Positions 1 to 64,000 of a stretch of 64,000 nucleotides of DNA are shown piece by piece. The position numbers were made by a program, and so were the translations under genes. Positions within the stretch are counted from its first letter, which is position 1, and the number at the start of each line of letters is the position of its first letter. The stretch is from Vibrio sp. HB236076 (GTDB lineage Bacteria > Pseudomonadota > Gammaproteobacteria > Enterobacterales > Vibrionaceae): contig NZ_CP162602.1 of the NCBI RefSeq assembly GCF_040957575.1, forward strand, positions 434,001 to 498,000, written 5' to 3'. The notes under the pieces are model-generated. The model saw only the letters and a program-made list of their open reading frames with translations. It ran no database searches and was not told the origin of the DNA.

Positions 1-1480
1 TGCACTTGTTGGTGAACAATGGCAGTCCACACAAGGTCCGGTGTTGACGAAAAAAAATCCCGCCACGGGAGAGACGATTTGGCAAGGGGTTCACAGCGAC
101 TCAGACACTGTCGATAACGCGGTACAGAGCGCAAGAGTAGCGTTTATCTCTTGGTCTCTGTTGCCATTAGAGCAGAGACTGGCGGTAATCAAGGCATTTG
201 CACAGCAACTGGAACAACACAAACAAGCCCTTGCGAAGATCATCAGTCAAGAAACAGGTAAGCCTTTGTGGGAGAGTGGTACCGAAGTACAAGCCATGAT
301 AAACAAGGTGGAGATATCCATTGAGGCGTATCATCAGCGCACCGGACAGTGTGTAACGGCAATGGCCGACGGTCAGGCTGTGATACGCCATCGGCCACAT
401 GGTGTCATGGCCGTTTTTGGTCCCTATAACTTTCCCGGTCATTTACCCAATGGCCACATTATTCCCGCACTGATTGCCGGTAACTGCATAGTATTTAAAC
501 CCAGTGAACTCACGCCTTGGACGGCACAGTTTACTCTAGAGATGTGGCAAAACGCAGGCTTGCCCTGTGGCGTGATTAATCTTGTCCAAGGAGGAGGACA
601 GACTGGTCAAGAGTTGGCCAGTCACCGGCTCGTCGATGGGTTGCTGTTTACTGGCAGTGCCAATACCGGCTATCAATTGCATCAGCAACTGTCGACCCAG
701 CCAGACAAAATACTGGCTTTGGAAATGGGTGGAAACAATGCCTTAGTCATCGACAATTTTTCAGATATTGATGCCGTTGTTCATTTAATTGTTCAATCCA
801 GCTTTATTTCTGCGGGTCAACGTTGTACTTGTGCGCGCCGTTTGTTGATTAAACAAGGAGCTCAAGGGGATGCGTTAGTGGAACGCCTTGTTGAGGTAAC
901 CCGAGCGATTCAAGTGGGTCGTTGGAATGAAGAGCCACAACCCTTTATGGGGCCGGTTATTTCCAAGCAGGCGGCAGAGCGCTTAATGGCGGTACAAGAA
1001 GGTTTGATTCAACAAGGTGCAAGCGTTTTGTTAGCAATGGAACATCGAGAACCTGAGCTCGCTTTTGTGACCCCGGGTATTTTAGATGTCTCTAAGCTTG
1101 ATAATGCTGCAGATGAGGAATACTTTGGCCCACTTTTGATGATCAAGCGCTATCAGCAGTTTGACCAAGCGATTGAGGAGGCAAACAACACGCGATTTGG
1201 CTTGTCAGCTGGCTTGGTTAGTGAATCTCGCAGTCAATACGAGTACTTTTCTGCGCGGATTCGAGCTGGAATCGTTAATTGGAACAAACCGTTAACTGGC
1301 GCGTCGAGTCGTGCCCCATTTGGCGGGGTTGGTGCGTCGGGTAATCATCGCCCGAGCGCCTATTACGCCGCGGATTACTGCGCCTGGCCAATGGCCAGTA
1401 TCGAATCTCAATACGTTAGCCTACCCAGTCAATTAGCACCTGGCCTAACATTGTTCCCATTACCAGGAGAGTCAGAATGA
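1..1480 (+). CDS. astD: succinylglutamate-semialdehyde dehydrogenase AstD, 5' end cut by window edge
   Basis: NAD-dependent oxidation of N-succinylglutamate semialdehyde to succinylglutamate, fourth step of the AST arginine-catabolic pathway, cytoplasmic. The reading frame is already open at base 2 and gives ALVGEQWQSTQG before the first internal GTG at 41; this aligns with the N-terminal strand of Escherichia coli AstD, so the true start lies upstream of the window and the GTG is not the start. Visible aldehyde dehydrogenase motifs: FGPYNFPGHLPNGH, the cofactor loop FTGSANTG, the general-base Glu in LEMGGNN and the catalytic Cys in GQRCTCARR, then the C-terminal PFGGVGASGNHRPSA. The stop overlaps the astB start by 4 bp (ATGA), so the two are translationally coupled. 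Identification is very secure. Confidence 0.96.
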   Translation, partial: ALVGEQWQSTQGPVLTKKNPATGETIWQGVHSDSDTVDNAVQSARVAFISWSLLPLEQRLAVIKAFAQQLEQHKQALAKIISQETGKPLWESGTEVQAMINKVEISIEAYHQRTGQCVTAMADGQAVIRHRPHGVMAVFGPYNFPGHLPNGHIIPALIAGNCIVFKPSELTPWTAQFTLEMWQNAGLPCGVINLVQGGGQTGQELASHRLVDGLLFTGSANTGYQLHQQLSTQPDKILALEMGGNNALVIDNFSDIDAVVHLIVQSSFISAGQRCTCARRLLIKQGAQGDALVERLVEVTRAIQVGRWNEEPQPFMGPVISKQAAERLMAVQEGLIQQGASVLLAMEHREPELAFVTPGILDVSKLDNAADEEYFGPLLMIKRYQQFDQAIEEANNTRFGLSAGLVSESRSQYEYFSARIRAGIVNWNKPLTGASSRAPFGGVGASGNHRPSAYYAADYCAWPMASIESQYVSLPSQLAPGLTLFPLPGESE

Positions 1481-2832
1481 GTACGGAAGCCAATTTTGAT
1501 GGATTGGTCGGCCCCACACACCACTATGCGGGGTTATCACACGGTAATATTGCCTCGACGGCCAATGTAAGAGCGGTCTCAAACCCAAAACTGGCGGCGC
1601 TACAGGGGCTAAAAAAAATGAAAGCGCTTCACGACATGGGGTATGTGCAAGGAATACTGCCTCCCCAGGAGCGCCCGTGCATTGAGGTCTTAAATCAGCT
1701 CGGCTTTTCGGCCAACAATGACGCATCATTATTAGCCAAGGTACATAAATTTCATCCTCAATTACTTTCTGCAGTCAGCTCGGCTTCGTCAATGTGGGTG
1801 GCCAATGCGGCGACGGTTTCTCCATCCGCTGATACGCGAGATGGCAAAGTGCACTTTAGTGTAGCGAACCTCAACAATAAATTTCACCGTTCTATTGAAG
1901 CGAAAGCAACAGAGGCGGCGTTAAAAGCCACCTTTAATGATTCCAATCATTTTGTTATTCATTCGGCACTGCCACAACAGGCGTTATTTGGCGATGAAGG
2001 TGCGGCGAATCACAATCGATTATCGGTCGATGACCGGCAGCCCGGCGTCGAAGTGTTTGTCTATGGGCGCAGTCAAACTCAACCTGGCCCACGTCATTAT
2101 CCGGCGAGACAAACGCTGGAAGCGTGTCGCTCTATTGCTTATCGGCATGGGCTTTTAGAGGATGACACTCTATTTTTGCAACAAAATCCAGACGTCATCG
2201 ATCAAGGCGTATTTCACAATGACGTTATTTCGGTCACGAATGGCCCGGTTTGGTTTTATCACCAAGAGGCTTTTGTCGATCAAACCTCGGTTTTTTCTAC
2301 CATCGAGCAGCGACTGGCAAAACAAGGGAGCAAATTTCAACCAATAGAGGTTCCCACAGAGGCAGTGAGTGTTCAAGATGCGGTTGAAAGTTACTTATTT
2401 AACAGTCAGCTACTGAGCAAAGCCAATGGAAGAATGCTGTTATTGGTACCTGCAGAGACGCAAGCAAATCGCAACGTTGCCGCTTACTTACAACATTTGA
2501 CTGCATCGAGTGATTGTATCGATCAAGTGATGGTGATGGATTTACGTGAAAGCATGCGCAATGGCGGCGGGCCGGCTTGTTTGCGGTTACGGGTTGTGTT
2601 GACCGAGCAAGAGCGAATGGCAATGAATCCATCGAGCATCATGAACAATGAGCAATATCAGCGCTTAGTGAACTGGGTTGAAAAGCATTATCGCGATCGA
2701 TTAAGTGAAGAGGATTTACTCGATCCACAATTGCTTGAGGAAAATCGAGTGGCGCTTGATCAACTGACACAAATACTGAATCTAGGATCTTTGTATCCGT
2801 TTCAACAAAATGGAAACAAGTCGAAGTCATAA
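1477..2832 (+). CDS. astB: N-succinylarginine dihydrolase AstB
   Basis: Hydrolyses N2-succinylarginine to succinylornithine, CO2 and ammonia, the second AST step. It has 451 residues, close to the usual 440-450. It opens with NFDGLVGPTHHYAGLS as in the enterobacterial enzyme. The catalytic triad of the amidinotransferase-like fold is visible: Glu174 in GDEGAANHNR, His247 in GVFHNDV and Cys368 in NGGGPACLRLR. The start ATG overlaps the astD stop; astE follows 12 bp later. The gene order D-B-E indicates one arginine catabolic operon whose astC/astA part must lie upstream of the window. No promoter is visible inside. Confidence 0.97.
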   Translation: MSTEANFDGLVGPTHHYAGLSHGNIASTANVRAVSNPKLAALQGLKKMKALHDMGYVQGILPPQERPCIEVLNQLGFSANNDASLLAKVHKFHPQLLSAVSSASSMWVANAATVSPSADTRDGKVHFSVANLNNKFHRSIEAKATEAALKATFNDSNHFVIHSALPQQALFGDEGAANHNRLSVDDRQPGVEVFVYGRSQTQPGPRHYPARQTLEACRSIAYRHGLLEDDTLFLQQNPDVIDQGVFHNDVISVTNGPVWFYHQEAFVDQTSVFSTIEQRLAKQGSKFQPIEVPTEAVSVQDAVESYLFNSQLLSKANGRMLLLVPAETQANRNVAAYLQHLTASSDCIDQVMVMDLRESMRNGGGPACLRLRVVLTEQERMAMNPSSIMNNEQYQRLVNWVEKHYRDRLSEEDLLDPQLLEENRVALDQLTQILNLGSLYPFQQNGNKSKS

Positions 2833-2844
2833 GAGGAGTCCCCC

Positions 2845-3813
2845 GTGGATTATGATCTCAAATCGTGGTTACGTTCAGGGCAAGTTGAGCCAAGCATAGG
2901 TGAAAATGCACAGTTAGCCTGGCATTGTCATGCAAAGGGCATCATCGAGTTTACACCAAGAACGGCCTCTACCAAGTACTTAGTGCTTTCCGCCGGGATC
3001 CACGGTAATGAAACGGCGCCGATAGAGATCTTGTTTTCGTTTATGATGGATTTGCTCAAGGGTAAGTTGGCGCTGCGACAAAATGTGTTAATCGTGTTCG
3101 GTAATTTCGATGCCATGATAGCCGGTCAGCGCTTTATAAAGTTTGATATGAACCGCTTATTTTTAGCGCCCACGCAGACAAAATTAGGTGGCGAATACCA
3201 GCGCGTTGTGGCAATCAAAGCTCAGGTCGAGAAGTTTATCATGCAAGCGAATGGTAACACGTGTTGGCACCTTGATATGCACACGGCGATTAGAGAGTCA
3301 TTGAAAGTAAAATTTGGTGTGCTACCCGATCACTGTGATAAATCGTCTGCATTTTACCGCTTGTTTTGCCATTGTGAGTTGAATGCGTTGGTGATCAATT
3401 CGGTGCCAAGTGGTACGTTTACATCTTGGACATGCCATCAATTAGGGGCGCTAAGTTGTACTTTAGAGTTGGGTAAAGCGTTGCCATTTGGTGAGAACAA
3501 GCTCGAACCATTCCAGTCGATAATCAAAGCCATCCAGCTTTTACTCACCGACGAATTGTCGAAAAGCGATACCTTACGAAACGTTGAACTTTTTACTGTC
3601 AAGCAAGTCCTTCACAAACAAAGCGAACAGTTTAGATTCACTGACCTCAAAGACACGGCGCCTAATTTCACGCCAATAGCCATGAATCACAAAGTTGCAC
3701 AAGACGGCGATTATGAATATTGGAACCAAGATGCTGGCGCATGTATTTTATTCCCTAATCCGAATGTTGCTGTCGGCCTGAGGGCGGGGATGATCATTGT
3801 GCCTTGTGACTAA
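2845..3813 (+). CDS. astE: succinylglutamate desuccinylase AstE
   Basis: Zinc-dependent hydrolysis of succinylglutamate to glutamate and succinate, last AST step. The start is GTG at 2845, supported by the Shine-Dalgarno AAGAGGAG at 2831-2838; the 322-residue length fits the family. Zinc ligands of the AstE/aspartoacylase peptidase-M14-like fold are visible: His53 and Glu56 in GIHGNE and His146 in HLDMHTAIR; the general base is probably Glu208 in TLELGKALPFG. The C-terminal LFPNPNVAVGLRAG also matches. It is the last gene of the ast operon. No terminator hairpin follows; instead the qrr array starts about 50 bp downstream on the opposite strand. Confidence 0.96.
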   Translation: MDYDLKSWLRSGQVEPSIGENAQLAWHCHAKGIIEFTPRTASTKYLVLSAGIHGNETAPIEILFSFMMDLLKGKLALRQNVLIVFGNFDAMIAGQRFIKFDMNRLFLAPTQTKLGGEYQRVVAIKAQVEKFIMQANGNTCWHLDMHTAIRESLKVKFGVLPDHCDKSSAFYRLFCHCELNALVINSVPSGTFTSWTCHQLGALSCTLELGKALPFGENKLEPFQSIIKAIQLLLTDELSKSDTLRNVELFTVKQVLHKQSEQFRFTDLKDTAPNFTPIAMNHKVAQDGDYEYWNQDAGACILFPNPNVAVGLRAGMIIVPCD

Positions 3814-3860
3814 AAAGAGTAAAAGGCATTGTTTATCATGATCTCTCGCGACTGGGAATT

Positions 3861-3925
3861 GCAACTTGTTTCAAATGTGCATTTTTGCTTTGCAAACCGT
3901 TATTTTATTTTGCCAAGCTTGGCAA
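3861..3925 (-). promoter_or_regulatory. orphan LuxO-type upstream activating region (remnant)
   Basis: This stretch repeats the segment that lies upstream of each qrr gene (GCAACTTGTTTCAA followed by TTTTATTTTGC-like boxes), displaced by exactly 341 bp from the copy at 4202. On the minus strand no -24/-12 promoter and no Qrr core follow it; astE ends only 47 bp away. It also contains a perfect 16-bp palindrome TTGCCAAGCTTGGCAA at 3910-3925. Seen: the repeat. Inferred: remnant of a further qrr unit whose RNA part was lost. Confidence 0.5.
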
Positions 3926-4005
3926 TGACCCATGGGAAGCAAGAGTGCGTTTGTTGCTAAAAGCAAGTTGGTTTTATGTTTGTCACTGCTACTTTGGGTA
4001 TCAAT

Positions 4006-4038
4006 AAAAAAGCGCCAACCCAGAGAATGGATTGGCGC
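4006..4038 (-). terminator. intrinsic terminator of qrr copy A
   Basis: On the minus strand GCGCCAATCC pairs with GGGTTGGCGC around a short loop and is followed by six T (plus-strand A 4006-4011). It is typical of the Hfq-binding 3' end of Qrr RNAs. Confidence 0.9.
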
Positions 4039-4110
4039 GTAATGTGTGAACAAAATTGGGTTCACTAACAACGTCAGTTGGCTAGGTGACCCTCGGCTTA
4101 ATAAGGGTCA
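4006..4110 (-). ncRNA. qrr: Qrr quorum regulatory small RNA (copy A)
   Basis: Hfq-dependent small RNA family that is activated by phosphorylated LuxO with sigma-54 at low cell density and controls the LuxR/HapR-type master regulator and other targets. On the minus strand the RNA begins TGACCC at 4110, forms stem-loop 1 (TGACCCT with AGGGTCA), then carries the family core CACCTAGCCAACTGACGTTG and TTAGTGAA, a second stem GTGAAC/GTTCAC, and an intrinsic terminator at 4012-4038 followed by six U. The length of about 105 nt fits known Qrr RNAs (about 95-110). The first base lies exactly 12 nt from the -12 C of a sigma-54 promoter. Identification by core sequence is secure; the copy number suffix cannot be assigned. 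Confidence 0.93.
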
Positions 4111-4121
4111 TTATTTAATAA

Positions 4122-4136
4122 GCATTAACCGTGCCA
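4122..4136 (-). promoter_or_regulatory. sigma-54 promoter of qrr copy A
   Basis: The minus strand reads TGGCAC-GGTTA-ATGC, against the sigma-54 consensus TGGCAC-N5-TTGC. The last C is 12 nt upstream of the proposed RNA 5' end at 4110, as expected for -12. Confidence 0.88.
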
Positions 4137-4223
4137 GTTTTTTATTTATCCCTATCTTATTGTTTTTAAATTGCTTTTTTTATTTCTGTTGTCTATGTAT
4201 AGCAACTTGTTTCAATTACTTGT

Positions 4224-4255
4224 TTTTATTTTGCAATATAAATTTCATTTTGCAA
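4224..4255 (-). promoter_or_regulatory. two LuxO-type boxes upstream of qrr copy A
   Basis: The published LuxO site is TTGCA-WWW-TGCAA. TTTCATTTTGCAA at 4243-4255 matches 12 of 13 positions and TTTTATTTTGCAA at 4224-4236 matches 11 of 13. They lie about 115-145 bp upstream of the RNA start, a normal distance for sigma-54 activators. Confidence 0.7.
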
Positions 4256-4347
4256 TACAGTAAAAAGGGCACTTGCATTACAACAGGGGAGGGGACTGAA
4301 AAGTGGCGTGTTTTATTGAGTTTTATCTGGGTCTAGGTATAAAGCAT

Positions 4348-4380
4348 AAAAAAGCGCCAACCCATAAAATGGATTGGCGC
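4348..4380 (-). terminator. intrinsic terminator of qrr copy B
   Basis: Minus-strand GCGCCAATCC / GGGTTGGCGC hairpin with loop ATTTTAT, followed by six T (plus-strand A 4348-4353). Confidence 0.9.
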
Positions 4381-4452
4381 GTAACATGTGAACAAAATAG
4401 GGTTCACTAACAACGTCAGTTGGCTAGGTGACCCTCGGCTTAATAAGGGTCA
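4348..4452 (-). ncRNA. qrr: Qrr quorum regulatory small RNA (copy B)
   Basis: Second complete qrr gene, 342 bp upstream of copy A on the same strand. The 5' part from TGACCC at 4452 through the core GTCACCTAGCCAACTGACG and TTAGTGAAC is identical to copy A; differences are confined to the loop of stem 2, the linker before the terminator (ACATGTTAC against ACACATTAC) and the terminator loop. It has its own sigma-54 promoter, LuxO-type boxes and terminator, so both copies look functional and independently transcribed. Because the seed region is identical, the two should share targets; dosage or additive control is the likely consequence. That last point is inference. Confidence 0.93.
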
Positions 4453-4463
4453 TTATCTATTAG

Positions 4464-4478
4464 GCATTAACTATGCCA
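4464..4478 (-). promoter_or_regulatory. sigma-54 promoter of qrr copy B
   Basis: The minus strand reads TGGCAT-AGTTA-ATGC with the same spacing as in copy A; the -12 C is 12 nt from the RNA start at 4452. Confidence 0.86.
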
Positions 4479-4563
4479 ACTTTTCGCCGACCCTATCTAT
4501 ATGTTTTTTAAGGCAATCTTTATTTTTTGTTTTGGTGTATAGCAACTGATTTCAAAGGTTTGT

Positions 4564-4594
4564 TTTTATTTTGCAGTGATTTTTTATTTTGCAA
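4564..4594 (-). promoter_or_regulatory. two LuxO-type boxes upstream of qrr copy B
   Basis: TTTTATTTTGCAA at 4582-4594 (11 of 13 to TTGCA-WWW-TGCAA) and TTTTATTTTGCAG at 4564-4576 (10 of 13) occupy the same place relative to the promoter as in copy A. Confidence 0.65.
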
Positions 4595-4636
4595 AATCCG
4601 GTGTGAAAAAGTGGCTGTTTTAGAGGTGAGGTTCCA

Positions 4637-4679
4637 ATACCAATGAGATATCAACGCAGTGGCTGAGCCATATTGGTAT
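4637..4679. repeat. nested inverted repeat
   Basis: ATACCAAT (4637-4644) pairs with ATTGGTAT (4672-4679), and inside lies TGGCTGAGCCA (4660-4670), a small hairpin of its own. No T-run follows on either strand, so it is not a classical terminator. Function unknown. Confidence 0.45.
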
Positions 4680-4740
4680 AAGTAACCATGGTGAGTGCGG
4701 TTTGTTCACGGCTCATTGCAATAAGGCGTCATTCTTAATC

Positions 4741-4802
4741 GATTACGTTGGCGGCATAGGTGACCCTGGCGAGCAGGGCCACTATTCATTAAAGAACATC
4801 CG
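4741..4802 (-). other. diverged Qrr-like element directly after pncB
   Basis: On the minus strand, immediately past the pncB stop, a stem AGTGGCCCT / AGGGTCACC is followed by TATGCCGCCAACGTAATCG, which resembles the Qrr stem 1 and core (AGGGTCACC TAGCCAACTGACG) and lies 332 bp from the copy B core, close to the array period. No sigma-54 promoter precedes it and no intrinsic terminator follows, so it is probably a decayed copy or part of the pncB 3' UTR. Confidence 0.35.
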
Positions 4803-6110
4803 CTATGCGGCGATGTACAAGCGCCTTTTTTGATATGGCGCTTTTCGTAGTGTTTCGCACAGTTGCTCTAGGTTAAGATCGAGATTAAACGTTTTCTTCA
4901 CATGGGCGAGGAAAATAGGGTCTTCGCACATTGCCTTTTTGGGCTCATCACTGATTTTAGCCACGGGTCTGTGCTGACACTCAACCAGTTTGACCACGAT
5001 AGAGAGCGGGTGATAAAGCTCCCCTTCATTATTATAATACTCCCCTAAATCATTGGTTAAAAAGGTACCAATACCGAAGGACACGTTAACGCGTCCCGCA
5101 AAGTATTGGCAAATATCGAGTGCTTGATCAAAATTGAGACCGTCGGAAAAGATGAATAATTTTGATTTTGGATCAATTCCCAATTGTTGATAATGCGCGA
5201 TTAACTTGTCTCCCCAAGTGTATGGGCAGCCCGAGTCATGCCTTACACCATCATAAGCTTTGGCAAGCTGAGGAGAAAAATCGTTAAGGAATGCATCAAT
5301 CGAAATGGTGTCCGTTGGCGCAATCGCAAGTTGACCATTAAAGGCATTGAGCCATTGTTTCAATGCCTGTTGTTGGGAATCTGCCACGTGACTAAACGCT
5401 TGGTGTCCCATAAACCATTCGTGGGCAATGGTGCCTATCGGTGTTAAGTCATATTTTCTGGCGAAATGAATATTACTGGTGCCGACGAGGCACTGAGGTA
5501 TTTCCTTGGTCAACACTGACAGAATGATATCTTGAGCTTGTGAAGAAAATCGACGTCTCGTGCCCATTTCTGTGAGAGAAAAGTTGTCGATGTTTCTTTT
5601 CATTAATTCTGATTTGAGGTGTTGTACTTTGTCATCAATCACGTTTTTGATGTGCTGCGCTGAAACGGAGTGCCAATATTGACGGCTTCTGACTTCAGAA
5701 ATAATGGCCATGACTAAGGTCTCATACAGAATGGTATCACGCCAAGCGCCGCGAATACTGATGCTGAGTTGCTTGCGATCATGGTGTTCTACAAAGCCCA
5801 GTTGTACCTGCTCACTCGGGGTAAAGCGGAAATAGTGCAAGGTATTGAGAAAGCTTGTTTTAAGGTGAGGCGCGTGTTGTTTTAGGTAGTCTATATCGTC
5901 AGGTGAAAAGGATAATCCAGCCAGCGATTGAATTTGGCTATGAATGTCTGAAATGAGAGGGCTGAGATCTTCATCGGAGCGAACAATCAGTTCGTATCGC
6001 ACTTCGACATCGGGGTAAAAGGTGTGAATAGCCTGCATCATATTGATTTTGTAGGCGTCCAAATCTAACAGACTTTGTATGATTGATGGTGAGAATACTG
6101 TTGCACACAT
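4803..6110 (-). CDS. pncB: nicotinate phosphoribosyltransferase PncB
   Basis: Converts nicotinate and PRPP (with ATP) to nicotinate mononucleotide, the entry step of the Preiss-Handler NAD salvage route; cytoplasmic. It has 435 residues, somewhat longer than the usual 400. Motifs: LDLDAYKINMMQA near the N-terminus, the phosphorylated-histidine loop GTIAHEWFMGHQAF (His230), DSGCPYTWGDKLI and the PRPP/phosphate region FSDGLNFDQAL and FGIGTFLTNDLG. It diverges from nrtR, and an imperfect palindrome at 6141-6159 sits 31 bp before its start, consistent with repression by NrtR. Downstream is the qrr array on the same strand without a clear terminator between, so read-through into the array is possible. 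Confidence 0.95.
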   Translation of the reverse strand: MCATVFSPSIIQSLLDLDAYKINMMQAIHTFYPDVEVRYELIVRSDEDLSPLISDIHSQIQSLAGLSFSPDDIDYLKQHAPHLKTSFLNTLHYFRFTPSEQVQLGFVEHHDRKQLSISIRGAWRDTILYETLVMAIISEVRSRQYWHSVSAQHIKNVIDDKVQHLKSELMKRNIDNFSLTEMGTRRRFSSQAQDIILSVLTKEIPQCLVGTSNIHFARKYDLTPIGTIAHEWFMGHQAFSHVADSQQQALKQWLNAFNGQLAIAPTDTISIDAFLNDFSPQLAKAYDGVRHDSGCPYTWGDKLIAHYQQLGIDPKSKLFIFSDGLNFDQALDICQYFAGRVNVSFGIGTFLTNDLGEYYNNEGELYHPLSIVVKLVECQHRPVAKISDEPKKAMCEDPIFLAHVKKTFNLDLNLEQLCETLRKAPYQKRRLYIAA

Positions 6111-6140
6111 TCCCCTATCCTCTTTTAGTGATATGACTTA

Positions 6141-6159
6141 GTAACAAAATGTTGTTAAC
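6141..6159. promoter_or_regulatory. palindromic operator candidate before pncB
   Basis: GTAACAAAATGTTGTTAAC: the arms GTAACAA and TTGTTAAC form an imperfect palindrome 31 bp upstream of pncB and 198 bp upstream of the divergent nrtR gene. NrtR regulators bind palindromes in NAD gene promoters; this site is the best candidate here. Inference from position and symmetry only. Confidence 0.45.
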
Positions 6160-6356
6160 TTGAAGTGAAGATAATTCAGCTCTTCTTCAAAGTCAAATTT
6201 AGCAGGTAATAAAGTCGATATATCAACATGGAAGAGTCATGTGCTTCTGGGTTACTTGTCTTGGTCATTACGTTAAGTTTGGAACAATATTGAACAAACT
6301 CATTGAGTGCCGATGTGCTCTGATCTAGAATGACAGAGTAAAAAATAGGGGGAGTG

Positions 6357-7076
6357 ATGATAGTTACCATTGATATGGTTTGTCTTTGTCTGTCAGAGAA
6401 AGGCTTAAAAGTGTTGTTATTAAAAAGGAATAATCCCCAGCGGCCAGATTTCAATAAATGGGCTATCCCGGGGGGCTGGGTGTATGACGAAGATATGTCC
6501 CATCTTGGGGGGGAGCCGGCCGACAAAGATTTTGAGTCAGCACGTAAAAGGATTTGTCGGCAAAAAGTTCATACTTACCCCAATTTCATTAGCGATCCTT
6601 TGGTTGATGGCAACGCGAAACGCGACCCAGAGGGATGGAGTGTCAGTATTTCGCATTATGCCCTGTGTAATGCGTCTAATGTCCAGCAGATTAACGATTC
6701 AGGCTTAGAGCAAGATAGAGTCAAATGGGTTGATATTGATGAGTTAATGGCGACAAAGGAGGCCGGGTTAGCGTTCGACCATCAGGCTCAAATTCACCAC
6801 GCCTGGAAAAAGCTGCGCGCTGCCGTCGAATATACCTCTGTGGTCCTTTTTTTACTGGAAAAGGAATTCTTGGTCTCCGACATCATTACCGCGTACCAAA
6901 AATTCGGCGTTGAGGTAAATCGCATGACCATTAAACGGCGCTTAATTGATACTGGTGTGATTGTCAGTGCGAATAAAATGGCCTCATCACCCAAAGGCAC
7001 TGGAGGCAAACCGGCAAAAGTTTTTCGATTAGCTTGTGATAGGGTCACGTATTTTCAAACTTGCCTTCGTAACTAA
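6357..7076 (+). CDS. nrtR: NrtR-type Nudix-related transcriptional regulator of NAD metabolism
   Basis: NrtR proteins join an N-terminal Nudix domain that senses ADP-ribose-like NAD derivatives to a C-terminal winged helix that represses NAD biosynthesis genes. Residues 1-150 show the Nudix fold (VTIDMVCLCLSEKGLKVLLL, PGGWVY, RDPEGWSVSISHYAL), residues 160-239 the winged helix (FGVEVNRMTIKRRLIDTGV and the C-terminal GGKPAKVFRL). The catalytic Nudix box is degenerate: where REx2EExG is expected there is ARKRICRQKVHT, so hydrolase activity is unlikely, as known for several NrtR. The start is ATG 6357 behind AGGGGGA; a GTG three bases earlier is also possible. It is divergent from pncB, its likely target. 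Confidence 0.85.
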   Translation: MIVTIDMVCLCLSEKGLKVLLLKRNNPQRPDFNKWAIPGGWVYDEDMSHLGGEPADKDFESARKRICRQKVHTYPNFISDPLVDGNAKRDPEGWSVSISHYALCNASNVQQINDSGLEQDRVKWVDIDELMATKEAGLAFDHQAQIHHAWKKLRAAVEYTSVVLFLLEKEFLVSDIITAYQKFGVEVNRMTIKRRLIDTGVIVSANKMASSPKGTGGKPAKVFRLACDRVTYFQTCLRN

Positions 7077-7106
7077 TTGATTTGATGAGAAATGCGAGAC
7101 TGGTGC

Positions 7107-8096
7107 TTAGTCTCGCCACTTTTGGTTTATTTGAGCGACTTTGTCTCTTTGACTGATAAATAAATCGACCAATTCTGGATCAAAGTGCTTGCCTTTTTGA
7201 TCGTTTAAAAGTGCGAATGCTTTTTCTAAAGGCCAGGCATCCTTGTATGGACGTTTACTGGTTAAGGCGTCGAAAACATCCGCAATGGCGGTAATACGCC
7301 CTGCTTGAGGTATATCTGAGCCAACAAGCCCTTCAGGGTATCCGCTGCCGTCAAACTTTTCGTGATGGGTCCGGGCAACGACTTTCGCTAATTGCAGTAA
7401 TGGCGAACGGGTTTCGCCAATAATGTGCAGCCCCATGATTGGGTGTTGCCTCATGATATCAAACTCCTCATCAGACAAAGGGCCCGGCTTTTGCAATATG
7501 GCATCAGGAATACCAATTTTGCCGATGTCATGCATGGGAGCGGCATACAGTAAAGCTTCCGCTTCATCTTCGCTCCATCCTGCTGCTAAAGCCAATAAGT
7601 GTGAGTATTCGCTCATGCGTTTGACGTGCAAGCCAGTTTCATTGTCTTTGTATTCAGACGCGCGACCAAGCATGTGAATAATATCGAGTTGAGTGCGCTT
7701 TATTTGATCGACGTTTACCAAGGATAGGTGGGTTTTGACGCGAGCTTTGACGATGGCGGGGGAAATCGGCTTCGTAATGTAATCCACGCCACCGACATCA
7801 AAGCCCTTGGTTTCATCATCAGGGTCACTGAGCGCGGTGACAAAAATGACCGGAATATGTTCTAAGTCAGATTGTTGTTTTAGTTGCTGACAAGTTTCAA
7901 AACCAGTCATGTCTGGCATCATCACATCGAGTAAGATTAAATCGGGTGTTTCTTTTTGTGCAATTTGCAGTGCCTGTTGACCTGATTTGGCAAACATTAA
8001 TTGGTAGTCTTGTTCAAGAGTGATTTTTAAAATACGCAAGTTGACCGCTTCGTCATCAACAATTAAAAGCTTTTGTTTTAGTGCGTTTTTATCCAT
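7107..8096 (-). CDS. response regulator with HD-GYP domain (c-di-GMP phosphodiesterase)
   Basis: RpfG-type protein, 329 residues. The receiver domain occupies residues 1-125 with acidic pocket VDDE, phosphoacceptor Asp57 in LLDVMMPD and the signalling Lys in DYITKPIS. The HD-GYP domain follows (about 150-320) with intact metal and signature residues: MHDIGKIGIPDAIL, then HHEKFDGSGYPEGL. An active c-di-GMP phosphodiesterase is therefore expected. It abuts the stop of the upstream hybrid kinase gene with no gap, so the two form an operon and probably one phosphorelay: the kinase ends in a Hpt domain that could phosphorylate Asp57 here. Confidence 0.9.
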   Translation of the reverse strand: MDKNALKQKLLIVDDEAVNLRILKITLEQDYQLMFAKSGQQALQIAQKETPDLILLDVMMPDMTGFETCQQLKQQSDLEHIPVIFVTALSDPDDETKGFDVGGVDYITKPISPAIVKARVKTHLSLVNVDQIKRTQLDIIHMLGRASEYKDNETGLHVKRMSEYSHLLALAAGWSEDEAEALLYAAPMHDIGKIGIPDAILQKPGPLSDEEFDIMRQHPIMGLHIIGETRSPLLQLAKVVARTHHEKFDGSGYPEGLVGSDIPQAGRITAIADVFDALTSKRPYKDAWPLEKAFALLNDQKGKHFDPELVDLFISQRDKVAQINQKWRD

Positions 8097-11000
8097 TTAA
8101 CTTGCCTTATGAAATTGTTGCTTTAACGTACGTGCATGTTGCAGAGCTTGTTCAAGCTCAAAGTCCTCAACGGCATTGATCAGCTTTTCTAATTGACTTG
8201 AATACTGTTTGGCTAGTAAATTTGTTAGTTGTTCAATCAATTCATCTTCACATTGGTGGTGCTCTAGTTGCCCAATTAAGGTATCGAATAGAGCGATCAC
8301 GTCGGCACTATTGAGTGACGGGGTATCGGCGTTGTCTGATTCAACGGCGTTGTCATCACTGGGAACTTGTAATGTTAATTGCGCGATGTAATCGGTGGCT
8401 TGTTGCCAATCTTGCTGACTGAGAGACAATTGGTTGTGCTTGGCGTGCTTTTCTGATGCAGCAAATTTCTCCATTGCTGCGGGTAAAGCAAGATTACCAG
8501 TTAAGCCTTTGAGAGTATGAGCAAGACGTACAACATTGATATTGTCTTTTTGTTCAATGGCTTCATCAAACTCTTGAATATAGTTTGGCCACTGTTGTAG
8601 GAAACGTCTAATTTGATGCCAATAACTGTGCTCATCACCCCATAAATTAATGGCTTGATTTAAATTAAACAAGCGGTTGTCGGAGGATTGATCGTCCTCA
8701 GTGTCCCCTTCACTGTGCCAATCGAGTTGTAATACGGTCGCCATTTCCTTACATAGCTTCGGGTAATCAATGGGTTTATTGGCAAAACCATTCATACCAG
8801 CTTGGGTGGCCTCTAAACGGTCTTGTTGTAACACACTGGCGGTTAGGGCAATGATCGGTGTCGCGGGTAAGTTGTGTTCACGTTCAAAATCACGGCGTAG
8901 GCTGGCTGCCGATAAGCCATCAAGTATCGGCATTTGTAAGTCCATCAGAACGACATCACAGTGGTGATCAACCATTTTTTCCAATGCTTGCTCGCCATTT
9001 TTGGCGGTGAGGACCTTGTGGTTATCTCGTTTTAGCATGAGGGAGAGCAGTTCAATATTCTGGTCAATATCGTCAACGACCAACACAGTTAATGGCGGTA
9101 AATTTTGTAGTGACTGGCTTTTTTGTGCCTCTTGAGGGAGTTCCGTAGGTTCTAGCGGTAAGGTGATGATAAAGGTGCTACCGACATTTAATTCACTATG
9201 GCACTCGATGTCTCCGTGCATAAGTTCAATCAATTGTTTACTGATCGTCGTACCCAGTCCCGTTCCGCCAAAGCGTCGACTCATAGAGGCATCTGCCTGT
9301 GCAAAAGGCTCAAAAATTTGACGAATTTGTGCTTCATTCATGCCAATACCCGAGTCTTCAATAATGAAGCAGACACCATCATCTGTCGTTTCAACGGTCA
9401 GTAAAACGTGACCTTGTTGGGTAAACTTTACCGCATTGCCAATCAAATTCATCAGCACTTGTCGAATTCGCTCTGGTGCGCCGATATAAGCAGGGTGCAA
9501 CGCAGTTGAAATTTGCGTGTTTAGCTCAATGTTTTTGTTTTTAGCTTGCAGCCACAACGTAGAGATAACCGTGTCGATTTCTTCCGTTAGAGAAAAGGGC
9601 CTGACCTCAAGTTCCAGTTTCCCTTTCTCTAATTTCGCACTATCCAGGATGTCGTTGAGCAAATGCAATAAAGAACGAGCCGATTGATTGATTGTTGCAA
9701 TTTGTTTGGCATTAGCAACAGTTTGTTGTGATTGCATCAAAAGATCACTAAAGCCAATAATGGCATTCATTGGCGTACGGATTTCATGGCTCATATTTGC
9801 CAAAAAGGCCGCCCGGGCAGCCGAGGCGTGCTCTGCTTTCTCTTTGGCGATTTTTAGCTCATCAAGCAAAGTAACACGGTCAGTGATGTCCATAATAAAA
9901 CCATCAATCCAAGCTTCTTGGGTGATTTCATCGTGAACTTTGACCCCGTGTTCATAGACCCAGTGTACACTGCCATCTTTATGAATTAAGCGATATTCAA
10001 TGGCGAAGGTATTGTTGTTCCATTTTAAATTTTGATAGCGCTCTCGATCATCGGGGTGAATCAAGGTTAAAAAATGCACGGATTTGTTCGATGATAAAAA
10101 GTTTTTGGTTGGGTAGCCAGTCAGGCTTTCAATACCCTCACCAATGTAAACCATCGGGCTTTGGTGATAGTCGGCACGTCGATAAGCGGTACCTGGCATG
10201 TTACTCAGTACAGAACGAAAGCGACTTTCATTACTTCTCAATGCTTGTTCAATGCCAATTCGGTCTCTGAGGTCGGAAATAAAGCCAACAAAATAGTGCT
10301 GGTTATTATCTTCAAAGTGCCCGATGCTAAGCCTTACGGGAATGTGAGTACCATCTTTGTGCCGAGCTTCGACTTCACGGCCTGAGCCAATAATTTTTGC
10401 TTGGCCTGTGTTGATGAAATTTTTAACAAAATTGTCGTGATCAGGCTGATACATGGGTGGCAGGATCATTTTGATATTGCGGCCAATAATGTGCTCAGGT
10501 CGCCAACCCAATAATTTGTAAACGGCCATATTCGCGTCGACAACCATGGCGTTCTCATCGATCAATATAATGCTATCAACCGCAGTATTCATCATCGCTT
10601 GTAATCGGTTGCGTTTGTTTCTTGCTCGCTCAGAAACTTCTTTGTATTGCAGCGCTAGGTTGATGATAAAAACCAATATTATTACTACGATTGTCACAAA
10701 AGTTACCGCCGCCGATAAGAACATCGATTGGCCTGTACGGTAAGAGTCATCCATTACATGGTGTGCCATGTCTGCCGTTTGAGGAAAACGAGCAGCGGCC
10801 ATGCCTAGGTAGTGCATACTCGAGATTGCCGAGCCCATCACAATCGCGGCGATCACTTGCACCGTATTATCGCTCAATACAATTGGCAACAAGCGAGAGA
10901 TGCTATAACGAATCGACAAGGAGATGGAAGCCAGAACGACGGCGGCAACAATAGACAACAAAAACGTAGTCAAATCGTAGCGCAACATAGCGCCCATTTG

Positions 11001-11438
11001 CATCGCTTCCATGCCCATATAGTGCATAGTGCCTATGCCAAGGCCGACTAAGATCCCGCCCATGACGACACTGTGAGAAGATAAAATTCGTTGGTGTAAA
11101 AGATAAAGGGTTACCCACGAGGCCGCCAAACTAGGTAGCATTGAAATAATAGTCAATACGACGTCGTAGTGAATTGCCATATGTATATCAAAGGCGAGCA
11201 TGCCAATAAAATGCATTGACCAGATCCCAGATCCTAACGCGAGACTACCGCTGGCCAACACAAGTTGCCGCGCCCAAAATTTGCTTTGAGTTCGGGTAAA
11301 GGATGCGGCTTTAAAGGCCATCCATGACGCAAAGATGGCGATTAAAATTGATAGTGTCACAAGCCAATAATTGTAATGACCAACGAGCATTTCACTATTG
11401 GGAGGAATAGTGAAGGCTGAAAAAATAGACTCAAGCAT
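8097..11438 (-). CDS. MHYT-PAS-PAS hybrid sensor histidine kinase with receiver and Hpt domains
   Basis: Membrane sensor of 1113 residues. The N-terminal third holds the seven-helix MHYT domain, with three metal-binding motifs SMHFIGM, TMHYMGM and SMHYLGM, proposed in the family to bind copper and sense a gas or redox cue. Two PAS domains follow (starting at MMNTAVDSIILIDEN and FRSVLSNMPGTAYRR), then HisKA with ANMSHEIRTPMNAIIGFSD, HATPase with NLIGNAVKFT, DSGIGM and GGTGLGTTIS, a receiver domain (VVDDIDQN, LMDLQMPILDG) and a C-terminal Hpt domain (AHTLKGLTGN). The full His-Asp-His chain makes a phosphorelay to the adjacent HD-GYP regulator likely. The signal is unknown. Confidence 0.92.
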   Translation of the reverse strand: MLESIFSAFTIPPNSEMLVGHYNYWLVTLSILIAIFASWMAFKAASFTRTQSKFWARQLVLASGSLALGSGIWSMHFIGMLAFDIHMAIHYDVVLTIISMLPSLAASWVTLYLLHQRILSSHSVVMGGILVGLGIGTMHYMGMEAMQMGAMLRYDLTTFLLSIVAAVVLASISLSIRYSISRLLPIVLSDNTVQVIAAIVMGSAISSMHYLGMAAARFPQTADMAHHVMDDSYRTGQSMFLSAAVTFVTIVVIILVFIINLALQYKEVSERARNKRNRLQAMMNTAVDSIILIDENAMVVDANMAVYKLLGWRPEHIIGRNIKMILPPMYQPDHDNFVKNFINTGQAKIIGSGREVEARHKDGTHIPVRLSIGHFEDNNQHYFVGFISDLRDRIGIEQALRSNESRFRSVLSNMPGTAYRRADYHQSPMVYIGEGIESLTGYPTKNFLSSNKSVHFLTLIHPDDRERYQNLKWNNNTFAIEYRLIHKDGSVHWVYEHGVKVHDEITQEAWIDGFIMDITDRVTLLDELKIAKEKAEHASAARAAFLANMSHEIRTPMNAIIGFSDLLMQSQQTVANAKQIATINQSARSLLHLLNDILDSAKLEKGKLELEVRPFSLTEEIDTVISTLWLQAKNKNIELNTQISTALHPAYIGAPERIRQVLMNLIGNAVKFTQQGHVLLTVETTDDGVCFIIEDSGIGMNEAQIRQIFEPFAQADASMSRRFGGTGLGTTISKQLIELMHGDIECHSELNVGSTFIITLPLEPTELPQEAQKSQSLQNLPPLTVLVVDDIDQNIELLSLMLKRDNHKVLTAKNGEQALEKMVDHHCDVVLMDLQMPILDGLSAASLRRDFEREHNLPATPIIALTASVLQQDRLEATQAGMNGFANKPIDYPKLCKEMATVLQLDWHSEGDTEDDQSSDNRLFNLNQAINLWGDEHSYWHQIRRFLQQWPNYIQEFDEAIEQKDNINVVRLAHTLKGLTGNLALPAAMEKFAASEKHAKHNQLSLSQQDWQQATDYIAQLTLQVPSDDNAVESDNADTPSLNSADVIALFDTLIGQLEHHQCEDELIEQLTNLLAKQYSSQLEKLINAVEDFELEQALQHARTLKQQFHKAS

Positions 11439-11609
11439 GGATAGGGCAAATAAATTATCAATGAGTTAATACTAGTCTATTTTTGCTAAGAGTTTTAGTG
11501 TTATATACAAATTCAGCTTATTTGTGTTGATCCTTTACTCAAAAATAATTATTACCAGTGTTTATTGCCGGTTTATGCACAATCTATGTCCACTCTTTGT
11601 TGTCACTAT

Positions 11610-12185
11610 TTATCGTTTGGCATTGGTTAATTGAGGTTTCATTTTGAGGTACAAAAGCACTAACCCAGTCAGCCAGTAGTATAACGCCTCATCCCAGATG
11701 GTTTTTTGTGACCAAGAAAAATGTAATAAACACAAAACGATAATGACATACACCCCGTTATGAATACGTTTCCAATATTTGTTGAGTCTCTTTTTAGCCC
11801 AATCAAAAGATGAGAGGGCTAATAGGGTCAATAACACAAAACTCAAAAAACCGAGTGTGATATAGGGTCGATAGATAATGGCTTGAAAGGTTTCTGCCCA
11901 TTGATACTGCAAATCAAAGGTGAGATAAGTAAGTAGGTGCATCCCCGCGATGGCAAAAGTATAAAGCCCCAGCATTTTTCGACACATATTTAAACCGGGT
12001 TTATTCAACCATTTTGCTATCGGTCCTATCGCAACAGTCAGCAATAACAGTTTTAACGCCGTTAATCCGGTCGTATGCAAAAGATATTGCACAGGGTCTG
12101 CCACTTGGCCAGAAATGGCAATTGTCACCGCGTAGGCCACATAACCAAGAATTGAAAGGTTTAGAACAAACTTGAGCAACTTCAT
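11610..12185 (-). CDS. msrQ: MsrQ, heme-binding membrane subunit of the periplasmic methionine sulfoxide reductase
   Basis: Integral membrane protein of 191 residues in the ferric-reductase-like family (YedZ) that feeds electrons from the respiratory chain to MsrP. About five or six hydrophobic helices are visible, with histidines for heme in MCRKMLGLYTFAIAGMHLLTYL and KRIHNGVYVIIVLCLLHF (first 20 residues only quoted in part). It lies 18 bp after msrP on the same strand, the usual pair. The start is ATG at 12185. Confidence 0.93.
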   Translation of the reverse strand: MKLLKFVLNLSILGYVAYAVTIAISGQVADPVQYLLHTTGLTALKLLLLTVAIGPIAKWLNKPGLNMCRKMLGLYTFAIAGMHLLTYLTFDLQYQWAETFQAIIYRPYITLGFLSFVLLTLLALSSFDWAKKRLNKYWKRIHNGVYVIIVLCLLHFSWSQKTIWDEALYYWLTGLVLLYLKMKPQLTNAKR

Positions 12186-12203
12186 TATGAATTCACTTGG
12201 AGG

Positions 12204-13205
12204 TTAAAACTGTAACTTTAAGTCGATATCGCGATATAAAGAGGCCACTTCTTGATAGCCGTTGAATAATTCGGTATCGATTCTTTTGGTTGAAAATAGT
12301 CCTCCAGCAGTAATGCGGCGCTCTGTGGCTTGGCTCCAACGTGGGTGGTCGACGTTGGGATTAACATTGGCATAAAAGCCGTACTCTTGAGGGGCGATTT
12401 TATTCCAAGTTGTCAATGGTTGGTTATCCGTCAGCCTTATTTTTACAATCGATTTAATGCTTTTAAACCCATATTTCCAAGGCACGACAAGGCGTACTGG
12501 TGCGCCATTTTGAGGGGGCAGGGTTTTTCCGTATAAACCGACACTCATTAACGTTAATGGGTGCATGGCTTCATCGAGTCTTAGCGCTTCGACATAAGGG
12601 TAATCTAAACCTCCGCCTAAAATACGACTTTTTTGACCAGGCATCTGCTCCGGGTCATAAAGGGTTTCAAATTGAACATAACGGGCACTGGAAAGTGGTT
12701 TGGCTTGTTTGATGAGTTCGCCCAACTCAAAACCAATCCAAGGGATTACCATAGACCAAGCCTCCACACAGCGCAGTCGATAAATGCGCTCTTGTAAGGC
12801 AAAGCGTTTGAGTAGGTCGTCGTAGTCTAATGTGATGGGTTTTTCTACCAATCCCTCAATGGATAATTGCCAGGGGTTAGTTTTAAAGTTTTGTGCGTTT
12901 TCGGCAGGGGCTTCTTTACTGGTGCCAAATTCGTAAAAGTTGTTGTACTGGGTGACTTTTTCAAACGGTGTTAAGGTTTGCTGCTGACTCTTGTCAGCTG
13001 AATATGTCAATGACTGTGTCATGGGGGGGGTATTGTCATCATCGCCTTGTTGCCACCAATCAAATGCGCTCGCCTTTTGACTGATTAAAGCTCCGACGCC
13101 GGCAAAGCCCATTTGAGCCAGGACTTTTCGCCGGGATAAATACACAGATTCATCCGTAACCTGATGATCTTTAAACGATTGGGATGGTTTAAAACGCTTT
13201 TTCAT
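12204..13205 (-). CDS. msrP: MsrP, molybdopterin catalytic subunit of periplasmic protein-methionine-sulfoxide reductase
   Basis: Repairs oxidised methionines in periplasmic proteins using a molybdenum-molybdopterin cofactor. From the ATG at 13205 the protein has 333 residues, matching E. coli MsrP (334); the longer reading frame from a TTG at 13220 adds only five residues and is less likely. A Tat signal is present: [17 protein letters not shown] at residues 24-40, ending at KASA. The Mo-ligating Cys is at about 146 in [18 protein letters not shown]. Conserved blocks [33 protein letters not shown] and [18 protein letters not shown] are all present. Its operon partner is msrQ. Confidence 0.96.
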
Positions 13206-13310
13206 AGCTGGTACTCGCAAAGGCCTCTACTAATGATAAGACCTGGCAAAGAATGAAAAAATTTCACCGAGCAGGAATATCTTTTTCGTTGGTTTAAAAT
13301 ACGCTAGCCG

Positions 13311-13350
13311 AACAGAGAACAGAGAACAGAGAACAGAGAACAGAGAACAG
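13311..13350 (+). repeat. heptanucleotide tandem repeat (AACAGAG), 5.7 copies
   Basis: Five perfect AACAGAG units plus AACAG, uninterrupted, in the 212-bp gap between the divergent msrP and apbE genes and about 68 bp before the apbE start. A seven-base unit can gain or lose copies by slippage and would shift promoter spacing, not a reading frame. Confidence 0.95.
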
Positions 13351-13417
13351 GGATGTCGTGGTATTCGTGATAGCTCCTTGATACTATAAATAACTTCATT
13401 ATTTAACCGGTTTACAC

Positions 13418-14470
13418 ATGTCGTATTTTACCTCGTTTTCGAGTTTTCCCCGCGTGGTTATTTTTTCATTTCTCACCGTGTTAGTTTCTTGTAGTAAAGT
13501 GGCACCGCTGCACAAAACAGAAGGATTTGCTCAAGGTACCAGTTATCATATTAGTTGGTGGTCAGAGTCTGATGTTTCTGCCGAAGTCTTACAGCCGTTA
13601 CTGGAAGAAAAATTGGCAGCAATAGACAAAGAATTATCGACGTATCGCGAAGACTCTTTCATTTCTCGGTTCAATCGCAATCCGTCTCTTGCTTGGCAAG
13701 AGGTCTCTGAGGATTTCATCGAATTACTGCACGTTGCTCATCAAGTGAATGTGCAGAGCTTAGGCTGCTACGATCCTACTATTGGGCCTTTGTTTTCATT
13801 ATGGGGCTTTGATAAAGATCAATTCGTCGTTCCTAGCCAAGCAGACATTGAGCAGGTTCAAGCGCATCTTGGTTTGGACAAAATAGAGATCGACCCTACC
13901 AACAAAAGAATTCGCAAGCTCGATTCGAGTGTTGCCTTAGACTTTTCGTCTATGGGGGAGGGGTATACCATTGGCGAATTGAGCCAAATAATGGCACAGC
14001 GACATATTGATAATTACTTGATTGAATTTGGCGGAGATATGCAGATAAAAGGCCAAAAACCCGACGGCAGTCATTGGAAGATTGCCGTTGAGAAGCCCAT
14101 TCCTCAACAGCAAGGGATTGAGCCATATCAATTGGTCTCCATTTTATCGACAGCGGGGGTGACCTTGGATACGTCGGGGAGTTATCATCACTCCTTTGAC
14201 AAAGATGGTAAGTCGTATTCCCACATCCTCGATGCCAGGACCGGTGCCCCAGTCGCCCATCATTTGGTTTCAAGCTCGGTATTTGGCCAAGATCCTGTGT
14301 TGGGAGATGCTTGGGCAACGGCCATGATGTGTCTAGGGCCGAAGCAAGGACAACTTATTGCTAAAAAACAAGGGCTTGAGGTCTTTTTTATTGAGCAAGA
14401 CGGCCAGGTTTTGACGCAGCACACTAGTGATGCGTTGCGCCATAGCCCCCGTGTTTCATTGACGCAGTAA
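13418..14470 (+). CDS. apbE: ApbE-family FAD:protein FMN transferase, lipoprotein
   Basis: Attaches FMN covalently to Thr/Ser of target flavoproteins (such as NqrB/NqrC or RnfG) on the periplasmic side. The 350-residue protein begins with a hydrophobic signal ending in the lipobox LVSC (Cys about 25), so it is membrane-anchored. Family blocks visible: GTSYHISWW, YDPTIGPLFSLWGF, ALDFSSMGEGYTI, IEFGGDMQIKG, TSGSYHHSF, SHILDARTGAP and the metal/FAD-binding DAWATAMMCLG near residue 300. No flavoprotein acceptor is encoded next to it; the divergent neighbour is the MsrPQ system. A weak ribosome-binding site precedes the ATG at 13418. A terminator shared with the convergent decarboxylase gene follows. 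Confidence 0.93.
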   Translation: MSYFTSFSSFPRVVIFSFLTVLVSCSKVAPLHKTEGFAQGTSYHISWWSESDVSAEVLQPLLEEKLAAIDKELSTYREDSFISRFNRNPSLAWQEVSEDFIELLHVAHQVNVQSLGCYDPTIGPLFSLWGFDKDQFVVPSQADIEQVQAHLGLDKIEIDPTNKRIRKLDSSVALDFSSMGEGYTIGELSQIMAQRHIDNYLIEFGGDMQIKGQKPDGSHWKIAVEKPIPQQQGIEPYQLVSILSTAGVTLDTSGSYHHSFDKDGKSYSHILDARTGAPVAHHLVSSSVFGQDPVLGDAWATAMMCLGPKQGQLIAKKQGLEVFFIEQDGQVLTQHTSDALRHSPRVSLTQ

Positions 14471-14478
14471 GCCATTAA

Positions 14479-14506
14479 AAAACGAGACATCAATGCGTCT
14501 CGTTTT
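14479..14506. terminator. bidirectional intrinsic terminator between apbE and the decarboxylase gene
   Basis: AAAACGAGAC / GTCTCGTTTT, a 10-bp perfect stem with an 8-nt loop and A/T tails on both sides, located between convergent stops at 14470 and 14531. Confidence 0.85.
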
Positions 14507-14530
14507 GGTCGTTCTGTCCGTGTTTCGGGG

Positions 14531-15721
14531 TTAACCTGCCATCGATAAAAGGGCAGGCTGCTCAACCACGATGATGTTGGCGCGGCGGATAAAGTTAAAA
14601 TCCGTTGCAGTGGCGCTGGTGTAAGCGCCCATCATTTTAGTCACTAAAATATCCCCTTCGTCTAGCTCAGGCAGCATAATATTATCGTGAATTACGTCAA
14701 TACTGTCACAGGTTGGTCCCGCTAACACACTCGAAAAACGCTGTTCAGACTCTTTAAGAGCTTGAATTGGATATCGAGCCTCATCAAAAACTAACCCGCT
14801 AAAAGAGCCATATAAACCATCGTCTAAGTAATACCATGTTTGGTTGTCGCGCTGGGCTTTGCCTATCACAGCGGTTAACGCGGTCATACACGGGGCAACT
14901 ATAAAGCGGCCAGGCTCAGCAATGACCGTGACATTCTGCGGCAACTTTGCGATGGCCAAGTTTATCGGCTGGCAGAACTCGTCAATGTTCGGCACTTTAT
15001 CACTGTACGCAACGGGAAAACCACCACCGATATCAAGGGTGGTTAGAGCCGGTAACCCCTGGGCGATAATTTGCTCCATGACCGCAGCACAAACGTCGAT
15101 TGCGTGGACATACTTCAGTGGATCGCAAGTCTGTGAGCCAACGTGAAATGACAAGCCCTGTACTGTGATTCCCCACTGATAAGCTTGTTTAGCAATATCT
15201 ATGGCCATTTGTGGCGAGCAACCGAATTTTTTCGATAGATCGGCCGACACATCGGGGTTTTTAAAACTCAAACGAATCAAAATCATCACTTGGTGGCGAA
15301 ACTCAATCATCTTTTTGAGTTCATTCAAATTGTCAACGACAAACACACGGCAGCCATAGTCTAATGCGCGTTGAATATCGGCTGGCTTTTTGATTGGATG
15401 AGTGTGTATGGTACGACTCGGGTCAATCTCTAATTGATGCACCAAATCCACTTCACCATTGGTGGCCAGATCGAAATTTGCCCCTTCTTGTGCCAGCACT
15501 TTGACGACTTCAGCATGTGGAAGCGGTTTTAGTGCATAATGTAATGTGACGTTGGGCAATGCACGAGTCAAGGCGCGATACTGCATTCTTACACTGTCTA
15601 GATCCAGTATAAGACTCGGCGTACCGTAGTGGTTAGCGGTTTGAGCTAGCCAGTTCTTTTGTGATGAATTAAGCGAATTTTTTGCAAGAAAAGTTTCGCC
15701 GATGGGAGTGAAATGTGCCAT
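14531..15721 (-). CDS. PLP-dependent ornithine/lysine decarboxylase (fold type III)
   Basis: Decarboxylates ornithine and/or lysine to putrescine or cadaverine; the compact fold-III type is found in Vibrio. With the ATG at 15721 it is 396 residues and begins MAHFTPIGETFLAKN; a longer frame from 15802 would add 27 residues unlike the family. Motifs: PLP Lys65 in HYALKPLPHAEVV, FDLATNGE, HVGSQTCD, the phosphate-binding LDIGGGFPVAYS, EPGRFIVAP, and the substrate-side Cys338 in AGPTCDSIDVI. The substrate preference cannot be read from sequence alone. It is monocistronic, convergent with apbE. Confidence 0.9.
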   Translation of the reverse strand: MAHFTPIGETFLAKNSLNSSQKNWLAQTANHYGTPSLILDLDSVRMQYRALTRALPNVTLHYALKPLPHAEVVKVLAQEGANFDLATNGEVDLVHQLEIDPSRTIHTHPIKKPADIQRALDYGCRVFVVDNLNELKKMIEFRHQVMILIRLSFKNPDVSADLSKKFGCSPQMAIDIAKQAYQWGITVQGLSFHVGSQTCDPLKYVHAIDVCAAVMEQIIAQGLPALTTLDIGGGFPVAYSDKVPNIDEFCQPINLAIAKLPQNVTVIAEPGRFIVAPCMTALTAVIGKAQRDNQTWYYLDDGLYGSFSGLVFDEARYPIQALKESEQRFSSVLAGPTCDSIDVIHDNIMLPELDEGDILVTKMMGAYTSATATDFNFIRRANIIVVEQPALLSMAG

Positions 15722-15926
15722 GTTTTTTATCCGAAAAACATTGCTCTTACAAGGTGAAATTGGCCGTGAAAGAGCAAAATTGAGCGCGATGAACGCTAGC
15801 AAAGTTTACCCCTTGGATAGTTGCTCTATCGCCTTGCCACGAATGTGATGTACTCGGATTGGCTATCATCAAGAATCGTCGCGATAGTAGTGGCATCATT
15901 TTTTAAATGCAATAAAAATTTACCGA

Positions 15927-16136
15927 TTATTTCGATTTTTTTTCTTCTTGGGAGAAAAAGTGTTGTAACTCTTGCTCTTGGTTGTTAAGAAATTCTTGAT
16001 TTTGTTGACAATCTTTATCTTGCTGGCACACTTTTACATCTGAGTTTTTAGGTCTTTGGTTTGGTGATTGGCTGTTAGCGAACGCATTGGGGGCGAGAAT
16101 AAGCAGTGCTAGTGTTAATGGTTTTAAGTTGTTCAT
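15927..16136 (-). CDS. small secreted protein of unknown function
   Basis: A 69-residue protein from the ATG at 16136, chosen because it starts a clean signal peptide MNNLKPLTLALLILAPNAFA; the frame is open further upstream but that part overlaps the divergent psiE gene and has no protein-like character. The mature part is short, Gln/Asn/Lys-rich, with two cysteines (VCQQDKDCQQNQ) that could form a disulfide, and a charged tail EEKKSK. I do not recognise a family. Confidence 0.55.
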   Translation of the reverse strand: MNNLKPLTLALLILAPNAFANSQSPNQRPKNSDVKVCQQDKDCQQNQEFLNNQEQELQHFFSQEEKKSK

Positions 16137-16257
16137 GTTCAGTTTAATCCAATTAGGGTGAGTTTGATTATGCTGCCAGAACTTGAGTTCCGTTCTGTGG
16201 GGTTTTACCCAGTTTTGAGTCAATTTTGAGTTAGTTGAATAGCCTAAGGGGTTATGG

Positions 16258-16680
16258 ATGAGCGTATTAAAAAAAATAGGAAACCGGTCACTGAGTTTGG
16301 TCGAGGATCTCGGGTTATTACTCATCGCGGTAATGACGGTCATCGCCATGGGGCAAGAAGTCTGGTTAGTCATCAGTAATAAAGCAGTGACCTTGGCCGA
16401 TCTGCTATTGCTGTTTATTTATCTTGAAGTTTTGGCAATGGTTGGTTTGTACCTAAAATCGGGGCGATTACCGGTGAGAATGCCCTTGTACATCGTGATT
16501 GTTGCTTTGGCTAGGTACATGGCACTTGATATGAAAAACCTTGATACTTGGCGTATGCTCGGATTGTCGGGGGCGATTTTTATTGTCGCTTTGGCGATTT
16601 TATTAATTCGTTTCGGGCACACCCGTTACCCCTACGGCGATGCTGACAACAGCATGACCAAAAAAGACAACCAGCCTTAA
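16258..16680 (+). CDS. psiE: PsiE-family membrane protein
   Basis: A 140-residue inner-membrane protein with four hydrophobic segments and the PsiE blocks VTLADLLLLFIYLEVLAMVGLY, LPVRMPLYIVIVALARYMAL and a final helix IFIVALAILLIRFG (quoted in part). In E. coli psiE is induced by phosphate starvation, but its function is unknown. The start ATG 16258 has AAGGGG at 16246-16251. No Pho box is evident upstream. Confidence 0.85.
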   Translation: MSVLKKIGNRSLSLVEDLGLLLIAVMTVIAMGQEVWLVISNKAVTLADLLLLFIYLEVLAMVGLYLKSGRLPVRMPLYIVIVALARYMALDMKNLDTWRMLGLSGAIFIVALAILLIRFGHTRYPYGDADNSMTKKDNQP

Positions 16681-16761
16681 CTGAGCTTTATACTGGGCCT
16701 TGTCATACCCCATTCCGAGGGCGGCGTGGCTCTTTTTGTGTTTACGTTGCGTTGGTGGCTT

Positions 16762-17550
16762 TTAGCGTTCGTCAAAAAAATCTTTGTTTCTAATGTACTT
16801 ACTCATGAGGTGATAAGAGAAAGGACGAATAATCCAACTGAGCAGTGAGCGCCCTAGGCGAATGAGTGTGGGGGTGTTTTCATAGATACGGCCATTGTAA
16901 AGCCACAGAGCTTTACCGGCATGCCAATAGACAAAGGGCACTGGAGGCATAAAGGTAACAATATCGATATCACAGCAAATGCGATAGGTTTTGTGGCTCA
17001 GTTTATAGCGACGTTTAAACCGCCAATCTCCGACAGCAGGTTGACCAAATGTCACGACGCGCTTGATCGATTTAGGATATTGTCGCTCGAGATAATCGGC
17101 GACCACACAACCAATGGCACCGCCTGAGGAGTGGCCAGTGATCGAGATGCGCTTTCCCTGTTTTATGAGAGGGACCAAAATCGCATTCAGGCGTTCAAAA
17201 ACACTCAAGCCTAACGAGTCTTCATTGTGACTGGGTTGGCTTTCTTGATGGAGTAAATGATGGAAGCCGGCGTGAATGCGATAAGGCAATCGCCATTGCT
17301 CTAAACTTTTCGTCCACATGGCAAAATTCCACAGCCAGTCACTTAGGCTGTGAGAGCCTTTAAATACCACCACCACTTCTTCTTTTTCCTTGTTCCAAAG
17401 CACTCGGATCATGATCTTACCATACTGGTTTTTAATGACTCTTTGTCCGTTAGGGTCAAAACCGTAGCGCGTTTGTTTGAAAACACGGGGGTAGGCAAGA
17501 TTACATAATACAGCGTAGCGTTCGTATTGATAACGTTTTAATGGCTTCAA
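16762..17550 (-). CDS. class 3 lipase-family alpha/beta hydrolase
   Basis: A 262-residue protein of the lipase class 3 family (PF01764 type). Visible: VVVVFKGSHSLSDWLWN, typical of the oxyanion strand, and the nucleophile elbow ITGHSSGGAIG with Ser141; the catalytic Asp is probably in DIDIVTFMPP and the His lies near the C-terminus (SYHLMSKYI). There is no signal peptide, so it is probably cytoplasmic or secreted by a non-Sec route. The substrate is unknown. It stands alone, divergent from the dehydrogenase gene. Confidence 0.85.
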   Translation of the reverse strand: MKPLKRYQYERYAVLCNLAYPRVFKQTRYGFDPNGQRVIKNQYGKIMIRVLWNKEKEEVVVVFKGSHSLSDWLWNFAMWTKSLEQWRLPYRIHAGFHHLLHQESQPSHNEDSLGLSVFERLNAILVPLIKQGKRISITGHSSGGAIGCVVADYLERQYPKSIKRVVTFGQPAVGDWRFKRRYKLSHKTYRICCDIDIVTFMPPVPFVYWHAGKALWLYNGRIYENTPTLIRLGRSLLSWIIRPFSYHLMSKYIRNKDFFDER

Positions 17551-17676
17551 AGTTTATCGTGATTGTGAAACAAGCAGAATGACATACACTATGCAAACTT
17601 TGTGACCGTGCTATGAACTTGAGCAGAAAAATTAGGTAAAATTATACGCTTTTCACTAAAGGGTCAGGAGATTTTT

Positions 17677-18453
17677 ATGGCAACAGCGTTAATTACCGGA
17701 GCTTCAAGAGGTATAGGTAAAGAGCTGGCTAAAATACATGCGAGTCATGGTGGTGATTTAATCTTGATCGCCCGTAACGAAGGCGATTTGCTTACGTTGA
17801 AAAACGAGTTACTGGCGCGTTGGCCAATCCGAGTCGAGGTCATTGTCGCTGATCTTTCTTCTACTCAGGCCGTTAATGAAGCGTATCAAAGTGTTAAGCA
17901 GCTCAATATGTCAGTCGATTATTTGATAAACAATGCAGGTTTTGGCGGCTACGGGCCTTTCTATCAACGTCAATTTGAGCAAGATAGGGAAATGGTGATG
18001 GTCAATATCTTGGCGTTAACACAATTAACCCATTGCTTTTTGCCAGAAATGATCGTCAAAGGCTCGGGGAAAATCCTCAATGTCTCCTCGACCGCCTCTT
18101 TTTTACCTGGGCCATTGCAAGCGACTTACTACGCGACTAAAGCGTACGTCACGTCACTTAGCGAAGCGATTGCACAAGAAGTAGCCGGCTCAGGGGTGAC
18201 GGTTACCGCTTTGTGTCCCGGCCCTGTGGATACCGACTTTGTCAAAAGAGGAGGGCTGCAGGGCGTAAAAGCGTGGGGGATGGCAAAATCTGCCCCCCAC
18301 ACCGCGAGTGTGGGTTATCAGGCCATGCTCAATGGAAAACGCATTGCATTTGATAACAAAGGACTGGGCGCGTTATTAACTTGGATCGTGCCACTATTGC
18401 CGAGACGGTGGGTGAGCTATTTTTCACAAAAAACCATGGAGCGTCGCTTATAG
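17677..18453 (+). CDS. short-chain dehydrogenase/reductase
   Basis: Classical SDR of 258 residues: NAD(P)-binding TGASRGIG at residues 7-14, NNAGFGGYG, catalytic Ser near 138 (NVSSTASF) and the YxxxK pair Tyr151/Lys155 in YYATKAY, followed by CPGPVDTDF. It belongs to the DltE/YqjQ-like short-chain group; the substrate cannot be inferred. GTCAGGAGA at 17663-17671 gives a strong ribosome-binding site for the ATG at 17677. Confidence 0.9.
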   Translation: MATALITGASRGIGKELAKIHASHGGDLILIARNEGDLLTLKNELLARWPIRVEVIVADLSSTQAVNEAYQSVKQLNMSVDYLINNAGFGGYGPFYQRQFEQDREMVMVNILALTQLTHCFLPEMIVKGSGKILNVSSTASFLPGPLQATYYATKAYVTSLSEAIAQEVAGSGVTVTALCPGPVDTDFVKRGGLQGVKAWGMAKSAPHTASVGYQAMLNGKRIAFDNKGLGALLTWIVPLLPRRWVSYFSQKTMERRL

Positions 18454-18492
18454 CGAGAGCAATTTTGTCAGCCCGCTAATCAAAACGGTCAA

Positions 18493-19767
18493 CTAAATAG
18501 ACGTCGCTTTTTTATCTGTATACATACGTTGGTCGGCGAGGGTTAACAGTTCATGGGTATTTTGTGTGTCGTCTGGATAATAGCTCACTCCAATACTGGC
18601 TCCAACAGATAGCTCTTGGTCTTGCCAATAAATTGGTTCTTTTATGACCGCGTGGATTTGTTTAATCTTTGGCTGCAAAGCAACAAAATTATCCACTAAG
18701 TCTAAACAGATAACAAATTCATCGCCGCCTAAACGCCCCGCAAAGTCAGACTCTCTTATGTTGTCAGAGATGCGCTTAGCTGTCGTCTGTAATACGAAGT
18801 CCCCTGCGGAATGGCCATAATGGTCATTCACGGCTTTGAATTTATCTAAATCAATAAAGAGTACGGCTAACTTGTATTTAGTTCGCTTGGCTTTGTGAAT
18901 TGCGGTTTCTAGTGCTTCTGTTAACGCACGTCGGTTGAGTAACCCCGTGAGAGAGTCGTGCTCTGAAAGGTAAACCAATTCTTCTTTTTGCGTGGTTAAA
19001 ATCTGTGTTTGCTTCTCGATCTCAGCTTTGAGTTCATCTCGGCTAAAGGTAATGTTTTTGAGCTGTGCCGTCATACTATTAAATTGTTTGGCGATTGTGT
19101 CGAACTCTAAATCTAAGTTCGCACAGGCTATCTGAGAGTCCATGTCGCCATTGGCAAGTTTACTTATTCGGCGATTTAACACTCTAAATCCAGTCTGAGT
19201 ATGACGAAAAATGATATAGGAAATCACCATTATGACCACAGTGAAAGCCAGTAATTTTGTTGAAGTTGCAATGAGAGTTGTACGGTGAATCAAGGTGTTG
19301 GTAGAGATAATCTGCCGTTGAATTTGTCCGACAGCATCCTTCATCGATTGAGTGATCATGTCATATCGTGCATTGAGGATATCGATACCTCGTAGGGTAT
19401 TATTAAATGGCGGACTGACTCTTTGATATCCTTGCTCAAAAGCGATCAATGATGACAAATCGCGATTAAGGCGAAATAAATGATGCCTTTTATCTAACCA
19501 ATCAGGGGCAGTATTTAAGAATGCCTCTAAATGTACCTGACTTTTCTCAATATTGGTTAAGCTGGGCTCGTCTTGGTATTGAAGATAGGTCCAAAGTTGA
19601 CTTTGAATACGGTCGACCTGGTGTTGAAGATGAATCAATACTTCCATACTTCTTTGATTGCTTTGCTGTGTACTTAACAGTGCTTTCATTGACGTTACGG
19701 TCAAGACAAAAAGCGTCAGCGTGATCACAATAAGCAGCATTAATTTGTGAGAGAGAGACTTTAGCAT
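18493..19767 (-). CDS. membrane diguanylate cyclase (HAMP-GGDEF)
   Basis: Makes c-di-GMP from two GTP. The 424-residue protein has an N-terminal membrane helix (MLKSLSHKLMLLIVITLTLF), a periplasmic, mostly helical region of about 130 residues, a second membrane helix near 170-190, a HAMP segment, a short coiled coil (RDELKAEIEKQTQILTTQ) and a GGDEF domain. The active site is intact (RLGGDEFVIC) and the inhibitory I-site RESD lies five residues upstream of it, so product feedback is likely. The gene is 9 bp after a periplasmic binding-protein gene on the same strand, so that protein is probably its sensory partner. Confidence 0.92.
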   Translation of the reverse strand: MLKSLSHKLMLLIVITLTLFVLTVTSMKALLSTQQSNQRSMEVLIHLQHQVDRIQSQLWTYLQYQDEPSLTNIEKSQVHLEAFLNTAPDWLDKRHHLFRLNRDLSSLIAFEQGYQRVSPPFNNTLRGIDILNARYDMITQSMKDAVGQIQRQIISTNTLIHRTTLIATSTKLLAFTVVIMVISYIIFRHTQTGFRVLNRRISKLANGDMDSQIACANLDLEFDTIAKQFNSMTAQLKNITFSRDELKAEIEKQTQILTTQKEELVYLSEHDSLTGLLNRRALTEALETAIHKAKRTKYKLAVLFIDLDKFKAVNDHYGHSAGDFVLQTTAKRISDNIRESDFAGRLGGDEFVICLDLVDNFVALQPKIKQIHAVIKEPIYWQDQELSVGASIGVSYYPDDTQNTHELLTLADQRMYTDKKATSI

Positions 19768-19776
19768 GGCGGCGGC

Positions 19777-20796
19777 CTAGTTTAATTTTACTGGGGCGGG
19801 AGTGGACTCGGTCGTCAACAAATCTCGAAAATTGGGCATGGGTTGCTTTGGTATCCGCCCTTTTTCCAACGCCCATCGCGCTTGTAATTCAATATTTGCT
19901 AACAAAGAATTACTCAAAGATAAATGGAAAAAGTAATCTCCCCATGTCCATGCGATTTGCTGTTTCGATGTTGAAAGTTTGTCGGCGATGATTTGTTGTG
20001 TTTCTTCATCGTTATTGCTTATCCAGTCAATCGCGCTGCGAAGTGAATCAAGCAGTTTTTTATCGGTTGTTGAAAGAGTACTCATCGGGTGTTTCATCGA
20101 AAAGAGGTTAAAGTTCAATTGATAAATACCATTAAGGCTAAGATCGGTTAGCAAATTGGCATTTTGGCTGTTTATATTATAAATGTGCGGTTCCCAAGTG
20201 CTGATGGCGACGACGTCATCGTTGAGCAAAGCTTGGCTGAGCTCCTCTGGGGAGTAAAAAACGATTTGAGCCGAATTGGGATTAATATTGTTTAACAATA
20301 AATAGGTATCGAGGTAAAACTCACTGGCGCTTGACTTAATTGCCCCAATTGGTCGTGAGAGTAAATCGGCAGCTCGTGTAATGTTATTGCTTTTCTTCGT
20401 GATGATTTTAATGTCATTGGTTGAGGTGACAAAGCTGGAAAGCAAATTAAAATCTTGTCTATTAAATCGATTAAACATGGCGACCGTCTCTGATGCTGTT
20501 GAGTAATCGACATGCCCTGAAAACATTTCTTTCATACAACGGACACCTCCGCTGCAATTAACGAGCGTGACATCAAGATTGTGTTGTGAAAAAAAACCTT
20601 GTTGCTGAGCAATAAAAAAAGGCGCAGATAATGGGGTGTGTGAAACTGCGATGGAAATGGATGTCTTTTTTGAGTCTTTCAATTGTGAATATTTTTGTTG
20701 GAATAATAAAAAAGCCAATGAAGTTAATAGGATTATTGGAAATAATAGCTTGAATTTTATTGTTTTTGTCATTTTTTTGACCCGTGTAACTGACAT
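19777..20796 (-). CDS. periplasmic substrate-binding protein (NMT1/ThiY-like) paired with a diguanylate cyclase
   Basis: A 339-residue protein with an uncleaved-looking or signal N-terminal hydrophobic segment (FKLLFPIILLTSLAFLLF) and a type II periplasmic binding-protein fold of the nitrate/taurine/thiamine-precursor class: ISIAVSHTPLSAPFFIAQQ, GFFSQHNLDVTLV, VDYSTASETVAMF and ISTWEPHIYN. Two cysteines (NCSGGVRC) lie near the ligand region. No ABC permease or ATPase is adjacent; the only partner is the GGDEF gene 9 bp downstream. It probably serves as ligand sensor for that cyclase, as in NspS-MbaA-like systems. The ligand is unknown. A second ATG 24 bp inside is an alternative start. Confidence 0.8.
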   Translation of the reverse strand: MSVTRVKKMTKTIKFKLLFPIILLTSLAFLLFQQKYSQLKDSKKTSISIAVSHTPLSAPFFIAQQQGFFSQHNLDVTLVNCSGGVRCMKEMFSGHVDYSTASETVAMFNRFNRQDFNLLSSFVTSTNDIKIITKKSNNITRAADLLSRPIGAIKSSASEFYLDTYLLLNNINPNSAQIVFYSPEELSQALLNDDVVAISTWEPHIYNINSQNANLLTDLSLNGIYQLNFNLFSMKHPMSTLSTTDKKLLDSLRSAIDWISNNDEETQQIIADKLSTSKQQIAWTWGDYFFHLSLSNSLLANIELQARWALEKGRIPKQPMPNFRDLLTTESTPAPVKLN

Positions 20797-21076
20797 TGCC
20801 GATACTTGTTTTTTTCTAATTTTAGTGAGTGAAATTAAAACGATCTTAGTAAACTATATAGTTGGATTCTTACTTCTGCACAAAGAATGTGGATTGCTTG
20901 AGCTCTATCACAAATCATAAGTTGAGAGAGAAGTTTTTTAAGTCAATGGTACGCAAGTTCTGCACTGCGGCTCTAAACTTCTAATAATTGAATAGACAAG
21001 CTAATCTGTTCACAACTTTAATGTTCATAGTATTAAATAACTTATAATGATGAACTTACAGGGGAAATCCGCGCTG

Positions 21077-22207
21077 ATGAATCAAGATTGTTTTCATGTC
21101 GTTTACATTGATGATGATGAGTTGATGCTAAGTGCCGCCCGTCGCTTGATTCGTCGACTACGCCCACGATGGACATTGACCTGTATTCAAGAGGCGAGTG
21201 ATTGGCAAGCGCAGATTGAGCAAGCGCCCGATTTAATCATTTGCGATTTGATGATGCCCAAGATAAAAGGCACACAGCTGTTGCAAAGAGCGGCAGAGCA
21301 ATTTCCTCTCTCCGTACGAGCTTTGATTACCGGGGGAGTCAACTTTGATGTTAACATCATCGTTGACAAATCAATTCATTTTGTGATTCCCAAGCCATTC
21401 ACCGATGATGATTTTAACGATGTATTTATTCGTACCGAGCGTTTACATCAGTTCCCATTCTCACCAGACGTTAAGGAAACTCTGCTTGGGCTGAACAATA
21501 TTCCTGTCTTGCCTGAATGTATCCAAAAACTGAGGAAAGCGGCAAAACAAGAGTTTTTGCATGCCAAGCAAATTGTCAAAATTATAGAAGAAGAACCCGG
21601 TTTATCAGCAAAAATTGTCAATACAGCCAATTCTTCGTTTCTCGGTTTTATGACCCCGACTCGGTCATTAGAAAATGCGGTAAACCGGTTAGGTCTTAAT
21701 GTGGTGGAGTCCATTGCTTCTATCATGCTTACTGAAAACCAATTCAAAACGTTATCACCCCACCAGTACCAGACCATCACTTCAGACCATTTACATTGGG
21801 CAGAAACGGCACGATTCTTAGCAAAAAGGTTCAGTTTGACCTTAGAACAACAAGAGTCCATTTATTTAGTGGCTTTATTGTCTAGCTTGGGCGATCTCAT
21901 CTTGCTAGATAATCAGAAACAACTACCGGACTTGCTAATTTCTGAAAACTTTTCTAATCAAGCGATCATTAATAGCTACTTATTTTTACTTTGGGGGTTA
22001 GAGATGGAGCTTTGTGATGTCACCTTAATGCTCGACGCCGTTGAAGATGAAGTCGAGCTTGAGGATAAATCGGTGTGTTTCGTCCTTTGGTTAGCCAGAG
22101 ATTGGAAGAGGGCCAATCAACAAGGTTGTGCCGAACAATTTGCCGAACAATTTGAACCTGAAGTGGTTGAAAAACTAGCAGAGTTGTCACTCTCATTCAA
22201 GGAGTAA
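21077..22207 (+). CDS. response regulator with HDOD output domain
   Basis: Receiver domain (VVYIDDDELML, phosphoacceptor Asp in LIICDLMMPKIKG) followed by an HDOD domain (GLNNIPVLPECIQKL, GLSAKIVNTANSSFLG, SLENAVNRLGLN), 376 residues from the ATG at 21077. That start was chosen because GGGGAAA lies upstream; two ATGs at 21047/21050 have no ribosome-binding site. HDOD domains are non-enzymatic HD relatives used as signalling scaffolds. First gene of a tight five-gene signalling operon with CheY, CheC, a PAS kinase and a second regulator. Confidence 0.88.
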   Translation: MNQDCFHVVYIDDDELMLSAARRLIRRLRPRWTLTCIQEASDWQAQIEQAPDLIICDLMMPKIKGTQLLQRAAEQFPLSVRALITGGVNFDVNIIVDKSIHFVIPKPFTDDDFNDVFIRTERLHQFPFSPDVKETLLGLNNIPVLPECIQKLRKAAKQEFLHAKQIVKIIEEEPGLSAKIVNTANSSFLGFMTPTRSLENAVNRLGLNVVESIASIMLTENQFKTLSPHQYQTITSDHLHWAETARFLAKRFSLTLEQQESIYLVALLSSLGDLILLDNQKQLPDLLISENFSNQAIINSYLFLLWGLEMELCDVTLMLDAVEDEVELEDKSVCFVLWLARDWKRANQQGCAEQFAEQFEPEVVEKLAELSLSFKE

Positions 22208-22210
22208 ATG

Positions 22211-22576
22211 ATGTCGATAATGGTCACAATTGCCGATGATTCACGCATGTCTCGCAAAGCGGTGATGAGAGCGCTACCAAGCGACTGGGACATTTCCATT
22301 ACTGAAGCAGAGAATGGATTACAAGCGTTGGAGTGTTACCAAAAGGGATTAGCCGATGTGTTGTTTTTAGACCTGACCATGCCAGAGATGGATGGGTTTG
22401 AGGTGTTAGAAGCATTAAAAGAGCAAACGGCGAGGAATTTTGTGTTTGTTATCAGCGCCGACATTCAGCCTTACTCCCAACAAAGAGTGGCCTCACTCGG
22501 TGCGGTTTGTTTCTTAAAAAAACCTCTCGATAAAGACTTGTTGGCGAACGAACTTAAAAAGGTGGGGTTGCTATGA
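22211..22576 (+). CDS. CheY-like single-domain response regulator
   Basis: A stand-alone receiver of about 121 residues: acidic pair in TIADDSRMSRK, phosphoacceptor Asp in LFLDLTMPEMDGFEVL, Thr/Ser in FVISAD and Lys in FLKKPLDK. The start ATG at 22211 has AAGGAG six bases before it, which overlaps the end of the HDOD gene; an ATG three bases earlier is too close to that site. It overlaps the CheC-like gene by 4 bp, so the pair is translationally coupled, a natural substrate-phosphatase couple. Confidence 0.9.
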   Translation: MSIMVTIADDSRMSRKAVMRALPSDWDISITEAENGLQALECYQKGLADVLFLDLTMPEMDGFEVLEALKEQTARNFVFVISADIQPYSQQRVASLGAVCFLKKPLDKDLLANELKKVGLL

Positions 22577-23154
22577 ATATCATGCTAAATAGCGATCACC
22601 AGGATACCTTAAAAGAGTTCCTAAACATCTCGATGGGGCAAGCTGCAGATAAATTAGCTCGTCTTCTTAATCTACACGTCACATTAACTATTCCTGCAAT
22701 TCGATTAGCGAATGAAGCTGAATTAGAAAAATTAAGCTTAGTGGAGTCAGAGTATTATTACACTCGGCAATCATTTTATGGTGGAATGACCGGGGAATTA
22801 ATTACGCTGTTAAGTAAAAAAGGCGGTCATACTGTCGCCAAAGGTTTGCAATATCACGATAAGGACGACCTTAACGAGATGGAAATATTTGACAGTCTGT
22901 TGGAGATTTCAAATATTTTAAGCGGCGCGAGTTTAAAAGGGGTATGTCAGCAGCTTGAATTGAACTGTAGAGTGCAACCTCCCAGTATGTTTAAACCCTC
23001 TAATCAATCGATGGCGATTGATCAATGGCGTGTTTTTATCGTTATGGAAGTGGCTTTTTTAATTGAGTCAGCAGAGTTTGAAACAAAAACGGTTATTTGT
23101 TTGGCCGATGAAGGTATGGATAAAGTAATCGAACAATTAAATGAATGGCTTTAA
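22573..23154 (+). CDS. CheC-family protein (putative CheY-P phosphatase)
   Basis: A 193-residue protein of the CheC/CheX/FliY type. The family helix carrying the catalytic Glu/Asn is recognisable twice in weakened form: DTLKEFLNISMGQAADKLARL near the start (quoted in part) and SLLEISNILSGASLKGVCQQL in the middle, where EISN resembles the active E-x-x-N. Its ATG overlaps the stop of the CheY-like gene. Likely role: dephosphorylation of the coupled receiver. No chemoreceptor, CheA or CheW gene is nearby, so this is not a conventional chemotaxis cluster. Confidence 0.75.
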   Translation: MNIMLNSDHQDTLKEFLNISMGQAADKLARLLNLHVTLTIPAIRLANEAELEKLSLVESEYYYTRQSFYGGMTGELITLLSKKGGHTVAKGLQYHDKDDLNEMEIFDSLLEISNILSGASLKGVCQQLELNCRVQPPSMFKPSNQSMAIDQWRVFIVMEVAFLIESAEFETKTVICLADEGMDKVIEQLNEWL

Positions 23155-23178
23155 TTTAGAGAGTGAGGTTTGTAACTG

Positions 23179-24477
23179 ATGAAAGCTAAGCTCATGTTGT
23201 CTGATTTACTTAATCAACTTTCTTTTGCGATTTGTATTATCCGAAAAGACTATACGATTGTTAGCGCCAATGAGTACTTTGTAACTCGTGCAAAATACAT
23301 CTCTGACACACTTGTTGGTCGTAACATTTTGACGGTTTTCCCTGAAGTGGAAACCTTTTTGAAACGCAAAATTGATACGGCTTTTGTTATTGAGTCACCT
23401 AGTTTTTCGTCGTGGGAGCACGCACCCCACATATTACCTTTTACTAGCTCACGCCCTATTTCTGGAGTGGAAGAGAAAATGTTCCAAGATTTGGAGTTTA
23501 TTCCTCTTCACAGTGATAATGGGCAACTAGAACACGTGTGCTTGTGTGTTTATGACGTGACAACTCAAGCTTGCCAACAGCAAGAGATCAAAGCATTTAT
23601 TCAATTAGTCGAAAAAGAACACTCTGAAGTACAAAAAGCCTTGCTGAAGTTAAAAGAAGCGCAAAGTCAACTTTTACAATCAGAGAAAATGGCATCAATC
23701 GGGCAATTGTCTGCAGGTATTGCACATGAAATTAATAACCCAATTGGTTTTATCAGCTCAAATTTACAATCCTTGAAGGAGTATTTTAAATCGTATAATG
23801 AAGCCTTTGATGAAATAAATAAAAAAATTATTGAAAAAGGTGATGATAGCTTAATTGAAGACTGTAAATCTATATTTTTAACTAAGCAGCTTGATTATCT
23901 CATTGATGATATTGGAGATTTAATAAAAGAATCATTGGAAGGTTCGTCTCGGGTGATGTCAATTGTTAAAAACTTAAAAGAATTTTCGCATGTTGATAAT
24001 TCGGAGTGGGGGATGGCGTCAATTGAAAAAGGTATTGAATCAACGTTGAAAATAATAAATAACGAGCTTAAGTACAATGTTGAACTAATTAAAGATTATC
24101 ATCCTGATACACCAGAAATTTTTTGCCAGCCTATGCAGTTAAATCAAGTTTTTCTCAATTTGTTAGTTAACGCTAGTCAAGCGATTGAAGAATCTGGAAG
24201 TATTTTTATCAGTATACAACCTTGTGGCACCAATGTTGAGGTGGTCATTAAAGACTCTGGATGTGGGATGGATAAAAAAACAATAAAAAGAATTTTCGAG
24301 CCTTTTTATACCACCAAGCCCATAGGGTCAGGGACAGGGTTAGGGCTATCTGTGTCTTATAACATTATCAAGGCCCATCAGGGAGAAATACAAGTGACGA
24401 GTGAATTAGGACAAGGGAGCTGTTTTAAAATTATCTTGCCCCAAGCGGGGCCGAAAAAGAAAGACACTGCTCTATAA
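23179..24477 (+). CDS. PAS-domain sensor histidine kinase (soluble)
   Basis: A 432-residue kinase without membrane segments. An N-terminal PAS domain (LLNQLSFAICIIRKDYTIVSA, quoted in part) is joined by a coiled coil (QKALLKLKEAQSQLLQSEK) to HisKA with the phosphoacceptor His in AGIAHEINNPIGFISSN, then HATPase with NLLVNASQAI, DSGCGMDKK and GTGLGLSVSYNII. It is the fourth gene in the HDOD-CheY-CheC operon and presumably phosphorylates one or all of the three receivers. Base composition is clearly more AT-rich than the neighbouring genes in its central part (23790-24110). Confidence 0.9.
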   Translation: MKAKLMLSDLLNQLSFAICIIRKDYTIVSANEYFVTRAKYISDTLVGRNILTVFPEVETFLKRKIDTAFVIESPSFSSWEHAPHILPFTSSRPISGVEEKMFQDLEFIPLHSDNGQLEHVCLCVYDVTTQACQQQEIKAFIQLVEKEHSEVQKALLKLKEAQSQLLQSEKMASIGQLSAGIAHEINNPIGFISSNLQSLKEYFKSYNEAFDEINKKIIEKGDDSLIEDCKSIFLTKQLDYLIDDIGDLIKESLEGSSRVMSIVKNLKEFSHVDNSEWGMASIEKGIESTLKIINNELKYNVELIKDYHPDTPEIFCQPMQLNQVFLNLLVNASQAIEESGSIFISIQPCGTNVEVVIKDSGCGMDKKTIKRIFEPFYTTKPIGSGTGLGLSVSYNIIKAHQGEIQVTSELGQGSCFKIILPQAGPKKKDTAL

Positions 24478-24486
24478 GGGGGAAAT

Positions 24487-25782
24487 ATGGACACGATTAC
24501 AGAGACTGTGACTGATGTCGATAAGCTCAAACTACTCTTACTTGATGATGAGGCCGATATCTTAAAATCGCTCACGAGAGTATTAAGGCGTGATTACGAT
24601 GTCGTGTCCTTTACCTCAGGAGTGGAGGCGTTAGAGTACTTAGCTTCTAATGACGTCCCTATTTTACTTTCCGATATGAGAATGCCAGAGATGGATGGAG
24701 CGGAGTTTCTCGCGAAAGCAAAAGAGATAAACCCCCAGTCAATGCGGGTTTTATTGACAGGTTACAGTGATATGGACTCGACCATACGCGCTGTGAATGA
24801 GGGGGGTATTCATACTTATCTCTCCAAACCTTGGGACAATGCCGGTTTAAAATTGACAATTGAAAAAGTGGCCGAGCTTTATACATTACGGCAAGAAAAA
24901 GCCAAACTCATGATAGAGCTAGAAGGAAAAAACCTGCAACTAGCGCAGTGGAATCAACAGTTAGAAGAGAAGGTTACTCAGCGAACAAAGTTGCTGCAAG
25001 AAACAAATTATAACTTAAAAACGGTGTTAAAAAGTCGTCAGCAAACTTTTAAAGATATTCTGAGCATGTTAACTGCCATTATACAGCATGCCACTGGTCA
25101 GCCAAGGGATCATGCAGAAAGAATTGCTGAGCAAGCCAAGATGCTTGCGAAAGTATTAGGTTTGTCCGATAGTGAAATTAACCACGTGTACTTAGCGGCA
25201 TTGATGCATGAAATTGGCCTGATTGGCGGTTTAAATCACGATTTAGCCAAAAAGTATGAATCTGGTGGTGTGCAGTTTCCCAATGTCAATGCGCAACTAG
25301 GCAGTGAGGTTATTGGCCAAATCAAACGTTTTTCACCTCTTGTCGACATTGTTCTGCATCAGGATGAAAACTATGATGGCTCAGGTTTTCCACAACATTT
25401 AAAAGCCGAGCAAATACCGGTTGGCGCGCGGATTTTGAGGGTGGTTAAAAACTACGATTACCTGGTGGCATCGCCCATTAATGCCCGTCGTATGACGACG
25501 AGAAGTGCTTACGCCTTTTTAGACAAGAACAAAAACCGATTGTACGATCCTGCTATTGTCAAATTTTATCTCTCGATGATTAAGAACCTAACTCAAACTG
25601 ATGGCGTGCAGTTGTGTGTCGGTGTCGATGATTTAAAAGTGGGCACCACGATTAAAAAAGATGTGTATTTACCCAATGGCAGTTTGATGTTGACAGCGGG
25701 TCAAGAGATTAACTCTGCGTTGCTACAAAGGTTAAAAGAGCTAGATCGCACCAGTGAGCAGCCCTTGGCGTTTCATATTTAG
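24487..25782 (+). CDS. response regulator with altered HD-GYP domain
   Basis: Receiver at residues 1-130 (LLLDDEADILKSL, Asp63 in LLSDMRMPEMDG, Lys in YLSKPWDN), a long coiled coil at 140-185 and an HD-GYP-like domain. The core motif HDIGK is replaced by MHEIGLIGG, so the metal-binding Asp and the Lys are gone, while the second motif is kept as HQDENYDGSGFP. Phosphodiesterase activity is therefore doubtful; a binding or scaffold role is more likely. It ends the operon, 9 bp after the kinase gene. A C-terminal extension (VGVDDLKVGTTIKKDVYLPNG) resembles small barrel domains found after such regulators. Confidence 0.87.
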   Translation: MDTITETVTDVDKLKLLLLDDEADILKSLTRVLRRDYDVVSFTSGVEALEYLASNDVPILLSDMRMPEMDGAEFLAKAKEINPQSMRVLLTGYSDMDSTIRAVNEGGIHTYLSKPWDNAGLKLTIEKVAELYTLRQEKAKLMIELEGKNLQLAQWNQQLEEKVTQRTKLLQETNYNLKTVLKSRQQTFKDILSMLTAIIQHATGQPRDHAERIAEQAKMLAKVLGLSDSEINHVYLAALMHEIGLIGGLNHDLAKKYESGGVQFPNVNAQLGSEVIGQIKRFSPLVDIVLHQDENYDGSGFPQHLKAEQIPVGARILRVVKNYDYLVASPINARRMTTRSAYAFLDKNKNRLYDPAIVKFYLSMIKNLTQTDGVQLCVGVDDLKVGTTIKKDVYLPNGSLMLTAGQEINSALLQRLKELDRTSEQPLAFHI

Positions 25783-25815
25783 ACATTAAGATATTTAATC
25801 ATTGCGTTATGGCTT

Positions 25816-27339
25816 TTAATTGTCTTTATTGACATTTGCCTGAAAAGTTAGCGCAACTTCGACGCCAACCTTTGGGTGGTTGGCAATCTCGATTTTGCCA
25901 TTGTACCGTTTCATTATGTCGTAGGCGTGAGTGAGGCCTAACCCTGCGCCATTACCGACTTTTTGGGTAGTAAAAAACGGTTCGAATATATGCTCTAAAT
26001 CTTTCTCATCGATAAATGGCCCAGTGTTGTGGATGAATATACTAAATTGCGTTTGTTCTTGGCGAGAGCTTATCGTAATTACTTTAGGTTGATCATGAGG
26101 CGATTTGTGACAGGCATTGATCGCGTTTTTAAGAACTTCGACAAATAACGCCTTTAAACGAGCTTCTCTGCCAGTGGTTTTAGGCAAGCTGTATAAACTG
26201 TGATCTGTCTTAATTTGTACCTCGTTGAGCGTATCCAATTCTTCAATCGCTTTAAACAAGGGAAATACGATATCACATGAGCTTGAATTACCTTCATCAA
26301 TCGTAATATCTGAAGCATAGTGACTTAACTTTTCAATTATTGTTCTTACTCTATTGGCACTGATAAGTGAGTCGTCGATGCAGTCATTTAACTCATTGAT
26401 GAGCGTTATCCTGTCGTCAGTTTGCGGGTTGTTTTGAATGTTGGGGTTTACAGTTTGGTCTTCTAATTCAACTAAATACTCTTTACACAATTGCAAGTTA
26501 CTGTGAATAATCCCGATGGGATTATTTATTTCATGGGCAACACCTGCAGACATAACGCCAATGGCGGCCATTTTCTGAGAGTCGACCAACTGACGTTGCG
26601 CGAGCGTTAAAGCATCACTGGTTTCTTTAAGGCTGTGGCTCTTGCGCTGTACTTGTTGCTCTAGTGCTCGTTGATATTGAGCTGAGATTTGTTCAGATTC
26701 ACAAAGCTTATCAATCATATGTCGAAAAGCTTTGACCACAACAGATATTTCATCATTTCCTGATGATTGCCAAGTAAATGTTCGTTCCCCTGACGCCACC
26801 TTGAGTGCGGCCTGCTCGAGTTTAGATAAACTGCGAGTTAAATAATGCCCCAAACAATAAGCGATAGCGATAATAATAAGCACGGTAATAAAACTAAGAG
26901 CCAAAAAGTTGTGTTTGATGGTTTCCATTTGGGTGTTAGTTTCGGTGAGATCAAAGTAGAGAGTGGCGAACGCGATGGGGGTCCCTTGGTAGACAATCAC
27001 TTGATCTAGGGCCACTTTATTCTCAGCAGTTAAGTTATTAAGTGATGCTCTATCACCACTTTGAGCCAGTATCACTTTATTTGGCGAGCGAATTTCAGCG
27101 TATACCATGTTATATTGCTCAACCAGTGTGGTTAATAGTTTTCGTAGAGCAATTAAATCATTGGCAAGAATAGGTCTGAGAGTCAGTGTTTGACTAATTG
27201 ATAGCGTACTTTGTACCTGCTGCTCGAAGCGTTGTTTATTTTCATGGGTTAAGTAACGAAAACTCAGCGTAAAAATAGCCATACACAGCAAGAGTTGAAT
27301 CATACTAAGGCCAAGGATGGTTTTCATTCTTATTGACAT
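25816..27339 (-). CDS. membrane sensor histidine kinase (HAMP-HisKA-HATPase)
   Basis: A 507-residue kinase with two membrane helices (near 8-28 and 148-170) flanking a periplasmic sensor of about 120 residues, a HAMP domain (KLEQAALKVASGERTFTW), a coiled coil, HisKA with AGVAHEINNPIGIIHSNLQ and HATPase with KNAINAC, NTGPFI and GNGAGLGLTHAYDIMKRY. It is convergent with the five-gene signalling operon, and its HisKA sequence is closely similar to that of the kinase at 23179, so both may act on the same receivers. No response regulator is encoded on its own strand. Confidence 0.9.
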   Translation of the reverse strand: MSIRMKTILGLSMIQLLLCMAIFTLSFRYLTHENKQRFEQQVQSTLSISQTLTLRPILANDLIALRKLLTTLVEQYNMVYAEIRSPNKVILAQSGDRASLNNLTAENKVALDQVIVYQGTPIAFATLYFDLTETNTQMETIKHNFLALSFITVLIIIAIAYCLGHYLTRSLSKLEQAALKVASGERTFTWQSSGNDEISVVVKAFRHMIDKLCESEQISAQYQRALEQQVQRKSHSLKETSDALTLAQRQLVDSQKMAAIGVMSAGVAHEINNPIGIIHSNLQLCKEYLVELEDQTVNPNIQNNPQTDDRITLINELNDCIDDSLISANRVRTIIEKLSHYASDITIDEGNSSSCDIVFPLFKAIEELDTLNEVQIKTDHSLYSLPKTTGREARLKALFVEVLKNAINACHKSPHDQPKVITISSRQEQTQFSIFIHNTGPFIDEKDLEHIFEPFFTTQKVGNGAGLGLTHAYDIMKRYNGKIEIANHPKVGVEVALTFQANVNKDN

Positions 27340-27623
27340 GGTTTATTACGCCTCTTAGAAAATACTCACCTTGTCGTTACTTTTCCTGTCGAATGACAGC
27401 GGTGTTTTAATCATTGAAAGGCTAAATCAGAACGGAGAGTATGCGATTAAACAATATGAATATACTTGCAAAGGTTAATTAGAGACATGATTAATAATAG
27501 TCGCTGAAGCGCTAAAAAGTTAAGAATTCGATAAGAAGTGCGAGCTAAGTAACTCTTTTAAGCTACTCGCTCGCGTCGAGGTCGAGAATAATTATCCTCT
27601 ATTGAGTAATGACGGTTTGCCAA

Positions 27624-28820
27624 TTAAGCATGAAGTTTGTTGTATTGACGTTTTTTAATGTAGCGATAACACATGACCAAGCCAATGCAATATACCAAAG
27701 CGACTTTTGTCGCCAATAACATACCCTGCCAGCCCCAGTTTTGGTAAAACGGCTCTAAAACGAACACACCTAAACTTGCCCCAGCATAATAAAACAAACT
27801 GTAAAGAGCCTGAGCACTGCCTTTGGCTTTAGTGACACTTTGATTGACTAAGGTGCTCGCTTGGCTGTGGCAGAAAAAGAAGCCAAATGACAATAAAATC
27901 ATGCCAAGAATAAGGGTAAAAAGGTGGTGAACGCTGAGTAATACATTGGCTGTCAACATAATGGCTAACCCTAAAGCGATACCCGCACGAAGACTGTAGC
28001 GAGCTGAAAATTTGCCCGCTAAAGTGGAACTGGTAGTACCGCCTAAAAGGGTTAAAAACATCAAGCTTCGCAAATCGCTAGACAAGTTAAAAGGTTCGCC
28101 TTCTAATTCAATCATCAAATAGTTTGAGATATTGACAAAGCAACCAAACGCAATACCGATAAGAGTGTATAGGCAAAGGAGCTGTGCTGATGACAAGTGC
28201 TTGGCAAATTGAACCAGACTGTCTTTGGCTTTAAAGGGCTTTGCCACAAAGTGTCGTTGTTTGGGCAAGATAAAGTAAATCGCGATATAAAACAGGCAGC
28301 TCGTCATACCAATCACCACCGCAGAAAGTTGCCACCCCCCTAGATGCTCGGTGGCAATACCGCCAATTAAGCGGCTGCTAATACCGCCAAGCGTATTACA
28401 CGCAATGTAGTAGCCGACTGCCGCAGGTAGCCAGCTTTTGCGCATTTCATCACCAAGCAGTGGTACGGCAACTGCAGGGCATACCGCGAGGCAAGCACCT
28501 TGCGCAAAACGCAAAACAATAAACATTGTGTAGTTGTCGGCAAATGGAAGCATCAAGGAGACCAACAACCCTGCCGCAGAACCCATTAGCAGCAATGAAC
28601 AGCGACCCATCGCATCAGAAAGACTGGCGAAAAATAATAATCCTATCCCCATGCCGAGTAGAGGGGCCGACATGGATAGATTGGCTTGTAAAGGCGTAAT
28701 GTCAAAGCTGCTTTGAATCACAGGGATAAGAGGTTGCATCCAATAGATGTTAGCAAAGGTGACAAAAGAGCAAAGACAAATAGAGAGGGTTACTCGTTGG
28801 TAATGGGTTAGATTTTTCAC
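27624..28820 (-). CDS. MFS transporter, YnfM-like
   Basis: A 398-residue major facilitator superfamily permease with 12 predicted helices. It opens with LSICLCSFVTFANIYWMQPL and has the MFS motif between helices 2 and 3 (GLLFFASLSDAMGRCSLLL). The arrangement with a divergent LysR gene (28952) mirrors the E. coli ynfM/ynfL pair, and the sequence is of that type. The substrate is unknown; efflux is likely. The intergenic 131 bp should hold the shared control region. Confidence 0.88.
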   Translation of the reverse strand: MKNLTHYQRVTLSICLCSFVTFANIYWMQPLIPVIQSSFDITPLQANLSMSAPLLGMGIGLLFFASLSDAMGRCSLLLMGSAAGLLVSLMLPFADNYTMFIVLRFAQGACLAVCPAVAVPLLGDEMRKSWLPAAVGYYIACNTLGGISSRLIGGIATEHLGGWQLSAVVIGMTSCLFYIAIYFILPKQRHFVAKPFKAKDSLVQFAKHLSSAQLLCLYTLIGIAFGCFVNISNYLMIELEGEPFNLSSDLRSLMFLTLLGGTTSSTLAGKFSARYSLRAGIALGLAIMLTANVLLSVHHLFTLILGMILLSFGFFFCHSQASTLVNQSVTKAKGSAQALYSLFYYAGASLGVFVLEPFYQNWGWQGMLLATKVALVYCIGLVMCYRYIKKRQYNKLHA

Positions 28821-28951
28821 TTCGTCGCATAGGTTGTTGAAAGAGGCTTTCAGCTTACCGATTCATCGATAATAAATAAAATATCTTGTTTTTATGACAT
28901 AGATAAATATTATTTATACCCAATGTGGCTTAGAAAAAAAGAGTACAAAGA

Positions 28952-29839
28952 GTGGAATTAAAACAGATGAAACACTTTCACGCCGTTGCTGAGCTCGGCA
29001 GTATTTCTGCAGCGGCTCGGCACTTGCACCTTGCCCAACCGGCGATAAGCACCAGTGTGAAAAAGTTGGAGACAGAACTCAATATACTGCTGTTTCACCG
29101 ACGGGACAGAGGCGTGGTATTAACCAAAGCCGGCGAGCAATTTTTGTTGCATGTTAAACAAATTCTTAAACAGTCTGAAGACGCTAAAATGGCGATGCAA
29201 GCCTTAGAAGGCGTCGAGCAAGGCGAAGTGGAAGTTGCGGTGCCAAGTATGCTCGGCTCGTATTTTTTGCCGCCACTTTTGATGGGATTTAAACATCAAT
29301 ACCCGGGGTTATCGGTGAATGTATTAGATACCGGAACGAGAAATATCCGCCAAATGGTGTTAGATGGCAGTATTGAACTTGGGGTGGTGGCGGATAAAGA
29401 CTTGGTTCCAGAGTTGGCGAGCGGACCGCTGATCAGCGAGGAAATGGTGGTGTGCATGTCAAGTGATCACCCTTTAACCCAAGAGCAAAGTATTGACTAT
29501 CGTGATTTTCTGAGTCATGAACTGGTGCTTTTTCGCAAGGGGTATTACCACCATACACTAATAGAAAAAATGAGTGTCATTGAGCAAATGAGTCCCAAAG
29601 TGGCTTTCACCAGTAACTTACTTCCTCTGATTAAATCGGTGATCCGGCGTGGCTATGCAATCTCACCGATGTGGAAGGTCGCGATACAAGAAGACGATGA
29701 CATTGTTACCCGACCTTTCAAGGAAAACTTTCATATCGATTTAAGCCTCGCTTGGCGTAAAGACAGTTACTTATCTCGTGCTAACCAAGTGTTTCGCGAT
29801 TTTGTTTTATCAGAAGTCAATAAAGACCAAAATGTTTAA
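28952..29839 (+). CDS. LysR-family transcriptional regulator, YnfL-like
   Basis: LTTR of 295 residues starting with GTG (VELKQMKHFHAVAELGSIS, a typical LysR opening). The helix-turn-helix is SISAAARHLHLAQPAISTSVKKLE; the effector domain begins near residue 90 (EVEVAVPSMLGSYFLPPLL). It is divergent from the YnfM-like transporter and probably controls it. Quoted motifs are partial. Confidence 0.9.
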   Translation: MELKQMKHFHAVAELGSISAAARHLHLAQPAISTSVKKLETELNILLFHRRDRGVVLTKAGEQFLLHVKQILKQSEDAKMAMQALEGVEQGEVEVAVPSMLGSYFLPPLLMGFKHQYPGLSVNVLDTGTRNIRQMVLDGSIELGVVADKDLVPELASGPLISEEMVVCMSSDHPLTQEQSIDYRDFLSHELVLFRKGYYHHTLIEKMSVIEQMSPKVAFTSNLLPLIKSVIRRGYAISPMWKVAIQEDDDIVTRPFKENFHIDLSLAWRKDSYLSRANQVFRDFVLSEVNKDQNV

Positions 29840-29919
29840 AAGTTAATATGCATATATAGTTATATTATAAGTGGCCGTGCCTATTATCGACATAGGTATT
29901 GATAAGAAAAATAAACAAC

Positions 29920-30163
29920 GTCATATCGTTATGAAGTTTTTGTGACAGTCACTGGGCTTATCCGTCATATTTGCTCGTTATTCATTATTCACGAGCATTT
30001 TTACTCATTTTTTATTCTTTCAGTCAATGAGCAAATAAAGCCTTAACATGACATTTTAATGTACTTTTTGTCACATTTGCCGATCAATAAAGCAAATTCC
30101 CTTTCAATTTTGAGTGTTTTATTTTAGTGACAGCCTGTTTACGCTCGCAGCGCTTTGTCATAT
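29920..30163. promoter_or_regulatory. candidate PhoB half-sites before pstS
   Basis: The 354 bp between the LysR gene and pstS hold four GTCATAT-like direct repeats (29920, 29964, 30070 as GTCACAT, 30157), three of them continuing as ATTTG/ATTTA plus C/CT. The Pho box is built from direct CTGTCAT repeats, so these are candidate PhoB contacts; none is a full-length perfect Pho box. The rest of this gap is AT-rich with nothing else recognisable. Confidence 0.45.
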
Positions 30164-30193
30164 TTACTAACACTTTTTTAGGGAAGAACTAAC

Positions 30194-31231
30194 ATGAAAC
30201 GCATTGCTTTAATCTCTGCCGTTTTGAGCGTAATGTCTGCTTCAGTGATGGCGGAAACCACCATTACTGGGGCAGGGGCGACTTTTCCATACCCAGTTTA
30301 TATGAAATGGGCCAAACAATACCAAGCGCAAACGGGCAATAAATTAAATTATCAATCCATTGGATCCGGGGGCGGCATTAAACAAATTACCGCTAAAACC
30401 GTCGACTTTGGCGCATCTGATGCGCCCCTATCCGAAGAAAAGCTCAATCAGATTGGCCTGGTGCAATTTCCAGCGGTGATGGGCTCCATTGTGCCGGTTG
30501 TCAATTTAAAAGGCATTGAACCGGGTCAGCTAAAACTTTCAGGTCAATTGCTCGTAGACTTGTATTCCGGCAAGGTTAAATTTTGGGATGATGAGGAAGT
30601 CAAAGCCGATAATGTGGGCCTAGCTTTACCTCACCAAGCCGTTTTTGTCGTCCACCGCTCTGATTCTTCTGGTACTACTTACAATTACACTGGCTATCTT
30701 GCAAAAGTGAGTAAAGACTGGGCTGATCACGTTGGGCAAGGGAAACAAGTGGTTTGGCCGAAAGCGGCGACCAATCTCGGCGGTAAAGGCAATGCAGGAG
30801 TCGCCAACATGGTCAAACGCACCCCAGGTGCATTGGGCTACGTTGAGTTTGCCTATGCTGAACAAAATCACCTCACCTACACCGCGATGAAAAACCTAGA
30901 TGGCCACTTTGTCGAGCCAAACCTAGCCAGTTTCCAAGCCGCGGCTGCCAATGCCGATTGGCAGCACGCTCCGGGCTTTGCGGTTGATCTCAACAATCAA
31001 CCAGGCGCTCAATCTTGGCCAATCACGGCTGCCACCTTCATCTTGATGTACAAAGAACAAACGAAACCAGAAACGGCGAAAGAAGTGCTCAACTTCTTTA
31101 ACTGGGGATATCAACATGGCGACTTGGCGGCGAACTTAGGTTATGTACCTATGCCGGCTACGGTTGTGGATAGGGTTGAGACGATGTGGAAGCACGATAT
31201 TAAAGGCCAAAACGGTCAATCTGTGTATTAA
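30194..31231 (+). CDS. pstS: phosphate ABC transporter substrate-binding protein PstS
   Basis: Periplasmic phosphate receptor of the Pst importer. The 345-residue protein has a signal peptide MKRIALISAVLSVMSASVMA and the PstS opening TTITGAGATFPYPVYMKW. Phosphate-binding loops: SIGSGGGIKQI, DFGASDAPLSEE, HRSDSSGTTYNYTGYL and LGGKGNAGVANMVK. It is the first gene of pstSCAB; a hairpin follows it, so it is likely made in excess over the membrane part. Confidence 0.96.
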   Translation: MKRIALISAVLSVMSASVMAETTITGAGATFPYPVYMKWAKQYQAQTGNKLNYQSIGSGGGIKQITAKTVDFGASDAPLSEEKLNQIGLVQFPAVMGSIVPVVNLKGIEPGQLKLSGQLLVDLYSGKVKFWDDEEVKADNVGLALPHQAVFVVHRSDSSGTTYNYTGYLAKVSKDWADHVGQGKQVVWPKAATNLGGKGNAGVANMVKRTPGALGYVEFAYAEQNHLTYTAMKNLDGHFVEPNLASFQAAAANADWQHAPGFAVDLNNQPGAQSWPITAATFILMYKEQTKPETAKEVLNFFNWGYQHGDLAANLGYVPMPATVVDRVETMWKHDIKGQNGQSVY

Positions 31232-31242
31232 TTGTCTCGCGA

Positions 31243-31271
31243 AAGACAGGTCGCTTGCGCCTGTCTTTTTT
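31243..31271 (+). terminator. hairpin between pstS and pstC (partial terminator)
   Basis: AAGACAGG / CCTGTCTT stem with 9-nt loop followed by TTTTTAT. It is positioned to reduce read-through from pstS into pstCAB. Confidence 0.8.
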
Positions 31272-31302
31272 ATCGTTAGTTGAATAAAAGTTTGGAATAC
31301 CT

Positions 31303-32229
31303 GTGCTCGCTACGTCTCATACTTTTCACGACCGCTTATTTAAGCGATGGAGTTGGTCGAGTGCCATGCTCATTGGCGCCATCATGATCGCCATTTTTGC
31401 CACCTTGATTGGCGGTGCTTACCCCGCGATAAAAGCCTTTGGCATCGACTTTATTTTCAGTACCCAATGGGATCCGATGCAGTCCTTGTATGGTGCTGGC
31501 AATGCGTTGTACGGGACGTTAGTGTCTTCACTGATTGCGGTGATTATTGCAGCGCCATTGGGGATTATTATTGCCGTTTGTTTAAGTGAATTTATGCCCT
31601 CTTGGCTTGCCAAGCCGATCTCTATGGCCATCGAATTGTTATCGGCCATACCGAGTATCATCTATGGTATGTGGGGATTGTTTGTCTTTGCCCCTTGGTT
31701 TGCAGCGGGCCCACAGTGGTGGATTATTCAACACGTCAGCGGTCTGCCGATAGTGGGTGCACTGTTTGGCGGCGCGCCACTTGGCCAGGGGTTGTTCACG
31801 GCGGGTTTGATCTTGGCCATGATGATTTTACCGATCATCACGGCGCTGATCAAAGAGGCATTATCAACGCTTCCTCCCGTACTCAGAGAGGCGAGTTATG
31901 GGATTGGTGCCCACAGCTTTGAAGTGATTTTGTATGTGCTGTTACCCGCGATCAAAAGTGCGATATTGGGGGCATTTATTCTTGCTCTCGGGCGGGCTTT
32001 GGGAGAGACCATGGCGGTCACTTTTGTGATTGGCAACTCACAAGAGATTAACGCCTCATTATTTATGCCGGCGACATCGATTTCTGCCACGATCGCCAAT
32101 CAGTTTAACGAGGCAGAAGGGATCAAAATGTCGACGTTATTGGCACTTGGTGTGGTGTTGTTCATTGTAACTCTGATCGTGATGGGGTATGCCCGCATCA
32201 AATTGCGTCAAGGCGAACTGAAAAAATGA
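31303..32229 (+). CDS. pstC: phosphate ABC transporter permease PstC
   Basis: Inner-membrane subunit of the Pst system, 308 residues, starting with GTG 31303 (GGA seven bases upstream). Six hydrophobic helices; binding-protein-dependent permease loop REASYGIGAHSFEVILYVLLP (quoted in part). It overlaps pstA by 4 bp. Confidence 0.95.
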   Translation: MLATSHTFHDRLFKRWSWSSAMLIGAIMIAIFATLIGGAYPAIKAFGIDFIFSTQWDPMQSLYGAGNALYGTLVSSLIAVIIAAPLGIIIAVCLSEFMPSWLAKPISMAIELLSAIPSIIYGMWGLFVFAPWFAAGPQWWIIQHVSGLPIVGALFGGAPLGQGLFTAGLILAMMILPIITALIKEALSTLPPVLREASYGIGAHSFEVILYVLLPAIKSAILGAFILALGRALGETMAVTFVIGNSQEINASLFMPATSISATIANQFNEAEGIKMSTLLALGVVLFIVTLIVMGYARIKLRQGELKK

Positions 32230-33062
32230 AGAAAAGAAAAATCAAGAATACCTTGTTTAAAGCATTGTGTTACCTGGCCAGTGCCTTTGGTTTGTTGGTA
32301 TTAGCGGTGATCATGGTCAGTTTGATCAGTAAAGGTGGCAAAGCGCTTTCTTGGTCGACATTGACTCAGGCTTTGCCTTCACCGGGAGAAAGCGGAGGCG
32401 GGCTGGCTAATGCGATCATTGGCTCACTGCTGATCAGTTCGATTGGGATTGGACTGGCGATTCCGGTGGGCGTCATGGCGGGGACGTGGCTTGCTGAGTA
32501 CGGGCGACAGTCTAAATTGGCGGATGCCATTCGTTTTATGAATGCCATGTTGATGTCTGCCCCCTCTATTTTGATTGGCTTGTTCGTTTATCTTTTACTC
32601 GTTAAGCCTTTTGGTCACTTTTCTGGTTGGGCGGGCAGTGCCGCTTTGGCGATCATTGCTCTGCCAATGATCATTTCTACCACCGAAGAGATGCTCAAAC
32701 TGGTGCCAAGCAGCTTGCGAGAAGCCGGCGCGGGGTTAGGAACACCGCAGTGGAAAGTGACGGTGACACTGAGTTATCGAGCCGTTGCGCCCGGTCTTAT
32801 CACGGGCATCTTGTTGTCATTTGCGCGTATTAGTGGAGAAACCGCTCCGCTGCTTTTTACCGCCTTGAGTAACTCGTTTGTTTCATGGGATATGAATGCG
32901 CCAATGGCCAACTTACCGGTGACGATTTACAACCTCGCAATGAGCCCCTATGAGCATTGGAATGATCTGGCATGGAGTGGCGCGCTGATCATCACCGTCA
33001 CGGTACTGGCGATCAATATGTCCTCAAGGCTTTTACCTGTCTTGCTCAAACAACGGAGATGA
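32226..33062 (+). CDS. pstA: phosphate ABC transporter permease PstA
   Basis: Second Pst membrane subunit, 278 residues, with the EAA-type loop [20 protein letters not shown] and the family motif [13 protein letters not shown]. The start overlaps the pstC stop (ATGA). pstB begins 3 bp after its stop. Confidence 0.95.
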
Positions 33063-33064
33063 CA

Positions 33065-33895
33065 ATGAATACCAACAATCAAACACTTGCTGTGGTCAGC
33101 CCCGGTGCGCTTTCGGTGAGTAAGCCATCGATAAACCCTGTTCAAAGAATGTCTATTGACAGCCTCGATTTTTATTACGGCAAAGGAAATCAAGCCCTGT
33201 ATGGGGTGACTATGCCAATCTATAAAAACAAAGTGACGGCGATTATTGGTCCATCGGGGTGTGGTAAGTCAACGTTACTACGTACGTTTAACCGTATTTT
33301 TGAGCTCTATCCTGAGCCCTTTACCGAAGGGAAGATCTTACTCGATGGGCAAGATATTTTCAGCCCACACTGTGATGTTAATCAACTGCGTAGCAAGGTT
33401 GGTATGATCTTTCAAAAACCGACGCCATTTCCAATGAGTATTTATGACAATATCGCCTTTGGTCTTCGTTTGAACGAAACTTTGAATAAAGCGGATATGG
33501 ATAAACGAGTCCAAGAAGCGTTACAACAGGCTCACTTATGGCAGGAAGTCAAAGATAAGCTCGACCGAGATGCAAGTGGGCTGTCAGGTGGCCAGCAGCA
33601 ACGTTTATGTATTGCCCGCACCATCGCTTTAAAACCCGAGGTTCTGTTAATGGATGAGCCAACGTCGGCTCTCGATCCGATTGCGACCCAAGGCATCGAG
33701 TCTTTGATGGAGAGCTTAAGAGAGAACTTTACCATTGTGATAGTGACGCATAATATGCAGCAAGCCAAGCGCATATCCGATTATACCGCTTTTATGCACC
33801 TTGGTAAGTTGATTGAGTTTGGTCAAACAGAGCAGGTGTTTATGCAACCAGAGCAAGCCATGACCGCAGATTATATTCAAGGCCGCTTTGGCTAA
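33065..33895 (+). CDS. pstB: phosphate ABC transporter ATPase PstB
   Basis: ATPase of the Pst importer, 276 residues from the ATG at 33065, which has CGGAG seven bases upstream; the frame is open for 31 more codons inside pstA but that part is not PstB-like. Walker [11 protein letters not shown]-loop [17 protein letters not shown], signature SGGQQQR, Walker [12 protein letters not shown] and the switch His in VTHNMQQA are intact. No phoU follows, unlike the canonical operon; the next gene is on the other strand. Confidence 0.95.
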
Positions 33896-33911
33896 CGCGG
33901 GCTTTATGAAA

Positions 33912-33942
33912 AAGGCCAGTCAGAAGGGAGCTGACTGGCCTT
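33912..33942. terminator. bidirectional terminator between pstB and the BCCT gene
   Basis: AAGGCCAGTCA / TGACTGGCCTT, an 11-bp perfect stem with a 9-nt loop. On the minus strand it is followed by TTTTTC, so it best serves the BCCT gene; on the plus strand the tail is weaker (TTGTGTTCT). Confidence 0.85.
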
Positions 33943-34004
33943 GTGTTCTCTTTACGGCTGAGCTAAGAATACAGGCTCAACCGCAAATGGCAAAAAAGCC
34001 ATAA

Positions 34005-35585
34005 TTAACGATAGTACTTTTGCTCTGTTCTCAAGCCTAGCCATAAACTGATACACAGCAAGATAAGCACGAAGTTAAACGGCAATGCTGTTGCAACCAC
34101 ACCAGATTGCAGCGCTTGCAATGCATCACTCCCACCGACCCACAATAGAGCGCCGGCGATGGCACCTTCAACTGAAGCCCAGAAAATACGTTGTGGCACT
34201 GGTGCATCAACTTTACCACCCGCTGTGATACTGTCGATAACCAATGAGCCTGAGTCTGATGAGGTAATAAAGAAGATCAAAACTAAGGCAATGGATACCA
34301 TTGAAATCACATGGCCAAAAGGCAATTGCTCATAGACATGGAATAGCGTCAGTGAAATATCACCTAAACCATTGGTGCCAAGCTCACCCACTTTATTGAT
34401 CACTTGGTCGATTGCCAAGCCACCAAAGACACCCATCCAAATCAAGATCACCAAAGTTGGAATACACAGCACACAAAAAATGAATTCGCGGACTGTACGG
34501 CCTTTCGAGACACGCGCGATAAACATGCCAACAAAAGGACACCAAGAAATCCACCAAGCCCAGTAGAAGACGGTCCAAGCGTGCATCCAGCTCTCATCTT
34601 CTCGACCATGTGGGTTACTAAGCGGAATGATATTTTCGATATACCCAAACAGTGTTGCTTTGATTGAGTCTATGGCGTTGCCTGCCGTCAGCGCAAAAAT
34701 TAATACCAGTAACAAAAAAGCAAAGACCATATTAATGTTACTGAGCAGCTTCACACCGCCATCAAGGCCGCGGACCACAGAGGCAATCGCAATCAAGGTG
34801 ACAAAGATGATCACGCCAATTTGCATGCCGATACCACCGTCGGTACCAAAGATATAATTAATCCCACTGGTCGCTTGTTGAGCGCCAAGCCCGAGGGAAG
34901 TCGCTAAACCAAACAAAGTCGATAAAACGGCTAAAATGTCGATCACATGACCTAGCCAACCCCAGGCACGATCACCAAAGATTGGGTAGAAAACGGAACG
35001 CATTGACAAAGGGAGCCCTTTGTTGAAGGCGAAGAAGGCCAACGCTAAGCCGACTAACGCATAGATAGCCCAGCCGTGGAAACCCCAGTGAAAGACCGTG
35101 GCACCAAGGGCCAAACTGCGCGCTTGCTCAGAGTAAGGCTCTACATTGAGAGGCGTGCCCCACCAGTCGGTGAAATAAGCCGTAGGCTCTGCCACCCCCC
35201 AAAAGAGTAGGCCGATACCAATACCCGCGGCAAACAACATGGCTAACCACGATGCTTTTGAGAATTCAGGTTTGGCCTCTTTACCACCAAGGCGAATGTT
35301 GCCAAGGGGCGAACACATGATCACGAGACTGAAAATTAAAAAGAAATTAGCGGACCACATAAAGAGGGAGTCAAACTGGTCAATAATGCCATTTTTTAAG
35401 CCATTCAAGGCATCTTTTGCGGTGGTTGGGTCAACCAACACAATAGAAAGTAAAAATAACAGGATCAGTCCAGCGCTGATACCAAAAACGGAGTTGTGAA
35501 CATCAAATCCCCATTTTTGAATATTGTCTTGCCCGACTTGATAATCTGTCGTGTCGATACTGTATTGTTTATTATGGTAATCCAT
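34005..35585 (-). CDS. BCCT-family compatible-solute transporter
   Basis: Sodium- or proton-coupled uptake of betaine, choline, carnitine or related compounds. 526 residues with 12 predicted helices. Family signatures: FGISAGLILLFLLSIVLVDP, GIGIGLLFWGVAEPTAYF, YALVGLALAFFAFNKGLPL and the substrate-site helix WTVFYWAWWISWCPFVGMFI. The substrate cannot be decided among the several Vibrio BCCT paralogues. It is monocistronic with a terminator downstream; the 271 bp upstream are AT-rich. Confidence 0.93.
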   Translation of the reverse strand: MDYHNKQYSIDTTDYQVGQDNIQKWGFDVHNSVFGISAGLILLFLLSIVLVDPTTAKDALNGLKNGIIDQFDSLFMWSANFFLIFSLVIMCSPLGNIRLGGKEAKPEFSKASWLAMLFAAGIGIGLLFWGVAEPTAYFTDWWGTPLNVEPYSEQARSLALGATVFHWGFHGWAIYALVGLALAFFAFNKGLPLSMRSVFYPIFGDRAWGWLGHVIDILAVLSTLFGLATSLGLGAQQATSGINYIFGTDGGIGMQIGVIIFVTLIAIASVVRGLDGGVKLLSNINMVFAFLLLVLIFALTAGNAIDSIKATLFGYIENIIPLSNPHGREDESWMHAWTVFYWAWWISWCPFVGMFIARVSKGRTVREFIFCVLCIPTLVILIWMGVFGGLAIDQVINKVGELGTNGLGDISLTLFHVYEQLPFGHVISMVSIALVLIFFITSSDSGSLVIDSITAGGKVDAPVPQRIFWASVEGAIAGALLWVGGSDALQALQSGVVATALPFNFVLILLCISLWLGLRTEQKYYR

Positions 35586-35815
35586 GATGGGTTCTCATAT
35601 TTATAAAACATCCTCAGCACAATTGCTGCTCAATAAATATAGAGAAAAAATGATTAGTGCACAAATCTTTTTTTGTGATCAAAAATGTAAATGTACAGCT
35701 TTGTTTTTTTATCTTATTGTTTATTAAGGCATAAGTTGTTTTTTATTAGCGTAATAATAGTTTGTGCTGTGTTAAAAATTTGACTGTTTTACGTATAATT
35801 ATTGAGCGCGTACCC

Positions 35816-35844
35816 TAAAAAGGGTCTCTTATCCAAGACACCCT
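35816..35844 (-). terminator. terminator after the Nramp gene
   Basis: On the minus strand AGGGTGTCTT pairs with AAGAGACCCT (one mismatch) and is followed by TTTTTAG. It lies 13 bp past the Nramp stop. Confidence 0.7.
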
Positions 35845-35856
35845 AAGCTGAACATA

Positions 35857-37101
35857 TTAAACGAGAACGGTATAAAGCAGATAGACGTTTAAGCACACAA
35901 CCAGACCGGTAATTAAAACACCGGTCACCTGAGTCAATCGGTTGTTGGTGTAGTCGCCCATTGTCTTGTTTTCATTGGTGAATTTGAGTAATGGGATCAG
36001 TGCTAACGCAATACCAAAACTCAAAATAACCTGGCTCAAAATCAAAATGTCAGTGGTGTTAACTCCCATTGCGATAACGACAAAGGAGGGGACCATGGTG
36101 ACCAGTCTTCTTAGCCACAGCGAAATACGGAATTTGACAAAGCCTTGCATCACGACATCACCGGCCATAGTCCCGACTGTGGTTGAGGAAAGACCAGAGG
36201 CAATTAAAGACAAGCCAAATAAGGTCGCTGCAGATTGCCCAAGCAGTGGTGTAAGGGTGTGATACGCGGTTTCAATCTCAGCGACATGCTGGTGCCCGGA
36301 AAAATGAAACACCGCTGCTGCCATCGCTACAATGGCAATATTGACAAAGCCAGCAATGGTCATGGCAACCAAGACATCCGCTCGAGTTGATTTGAGCTGT
36401 GAAAGCTTATTTTGTCCCGTGGACTGTTTAAATAAAGCGGAGTGCAGATAGATAACATGGGGCATTACCGTTGCTCCTAACATACCGGCGATGAGAAAGA
36501 TTTGCTCGGTAGAGGCGATCGAAGGCAGCAATAAGCCCGTGGCAAAGGCTGCGCCGTCGGGTTTCGCCATTATAAGCTCAACAATGTAAATTGCCGCAAC
36601 GATGACGAGTAAACTGCCAATAATAAACTCAAGGGGTTTCTGCCCCTTGTTTGCCATCAACAAAATAGCACAGGTGAAAAAGGCGGTAATGGTTGCCCCT
36701 TCCATCAAACTACAACCAAACACAAGCTGGAAACCGACAGCGGCACCAATAAACTCGGCAAGATCAGTGGCAATGGCGATCAATTCAGCTTGTATCCAAT
36801 AGGGGATAATGGCCCATTTAGGCAGCCGGTCACGTAAGTGTTCAGCGAGGTTTTTACCGGTCACGATACCTAGCTTGGCTGACAAGTACTGAATGAGCAT
36901 CGCCATCAAGTTCGCGGCCAGGATCACCCAGAGCAGTTGATAGCCATAAGAGGCACCGGCTTCGATGTTGGTAGCAAAATTACCGGGGTCAATGTAGCCA
37001 ATCGCGGCGATAAAAGCTGGGCCAAGTAATAAGAGTTGGCGTTTAAGCTTAAGTGGGAAGGCAAAAAGCCCTTTTTTTGTTGAGCTGGAAATGGTTGTCA
37101 T
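35857..37101 (-). CDS. Nramp-family divalent metal transporter (MntH-like)
   Basis: Proton-coupled import of Mn2+/Fe2+. 414 residues from the ATG at 37101 (a GTG at 37113 adds four). About 11 helices; the two metal-site motifs are present: DPGNFATNI in helix 1 and [12 protein letters not shown] in helix 6. A Fur-like box lies 32-50 bp upstream of the ATG. It is a single-gene unit with its own terminator. MntH or an iron-type Nramp cannot be told apart here. Confidence 0.92.
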
Positions 37102-37113
37102 GGAAATACCCAC

Positions 37114-37415
37114 ATAAAAATTCTGACATACTGTAAATGAGAATCACTTTTATTTAAAGCCATGAGTCAAGGTTTTTACCGATAGCTGTCATAGGTCAGA
37201 GAGATTGATACAATGCGCTTATACCCCTTTGGCGTGGTAAGTCAATGAAAATCATCATACCAAGAGCGGTTTACCGGCAATAGGCAGAAGAGACTGTGAA
37301 TCATGCTGGCTTATTCAACGTTTTGGGTAAAGTTTGAGCGAACGGTTTCGTCTTGATAAAAAAGGGCTTTTATTTTCTGAGAGTTATGGCATAGTAACTC
37401 CATCGCTTCGGTGCT
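37114..37415. other. intergenic region before tRNA-Gly
   Basis: The first 50 bp hold the Nramp promoter region and Fur-like box. From 37160 to 37415 I see no gene; the stretch upstream of the tRNA must carry its promoter, but no convincing -35/-10 pair can be chosen. Confidence 0.5.
37133..37151. promoter_or_regulatory. Fur-like box before the Nramp gene
   Basis: GTAAATGAGAATCACTTTT matches 13 of 19 positions of the Fur consensus GATAATGATAATCATTATC, 32 bp from the gene start. MntR control is an alternative. Confidence 0.5.
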
Positions 37416-37489
<74 letters not shown>

Positions 37490-37534
37490 ATCTCTTATCC
37501 AGTGCATTTATATCCAGTTTAAAAAACGATGCCC

Positions 37535-37568
37535 ACATTATTCAATAATGTAATATGTACATTATTCA
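37535..37568. repeat. palindrome with direct repeat downstream of tRNA-Gly
   Basis: ACATTATTCAATAATGT (37535-37551) is a perfect palindrome around a central C, and ACATTATTCA recurs at 37559-37568. It begins 45 bp after the tRNA and has no T-run. The remaining bases to 37858 show no gene or other structure that I can support. Confidence 0.5.
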
Positions 37569-37858
37569 GCCTTACTCAATCAATACGTTAATTTAAATGC
37601 TCTTCAATGACGAAATGATCGACTCATTACTATTAATGGTACAGCTTTTGTGTCTCGATGACTAAAAACCATTGCGTCAATAATGGCAAGGTGTGCTATT
37701 GGGTTAAGATATACGATATCAATCTTATTGAAATGTAATGCATTTAGTCATATTGGATAGGTTATGGCTTGATAATCCATCAAACCATCCTTTACCCGGT
37801 TGTACTCTAATCTTACCCATGGAGTGGGGAAACTACATCATCAACCTCGAATTAAGGT

Positions 37859-38830
37859 TTACTGATAGGTCATCAGTTGGTGGTCATTAAAATACTGCAT
37901 CATTTCGGCTTTTGGCAGGGTGGCAGTGTGCTGAATGACAGAGCGAGTAAGGTGAGGGGCAAAGTTTTCGATAAAATCATACATATACCCCTGCAAGAAG
38001 TTGTTTTTGTTGAAACAGATCCAAGCGTAACAATCTGGAATAAGCCCTTCTAGCGAACGAACCACTAATTTATCGCTGATCTCATGAGTGGCCACAGAGG
38101 CAATGATTCCTATCCCAACGCCGCGGCTCACATACTCTTTTATCACTTCTGAATCCATCGCAGTAATGGCGTAATGAGGTCGTAGCCCCGCTTGTGAAAA
38201 AGCTTGATCGATTGCGGTTCTTCCCGTTGATTTGAGCTCATAACTAATGATCTTTTCATCGGCAAGATCATTGAGGCTCAATTGATCGGTTTGAGCCAGA
38301 GGGTGATCGGCGGCCAAAATCAAGGACAAAGACCACTTGTAAGCCGGTAAAATGGTCAGCCCTAATTGCTCTTCGACATCATGAGCGACAATCGAAAAAT
38401 CAAACGGGCCAGAGGGGAAAGCGACGCTTTTTGTCCCCGGTTCTATGGTGCCTAAATGCAAGGTGACGTTGGGGTATTTTTTCATAAAGTACTCCAACGC
38501 TTGAGGTAGTAAAAACTTGGCGATGGCATTGGTCGTATGCAAGTGAAGCTGGCCTGAATCAGGTGACGTGACACTATTGGAAATGGCTTTGATCCGCTCT
38601 TCAATATCCAGCATTTTACTGGCTTCATCAATGACCAGTTTCCCCACCGCAGTCGGCCCTGATAAGTGTTTGCCTTGGCGCTCAAAAATTTGGATACCCA
38701 ATTCATCTTCAAGTAAAGCCACCTGCTTACTGATGCCTGGCTGTGAAGTAAACAACTTTTCAGAGGTGAGAGAAATATTATAGCCATTTCGTTGGATCTC
38801 ACGAATATAACGCAATTGTTGCAGCTTCAT
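37859..38830 (-). CDS. LysR-family regulator, CysB/Cbl-like
   Basis: 323 residues from the ATG at 38830, which has AAGGAAA upstream and gives the CysB-type N-terminus MKLQQLRYIREIQRNGYNIS; the frame extends 11 codons further without family similarity. Helix-turn-helix LTSEKLFTSQPGISKQVALL; effector domain blocks GQLHLHTTNAIAKFLLP and EYVSRGVGIGIIASVA. CysB/Cbl regulators sense sulfur-source metabolites. The true CysB is normally a house-keeping gene elsewhere, so this is probably a paralogue. It diverges from an amino-acid-type binding protein gene that it may control. Confidence 0.85.
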   Translation of the reverse strand: MKLQQLRYIREIQRNGYNISLTSEKLFTSQPGISKQVALLEDELGIQIFERQGKHLSGPTAVGKLVIDEASKMLDIEERIKAISNSVTSPDSGQLHLHTTNAIAKFLLPQALEYFMKKYPNVTLHLGTIEPGTKSVAFPSGPFDFSIVAHDVEEQLGLTILPAYKWSLSLILAADHPLAQTDQLSLNDLADEKIISYELKSTGRTAIDQAFSQAGLRPHYAITAMDSEVIKEYVSRGVGIGIIASVATHEISDKLVVRSLEGLIPDCYAWICFNKNNFLQGYMYDFIENFAPHLTRSVIQHTATLPKAEMMQYFNDHQLMTYQ

Positions 38831-39079
38831 AGCGGTTTCCTTGCTTGAAAAGAGGTATGCCAACTGTCAAAACACACTGAGAGTCTGGCTTTATGTACAA
38901 GATAAACAACAGTATACCTTATATTGACAGCGAAAATAGAGTGCTTTCCTGATTCGCGTATATCGAATCACTCTTGATTATTGTATTGTAGATTATTGAT
39001 GTTATTTATAAAACAGTGAAATCATTTCGCTTATCTGTTGATGCTGATAAGTCAAGGGTTTTACTCATAGGGAGTCAAT

Positions 39080-39844
39080 ATGAAAATTGTTCACAAGGTC
39101 GCTCTCACCGCACTGGCGGCTTTGGCCTTTCAAGTACAAGCCGATGTCCTGGACGACATCGTCGCACGGGGTTATGTCAAAGTCGGCACAACGGGCGATT
39201 ACAAACCGTTTAGCCACTTAGAAAATAAAACCTACCGCGGCTATGATATTGATGTTGCAAAATACTTTGCTAAGCAACTTGGGGTAGAGGTGCGCTTTGT
39301 TCCGACAACCTGGAAAACGCTAACCGCGGATCTTCAAGCAAACAAATACGATATTGCCATGGGTGGCATTACGCGCAAAATCAGTCGACAGTTGGTTGCC
39401 GAGCAGTCTCAAGGCTACATGACTTTTGGTAAAGTGTTCTTGGTGGCAAAAGGCAAATCGTCGCAGTTTGATCGTTTGGATAAGGTCAATCAGCCAGAGG
39501 TTAAAGTCGGGGTCAATATCGGCGGTACCAATGAAAAATTTGCCGACCAGTTTCTTACCGAGGCGAGGTTGGTGAAATACGAAAATAATCTCGATGTACC
39601 TAAAGCGGTAGCTCGAGGTGACGTCGATGTCATGGTAACAGAAACGCCTGAAGCCTTGTATTATCAAGCGACCGACGCGAGACTTGAAGCGGTCAGAGAA
39701 GAAAACCCTTTCACGAAAAGTCAATTTGGTTATTTGGTGCCGAAAGGGGAGCAACGTTGGCTTAATACGGTGAATTTTATGATGGATGAGTTGGTACTCA
39801 AAGGGATTGATAAACAGATAATGCAAGATAACCAACTGCAATAG
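39080..39844 (+). CDS. periplasmic solute-binding protein (family 3, cyclohexadienyl dehydratase-like)
   Basis: 254 residues with a signal peptide MKIVHKVALTALAALAFQVQA. The fold-defining blocks VGTTGDYKPFSHL, GYDIDVAKYFAKQLGVEV and DIAMGGITRKISRQL are those of family 3 amino-acid-binding proteins, most like the periplasmic cyclohexadienyl dehydratases (PheC type, which form phenylalanine from arogenate or prephenate). No permease or ATPase is adjacent, so an enzyme or orphan receptor is plausible. It diverges from the CysB-like regulator. A start at 39016 in another frame overlaps its beginning but is a shadow. Confidence 0.8.
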   Translation: MKIVHKVALTALAALAFQVQADVLDDIVARGYVKVGTTGDYKPFSHLENKTYRGYDIDVAKYFAKQLGVEVRFVPTTWKTLTADLQANKYDIAMGGITRKISRQLVAEQSQGYMTFGKVFLVAKGKSSQFDRLDKVNQPEVKVGVNIGGTNEKFADQFLTEARLVKYENNLDVPKAVARGDVDVMVTETPEALYYQATDARLEAVREENPFTKSQFGYLVPKGEQRWLNTVNFMMDELVLKGIDKQIMQDNQLQ

Positions 39845-39990
39845 TGAAGACAGCCGAAAGGCGTCGTTGAGACAAGGCGCTTTTCATTATCAACAATGTT
39901 TGAAAACTGTTTTCAATTCAAGGCGTATTCTCTTTTTGCGACAGCGCTATACACTGAGCCCCTGTCAAAGCAAAGCCCTTGGAGAAAATA

Positions 39991-40657
39991 ATGTCTCAAT
40001 CTATTTTCGACGATCTGAACACGCGTTACACCGCCAAAAAATACGATCCACAAAAGCGCATCTCTGCACAAGACCTCGAGATTATTAACGAAGCGCTGCG
40101 TTTGTCTGCTTCTTTAATTAATTCGCAACCTTGGAAGTTTGTCGTGATTGAAAGCGACGACGCCAAGCAAAGATTGCACGATTCTTTTGAGCATAAACAT
40201 CAATTTAATCAGCCACATGCCAAGGCTGCTTCTCATACGATTCTGTTTGCTTACGATCCTCATTTTTACTAAAGAGAAGTTTAGCAAGCGCGTTGATGTT
40301 GAAGTCAGTTCAGGTCACTTACCGCCCGATATGTACGATATGTACGATATGTTTATGGGCGCTTACGCATTTGCAGAGCAAAATACCGATGAACAGGGTT
40401 ACAATGGCAATTGGACTAAGGCGCAAGTGTACCTTGCTTTGGGTAACATCATGCACGTTTTGGCGCGTTTAGGTATTGCTTCTACGCCGATGGAAGGGGT
40501 AGATCCAGACATGCTGGGTAAGCTGTTTGCCAAAGAGCTCGATGGTCATGTTTGTGAAGTGGCATTGGCGATGGGTTACAGCAAAGTCGATGAAGACTAC
40601 AACTACGGATTGCCAAAAGCACGTTTACCATTAGAAACGGTTGTTGAAGTTATCTAA
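39991..40657 (+). pseudogene. NfsB-like NAD(P)H nitroreductase, frameshifted
   Basis: FMN-dependent nitroreductase/dihydropteridine reductase family. The ATG at 39991 follows GGAGAAAATA and gives MSQSIFDDLNTRYTAKKYDP with the FMN motifs SASLINSQPWKFVVIES and HTILFAYDPHF; the frame then hits TAA at 40270. The rest of the protein continues in the +1 frame (TKEKFSKRVDVEV ... GNWTKAQVYLALGNIMH ... VALAMGYSKVDEDYNYGLPK) to 40657. Removing one T from the T5 run at 40263-40267 restores one frame of about 221 residues. A triple 9-bp repeat encodes DMYDMYDMF at 40328-40354. It is a real lesion or a homopolymer sequencing error. Confidence 0.85.
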
Positions 40658-40891
40658 GGCTCAGTCGAGAATATTTTTATAAGTAAATACGTCAATATTG
40701 AGCAGCCAGAAAAATGACTTGTAGCTATCATGTCTCTGCTAACTAAGATACATAAAGGTTAGAAATAGACAATGAAATGAGGTCGGAAAGTTTAGTCATA
40801 AAACAATATTTATATTGTCAGAAAAATGTTAACGCCTTATTATGCAACTCGATTAGCCAATGTTGCTAATGTGAATTAATAAGGAAAAATA

Positions 40892-41155
40892 ATGAAATCA
40901 ATTATCAGTTTAGGTTTGGTCATTTTATTGGCAGGTTGTTCTGGAGCAAATATTAGTTCTCAAGTCAGAGAGTCTGGCGTTGAGGGGACAAATATGATGA
41001 CTCGTTGTGTGAACTATTCAACCGGTAGTGATAGTCGTACCAATAGTATTCTAGAAAAATACGATGGCTGGAAGCTGATTTATGTCTCGGAATATACTAC
41101 GGACAACAAGGCTAATTCGGCCGCTGTTATGTGTTTTGAAAAGCCGGCATCATAA
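40892..41155 (+). CDS. small lipoprotein of unknown function
   Basis: 87 residues: signal and lipobox MKSIISLGLVILLAGC (Cys16, then Ser, so outer-membrane sorting is expected), mature part with two more cysteines (TRCVNYSTG and VMCFEKPAS) that may form a disulfide. A good ribosome-binding site AAGGAAAA precedes the ATG and a strong terminator follows, so the gene is probably real. I recognise no family. Confidence 0.75.
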   Translation: MKSIISLGLVILLAGCSGANISSQVRESGVEGTNMMTRCVNYSTGSDSRTNSILEKYDGWKLIYVSEYTTDNKANSAAVMCFEKPAS

Positions 41156-41175
41156 TTAAGCGCGATATGATAACG

Positions 41176-41215
41176 AAAAACGGATAATGCCCTGGTTGGC
41201 ATTATCCGTTTTTTA
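41176..41215. terminator. strong bidirectional intrinsic terminator
   Basis: AACGGATAATGCC / GGCATTATCCGTT, a 13-bp perfect stem with a 6-nt loop, A-run before and T-run after. It serves the lipoprotein gene on the plus strand and probably the convergent tcyP. Confidence 0.92.
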
Positions 41216-41284
41216 TTTTAAAACAAACAGTATTTTACTCTTTATTTGCCATATAGAGTATTCAAACTCTTGGCTAAGGTGTTA

Positions 41285-42664
41285 TTAAGCTTGGCGCTGT
41301 TGGTATTGCACATCATCACTTTCTGCTGACGATTTTAATACGCGGCTGGTGATGGTACCGGCCGTCATCGCACCAGAGACATTGAGCGCGGTTCTCGCCA
41401 TATCAATCAAAGGTTCTATTGAAATTAATAAGGCCACAATGGTAACCGGTAAGCCCATTGCTGGGAGCACGATTAACGCCGCAAACGTCGCGCCGCCACC
41501 CACACCGGCAATCCCAAATGAGCTAATGGTGATCATGGCAACAAGAGAGACGATAAAATGCACATCAAGTGGGTTAATGCCCATACTTGGCGCCACCATC
41601 ACCGCCAGCATGGCAGGGTAAATCCCGGCACACCCATTTTGGCCTATGGTCGCGCCAAAGGAAGCGGAAAGGTTAGCAATGGCGGGTGGCACATTGAGTT
41701 TGCTCACTTGCACTTCCACGTTTAGCGGAATGGTTGCCGCCGAACTTCTCGAGCTAAAGGCGAACGTTAAGACTGGCCAAATTTTCTTGAAGAAAGCGAT
41801 TGGGCTGACGCCAACAAAGGAGACCAAGACGCCGTGTACCACAAACATGATCGCAATCGCCACATAAGAAGCGACAATAAAGCCCAACAGGTTGAGGATG
41901 TCATTGGCGCTGGAAGTGGCGATCACTTTTGCCATTAACGCGGCAATACCGTAGGGCGTTAAGGCCATGATCATTTTAACTAAGCGCATAACAACAGATT
42001 GAGCAGACTCGACAAAGTTACGCAGTGGCGATTCTAATTGCGCGTTCTCATGCATGACTTTACGAGTCGCAATACCGACCAGTACGCCAAAAATAACCAC
42101 GGCAATGATCGAGGTCGAACGTTGGCCGGTTAAATCTGCAAAAGGGTTGGTCGGAATAAAGCTGACCAAGATCTGTGGAATGGTTAAATCACTGACCATA
42201 CCCGCTCGGTCTTGTAATACTGCGATTCTAGCGGTTTCTCGAGCGCCCTCTGTGAGTCCATCAGCACTGAGTCCAAAGATACTGGCAACAGCGATACCGA
42301 TCAGCGCGGCAATTGCAGTGGTCAATAACAGCACACCTATGGTCAGAGAAGAAATTTTGCCCAGTGAGCCGCCTTTGTCGAGTTTGACCACTGCGGAGAT
42401 CATCGACACTAAAACGAGAGGCATGATCACCATTTTTAACAAGCCGACGTAACCTTTGCCGACGATATTAATCCATTCTAAACTTTGGTGAGTGACGGCG
42501 CTTCCTTCGCCGAAGATCAACTGTAAGGCCAAACCAAACAGCGAACCGGTGATCAGTCCTATGAGCACCAATCTTGACAAGGTGTGTTGTGCTTGTTGCT
42601 GCTTGAACAAGTACAACATAATGCCAATAAAAACAGCCAGTGAAATTATTACAGCCAGGGTCAT
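41285..42664 (-). CDS. tcyP: L-cystine symporter TcyP (YdjN)
   Basis: Sodium/proton-dependent cystine importer of the dicarboxylate/amino acid:cation symporter family. 459 residues; matches E. coli YdjN/TcyP block by block: EWINIVGKGYVGLLKMVIMP, FIPTNPFADLTGQRSTSI, FAFSSRSSAATIPLNVE, SFGATIGQNGCAGIYPAMLA and GVGGGATFAALIVLPAMGLP. The last blocks form hairpin loop 2 and helix 7 of the fold. Monocistronic. In enterobacteria tcyP is under CysB control, and a CysB-like gene lies 2.5 kb away, but no direct link can be seen. Confidence 0.93.
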   Translation of the reverse strand: MTLAVIISLAVFIGIMLYLFKQQQAQHTLSRLVLIGLITGSLFGLALQLIFGEGSAVTHQSLEWINIVGKGYVGLLKMVIMPLVLVSMISAVVKLDKGGSLGKISSLTIGVLLLTTAIAALIGIAVASIFGLSADGLTEGARETARIAVLQDRAGMVSDLTIPQILVSFIPTNPFADLTGQRSTSIIAVVIFGVLVGIATRKVMHENAQLESPLRNFVESAQSVVMRLVKMIMALTPYGIAALMAKVIATSSANDILNLLGFIVASYVAIAIMFVVHGVLVSFVGVSPIAFFKKIWPVLTFAFSSRSSAATIPLNVEVQVSKLNVPPAIANLSASFGATIGQNGCAGIYPAMLAVMVAPSMGINPLDVHFIVSLVAMITISSFGIAGVGGGATFAALIVLPAMGLPVTIVALLISIEPLIDMARTALNVSGAMTAGTITSRVLKSSAESDDVQYQQRQA

Positions 42665-42877
42665 GGATATACCTTTGTACAGAACTTTATTCTGATAATT
42701 TAAAATGTGGGGGATAAAATAAGCGCGGTAAGGTAGCGGCTAGAGGCTTATTTTTAAAATGACAAAGTGGTATGAGTTATAGCTTATAGTAATAACAAAT
42801 AAGCAACTTATTGATATAAAAAGGTCTGAGTTAAATATTTGCCTCACGAGGGATAAATAGATTGCGCTGAGAGACTA

Positions 42878-42904
42878 AAAAGCATGAGGCGTGCTCATGC
42901 TTTT
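42878..42904 (-). terminator. terminator after the 216-residue membrane protein gene
   Basis: AAAAGCATGAG / CTCATGCTTTT, an 11-bp perfect stem with a 5-nt loop; on the minus strand it ends in TTTTT. It lies 22 bp past the stop at 42926. Confidence 0.88.
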
Positions 42905-42925
42905 CTTCACATCTTGACGCAAGGT

Positions 42926-43576
42926 TTAGCCGTGAGTGGCGATGGTCTTATTGGCGACGGTCTGGCTTTGTTTGACCCTTGGATCTAATATCACAAAGAA
43001 TAAAGCGGCATTGAGCATTAAAGCGTAGCCCAATAACTCAAGTCCTTCTTCAACTAAGTTTTTGATATCGCGCATATAGTTATCAGCTAAAAAAGACTGC
43101 CAAAAATCGTTCATACCCGCTAGACGCGAGAAGACGAAGACGATCAAAAAGCCCAATAACCAGGTGTGAAACTGTGGAAGGTTAATCCATACGTTGATTT
43201 CTTTGACTAAGGCTTGGCGGTTTTTCCAAGCAAAGACCCCAGTCAACGCCATGATCAAAAGAGCAGGGTACTTCCAAGCACCATGGGGAAAGTACAACTC
43301 GATGTGATAATCCATTTCACGAATGAAAATAACGGCAAAGAAAGCACTCAAAATGGTAAAAATCAAAGGAAGGTGCGCACTTTTTTTGCGTTGAACGAAG
43401 CAAATAGCGGAAGCAAACAACATAAAGCCGGCCTGACACAGTTCAATCAAGGAGCTTTCTGAGGTCGTGTGATCCCACTTTACACTGTAAACTCCAATCA
43501 CCAAGGTGATGAGCAAGGTGGCAAGCAAGGGCAGAAACTGCAGTAAAAACGCGTTTTTGATTGTAACGTTCTTCAT
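42926..43576 (-). CDS. conserved-looking integral membrane protein, function unknown
   Basis: 216 residues with about six hydrophobic segments (FLPLLATLLITLVIGVY, LCQAGFMLFASAICFV, LIFTILSAFFAVIFI, ALLIMALTGVFAW, WLLGFLIVFVF, LGYALMLNAALFFVI). Charged motifs within or next to membrane segments, IREMDYHIE and LVEEGLELLGYALML, stand out as likely functional residues. No family name recalled. Monocistronic with its own terminator. Confidence 0.8.
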   Translation of the reverse strand: MKNVTIKNAFLLQFLPLLATLLITLVIGVYSVKWDHTTSESSLIELCQAGFMLFASAICFVQRKKSAHLPLIFTILSAFFAVIFIREMDYHIELYFPHGAWKYPALLIMALTGVFAWKNRQALVKEINVWINLPQFHTWLLGFLIVFVFSRLAGMNDFWQSFLADNYMRDIKNLVEEGLELLGYALMLNAALFFVILDPRVKQSQTVANKTIATHG

Positions 43577-43934
43577 GGTATTACCTGATATAAAAAAGAT
43601 AAAACAATATTAACATTTGACGCAGATCACAAAAAAGAGGTGTTCTGTCAATTGATTGTAGATAAATTCGCATCAATCGACATTTTTAGCTAGAAGTTAA
43701 GTGGCCATCTACACGGGTAACAGGATGGTTGTCTCGCCTTGCAGAGAGAAACGTTCATGCCCATTAACGGATATTTATTGATAAATACTGTGAACGTAAC
43801 TATTAATATAAATAACACTCGCAACTTAATAAATGAAAGTTTATTAAGTTGCATTGAGAACATTAAATATTATTTCATGCTCATTAAAATATTTATTATC
43901 ATGTAATAAAAGTTAACCCTAATGAGTCGTGTAA
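43577..43934. other. gene-free AT-rich interval
   Basis: 358 bp between two divergent genes. Apart from the inverted repeat at 43821-43852, I see no gene, RNA or clear promoter pair. Confidence 0.5.
43821..43852. repeat. perfect 13-bp inverted repeat
   Basis: GCAACTTAATAAA and TTTATTAAGTTGC around TGAAAG. No T-run follows, so it is not a standard terminator. It lies 83 bp upstream of the DUF3574 lipoprotein gene and could be a regulator site or cruciform. Confidence 0.7.
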
Positions 43935-44381
43935 ATGAAAAACAATGGTTTATTAAAACAATACAAATTAATCTCAGCTTTATTCTTCGGCTTGGTTTTA
44001 CCAGGTTGTAGCACTGTACAATCTCATGATCCAGAAAGTAAAAGTTGTATTGTGGGAAACCCCATGCAAGAGAGTGAGTTGTTTTTTGGTTTGAGTCGTC
44101 CTGATGGCTCCACTATTTCTGAAAGTGAATGGCAAGCCTTTGTCGATCAAGAAGTGACGCCTCGCTTTACTGCGGGTTTGACCGTAAGCCAAGCCCAAGG
44201 GCAATGGTTAGGTAATAATGGCGCTGTGGTAAAAGAGGGCAGTCGGGTTTTGACCTTGATTTACCCAATGCGTGAGGAGCAAAGCCTTCGTGGTGTCGAC
44301 GAGATACGTGCTTTGTATCAATCTCAATTTGATCAAGAATCTGTGATGAGACTGGACAGCCATCGCTGCGTTTCTTTCTAG
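43935..44381 (+). CDS. DUF3574-type lipoprotein
   Basis: 148 residues: N-terminal hydrophobic segment and lipobox VLPGC (Cys25), then a DUF3574-like domain (ESELFFGLSRPDGSTISESEW, QAFVDQEVTPRFTAGLTV, AQGQWLGNNGAVVKEGSRVLTL; each quoted in part). The family occurs as small periplasmic or lipid-anchored proteins of unknown role. Single gene. Confidence 0.8.
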   Translation: MKNNGLLKQYKLISALFFGLVLPGCSTVQSHDPESKSCIVGNPMQESELFFGLSRPDGSTISESEWQAFVDQEVTPRFTAGLTVSQAQGQWLGNNGAVVKEGSRVLTLIYPMREEQSLRGVDEIRALYQSQFDQESVMRLDSHRCVSF

Positions 44382-44475
44382 AGTATTTTTGCTTGCCCAT
44401 CACAAGTACTAGAAAAAAGGGTATTTGTGATGGGCAGACTTAACGTTAGTCTAAAGTTTGTTGCTAGTACAACAT

Positions 44476-45660
44476 TTAAATGACTAACCCAACAATGGCT
44501 GCTGATAATAAGCTGACTAATGTCGCACCATAAACTAAGCGAAAACCAAACCGAGAGACAAGGTTACCTTGCTGCTCATTAATGCCCTTTATGGCACCAG
44601 CGACAATACCAATAGAGGCAAAATTAGCAAATGACACTAGAAAAACCGATAAAATACCGAGGTTACGAGGTGTGTATTGCGCTGCCAATTCTTTGAGTTG
44701 CAACATAGCAACAAACTCATTGGATACCAGTTTGGTTGCCATAATGCTGCCCGCGCTCAGGGTGTTATCACCAGTAATGCCAATGATCCAGGCCAATGGA
44801 TAAAAAAGATAGCCCATTAACTCCTGAAAGCTGTAACCAAACACGGCGCTAAATACTGCATTGATGGCTGATAGTAAGGCGATAAAGCCCATCAACATGG
44901 CTGCAACGATCATCGCAACTTTGAACCCTGCCAAAATATAATCGCCTAACATTTCAAAGAAGCTTTGTTGTTCATGCAAGTCAGCGAGCTCTGGCTCAGG
45001 TTCATCCGTCGCGTCATATGGATTGATAATCGACAGAATGACAAAGGTACTAAATAAATTCAGTATGATGGCGACAACGACGTATTTTGCTTCGATCATC
45101 GACATGTAAGCGCCAACGATCGACATCGATACAGTAGACATTGCCGTTGCGGCCATGGTGTACATTCGGCGTGCTGACAAGGTGTGTAATATGCCCTTAT
45201 AGGCGATAAAGTTTTCCGACTGCCCTAGCATGAGTGAGCTGACAGCATTAAAAGATTCTAACTTGCCCATACCATTGATCTTGGACAGTACGGTTCCGAT
45301 TAATCGAATGAAAATGGGTAATAGGCGAAAGTGTTGCAAAATCCCAATTAAGGCAGAAATAAAAACAATAGGACAAAGTACGTTAAAGAAAACAAACCCC
45401 AACCCTTGCTGGCTCATGTTGCCGAATACAAAGTTTATCCCTTCAGCGGCGAAGGCTAATAGGTGATCAAAAAGACCGGCAATGGCACTGACTACCGTGA
45501 TACCAACATTCGAATTGAGTAATACCCAAGCGATGACGACTTCTACCAATAGCAGTTGAACAATAAAACGCACCTTGACCGATTTTTTTTCATAACTGAC
45601 AATAAAAGACAAAGTAAATATCATTATTAATGATAATATAAAGTGAAAAATTGATGGCAT
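44476..45660 (-). CDS. nupC: NupC-family concentrative nucleoside transporter
   Basis: Cation-coupled nucleoside importer, 394 residues, with about ten helices. Family blocks: [34 protein letters not shown] (substrate and ion site around QSE/N), [29 protein letters not shown] and [20 protein letters not shown]. Several paralogues are usual in Vibrio, so nucleoside preference is open. No nucleoside-catabolic gene lies beside it. Confidence 0.93.
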
Positions 45661-45867
45661 AAATATAATCCTTTCTTAGAGTCTGATAATAATATCGTTT
45701 CTTTTTTTAAAATACGATTATATTTAATGTTGTACGGGGTAGAATACGTTGAAATCAGGTGTTAAATAGAAGTGATTCTCTATCTACCTATATATTGATT
45801 TTTTCTAGTCATTTTACCGTAACTGAATATTATATTGATGAGTAAGCCTTGATTGAGTTATCAAAAG

Positions 45868-45918
45868 TAAAAAGGGTGAATGGCATTAATAAATATAAAA
45901 AACTATGGCTCACCCTTT
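45868..45918 (-). terminator. terminator after the YdcH-like gene
   Basis: AAAGGGTGA (45871-45879) pairs with TCACCCTTT (45910-45918) around a 30-nt loop; on the minus strand TTTTTAC follows. The long loop makes it less certain. Confidence 0.55.
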
Positions 45919-45933
45919 ATGACTCACATCCAC

Positions 45934-46172
45934 TTAAGCTGAAATCAATTGACGATATAGCCAATCTTTTAACACTGTTCGATGGTGTTTTAATCGCTGC
46001 ATGGCTTCATCAATGATCGGTGAGTCTTTCAGTTCTAGCTTGCGGATTTCCTCATCGATTTGATGGTACTCCTTCGCTTTTTGCGCAAAGGTCTGATCCG
46101 ACTGGTTTAAGGTTTGGATTGTATCCGTTAAATGGGGAAAGTCGTTTAGTAAACAATGGTTTCACCCAACAT
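45934..46172 (-). pseudogene. YdcH-family (DUF465) small protein gene, frameshifted near the start
   Basis: Not an intact reading frame. On the minus strand AGAGGTGA precedes ATG at 46172, giving MLGE, then the frame runs into TAA after eight codons. In the +1-shifted frame the sequence reads NHCLLNDFPHLTDTIQTLNQ and on through KEYHQIDEEIRKLE and MQRLKHHRTVLKDWLYRQLI to TAA at 45934, a typical DUF465 helical hairpin of about 79 residues in total. Inserting one A (plus-strand T in the run at 46160-46162) joins MLGE to NHCLLN, the expected family N-terminus. Either a sequencing slip or a real one-base deletion. Confidence 0.75.
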
Positions 46173-46225
46173 AAATCACCTCTTAGTAAGTAATCGAGCT
46201 GCGTTGGCGGTATTACGGGGTAAGG

Positions 46226-47071
46226 TTATTGAATATCTTGTACTTTCATGACCAAGGCTTCCCAATGGCGTTGGTTCTCAAGGTCGTATTCCATGCCTTT
46301 GGCATCGGCGGTAGCAAAGCGTTTGATGGCGGGTGTTTTACTGGTGGCTTGATATAACCAGTAGGTTTCCGCTTTTAACGCTTCATCAATGGGCTTATCT
46401 ATCGACTCGTAGACCGCTTGCTTACACGCATTAATGGATTCTGGGGGAAATTGAGCAATGCGTTCGGCTAATGCATCCACGTAAGGGCCAATTTCATCGG
46501 CATCGAGCGCTTTATTGATGGTGCCATAGGCTTCGGCCTCATCGGCGCTAAAGTCTCGAGCACTTAAAATGATTTCCAGTGCTCTACCAAGGCCGGTTTG
46601 GCGAGCCATACGAGAAGCGCCGCCACCACAAGGCAAAATGCCCATTCCAACCTCCATTTGCATCATTTTGAATTTACCGCGGACCGCAAAGCGCATATCA
46701 CAAGCCAAAGCAAACTCGTGGCCACCACCACGCGCGACCCCTTCTAGCTTGGCAATAGTGGCTTGGGGCAGTTTACTGATCCGCTCTAATACAATTTGCA
46801 AATCAAGCAGTTTAGCATCCTGGCGAGCAACGGCTTCGGTGGACATCTCTTTAAGCAAATTGGTGTCGTAGTGACACACCCAAATTTCTGGGTTTGCGGA
46901 TTGAAAAATGACGACCTTAACACTGCGATCCCTTTCGAGGCGCATGGCGAGCCCCATGAGATCTTCAAGCATCTCTTGCCCTTGTACGTTAACGGGACCA
47001 AAATCAAACGTGACGCGTAATACCGCCCCCGTTTGTTGTGCAGTGAATGTGGTATAACCTTGATAGTTCAT
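46226..47071 (-). CDS. enoyl-CoA hydratase/isomerase family protein
   Basis: Crotonase-fold protein of 281 residues from the ATG at 47071 (AAGGAATTC upstream; the longer frame from 47140 has no family similarity in its first 23 residues). Oxyanion-hole segment KLEGVARGGGHEFALACDMR and MEVGMGILPCGGGASRMARQTG are visible, with the loop residues replacing the two classical catalytic Glu of hydratases only partly recognisable, so the actual reaction is uncertain. No fatty-acid or CoA gene is adjacent. Confidence 0.82.
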   Translation of the reverse strand: MNYQGYTTFTAQQTGAVLRVTFDFGPVNVQGQEMLEDLMGLAMRLERDRSVKVVIFQSANPEIWVCHYDTNLLKEMSTEAVARQDAKLLDLQIVLERISKLPQATIAKLEGVARGGGHEFALACDMRFAVRGKFKMMQMEVGMGILPCGGGASRMARQTGLGRALEIILSARDFSADEAEAYGTINKALDADEIGPYVDALAERIAQFPPESINACKQAVYESIDKPIDEALKAETYWLYQATSKTPAIKRFATADAKGMEYDLENQRHWEALVMKVQDIQ

Positions 47072-47283
47072 GATGAATTCCTTTTGTGTACGGGCTATGG
47101 TCTGGCGACACTCTCGGTGCAAATAAAGCCTATCAAGCAATGGTTTTGTTGATAATAAACATTATTAGCTAATCATTTTCTATAAAAAGTAAACAATGAA
47201 GCGGTAAAAGACTGATCAACAAACGGCGAACATTTCGAGCTGTGGAAGTCATTGAGCTTGTGAAAATGTGAACTCAAACAGAA

Positions 47284-47295
47284 GAAAGTGCTTTC
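47284..47295. promoter_or_regulatory. LacI-type operator, imperfect, upstream of porin
   Basis: GAAAGTGCTTTC, one mismatch from GAAAGCGCTTTC, inside the longer palindrome AAGAAAGTGCTTTCTT. It lies 101 bp upstream of the next copy, in the 379-bp gap before the porin gene, which otherwise holds no gene. Confidence 0.75.
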
Positions 47296-47384
47296 TTAAG
47301 TGAGAGTGGTCACTTTTTTTAATCTTTAGGCCTTTTATACTGATTGGCGAAAGCAGTTCTGATAAAACCGATAAAAACTTAAAA

Positions 47385-47396
47385 GAAAGCGCTTTC
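47385..47396. promoter_or_regulatory. LacI-type operator upstream of porin
   Basis: Perfect GAAAGCGCTTTC palindrome 55 bp before the porin start. The same 12-mer is repeated before three other transcription units of this locus. Confidence 0.85.
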
Positions 47397-47450
47397 AAAA
47401 GTAAGATGAAATAAAAAAACCAATAACCCTAAAAGTCTCGAGAGGCAAAC

Positions 47451-48773
47451 ATGAAAACAAAAAAGACAGCGCTTTCTTTAATGATTGCGTGCACATCACT
47501 GAGTTATGTTCATCCTAGCGTAGCGGCGGTTGATGAGACCTTTGAATTTCACGGTTATTTTCGCTCCGGTACACTATCGTCTAGCACTGACGATTGGGAG
47601 CGCTCAACCTGGGCTGGCGTAACGAAAGAAATGGTCGGTCGTCTTGGGGTTGAGGCTGATAACGACTTTAGTATCAGCCTGTCTAAAAAATGGGTGTTAG
47701 ACAATGGAAAATCAGTCAAAGTCACGGTCGGTGAGGAAGATAACACGGACTCATACAGCGCTTCGGATTTTCCTGATGCTTATCTCGAGTACGAAGGGGT
47801 TTTAGATTCAGGCATTTTGTGGGCCGGAAAACGCAGTTATGCCAAAGATGAAAACTACATCTTTATGACCGATTTTTTCTATATCGATTATTCCGGAACC
47901 GGGGCGGGTGTGATTGATTATCAAGTCGGTGATGCGAAAGTGGATTTTGCCTACATCGCCAGTGATCGCACCGAAGACGAAGACTATAACCTCACACGGG
48001 ATCTCGATACCAATAATATTTTACACACGGTGCATTTAGGGGTTGATTGGGGCACCTGGAAACTCGATGGCTCGTTAAAATACATGCACGACAACCAAAG
48101 TTATACCTCCGGGACAGACGGTTATTGGGACGATTACAACAGTGTTTGGGTTGAGGCGGTGGATGCCTACTACACCAAATACACAGACCGCGGTGCCGAT
48201 TTGAGCTTAACTTATTCAAGAGACGATTTTTTCTGGATACCAGGCAATGGTTTTTCCAAGATCATCGCTCAAGGGGGTATCGGCTTGGGGTCTCAGCAAT
48301 TATTAGGCGGAACCTTGACCACTTATAACGCCTATCGCCCAGGCAGTGTCACCAAAGGGGGCGTGAGCGGCGCGGCGACCATGGCCAATAACTACACGAA
48401 TGACACCTCCGCGCGTTTGCTGTTCTGGGGTGGGTATTTCTTTGACAACGGCATCAACGTATTCCCGTCAATTCAAGCGCAATACAATGATCACGCAGAA
48501 GACAATATTTACGATTATTGGTTCTCAGCCATGGTAAGACCTACTTTTCCTGTCAGTGAAAACTTTTATATTCAATCTGAAATCGGTTACGCCTACAAAA
48601 ACTGGAATGGCGGTACTTGGTTTGAGAAAAAAATCACTGTTGCACCGACTGTCGTGATGGGCGTTGGGCAAGGCATCGCGCCAGAAATTCGCTTTGTGGC
48701 CAGTTACCTGCCAGAAGCGAACGATGGTGATGGCGATACCATCGTCGGTATTCAAGCCGATGTCTCCTGGTAA
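47451..48773 (+). CDS. LamB-type outer-membrane carbohydrate porin
   Basis: 440 residues with a signal peptide ending HPSVA, a mature start FEFHGYFRSGTLSSS typical of maltoporin-like sugar porins, alternating beta-strand pattern rich in Tyr/Trp/Asp, and a C-terminal aromatic residue (QADVSW) as needed for BAM insertion. Likely 18-stranded channel for glucan oligosaccharides. Ribosome-binding site GAGAGG upstream; two operators precede it, and a third near-match (GACAGCGCTTTC, 47465-47476) lies inside its signal-peptide codons. GH30 follows 37 bp downstream, so it heads the porin-GH30-GH16 unit. Confidence 0.85.
   Translation: MKTKKTALSLMIACTSLSYVHPSVAAVDETFEFHGYFRSGTLSSSTDDWERSTWAGVTKEMVGRLGVEADNDFSISLSKKWVLDNGKSVKVTVGEEDNTDSYSASDFPDAYLEYEGVLDSGILWAGKRSYAKDENYIFMTDFFYIDYSGTGAGVIDYQVGDAKVDFAYIASDRTEDEDYNLTRDLDTNNILHTVHLGVDWGTWKLDGSLKYMHDNQSYTSGTDGYWDDYNSVWVEAVDAYYTKYTDRGADLSLTYSRDDFFWIPGNGFSKIIAQGGIGLGSQQLLGGTLTTYNAYRPGSVTKGGVSGAATMANNYTNDTSARLLFWGGYFFDNGINVFPSIQAQYNDHAEDNIYDYWFSAMVRPTFPVSENFYIQSEIGYAYKNWNGGTWFEKKITVAPTVVMGVGQGIAPEIRFVASYLPEANDGDGDTIVGIQADVSW
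47465..47476. promoter_or_regulatory. operator-like sequence within porin signal-peptide codons
   Basis: GACAGCGCTTTC, one mismatch from the palindrome, 80 bp after the perfect site. It may be a downstream roadblock operator or chance. Confidence 0.4.
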
Positions 48774-48810
48774 TCAATGGCCCTTTAACCACGACTATGG
48801 TGAATGAAGA

Positions 48811-50184
48811 ATGAAAATCGTAGAAACCGCTCTACACAGTGAGCAAAAATGGCGTGAATACGACGGCGAGCCTTTGGTGCCAACGTCACAATTAGCCGAA
48901 AAACGCCATCAACCGATACAACAGGTTTATCTTGATAGTCGTTTTCACTTTCAAACCTGGGAGGGATTCGGTGGCGCGTTTACTGAATCGGCGGCGCATG
49001 TGTTCCACGCCATGCCATCCGAGGTACAAGAAGAGTTGCTGAGCGCTTATTTTGACCCAGTTCAAGGACTTGCCTACAACCGAGGCCGCACCCACATCAA
49101 CAGCTGTGATTTTTCTTTGCACAACTGGGCGTGTTGCGAGGTTGAAGACCCCGATTTAAACGCGTTTAGCCTAGAGCGAGAGTTGCAAGAAATCATCCCA
49201 CTTATCTTGCGGGCACAGCAAGTGGCGAAACAACCATTGCCGTTGCTTGCCTCGCCTTGGAGTCCGCCAGAGTGGATGAAAACCAATCAGCAGATGAATC
49301 ACGGCGGCGAACTCAAAGCGGAGTATCGTCAAACATGGGCAAACTATTACTGTAAGTTCATCAAGGCAATGCGTGAGCACGGGGTCACGATTGACGCCAT
49401 CAGTGTGCAAAATGAACCGGCTGCCACGCAAATTTGGGATTCTTGCTTGTACAGCGCAGAGCAAGAAAGGGATTTTGTCCGTGACTATCTCGGCCCAACC
49501 TTGGGCAAACAAGCGCTTAGTGATGTTCGACTCATTTTTTGGGATCACAACCGCGCCGAGGCTTTTCACCGCGCGCAAGTCATGCTCGATGACCCCATTG
49601 CCAGTCAATTTGTCTACGGGGTCGGGATACATTGGTATGAAGGTGACAACTACGACAACTTGAGTTTGATTAACCAGCTTTATCCCGATACCGCGATCTG
49701 GTTTACCGAAGGTTGCCAAGAGGGCGGCCCGCACATTGGCAGTTGGGAGGTTGCTGAGCGCTATGGTCATTCGATCATCAATGATTTAAATCACGGTACC
49801 AGCAGCTGGTGTGATTGGAATTTGTTTTTGGATCAGTTTGGCGGGCCGAATCACGTTGGCAATTTGTGCAGTGCGCCGATCCTTTGTGATCTCGACAACC
49901 AACTGCCAATTTATAACCCGTCTTACTATTACATTGGCCATTTTTCAAAATTTATCGGTTTAGGCGCTAAACGCGTGGCAGTCGCGACGAGCAGTGATGA
50001 ACTCGAAGCCACCGCGTTTGAAAACCTCGATGGGCGGTTAATTTTAGTGGTTATGAATCGCTCCAGTGACGCCATGACTTACCGCTTGCAACATGGTGGC
50101 CAAGCGCAATATATCGATTTACCCGCACGCGCCATCCAAACCGTGGTGGTCCAAAAAAACAATAAGGATAATGATCATGCATAA
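48811..50184 (+). CDS. GH30 family beta-glucanase/glucosidase, cytoplasmic
   Basis: Glycoside hydrolase 30, 457 residues: barrel motifs EGFGGAFTESAA, GRTHINSCDFS and SPPEWMKTN, acid/base Glu202 in VQNEP and nucleophile Glu300 in IWFTEGCQ, followed by the C-terminal beta domain (FSKFIGLGAKRVAV). GH30 members with this look include glucosylceramidase-like and beta-1,6-glucanase enzymes. There is no signal peptide, so it acts in the cytoplasm on imported oligosaccharides; removal of beta-1,6 branches of laminarin-type chains is a reasonable guess. Its stop overlaps the GH16 start by 8 bp. Confidence 0.88.
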   Translation: MKIVETALHSEQKWREYDGEPLVPTSQLAEKRHQPIQQVYLDSRFHFQTWEGFGGAFTESAAHVFHAMPSEVQEELLSAYFDPVQGLAYNRGRTHINSCDFSLHNWACCEVEDPDLNAFSLERELQEIIPLILRAQQVAKQPLPLLASPWSPPEWMKTNQQMNHGGELKAEYRQTWANYYCKFIKAMREHGVTIDAISVQNEPAATQIWDSCLYSAEQERDFVRDYLGPTLGKQALSDVRLIFWDHNRAEAFHRAQVMLDDPIASQFVYGVGIHWYEGDNYDNLSLINQLYPDTAIWFTEGCQEGGPHIGSWEVAERYGHSIINDLNHGTSSWCDWNLFLDQFGGPNHVGNLCSAPILCDLDNQLPIYNPSYYYIGHFSKFIGLGAKRVAVATSSDELEATAFENLDGRLILVVMNRSSDAMTYRLQHGGQAQYIDLPARAIQTVVVQKNNKDNDHA

Positions 50185-51742
50185 ATACATTCCATTCGTC
50201 GGTGTCATCAGTTGTGCTGGCATGATTGTTGGGTGTGCCGATTCTACGCCTCAAACAGTGCAAAATAGCCCTGTTGTGACCAGTGTGACAAACCAACAGC
50301 AAGTCCCCACTCAAAAAGGGAAGTGGTCACTGGTATGGCATGATGAATTCAATGGTTCGAAAGTCGATGAAAGTAAATGGCAGTTTGAAGAGAACTGTTG
50401 GGGCGGCGGCAATGATGAGCAACAATGCTATGTCAAAAATGATCAAAATGCCTTCGTTGATCAAGGTGTGCTAACGCTCAGAGCAATAAAACAGCAAACC
50501 ACTGGCCCTGCCACTCCACAAGATTGGAATGAATCGAGTGCAACAAAGACACTGCCTTACTCGTCGGCAAGGTTAAGGACCAAAGACCGAGCCGATTGGC
50601 AATACGGCCGCTTTGAGGTCAGAGCTAAGATGCCACAGGGGCAGGGCACTTGGCCGGCGGTATGGATGCTCCCTAGTGATTTTGTCTATGGCGGGTGGGC
50701 GGCATCTGGTGAAATTGACATTGTTGAAGCCGTTAACTTGCACACGACCTATCAAGATGAAGCGGGGAATATCAGACCGGAAAACCGAGTGCATGGCACA
50801 CTGCACTACGGAAAAAATTGGCCCAATAATGTTTCATCGGGAACAGAATACACCTTTGGCAACGATGAGATTAACCCTGCCGATGACTTTCACACCTACG
50901 CCATCGAGTGGGAAAAAGGCGAAATTCGTTGGTACGTCGATGAGGTACACTACGCGACGCAAACCCAAGCCGGCTGGTGGACCCAATATCAAAATGACCA
51001 ACAGCAATGGGTCAGTGGTCCAGACGACGCCCCCTTTAATCAAAAATTTCATTTATTGCTCAATTTGGCAATCGGTGGCTCTTGGGCAGGTGAAACCAAT
51101 GACAAGGGGATCGACCCCAATTTAGAACGCGCCGAAATGCAAATTGACTACGTTCGGGTTTATCAGTGCAGTGCAAATACCAAGACAGGCCAAGGCTGTT
51201 CAAGCCCGGTTAACCCTGATGCAATACAAAATACAGGGACAACCGAGCCGCCGCTGACCAGCGCCCAAGTGATGGTTGGCACCGATAAACTCGAGGTGCT
51301 GACACCGTTAGGCATTGCCGATGGCATGGCGTTATCGGGGTGGGATAACCAAAGTAATGATCAACGCCAATGGCACGATGGCGAGTTGGATATCCACATC
51401 ATCAATCAAGGCAATGCGTATATCGGGGCGAGTAACGGCACGCTCGATCTGTCGGGTTTTTCACAAGGCAAGTTGGTGATCGAGATGGCTATCGTCAACA
51501 ACGACGCCGATGGCCTGGCGATCAAGTTAGACAGCGGTTGGCCAAATGTTGCTCAAATTGATATTGATAACAATCAATTAGCCTCTTTAGACCAATGGAA
51601 ACGCTATGAATTTCCCATCGCGTCTTTTAAGTCGCATACCAAGGGGTTTGATTTAGCCAGCATTGTCAATGCGGTGGTATTTGAGCCAATTAATGGCCGA
51701 GATATGAAATTGAAAGTGAGGTCGATTTCCCTAGAGAAATAA
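50177..51742 (+). CDS. GH16 beta-1,3-glucanase lipoprotein
   Basis: 521 residues from the ATG at 50177, which has AAGGA eight bases upstream and starts a lipoprotein signal with lipobox MIVGC (Cys20, then Ala-Asp, suggesting the outer membrane). Residues 50-340 are a GH16 jelly-roll: WHDEFNGSKVDESKW, YGRFEVRAKMPQGQGTWPAV and the catalytic GEIDIVEA with Glu179, Asp181 and Glu184. This is laminarinase-like. A linker (about 345-365) leads to a C-terminal domain of about 150 residues with a beta-sandwich pattern, possibly carbohydrate-binding; I cannot name its family. Third gene of the porin unit, followed by a terminator. Confidence 0.9.
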   Translation: MHKYIPFVGVISCAGMIVGCADSTPQTVQNSPVVTSVTNQQQVPTQKGKWSLVWHDEFNGSKVDESKWQFEENCWGGGNDEQQCYVKNDQNAFVDQGVLTLRAIKQQTTGPATPQDWNESSATKTLPYSSARLRTKDRADWQYGRFEVRAKMPQGQGTWPAVWMLPSDFVYGGWAASGEIDIVEAVNLHTTYQDEAGNIRPENRVHGTLHYGKNWPNNVSSGTEYTFGNDEINPADDFHTYAIEWEKGEIRWYVDEVHYATQTQAGWWTQYQNDQQQWVSGPDDAPFNQKFHLLLNLAIGGSWAGETNDKGIDPNLERAEMQIDYVRVYQCSANTKTGQGCSSPVNPDAIQNTGTTEPPLTSAQVMVGTDKLEVLTPLGIADGMALSGWDNQSNDQRQWHDGELDIHIINQGNAYIGASNGTLDLSGFSQGKLVIEMAIVNNDADGLAIKLDSGWPNVAQIDIDNNQLASLDQWKRYEFPIASFKSHTKGFDLASIVNAVVFEPINGRDMKLKVRSISLEK

Positions 51743-51746
51743 ATGG

Positions 51747-51776
51747 CAGGGTGGCTTAGACCACCCTGACTTTTTT
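51747..51776 (+). terminator. intrinsic terminator after GH16
   Basis: CAGGGTGG / CCACCCTG stem, 6-nt loop, then AC and six T. It ends the porin-GH30-GH16 transcript. Confidence 0.9.
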
Positions 51777-51926
51777 AGTGACATTTAAGAGCAAAAGACT
51801 TGAGTTCGATCGGGGTTTTGATGCAAAAATATGACTTAAGCGATTGTTAAGGTTATCTTTATCTTTTCGGTTTTGTGGTAATATTTTATATAACGCCAGT
51901 CAATAGGTTTGTTTAGGTTGCTATGC

Positions 51927-52964
51927 ATGTCAGCGACGAATAGCCAACTCAGGGATAAAACATTGATAACAATAAAAGAAGTTGCAGAATTAGCCGGTGT
52001 TTCTCAGTCAACCGTGTCTCGTGCATTAAACGGCCATCAGTCGGTAAAACCCAGTAACAAAGAAAAAGTATTTGCGGCGATAGAAAAGCTAGGTTACAAA
52101 CCGAATGCATTCGCTCAAGCGTTGGCATCGAACAAGTCGTTCAGTATCGGGATGCTAGTGGGGACCTTAGACGGCCCTTTTTACGGCCCTTTAATGCACA
52201 ACGTTGAAGAGATTGTCCGCGCGCAAAATTATCACTTAATCATCACCAGTGGTTATGAGTCTTATGAGCGGGAGCAAGATTCAATACAGTTTTTGAATGC
52301 GAAGAAAGTCGATGGTTTTGTCTTGATCCCCGATATGCTCAGCGATAACGACATTCTCGAGATTGTCTCAACATCGCCCGCGACAGTGGTACTCAATCGC
52401 TATATTCCAGAAATTGCAGACAAGTGTATCCGCATCGACAATGAACTCGGTGGCTACTTAGCGGTTGATTACCTGGTGAACAAAGGTCATAAGAAAATAG
52501 GCTGTGTGACCGGGCAATTAAGCAAAGTTGACAGTCGCGAACGCTTGCAAGGGTATCGCAACGCCCTGTCTGCGCATGGCATTGAATACAATGCTTCTCT
52601 CGTCGTTGAAGGTCGTTTTGATTATCAAGAAAACGATGAAGCGATAAAGCGGTTATTAAATCGCGACCCCGAAATATCAGCCTTATTTTGCATGAACGAC
52701 AATATCGCCGTGATGGCCTATAATGTTTGCAAAGACAGAGGGTTAACCGTTGGAGAAGACATCTCGATTGTCGGTTTTGACAACAATAATTACAGCCAAT
52801 ACATGTCGCCTCCACTCACCACGATTGACTTTCCTATCAAAGACATGGCCATTCAAGGGGCGAAATGCGTGCTAAACAGCTTAATGGGCCGTTCCAATGA
52901 TGGCATCGATAAAATGCTGTTGCCTACGTTAATCGAGCGTCATTCCGTTAAAGCGCTTTCTTAG
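51927..52964 (+). CDS. LacI-family transcriptional regulator of the glucan locus
   Basis: LacI/GalR repressor. Helix-turn-helix and hinge: ITIKEVAELAGVSQSTVSRA and KLGYKPNAFAQALAS; the sugar-binding domain shows SIGMLVGTLDGPFYGPLMH, VLNRYIPEI, GCVTGQL and SIVGFDNN. ATG 51927 gives 345 residues. A TTG at 51963 with AGGGA seven bases upstream would start almost at the usual LacI N-terminus (333 residues) and may be the real start; an upstream TTG at 51909 is unlikely. It lies inside the locus it probably controls through GAAAGCGCTTTC sites. No operator precedes its own start. Confidence 0.9.
   Translation: MSATNSQLRDKTLITIKEVAELAGVSQSTVSRALNGHQSVKPSNKEKVFAAIEKLGYKPNAFAQALASNKSFSIGMLVGTLDGPFYGPLMHNVEEIVRAQNYHLIITSGYESYEREQDSIQFLNAKKVDGFVLIPDMLSDNDILEIVSTSPATVVLNRYIPEIADKCIRIDNELGGYLAVDYLVNKGHKKIGCVTGQLSKVDSRERLQGYRNALSAHGIEYNASLVVEGRFDYQENDEAIKRLLNRDPEISALFCMNDNIAVMAYNVCKDRGLTVGEDISIVGFDNNNYSQYMSPPLTTIDFPIKDMAIQGAKCVLNSLMGRSNDGIDKMLLPTLIERHSVKALS
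52949..52960. promoter_or_regulatory. operator-like sequence at the 3' end of the LacI gene
   Basis: TAAAGCGCTTTC, one mismatch from the palindrome, spans the last codons of the regulator gene (the Lys-Ala-Leu-Ser end), 306 bp upstream of the operator before the binding-protein gene. It may be an auxiliary looping site or chance. Confidence 0.4.
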
Positions 52965-53004
52965 TCAAAGAACACCTCAGAGATTAAACCTAGCTTACGA
53001 AGAT

Positions 53005-53041
53005 AACCTCACCAAGGGATAGATTGGTGAGGTTGTTTATT
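53005..53041 (+). terminator. intrinsic terminator after the LacI gene
   Basis: AACCTCACCA / TGGTGAGGTT perfect stem, 10-nt loop, then GTTTATTTG. It separates the regulator from the transporter operon. The rest of the gap to 53343 is AT-rich and holds the operator at 53255. Confidence 0.75.
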
Positions 53042-53254
53042 TGCGTCTTTATTTTTAAACTCATACGATTGCGCCTCATGTGAATATATTCATTAAAATC
53101 AACGCTTTAATTTAATGATTTTCTTTATTAAATGACGAACCATCCTGTCGTGTTGATCGAGTTAACACAAGTGAATTGATTAATGTGATCCACCTATAGC
53201 TTTGCCCTTGTTGTCCTTGCTTCTGTACTTGCCTGTCACTAATATCACCACAAA

Positions 53255-53266
53255 GAAAGCGCTTTC
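53255..53266. promoter_or_regulatory. LacI-type operator upstream of the ABC transporter operon
   Basis: Perfect GAAAGCGCTTTC, extended to AAAGAAAGCGCTTTCTTT, 77 bp before the binding-protein start. Confidence 0.85.
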
Positions 53267-53342
53267 TTTTTAGCAGACATTACACAAACGATATAAAAAT
53301 AACCACATTGACATTCCAATATAAACGAGAAAAGGGTTTGCC

Positions 53343-54989
53343 ATGCACAACAAAACACACATTGCACTCGCGCTTGTCGGGGCCTTCTCTACGGGGGCGG
53401 TCGCCGAGGTCTCTGAGATCCCTCACGGCGGAAATTTAACCGTGCCCATCATCAATACCGGTTTTGTGGAAAACTACAACCCGTATACGGCAGGGGGCTT
53501 ATTTGATGGTGTCCTCTACGAGCCGCTGATGTTTTTTAATAACATGACCGGCAAGATGGAATACCGCCTTGCGCAATCGGCCGAGTATTCAAAAGATTTA
53601 ACACAAATCACCATTAGGTTAAAACCTGATTTACACTGGTCAGATGGATCACCATTAACTGCGCAAGACGTTGCGTTTAGCTATCAGTTAACCAAGGATG
53701 TTCCCGCATTTGATGTCAAAGCCATTTGGAGCTCTGGCCAACTCAACAGTGTGGAGGCGATGGATGATTCTCGAGTGGTCTTTAAGTTAAACCGCCCAGA
53801 TTCTACCTTTCTGTGGAGCTTAGCCAAATATCATATTGTGCCAAAAGCGGTGTGGCAGACCATCCCAACCAAAGACTTGCCAACCTTTACTAACCCTGAT
53901 CCGGTGGGCAGTGGTCCACTGACAAATATAAAATTTATCAAGCCACAACAGATGCAAATTTGCCGCAACGAGCATTATTATTTGCCGAACCGACCTTATA
54001 TCGATTGCATCACCTATCGCTCTTACAACGATAACTCTCAGGTCCAACCGGCCTTGATGAAAGGTGAGCTCGATTGGGGCTCTAACTTTATTGCCGATGT
54101 CGATCGCACTTATGTGTCTTTGGATCCCAAACATCATCATTACTGGTACCCCGCCAATGATGCCATTCACCTTTACGTTAATACCAAACGCAAACCGTTC
54201 GATGATGTGCGAGTTAGGCAAGCCCTTTCGATGGCATTAAATCGAGAAGAGATCGTGGATATTGCCGCTTATGGGTACCCAACCGTCAATCACCATGCCG
54301 GTGGGATCGGTGAGTTTTATCAGCAATACATCGACACCAACATCAGTGAAAAATACCGCTACTTAACCGAGTATCATCCAGATAAAGCCAACCAATTGTT
54401 GGATGAAGCGGGCTATAAAGATTTGGATGGCGATGGGTTTCGCGATTTGCCCAACGGCGAGACGATAGCGTTCGACATCGATGTCGTCAACGGATGGACC
54501 GACTGGATACAGGTAGTTCAGATGGTGTCGGAGTATTACCAAGAGATAGGGATTAAAGCCAACATTAAAACAGTGGATTGGTCTGTTTACGATCGCAGCT
54601 TAAAAGAGGGAGATTACGCCATGTCGATCAACTGGTCACTGATCGGCAGTAACCCGATAGAAGCTTATCAAGCGTATTATGCTCGCTCACAAATTGGCAA
54701 AAGTTGGCATGCTGGGCACGGTATCAATGGTGAACAATTCGATAAGTTATTTCACGATTTTGGCCTGACGAATGATCAAGAAAAGCAAGCTGTAATTTTG
54801 TCTCAATTGCAAACCATGACCGCAGAGCAGTTGCCTTTTATTCCCTTGTTCTCAAACCCAACTTGGTTTCAATACAGCACAAAAACCTTTGTCGGTTGGC
54901 CTAATGCCGATGATGCTTATGTACAGCCAAGCTTTTACGACGGTGGTAATCGCAACTTAATTATTAATCATTTGCACCTTAAGCAATGA
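53343..54989 (+). CDS. Opp/Dpp-type (family 5) substrate-binding protein, probably for beta-gluco-oligosaccharides
   Basis: 548 residues: signal peptide ending in GAVA, then the family 5 extracellular solute-binding fold (YNPYTAGGLFDGVLYEPLMF, LTQITIRLKPDLHWSDGSPL, RVRQALSMALNREEIVDIA, AGYKDLDGDGFRDL; partial quotes). Family 5 contains peptide and nickel binders but also cello-, laminari- and chito-oligosaccharide binders. Position in a glucan locus under a glucan-locus operator supports oligosaccharide binding. First gene of a five-gene importer operon. Confidence 0.88.
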   Translation: MHNKTHIALALVGAFSTGAVAEVSEIPHGGNLTVPIINTGFVENYNPYTAGGLFDGVLYEPLMFFNNMTGKMEYRLAQSAEYSKDLTQITIRLKPDLHWSDGSPLTAQDVAFSYQLTKDVPAFDVKAIWSSGQLNSVEAMDDSRVVFKLNRPDSTFLWSLAKYHIVPKAVWQTIPTKDLPTFTNPDPVGSGPLTNIKFIKPQQMQICRNEHYYLPNRPYIDCITYRSYNDNSQVQPALMKGELDWGSNFIADVDRTYVSLDPKHHHYWYPANDAIHLYVNTKRKPFDDVRVRQALSMALNREEIVDIAAYGYPTVNHHAGGIGEFYQQYIDTNISEKYRYLTEYHPDKANQLLDEAGYKDLDGDGFRDLPNGETIAFDIDVVNGWTDWIQVVQMVSEYYQEIGIKANIKTVDWSVYDRSLKEGDYAMSINWSLIGSNPIEAYQAYYARSQIGKSWHAGHGINGEQFDKLFHDFGLTNDQEKQAVILSQLQTMTAEQLPFIPLFSNPTWFQYSTKTFVGWPNADDAYVQPSFYDGGNRNLIINHLHLKQ

Positions 54990-55092
54990 TGAGTGTGATG
55001 AGCGCTTGGTGCGGTTTTGTTGGCGGGCCATGTAACCTGGCTCTGTCATATGGCGGTTCACCAAAGCGCTCAAAGCAAAAGGAAACCAAATT

Positions 55093-56067
55093 ATGAACTT
55101 TATTTTGAGAAGGCTCGGCTTTTATTTTACTGCATTTATGATTGCCATCTCGTTTAACTTTTACCTTCCAAGGCTCATGCCTGGCGATCCGATTGAAGCC
55201 ATGTTCGCTGCGGCCCAGGGTAAAATGGATCTTTCGCAGATGGACGCCGTCAGAGAAATGTATGGCTTTGTCGATGGCTCGTTATTTGAACAATACATCG
55301 CGTATCTACACAGCGTTTTTACACTCAACCTCGGTCCCTCGGTATTGATGTTCCCCATCGATGTGACCACTGTCGTTGGCATGGCGTTGCCTTGGACGCT
55401 GTTTCTTGCCTTGGGCTCGTTAATTGTGTCGCTGATCATTGGGGTCAGTATTGGTACGTATGCCTCGTATCGACGAGACGGATTATTTGGCCAATGGGTT
55501 CCGCCGATACTGGCGTTTATAAGTAATTTTCCCTATATCGTCACGGCGTTATTGTTGTTCTACTTTTTTGGCTTGAAGTTGGAATTATTACCCCTGGCCT
55601 ACACTTATGATCCCGAAATTGATCCTGGGTTGACTTGGGAATTTATTGGCAGTGTGGCCAAACATGCAATTTTACCTATGGGCTCAATGATTGTCGTTGG
55701 GATCGCCACTTGGGTGTTTAATATGCGCAATGCGATGATCAATGTTCTCGGTGAAGATTACGTCACCATGGCCGAAGCCAAAGGGTTGAGCTCCTACCGA
55801 GTCATGCTTCGCTACGCCGGACGCAACGCAATCCTACCGGTGGCCACAGCGATTGCCATGGCAATCGGCTTTTCTTTTGCCGGCTCGATCATGACGGAAG
55901 TGGTGTTTAACTACCAAGGGCTTGGCAATATTTTGCTCAAAGGGATCATGGCCAGGGATTACCCATTGATACAAGCGATTTTACTTATCTTAGTGACGGC
56001 GGTGTTAACGGCGAACCTGATTGCCGACTTGTTGTACGTTTGGCTTGATCCTCGAATTTCTAAGTAG
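55093..56067 (+). CDS. ABC transporter permease, DppB/OppB-type
   Basis: 324 residues, six membrane helices, N-terminal FILRRLGFYFTAFMIAISFN and PRLMPGDPIEAMF typical of DppB-type permeases, EAA loop region TMAEAKGLSSYRVMLRYAGR, and GSIMTEVVFNYQGLGNIL near the end. It is part of the importer operon, 103 bp after the binding protein and 9 bp before the second permease. Confidence 0.92.
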   Translation: MNFILRRLGFYFTAFMIAISFNFYLPRLMPGDPIEAMFAAAQGKMDLSQMDAVREMYGFVDGSLFEQYIAYLHSVFTLNLGPSVLMFPIDVTTVVGMALPWTLFLALGSLIVSLIIGVSIGTYASYRRDGLFGQWVPPILAFISNFPYIVTALLLFYFFGLKLELLPLAYTYDPEIDPGLTWEFIGSVAKHAILPMGSMIVVGIATWVFNMRNAMINVLGEDYVTMAEAKGLSSYRVMLRYAGRNAILPVATAIAMAIGFSFAGSIMTEVVFNYQGLGNILLKGIMARDYPLIQAILLILVTAVLTANLIADLLYVWLDPRISK

Positions 56068-56076
56068 GAACCCTAT

Positions 56077-57057
56077 ATGAGTATTTCACTATCATCTAAC
56101 ACGAGTGACTCCGATATGAAACCGACTTCGCGATGGCGCAGTGCGCTATTGTTCAGCGCTAAGGTCAAAGCGTTTTTCCAGGGCAATTACACCGGCATGA
56201 TAGGCGGTGGATTGATCACGGTGATTTTACTGTGCGCGTTAGCGGCGCCTTTACTCACTCAATACGATCCCAACAAACGCACGGGACGCCCCCATGTTGC
56301 GCCGAATGCGGAGCACGTCTTGGGCACCACGCGCAGTGGACGCGATGTGTTTAGTCAGGTGCTTTACGGCGCGCGAAAAAGCCTTTCTGTGGCGTTTTTT
56401 GCAGGCTTGATTGCGATGGGTATCGCCGTCGCAGTGGGCATTACCGCCGGTTATCTGGGGGGAAAAACCGATGAGTGGCTCAACTTCCTAACCAATGTGT
56501 TTTTGGTTTTTCCACAATTGCCATTGCTTATCGTGTTGGCGGCTTTTTTGGGGCAGGTCGGGTCGATGGTCATCACCGTTCTGCTTGGAATTACCTCATG
56601 GCCTTGGGGGGCGCGTGTCATTCGCTCGCAAACCATGGCACTGCGCAACAAAGAGTTTATTATCGCATCTGAAGTGATGGGTGAATCGAAAATACGCATT
56701 ATTTTAGTCGAAATTTTGCCCAACTTAGTGTCGATCGTGTTCGGTGGCTTTCTTGGTACGGTCATTTACGCCATGGGCGCTGAAGCCGGCCTGGGGATTT
56801 TAGGGCTCGGTGATGCCACACAAGTGAGTTGGGGCTCTATGCTGTATTGGGCACAAACGTCTTCATCACTTTATACCGGAGCTTGGTGGGAAATGTTGGT
56901 ACCGGCGCTGGCCTTGGCGATGACCGGCGGGGCGTTAGCGCTGATTAACATGTCCATCGATCAAATCAGCAATCCTAAACTCAAGACCGGATCTCATATG
57001 AAATTGTGGGCGCTGCGCAAAAAAGCGGTTGACGCGAAAAGAGGAGCAAAACAATGA
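56077..57057 (+). CDS. ABC transporter permease, DppC/OppC-type
   Basis: 326 residues. Conserved blocks APNAEHVLGTTRSGRDVFSQ, VLYGARKSLSVAFFAGLIAM, TSWPWGARVIRSQTMALRNK and FIIASEVMGESKIRII identify the DppC family. The hydrophilic N-terminal 30 residues precede the first helix. It overlaps the first ATPase gene by 4 bp. Confidence 0.92.
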   Translation: MSISLSSNTSDSDMKPTSRWRSALLFSAKVKAFFQGNYTGMIGGGLITVILLCALAAPLLTQYDPNKRTGRPHVAPNAEHVLGTTRSGRDVFSQVLYGARKSLSVAFFAGLIAMGIAVAVGITAGYLGGKTDEWLNFLTNVFLVFPQLPLLIVLAAFLGQVGSMVITVLLGITSWPWGARVIRSQTMALRNKEFIIASEVMGESKIRIILVEILPNLVSIVFGGFLGTVIYAMGAEAGLGILGLGDATQVSWGSMLYWAQTSSSLYTGAWWEMLVPALALAMTGGALALINMSIDQISNPKLKTGSHMKLWALRKKAVDAKRGAKQ

Positions 57058-57923
57058 GTTTTATAGAGCAAAATGCCTTTCATCCTCAACCGCTGATTAA
57101 GGTCCGCGAGTTGTGTGTCGATTACATTACGGAAAAAGGCACGTTTCAAGCGGTAAAAAGCGTGAGTTTTGATATTGGTAAAGGCGAAATTTTTGGCTTG
57201 GCTGGTGAGTCAGGGTGTGGCAAGAGCACCATTGCGTTTGCCCTGACTCAGTTACATCGACCACCGGCTTTGATCTCACACGGTGAAATCCTCTTTGATC
57301 AGCAAGATCTTTTATCTTTGTCACCGCAGGCGCTTCAAGCGATACGTTGGAGCGACATTGCCATGGTATTTCAAAGCGCGATGAACGCCCTCAACCCCGT
57401 GATCACCGTCGGAGAGCAGTTTGAAGATGTGATTGTTCGTCACATGGGCAATCAAGTGACCAAAAAAGACATCAAAGCCAGAGCTGAAGAACTATTAGAA
57501 ATTGTTAATATTCCCAAGTCGCGCCTGAATGATTACCCCCATCAATTTAGTGGTGGTATGCGCCAGCGTCTGGTGATTGCCATTGCGCTCGCGCTCAGCC
57601 CACAGCTCATTATTATGGATGAGCCGACCACCGCATTGGATGTCGTAGTACAACGAGAAATACTGCAGCAAATTTATCAACTGCGAGAACAATTTGGTTT
57701 CTCTGTGTTGTTTATTACCCACGATTTAGCCTTAATGAGTCAATTATGCGATCGCATAGCGGTTATGCGTCATGGAAAAATAGTCGAGGTAAATCAGGCG
57801 AGTCAAGTTCGCAATCACCCACAACATCCCTATACCCAAGAGTTATGGGCTTCCTTTCCAAATATTCATCAGGGAAGACGCTCTAGTATCGATCTTGATC
57901 AGGTTTTGGAGGAAATACAATGA
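57054..57923 (+). CDS. ABC transporter ATPase, DppD/OppD-type
   Basis: 289 residues: Walker A GESGCGKST, Q-loop MVFQSAMNALNPVITVGEQF, signature FSGGMRQRLVIAIALA, Walker B LIIMDEPTTALDVV and switch His in ITHDLALMSQL, with the OppD C-terminal extension (HPQHPYTQELWASFPNIHQG). It lacks the usual four-cysteine iron-sulfur motif seen in some DppD proteins. Overlaps both neighbours by 4 bp. Confidence 0.93.
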   Translation: MSFIEQNAFHPQPLIKVRELCVDYITEKGTFQAVKSVSFDIGKGEIFGLAGESGCGKSTIAFALTQLHRPPALISHGEILFDQQDLLSLSPQALQAIRWSDIAMVFQSAMNALNPVITVGEQFEDVIVRHMGNQVTKKDIKARAEELLEIVNIPKSRLNDYPHQFSGGMRQRLVIAIALALSPQLIIMDEPTTALDVVVQREILQQIYQLREQFGFSVLFITHDLALMSQLCDRIAVMRHGKIVEVNQASQVRNHPQHPYTQELWASFPNIHQGRRSSIDLDQVLEEIQ

Positions 57924-58855
57924 GTCAGCAACCTTTTATCTCACTCAATAATGTCGTAAAAACCTTTTCAAGCGGTGGCCCACTCGCCAAAAAAGCGCAA
58001 TTTCACGCACTGCAAGGCGTGAGTTTTAATCTCTATACCGGTCGCACCTTGGCCTTAGTGGGCGAATCGGGCTGTGGCAAAAGTACCTGTGCCAAACTGA
58101 TCACCAAAGTGCACGCCGCCACCGAAGGGGAAATTTTATTTCAGGGTAAAAATATCAATGATATCAAAGGCCGAAAACAAGAGCTCGCTTATCGAAGCCA
58201 GGTGCAGATGGTATTTCAAGACCCGTTTGGCTCCCTAAACCCGACTCACACCATTCATCATCACCTGATGAGGCCGTTAAAAATTCACCAAAAGGGCATG
58301 GGGGATCGCGCTATCTCTGAAAAAATCCAATCGCTGCTGGATTTGGTTGAGTTGCCGAACGAAGTGTTGGAAAAATACCCTCATCAATTGAGTGGAGGCC
58401 AGCGGCAGCGAATTAATTTGGCGCGCGCTTTGGCGGTTGGGTCAAAAATGATCTTGGCCGATGAACCGACCTCAATGCTCGATGTGTCGATTCGTTTGAG
58501 CATTCTCAATTTGATGCAAAAAATGAAGCGGGAGTTGGGCATTGGCTTTTTGTATATCACCCACGATTTAACTACGGCACATTACATCGCAGAGGAAACG
58601 GCGGTCATGTATCGAGGACAGATTGTGGAGTGGGGAGAGACACAAGAAATATTGAGCAACCCACAGCACCCTTACACCAAGCTGTTAATTTCCGCCGTCC
58701 CGGATCCCGATTTGCCATTTTCTCAATTGTTGGCAAGTCAGCCAAATTACGCACAAGCGGCGGAGAAAATACGCTCAGTCAGTGCAAAGTGGCAAAGTGA
58801 TTTTCGCCAAGTGTCTAAAAATCACTTTGTCAAAGTATGGCAGAGTGTCGCTTGA
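57920..58855 (+). CDS. ABC transporter ATPase, DppF/OppF-type
   Basis: 311 residues: FHALQGVSFNLYTGRTLALV, Walker A GESGCGKST, QMVFQDPFGSLNPTHTI, signature LSGGQRQRINLARALA, Walker B MILADEPTSMLDVS and switch His in ITHDLTTAHYI. It is the last gene of the importer operon; an operator and the phosphorylase gene follow within 90 bp, so some read-through into the phosphorylase is likely. Confidence 0.93.
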   Translation: MSQQPFISLNNVVKTFSSGGPLAKKAQFHALQGVSFNLYTGRTLALVGESGCGKSTCAKLITKVHAATEGEILFQGKNINDIKGRKQELAYRSQVQMVFQDPFGSLNPTHTIHHHLMRPLKIHQKGMGDRAISEKIQSLLDLVELPNEVLEKYPHQLSGGQRQRINLARALAVGSKMILADEPTSMLDVSIRLSILNLMQKMKRELGIGFLYITHDLTTAHYIAEETAVMYRGQIVEWGETQEILSNPQHPYTKLLISAVPDPDLPFSQLLASQPNYAQAAEKIRSVSAKWQSDFRQVSKNHFVKVWQSVA

Positions 58856-58918
58856 ACTAGGTTCGTTAGCAAAAGTGCCGATAAGAGCCGTTATATAACT
58901 AAAAAAATAAGCGTTTAA

Positions 58919-58930
58919 GAAAGCGCTTTC
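58919..58930. promoter_or_regulatory. LacI-type operator directly before the phosphorylase gene
   Basis: Perfect GAAAGCGCTTTC (extended AAGAAAGCGCTTTCTTA) ending 12 bp before the start codon, just upstream of the ribosome-binding site AGGTGG. A TATAAC at about 58894 is a possible -10, which would place the operator over the start of transcription. Confidence 0.85.
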
Positions 58931-58942
58931 TTAGGTGGTAAT

Positions 58943-61900
58943 ATGGAACATAACAATCAATCTGTATCTGGTGAGTTTGTCGATCTCCACGGCGATCGTT
59001 TTTATAAAATTACCCACGTCGATCAGATGCCCGCGTTTTTTATTAGCTTAGTGTCAGCCAGTGATCACTGGTTGTTTATTTCCTCGACGGGAGGACTGAC
59101 AGCGGGGAGAATTCGGCCTGAAAATGCGCTCTTTCCCTACCGCTCAGTCGATCATATTCACGAAAATGCCGACAATACCGGTTCAAAAACCATCATCAAA
59201 GTCGAACAAGATCAGCAATGGCGTTGTTGGGAACCCTTTAACCCACACCATGATGGTCTTTATTGTGTTGAACGCCATGTGTATAAAAACACCGTGGGCG
59301 ATCAAATTGTCTTCGAAGAAATCAACCATACGTTAGGCCTGTCTTTTTGCTATCGCTGGTGTACCAGTGAGGCGTTTGGCTTTGTGCGGCATGCCACGCT
59401 GCGCAACCTCAGCGACGCTTCACTGTCGATTGAACTGCTCGATGGCATTCAAAATCTGTTGCCGGCCGGGGCCCCCTTGGCGGCATTGCAAACGCGTAGT
59501 GCATTGGTGGACGCCTATAAATGGAATGAGCGAGTGAACGACAGCTCACTGGCATTATTTTCTATGTACGCGGCTTTAAGTGATAAAGCGGAGCCAGCCG
59601 AATCATTAAGAGCGACGACCGTGTTCTCTGTCGGGGTTGAGCAAGGTCCGACGTTACTGTCGAGCACTCAGCTCAAGGCTTTTCGCCAAGGCAAATCGAT
59701 CAGCGCAGAGCGGCACACTCGTGGCGTACGCGGGGCGTATTTTGTGACTCAATCGTGTCAATTAGATGCTGGCGACGCTAAGCAGTGGTGGATTGTGGCC
59801 GAGATCGATCAAACCCACAGCGATATCGCGGCGCTTGAGCAAACACTGCATTCCACTGCCGATTTAGCCGCGCAAATCGAGCTTAGCATTGAAGAGAATC
59901 ACGACCAGCTTAAAAAGTTAATGTCTGGGGCCGATGCTTGGCAGTTAACCTCACAAGAAACGACCACGGTTCACCACTATGCCAATGTCTTGTTTAATGC
60001 CATGCGCGGCGGGATCTTTGCTCATAACTACGATCTCGAAAAAAGTGACTTTCGCCAATGGTGCGGTCAGACCAACCGTGTCTTGGCGAAAAAACATCAC
60101 CTTTTTCTCGATAACTTACCCAATGAGTTGTCGTCACTCACTTTACTTAAAAAAGCGCAACACACCGGTGATAAGCAACTGCAAAGGCTGTGTTACGAAT
60201 ACTTGCCGTTAACGTTTGGCCGTCGGCATGGCGACCCAAGCCGGCCGTGGAATCATTATGAGATCAAAGTGCGCAATAAAGCGGGAGAGCGATTATTGTC
60301 TTACCAAGGCAATTGGCGCGATATTTTCCAAAACTGGGAAGCGCTGGCACTCAGTTACCCCAATTTTATTGCTTCTTTTATCGCTAAGTTTGTCAATGCA
60401 TCGACGTTTGATGGCTACAACCCATATCGCATTAGCAAAGACGGTATCGACTGGGAAGTGGTGGATGCCGATGACCCATGGAGCAATATTGGCTATTGGG
60501 GCGATCATCAAATCATCTACTTACTCAAGTTTCTCGAACTGGCCAATCAATACCACCCCGAATGGTTACAGCAGGCATTGATGAATGCTTGTTACAGTTA
60601 CGCCAACGTTCCGTATCGGATGTGTGGTGTTGAACAATTGTATCAAAACCCCAAAGAGACGATTGAATTTGATCATCAACGCCAAGCGCAGATCGATCAG
60701 CGCGTAGCCAGTATGGGCAGTGACGGACGCTTACTGTTAGATGAGCAAGGTGAAGTCTACTTGGTGAGTTTATTGGAAAAAATCCTCGTTCCCTTGTTGT
60801 CTAAACTCAGCAATTTGGTGGTGGATGGTGGCATTTGGCTTAATACCCAAAGACCGGAGTGGAACGATGCCAATAATGCCATTGTTGGCAATGGCCTCTC
60901 GATGGTGACCTTGTATTATCTGCGCCGATATGTCGTATTTATGCAAAAAATGTTGCTCAATCTGCCCGCCGAGGTGCGTCTGTCCACCGAAGTGACCGAA
61001 TGGCTATTGGCGTTGCAAAACCACTTTGCCCAGGCTGCGAGCCAATTGGCGCAACGTCCGCTTAACGACACAGAGCGAGGCGAGTTTCTCGAAACACTAC
61101 AACACATTGCCCACACTTACCGAGCTAAGGTTTACCCGGATGGTTTCTCTGGGCAACGCGCTCTGGAGCGAGACGAGATCCTGAGCTTGCTGGATGCCAG
61201 CCTAGTGGTCATCGATAACAGCATTGCGCACAATAAGCGCGCCGATGGTTTATACCACGCTTACAACATCATTAAGCCAATGGGAAAAAACGTGTCGGTC
61301 GAGACACTATACCCCATGTTAGAAGGGCAAGTGGCGGTATTGAGTTCGGGGGCTTTGTCTGCTCAGCAAGCGGTGCAGTTGTTAGACCGCCTATTTGACA
61401 GCGACTTGTATCGCCCCGATCAACAGAGTTTTATGTTGTATCCAGACCGTCCATTGGCCACGTTCATGGAGAAAAATACCCTTGAGGCTGACCTAATTCA
61501 CACATTGCCTTGGCTAGCGAGAATGGTAGAAGAGCGCGATACTCGACTGGTTGAGCGCGATATCAATGGTCAGTATCACTTTAACCCTGAGTTCGCCAAT
61601 GCCGGTGACTGCGCGCGCATGCTAGAGCAAATGGCAAAAGACAATCCGGCGCTTACACAAGAGGATAGAGAAACCGTGTTGGCGTGTTATGAATCGGTCT
61701 TTAATCATCGTCAGTTCACGGGGCGTTCAGGCACCATGTTTGGTTATGAGGGCCTAGGGTGTATTTACTGGCACATGGTGTCGAAATTGCTCTTGGCAGT
61801 TCAAGAAAACTACCTCGCCGCGCGGGCAAAAGACGCGCAAAGTACCCAGTGCCACCAGTTAGCGGATTATTATTATCGCATTCGCGAAGGCATTGGCTTT

Positions 61901-62377
61901 AACAAGACTCCGGCGACTTACGGTGCCTTTCCTACCGACCCTTACTCTCACACCCCTAAACAGGCAGGGGCGCAACAACCCGGTATGACTGGCCAAGTCA
62001 AAGAAGAAATTCTGACTCGTTTTAACGAGCTCGGCATTCAGGTTATACAAGGCCGAATACACATTAATCCGAGTTTGTTGCCGGTGAGTGAATTCTTAAC
62101 CCAGCCTCAAGATTTTGAATACGTGTCGCTTAATGGCGAACGACAAACCATAGCGTTGCCAGCCGGGTGTTTGGCCTTCACGTATTGCCAAGTGCCGTTT
62201 ATTTATCGTCTCAGTGTCAATGGGCAAGGCCAGTGTCGTCTCTATTTTCGTGATTCATCGGTCATTGAGAATGGTTCGCTGCCGCTGAGCCGTGAGGTGA
62301 GTGAACGTGTCTTTGCTCGTAATGGGGATATAGAACGCATCGAAGTTGATATCCCGGCTTCGTGGCTCCGTCAATAA
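58943..62377 (+). CDS. large inverting oligoglucan phosphorylase, most likely GH149-like (beta-1,3)
   Basis: 1144 residues, no signal peptide, cytoplasmic. The size and the blocks GNWRDIFQNWEALALSYPNF, STFDGYNPYRI, DWEVVDADDPWSNIGYWGDH and PEWNDANNAIVGNGLSMV belong to the GH94/GH149/GH161 group of inverting phosphorylases, which cleave beta-gluco-oligosaccharides with phosphate to give alpha-glucose-1-phosphate. Asp642 in PEWNDANN is the likely general acid. The first 350 residues form the extra beta-sandwich domain. A laminarinase-type GH16 and GH30 in the same locus favour GH149 beta-1,3-oligoglucan phosphorylase; GH94 1,2-beta-oligoglucan phosphorylase, of similar size, is the main alternative. 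Confidence 0.82.
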   Translation: MEHNNQSVSGEFVDLHGDRFYKITHVDQMPAFFISLVSASDHWLFISSTGGLTAGRIRPENALFPYRSVDHIHENADNTGSKTIIKVEQDQQWRCWEPFNPHHDGLYCVERHVYKNTVGDQIVFEEINHTLGLSFCYRWCTSEAFGFVRHATLRNLSDASLSIELLDGIQNLLPAGAPLAALQTRSALVDAYKWNERVNDSSLALFSMYAALSDKAEPAESLRATTVFSVGVEQGPTLLSSTQLKAFRQGKSISAERHTRGVRGAYFVTQSCQLDAGDAKQWWIVAEIDQTHSDIAALEQTLHSTADLAAQIELSIEENHDQLKKLMSGADAWQLTSQETTTVHHYANVLFNAMRGGIFAHNYDLEKSDFRQWCGQTNRVLAKKHHLFLDNLPNELSSLTLLKKAQHTGDKQLQRLCYEYLPLTFGRRHGDPSRPWNHYEIKVRNKAGERLLSYQGNWRDIFQNWEALALSYPNFIASFIAKFVNASTFDGYNPYRISKDGIDWEVVDADDPWSNIGYWGDHQIIYLLKFLELANQYHPEWLQQALMNACYSYANVPYRMCGVEQLYQNPKETIEFDHQRQAQIDQRVASMGSDGRLLLDEQGEVYLVSLLEKILVPLLSKLSNLVVDGGIWLNTQRPEWNDANNAIVGNGLSMVTLYYLRRYVVFMQKMLLNLPAEVRLSTEVTEWLLALQNHFAQAASQLAQRPLNDTERGEFLETLQHIAHTYRAKVYPDGFSGQRALERDEILSLLDASLVVIDNSIAHNKRADGLYHAYNIIKPMGKNVSVETLYPMLEGQVAVLSSGALSAQQAVQLLDRLFDSDLYRPDQQSFMLYPDRPLATFMEKNTLEADLIHTLPWLARMVEERDTRLVERDINGQYHFNPEFANAGDCARMLEQMAKDNPALTQEDRETVLACYESVFNHRQFTGRSGTMFGYEGLGCIYWHMVSKLLLAVQENYLAARAKDAQSTQCHQLADYYYRIREGIGFNKTPATYGAFPTDPYSHTPKQAGAQQPGMTGQVKEEILTRFNELGIQVIQGRIHINPSLLPVSEFLTQPQDFEYVSLNGERQTIALPAGCLAFTYCQVPFIYRLSVNGQGQCRLYFRDSSVIENGSLPLSREVSERVFARNGDIERIEVDIPASWLRQ

Positions 62378-62445
62378 TTTATAGACAGTGGCCGCACGCT
62401 GATCGGTCTGTTTTGGGTCTCAAGGACGAAATAGAGGCCAATTAA

Positions 62446-62457
62446 GAAAGCGCTTTC
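62446..62457. promoter_or_regulatory. LacI-type operator upstream of the GH3 gene
   Basis: Perfect GAAAGCGCTTTC (extended AAGAAAGCGCTTTCTA) 37 bp before the GH3 start codon. Confidence 0.85.
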
Positions 62458-62493
62458 TAGGTGCGGACACGAACAATTTATTAGGTAAAAAAA

Positions 62494-64000
62494 TGGAACA
62501 AAATCGTTTTCTTTTCGCTCAACAAGCCATAGCTCCGCTCAGTCGCCAAGCGGCTGCGGAGGGGATGGTGTTACTTAAAAATACCGATGGTGTGCTGCCG
62601 TGTTCACCGGATCAACGAGTGTCGGTGTTTGGCCGCTGCCAACTAGATACGTATCGCAGTGGAACCGGCTCTGGTGGCGCGGTTAATGTCCCCTATGCGG
62701 TTAACATTATTGACGGCCTTCGCCAACAGCCTGGTCTAACGCTTAATCAACCGCTGGCGTCGCTATATCAAGACTGGGTGGCTGAAAACCCGTTTGATGA
62801 CGGCGGCGGCGGTTGGGCGACCGAGCCGTGGTTTCAAAAAGAAATGCCCATTGATAGCGATTTACTGCGCCGTTATTGCCATTCGCAGGATGTCGCCATC
62901 GTGGTGATAGGGCGTACGGCGGGTGAAGATCAAGACAATCAAGCCAAAGCCGGCAGTTATTTTTTAACCGACACCGAGCAAGGCTTACTGACCCAGTGCT
63001 GCCAGTTTTTTCAACAGGTCGTGGTGGTATTAAACGTCACCAATATTATCGACATGTCTTGGTTAACGAGTACTCCTCACCACGAAACCATTAAAGCGGT
63101 GTTGTACAGTTGGGCTGCGGGTATGGAAGGCGGCCATGCACTGGCTGATGTGCTGTCTGGTCAAGTGTGCCCGAGCGCAAAGCTGTGCGACACCATTGCT
63201 TATCAACTCAGTGACTACCCCTCCGACCCGCATTTTGGCGGTATCAAGGCGAATCAATACGGCGAAGATATCTATGTTGGCTATCGATATTTTGAAACCT
63301 TTGCCCCTGATCGCGTGCAATTTGAATTCGGTTTTGGTTTGTCTTACACCGATTTTACCACCCAGTTGTCTGGCTTTAGAACCGAGGGCCAAGGACGTGA
63401 TGAGGTGCTGCACTTTGATATTGCCGTGCGCAATAATGGTGACACGTTTACCGGTAAAGAAGTGGTTCAGCTGTATTGCCAAGCGCCGCAGGGGCAGCTT
63501 GGTAAACCGGCTCGAGTTTTAGTGGCTTTTCAAAAAACGGCCAATATTGCCCCTGGTGGTGAGCAGAGCTTGTCTTTATCGGTGCCAGTGTCAAGTTTGG
63601 CATCGTACGACGATAGTGGGGTATCAGGCCACCGCTTTTGTGAGGTACTCGAAGCAGGCGAGTATCGGTTCTATTTGGGTAACAGCGTAAAACAAGCGAG
63701 TCTATTGCCGTCTTGTTGGTCACTTTCATCGACGTTAGTGGTCGATAAAAAGCAGTCGGCGATGGCACCGCTGGTGGCTTTTGAACGTTTGCGACCAGGT
63801 GAAGAACTGAGCGATAGGACATATAACGCCCGTTACGAGCCGGTCCCGACTCGGCAATATTGCCTTGAAAAACGCATTAAAAGGGCGTTGCCGCCAGCGT
63901 TGAGCATCACTGGCGAGCGGGGGATACGATTGGCTGATGTCCGAGATGGCCACGCCGAGTTGACTGACTTTGTCGCGCAAATGAGCAAAGAGCAGCTCGC
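62494..64000 (+). CDS. GH3 beta-glucosidase with permuted domain order, 3' end beyond window
   Basis: Open for 502 codons from ATG 62494 (TTAGGT upstream) to the window end without a stop. The order of domains is reversed from most GH3 enzymes: the alpha/beta sandwich comes first (EGMVLLKNTDGVLPCS, VFGRCQLDTYRSGTGSGGAV, GRTAGEDQDNQAKAGSYFLT with probable acid/base Glu145; WAAGMEGGHALADVLSG), then the fibronectin-III-like domain (VRNNGDTFTGKEVVQLY), and the TIM barrel with the nucleophile Asp is only just beginning at 63950 (LTDFVAQMSKEQL). This permuted type is known, for example, from Ruminococcus albus and Butyrivibrio beta-glucosidases. No signal peptide, so cytoplasmic. Likely trims gluco-oligosaccharides to glucose. 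Confidence 0.88.

Follow-up and report, generated by a model that had tools for sequence, protein, structure and literature searches.

Tandem Qrr small RNA units and a third enhancer-like module between pncB and an astE-like gene in Vibrio sp. HB236076

Two qrr genes between pncB and astE

The window is a stretch of 64 kb from the genome of Vibrio sp. HB236076 (G000 in our genome list), and coordinates refer to it unless another source is named. A covariance search with the Qrr model RF00378, using a cut-off of 50 bits, finds two complete genes, both on the minus strand. Copy A (4347–4452, read from 4452 to 4347) is next to pncB and is labelled "promoter-distal from astE". It scores 92.8 bits (E-value 2.7e-16). 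Copy B (4005–4110, read from 4110 to 4005) scores 92.1 bits (E-value 3.8e-16). They lie head to tail with a register of 342 bp, in a single intergenic region of contig 2. On one side of this region is pncB, coding for nicotinate phosphoribosyltransferase (4803–6110, minus strand, TIGR01514 547.9 bits), which has at most about 67% identity over its full length to the relatives listed. The convergent neighbour on the other side is an astE-like gene for succinylglutamate desuccinylase (2845–3813, plus strand). It passes the subfamily cut-off (NF003706, 314.1 bits) and is below the cut-off of the equivalog TIGR03242 (284.5 bits, cut-off 305.65). The genes astD, astB and astE stand side by side at 41–3813 and end convergently to the qrr pair; identity of this astE to the relatives listed is 42% or less.

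The two RNAs are identical in nucleotides 1–50 and differ at five of the remaining 56 positions. Each of them lies in a 139-bp block that is repeated at the 342 bp spacing with 91% identity, which is above that of the flanks. Both genes have a sigma-54 (–24/–12) site on the minus strand, TGGCATAGTTAATGC at 4464–4478 for copy A and TGGCACGGTTAATGC at 4122–4136 for copy B. These sites have the form TGGCA-N6-ATGC, with GG at –25/–24 and GC at –13/–12 from the RNA start of the model. The pattern alone is not rare, since there are 3 matches in the 64 kb where 1.09 are expected, and 11 of 100 shuffled sequences reach 3. The weight of the sites comes from their position relative to both RNAs. Intrinsic terminators, also on the minus strand, consist of a stem and a T run: the stem has 12 pairs in copy A (4354–4380) and 11 pairs in copy B (4012–4038). 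Two terminator-type sites are found in 1.2 kb, and shuffled sequences give a mean of 1.2.

LuxO-type boxes are found at about –145 to –112, and are degenerate when compared with the consensus TTGCAW3TGCAA given in PMC11443567. Enhancer module A (4538–4600, minus strand) has boxes at 4582–4594, with two mismatches, and at 4564–4576, with three. In enhancer module B (4196–4258, minus strand) they are found at 4243–4255, with one mismatch, and at 4224–4236, with two. The best box is therefore at –142 for copy A (two mismatches) and at –145 for copy B (one mismatch). Degenerate boxes, for example with two mismatches, are also present upstream of several other Qrr genes in our set of 51.

These results agree with the original prediction of two complete qrr genes in tandem, 342 bp apart and next to pncB, with an identical 5' half and core, their own sigma-54 promoters with the –12 C at the expected distance, and terminators. 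The range it gave, 4006–4452, needs a small correction at the outer edge, which is 4005, and the strand was absent from it. The LuxO-type boxes it announced are present, with an imperfect match to the consensus. Judged by their sequence, both copies are genuine Qrr genes, each with a control region of its own, and their RNAs are ordinary members of the known Qrr family.

A third enhancer-like module

Downstream of copy B there is a third module of the LuxO-type enhancer kind, module C (about 3857–3918, minus strand), which lacks both a promoter and an RNA and had been missed in the original prediction. Its pair of boxes is in register with those of A and B: the distal boxes start at 4582, 4243 and 3903, in steps of 339 and 340 bp. 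Identity of module C to enhancers A and B is 67 and 68%, gaps counted. None of 1000 dinucleotide shuffles matches A or B equally well, and for a wider stretch around the module 1 and 0 of 1000 shuffles are as good, for A and B, respectively. When both strands of the 64 kb are scanned and A and B themselves are set aside, module C is the top match, with a score of 71, the next one being 57. The string TTTTATTTTGC occurs four times in the 64 kb, always inside the array, where 0.29 occurrences are expected.

No sigma-54 site, allowing two mismatches, is found after module C as far as position 3700, which is already within astE. The stretches between units (A/B compared with B/C) align no better than shuffled sequences, 85 of 500 being as good, so that the third unit is recognized by its enhancer module only. 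These data suggest that the array once had at least three units. Module C is probably a third unit truncated at the astE side, down to its enhancer. It is possible, if rather doubtful, that module C is no remnant, and is either a working enhancer which assists copy B from its downstream side or a chance resemblance in AT-rich DNA. Sigma-54 enhancers are able to act from either side, and module C has been preserved better than its surroundings, while the inter-unit stretches do not align; a chance match is opposed by the shuffles, none of which was as good in 1000. A role of its own for module C would be compatible with its origin as a remnant of a third unit.

We have also considered a candidate Qrr remnant directly behind pncB (4753–4770, minus strand, GCCAGGGTCACCTATGCC). 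It is a weak candidate: equal scores are reached by 6 of 1000 shuffles and, though the sequence is core-like, the covariance search gives no match there up to an E-value of 10. That it is a decayed further qrr copy is only possible.

Qrr genes in this and other Vibrio genomes

The genome of HB236076 (3.88 Mb, two contigs) contains three Qrr genes over the cut-off, all of them on contig 2, the smaller one. The third is a single copy at C2:348537, with a polyprenyl-phosphate transporter gene on one side and a malT-type gene on the other. Two other genomes (G254 and G193) also have a qrr adjoining a polyprenyl-phosphate transporter gene. A fourth candidate, at C2:638855, has been rejected: it is under the cut-off (29.5 bits), it coincides in part with the end of an apparent transporter gene and with that gene's terminator, and inspection by eye reveals no sigma-54 site.

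The quorum-sensing pathway includes a LuxO equivalog (852.4 bits, cut-off 800), LuxU (140.9 bits, cut-off 140) and a HapR/LuxR-type protein with 344.9 bits, just under the cut-off of 350. At –18 to –10, the hapR-type mRNA carries TTGGCAAGG, opposite CCUAGCCAA in the RNA. Pairing over the ribosome site of this mRNA is predicted at –32.1 kcal/mol for both A and B, compared with a mean of –21.7 (sd 3.4) for 300 shuffled targets. At least one of these reached –32.8, below the real value, so that the pairing is supportive only. Since the predicted pairing of A and B is alike, both genes should act alike.

The pair is not at the place of qrr1, between luxO and uvrB, but between pncB and astE. The luxO–uvrB interval of HB236076 (186 bp) contains no Qrr, an absence which the original prediction had also missed. 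A passage in PMC8043402 states that species with several qrr genes always encode qrr1 at luxO, and passages in PMC3352281 and PMC11443567 consider qrr1 at luxO as ancestral, the other genes having spread on the small chromosome. LuxO reaches its threshold in 204 of the 227 Vibrio genomes, and among the luxO loci listed we have compared 150 stretches from 149 genomes (G261 is represented twice; G115, whose luxO is at a contig end, is left out). Absence at luxO means that no 22-nt core is found with up to five mismatches. Ten genomes have no Qrr core upstream of luxO: G000, G197, G238, G122, G273, G158, G207, G252, G292 and G131. The stretches concerned, in numerical order, are L114, L138, L141, L143, L175, L176, L260, L281, L282 and L292. 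In the nine genomes other than HB236076, the covariance search places all their Qrr genes, two to four in each, on contigs other than that of luxO. All ten retain a LuxO box upstream of luxO with 0–1 mismatch, that of L292 being the best of the whole stretch, without anchor or shuffles. This box is perhaps used for feedback on luxO. The ten genomes in 149 correct the "always" of the passage in PMC8043402. They are natural deletions, in which control specific for qrr1 must be absent or moved elsewhere. In listings of open-licence papers we have found no description of an absent qrr1.

Tight pairs are rare. Exact 26-nt cores separated by 312–372 bp are found in one of 227 Vibrio genomes, HB236076. 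Pairs on the same strand less than 1 kb apart are present in four genomes (G000, G228, G311 and G119), at three loci, among the 79 with complete Qrr positions. These 79 genomes are HB236076, 10 with six to nine copies, 26 with five copies and 42 chosen as pncB relatives or for their lack of qrr1; they were chosen, not taken at random, so that 4/79 is no rate for the genus. The pair had been called unusual, which stands; it is not unique, given the pairs in G228, G311 and G119, with spacings of about 399, 395 and 272 bp. Six more genomes (G161, G162, G232, G235, G255 and G302) have copies on the same strand at distances of 1.4–3.5 kb, with intervening or neighbouring genes. Other pncB and astE loci do not present this arrangement: a qrr is found at none of 59 pncB loci (some species occur in both the named and the unnamed set) and at none of 29 astE loci, in flanks of up to 6 kb for 30 named pncB loci and about 1.5 kb for the rest. 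The pncB–astE junction is not seen among the other loci compared.

The pairs in G228 (L306, 4428/4029) and G311 (L307, 4367/4762) are head to tail at a similar distance, as in HB236076. They are found at a different locus, polyprenyl-phosphate transporter/malT, where HB236076 keeps its third, single copy. Their first copy carries a sigma-54 site, but the 220 bp upstream of this copy contain no LuxO half-site, and the sole enhancer is between the copies, so that two promoters may share it. The G119 pair has an ISNCY-type transposase in its vicinity. The first stem is missing from the first copy of this pair, and no recognized sigma-54 site or LuxO half-site is found in either copy. Genomes with seven to nine copies (for example G302, G232, G162 and G255) have several qrr genes on the same strand within a few kb, with enhancers of similar wording. 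In these four genomes the copies are 1.4–3.4 kb apart, with genes between them in the stretch examined (L082), whereas the distance in HB236076 is 342 bp.

Up to nine Qrr matches per genome are found at an E-value of 0.01 or less (G255, G235, G161, G232, G302 and G186), not all of them over the cut-off. This exceeds the one to five qrr genes which a passage in PMC8043402 describes as common. Some Qrr genes are found in plasmids: two examples, both adjoining umuD and a Y-family polymerase gene, are in Vibrio vulnificus plasmid pFORC54 (32.6 kb; L327, 2961–3064) and in Vibrio navarrensis plasmid pVN20-VB00237 (180 kb, typed as conjugative; L329, 2962–3063). Further BLAST matches are found in plasmid records of V. 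cidicii, V. tritonius, V. alginolyticus and V. parahaemolyticus. Copy B has no megablast match in 50,697 phage records. Genome G264 has three Qrr RNAs in stretch L309 (1840–1948, 4569–4677 and 9615–9724; 94.5, 94.7 and 88.7 bits), one of which directly adjoins a phage-type repressor (CI-like/S24). They present no recognized sigma-54 sites and no clear LuxO boxes, so that their control must differ.

Compared with Qrr1–4 or Qrr1–5 of well-studied Vibrio (RF00378), the genes of HB236076 are alike in RNA sequence and structure, sigma-54 promoter and terminator, and have LuxO-type boxes upstream, here with an imperfect match to the consensus. The difference is in their arrangement: two genes 342 bp apart, with a third module, at a pncB–astE site, and none at luxO. 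Extra copies of regulatory small RNAs are also reported to arise by duplication in other RNA families, such as csrB in Vibrio tasmaniensis (PMC6262261) and rsmX in Pseudomonas (PMC7911923). We have found no description of tandem qrr genes, or of more than five, in listings of open-licence papers, where the combination of tandem units, a leftover enhancer and no qrr1 is a variant without match.

Age and probable working of the array

In Vibrio, Qrr RNA signals a sparse population. At low cell density, LuxO-phosphate activates the sigma-54 transcription of qrr genes, whose RNAs, together with Hfq, target luxR/hapR and other mRNAs. Our preferred reading, to which we give a probability of about 80%, is an array of quorum-sensing small RNA units of about 342 bp in tandem, each with a LuxO enhancer, a sigma-54 promoter, a Qrr RNA and a terminator. 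Of these units, two are complete, and one more has probably been cut down to its enhancer, next to astE; the genes would act redundantly, the duplication would not be recent and the qrr set would be wholly on the smaller replicon. The RNAs, the promoters, the terminators, the three enhancer-like modules, luxO–luxU elsewhere and the lack of qrr1 at luxO can be read directly from the sequence. At low cell density, LuxO-phosphate would bind the enhancers, loop to the sigma-54 polymerase and fire both promoters. The two RNAs, the same over nucleotides 1–50, would then share their targets and, with Hfq, act on them redundantly. They could cover the ribosome site of the luxR/hapR-type mRNA, the first of these targets. 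The array and the third copy would do the work which qrr1 shares in most other Vibrio.

A bolder version, which we regard as unlikely, makes the array one composite LuxO switch. The three modules, within about 750 bp, would jointly act on the two sigma-54 promoters, any module firing either gene. The low-density signal would be steeper and louder than that of scattered copies, and the array would have replaced the lost qrr1. Were this true, the G228/G311 pair, in which a single enhancer seems to serve both promoters, would represent the same design a second time, independently.

It is also improbable that only one copy works and that copy A, which has the poorer LuxO boxes, is decaying. The best box has two mismatches in A and one in B, but the RNA, the sigma-54 site and the terminator of copy A are all intact, and boxes with two mismatches are common upstream of other Qrr genes in the set, as noted above.

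The original prediction had taken the pair as a recent dosage increase or a case of concerted evolution. The flanking control DNA argues against a recent duplication: identity between A and B, gaps counted, is 74% in the promoter, 65% in the spacer and 73% in the enhancer. In a tree of 51 rows, built from promoter plus RNA of Qrr genes of HB236076 and others, A and B are sisters (support 100/99), and so are products of one tandem duplication; the end branch of each measures 0.17 changes per column. Neither the flanking identity nor these branches suggest that the duplication is recent. It would have followed, or accompanied, the complete move of the qrr set to the smaller replicon. Selection on the RNA accounts for the identity of the two RNAs: the third copy (C2:348537), too, differs from copy A at only 1 of the first 50 nucleotides, and the 26-nt core is identical in 146 of 194 distinct Qrr-core stretches. 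Concerted evolution is therefore unneeded. It is thus quite improbable that a recent duplication, a fresh dosage increase, has been kept identical by gene conversion. The 139-bp block is more similar than its flanks, which speaks in favour of this, but the near-identity of neutral spacer is not seen, and the tight pair in G228/G311 exists without homogenizing, the downstream copies of both genomes grouping together in the tree (99/99). We have dropped gene conversion as the reason for RNA identity, given the diverged flanks and the third copy. A dosage increase as such is possible; with qrr1 gone, the net number of qrr genes is three. An assembly artefact may be practically discarded: only one genome holds this arrangement, but A and B differ throughout, with five differences in the RNA and about one fourth of the promoter, and the assembly has two contigs and is 100% complete.

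Closely spaced pairs, with LuxO enhancers that are shared or stacked, allow us to ask directly whether qrr copies are additive, share enhancers or back each other up. This bears on why Vibrio species retain several near-identical Qrr genes.
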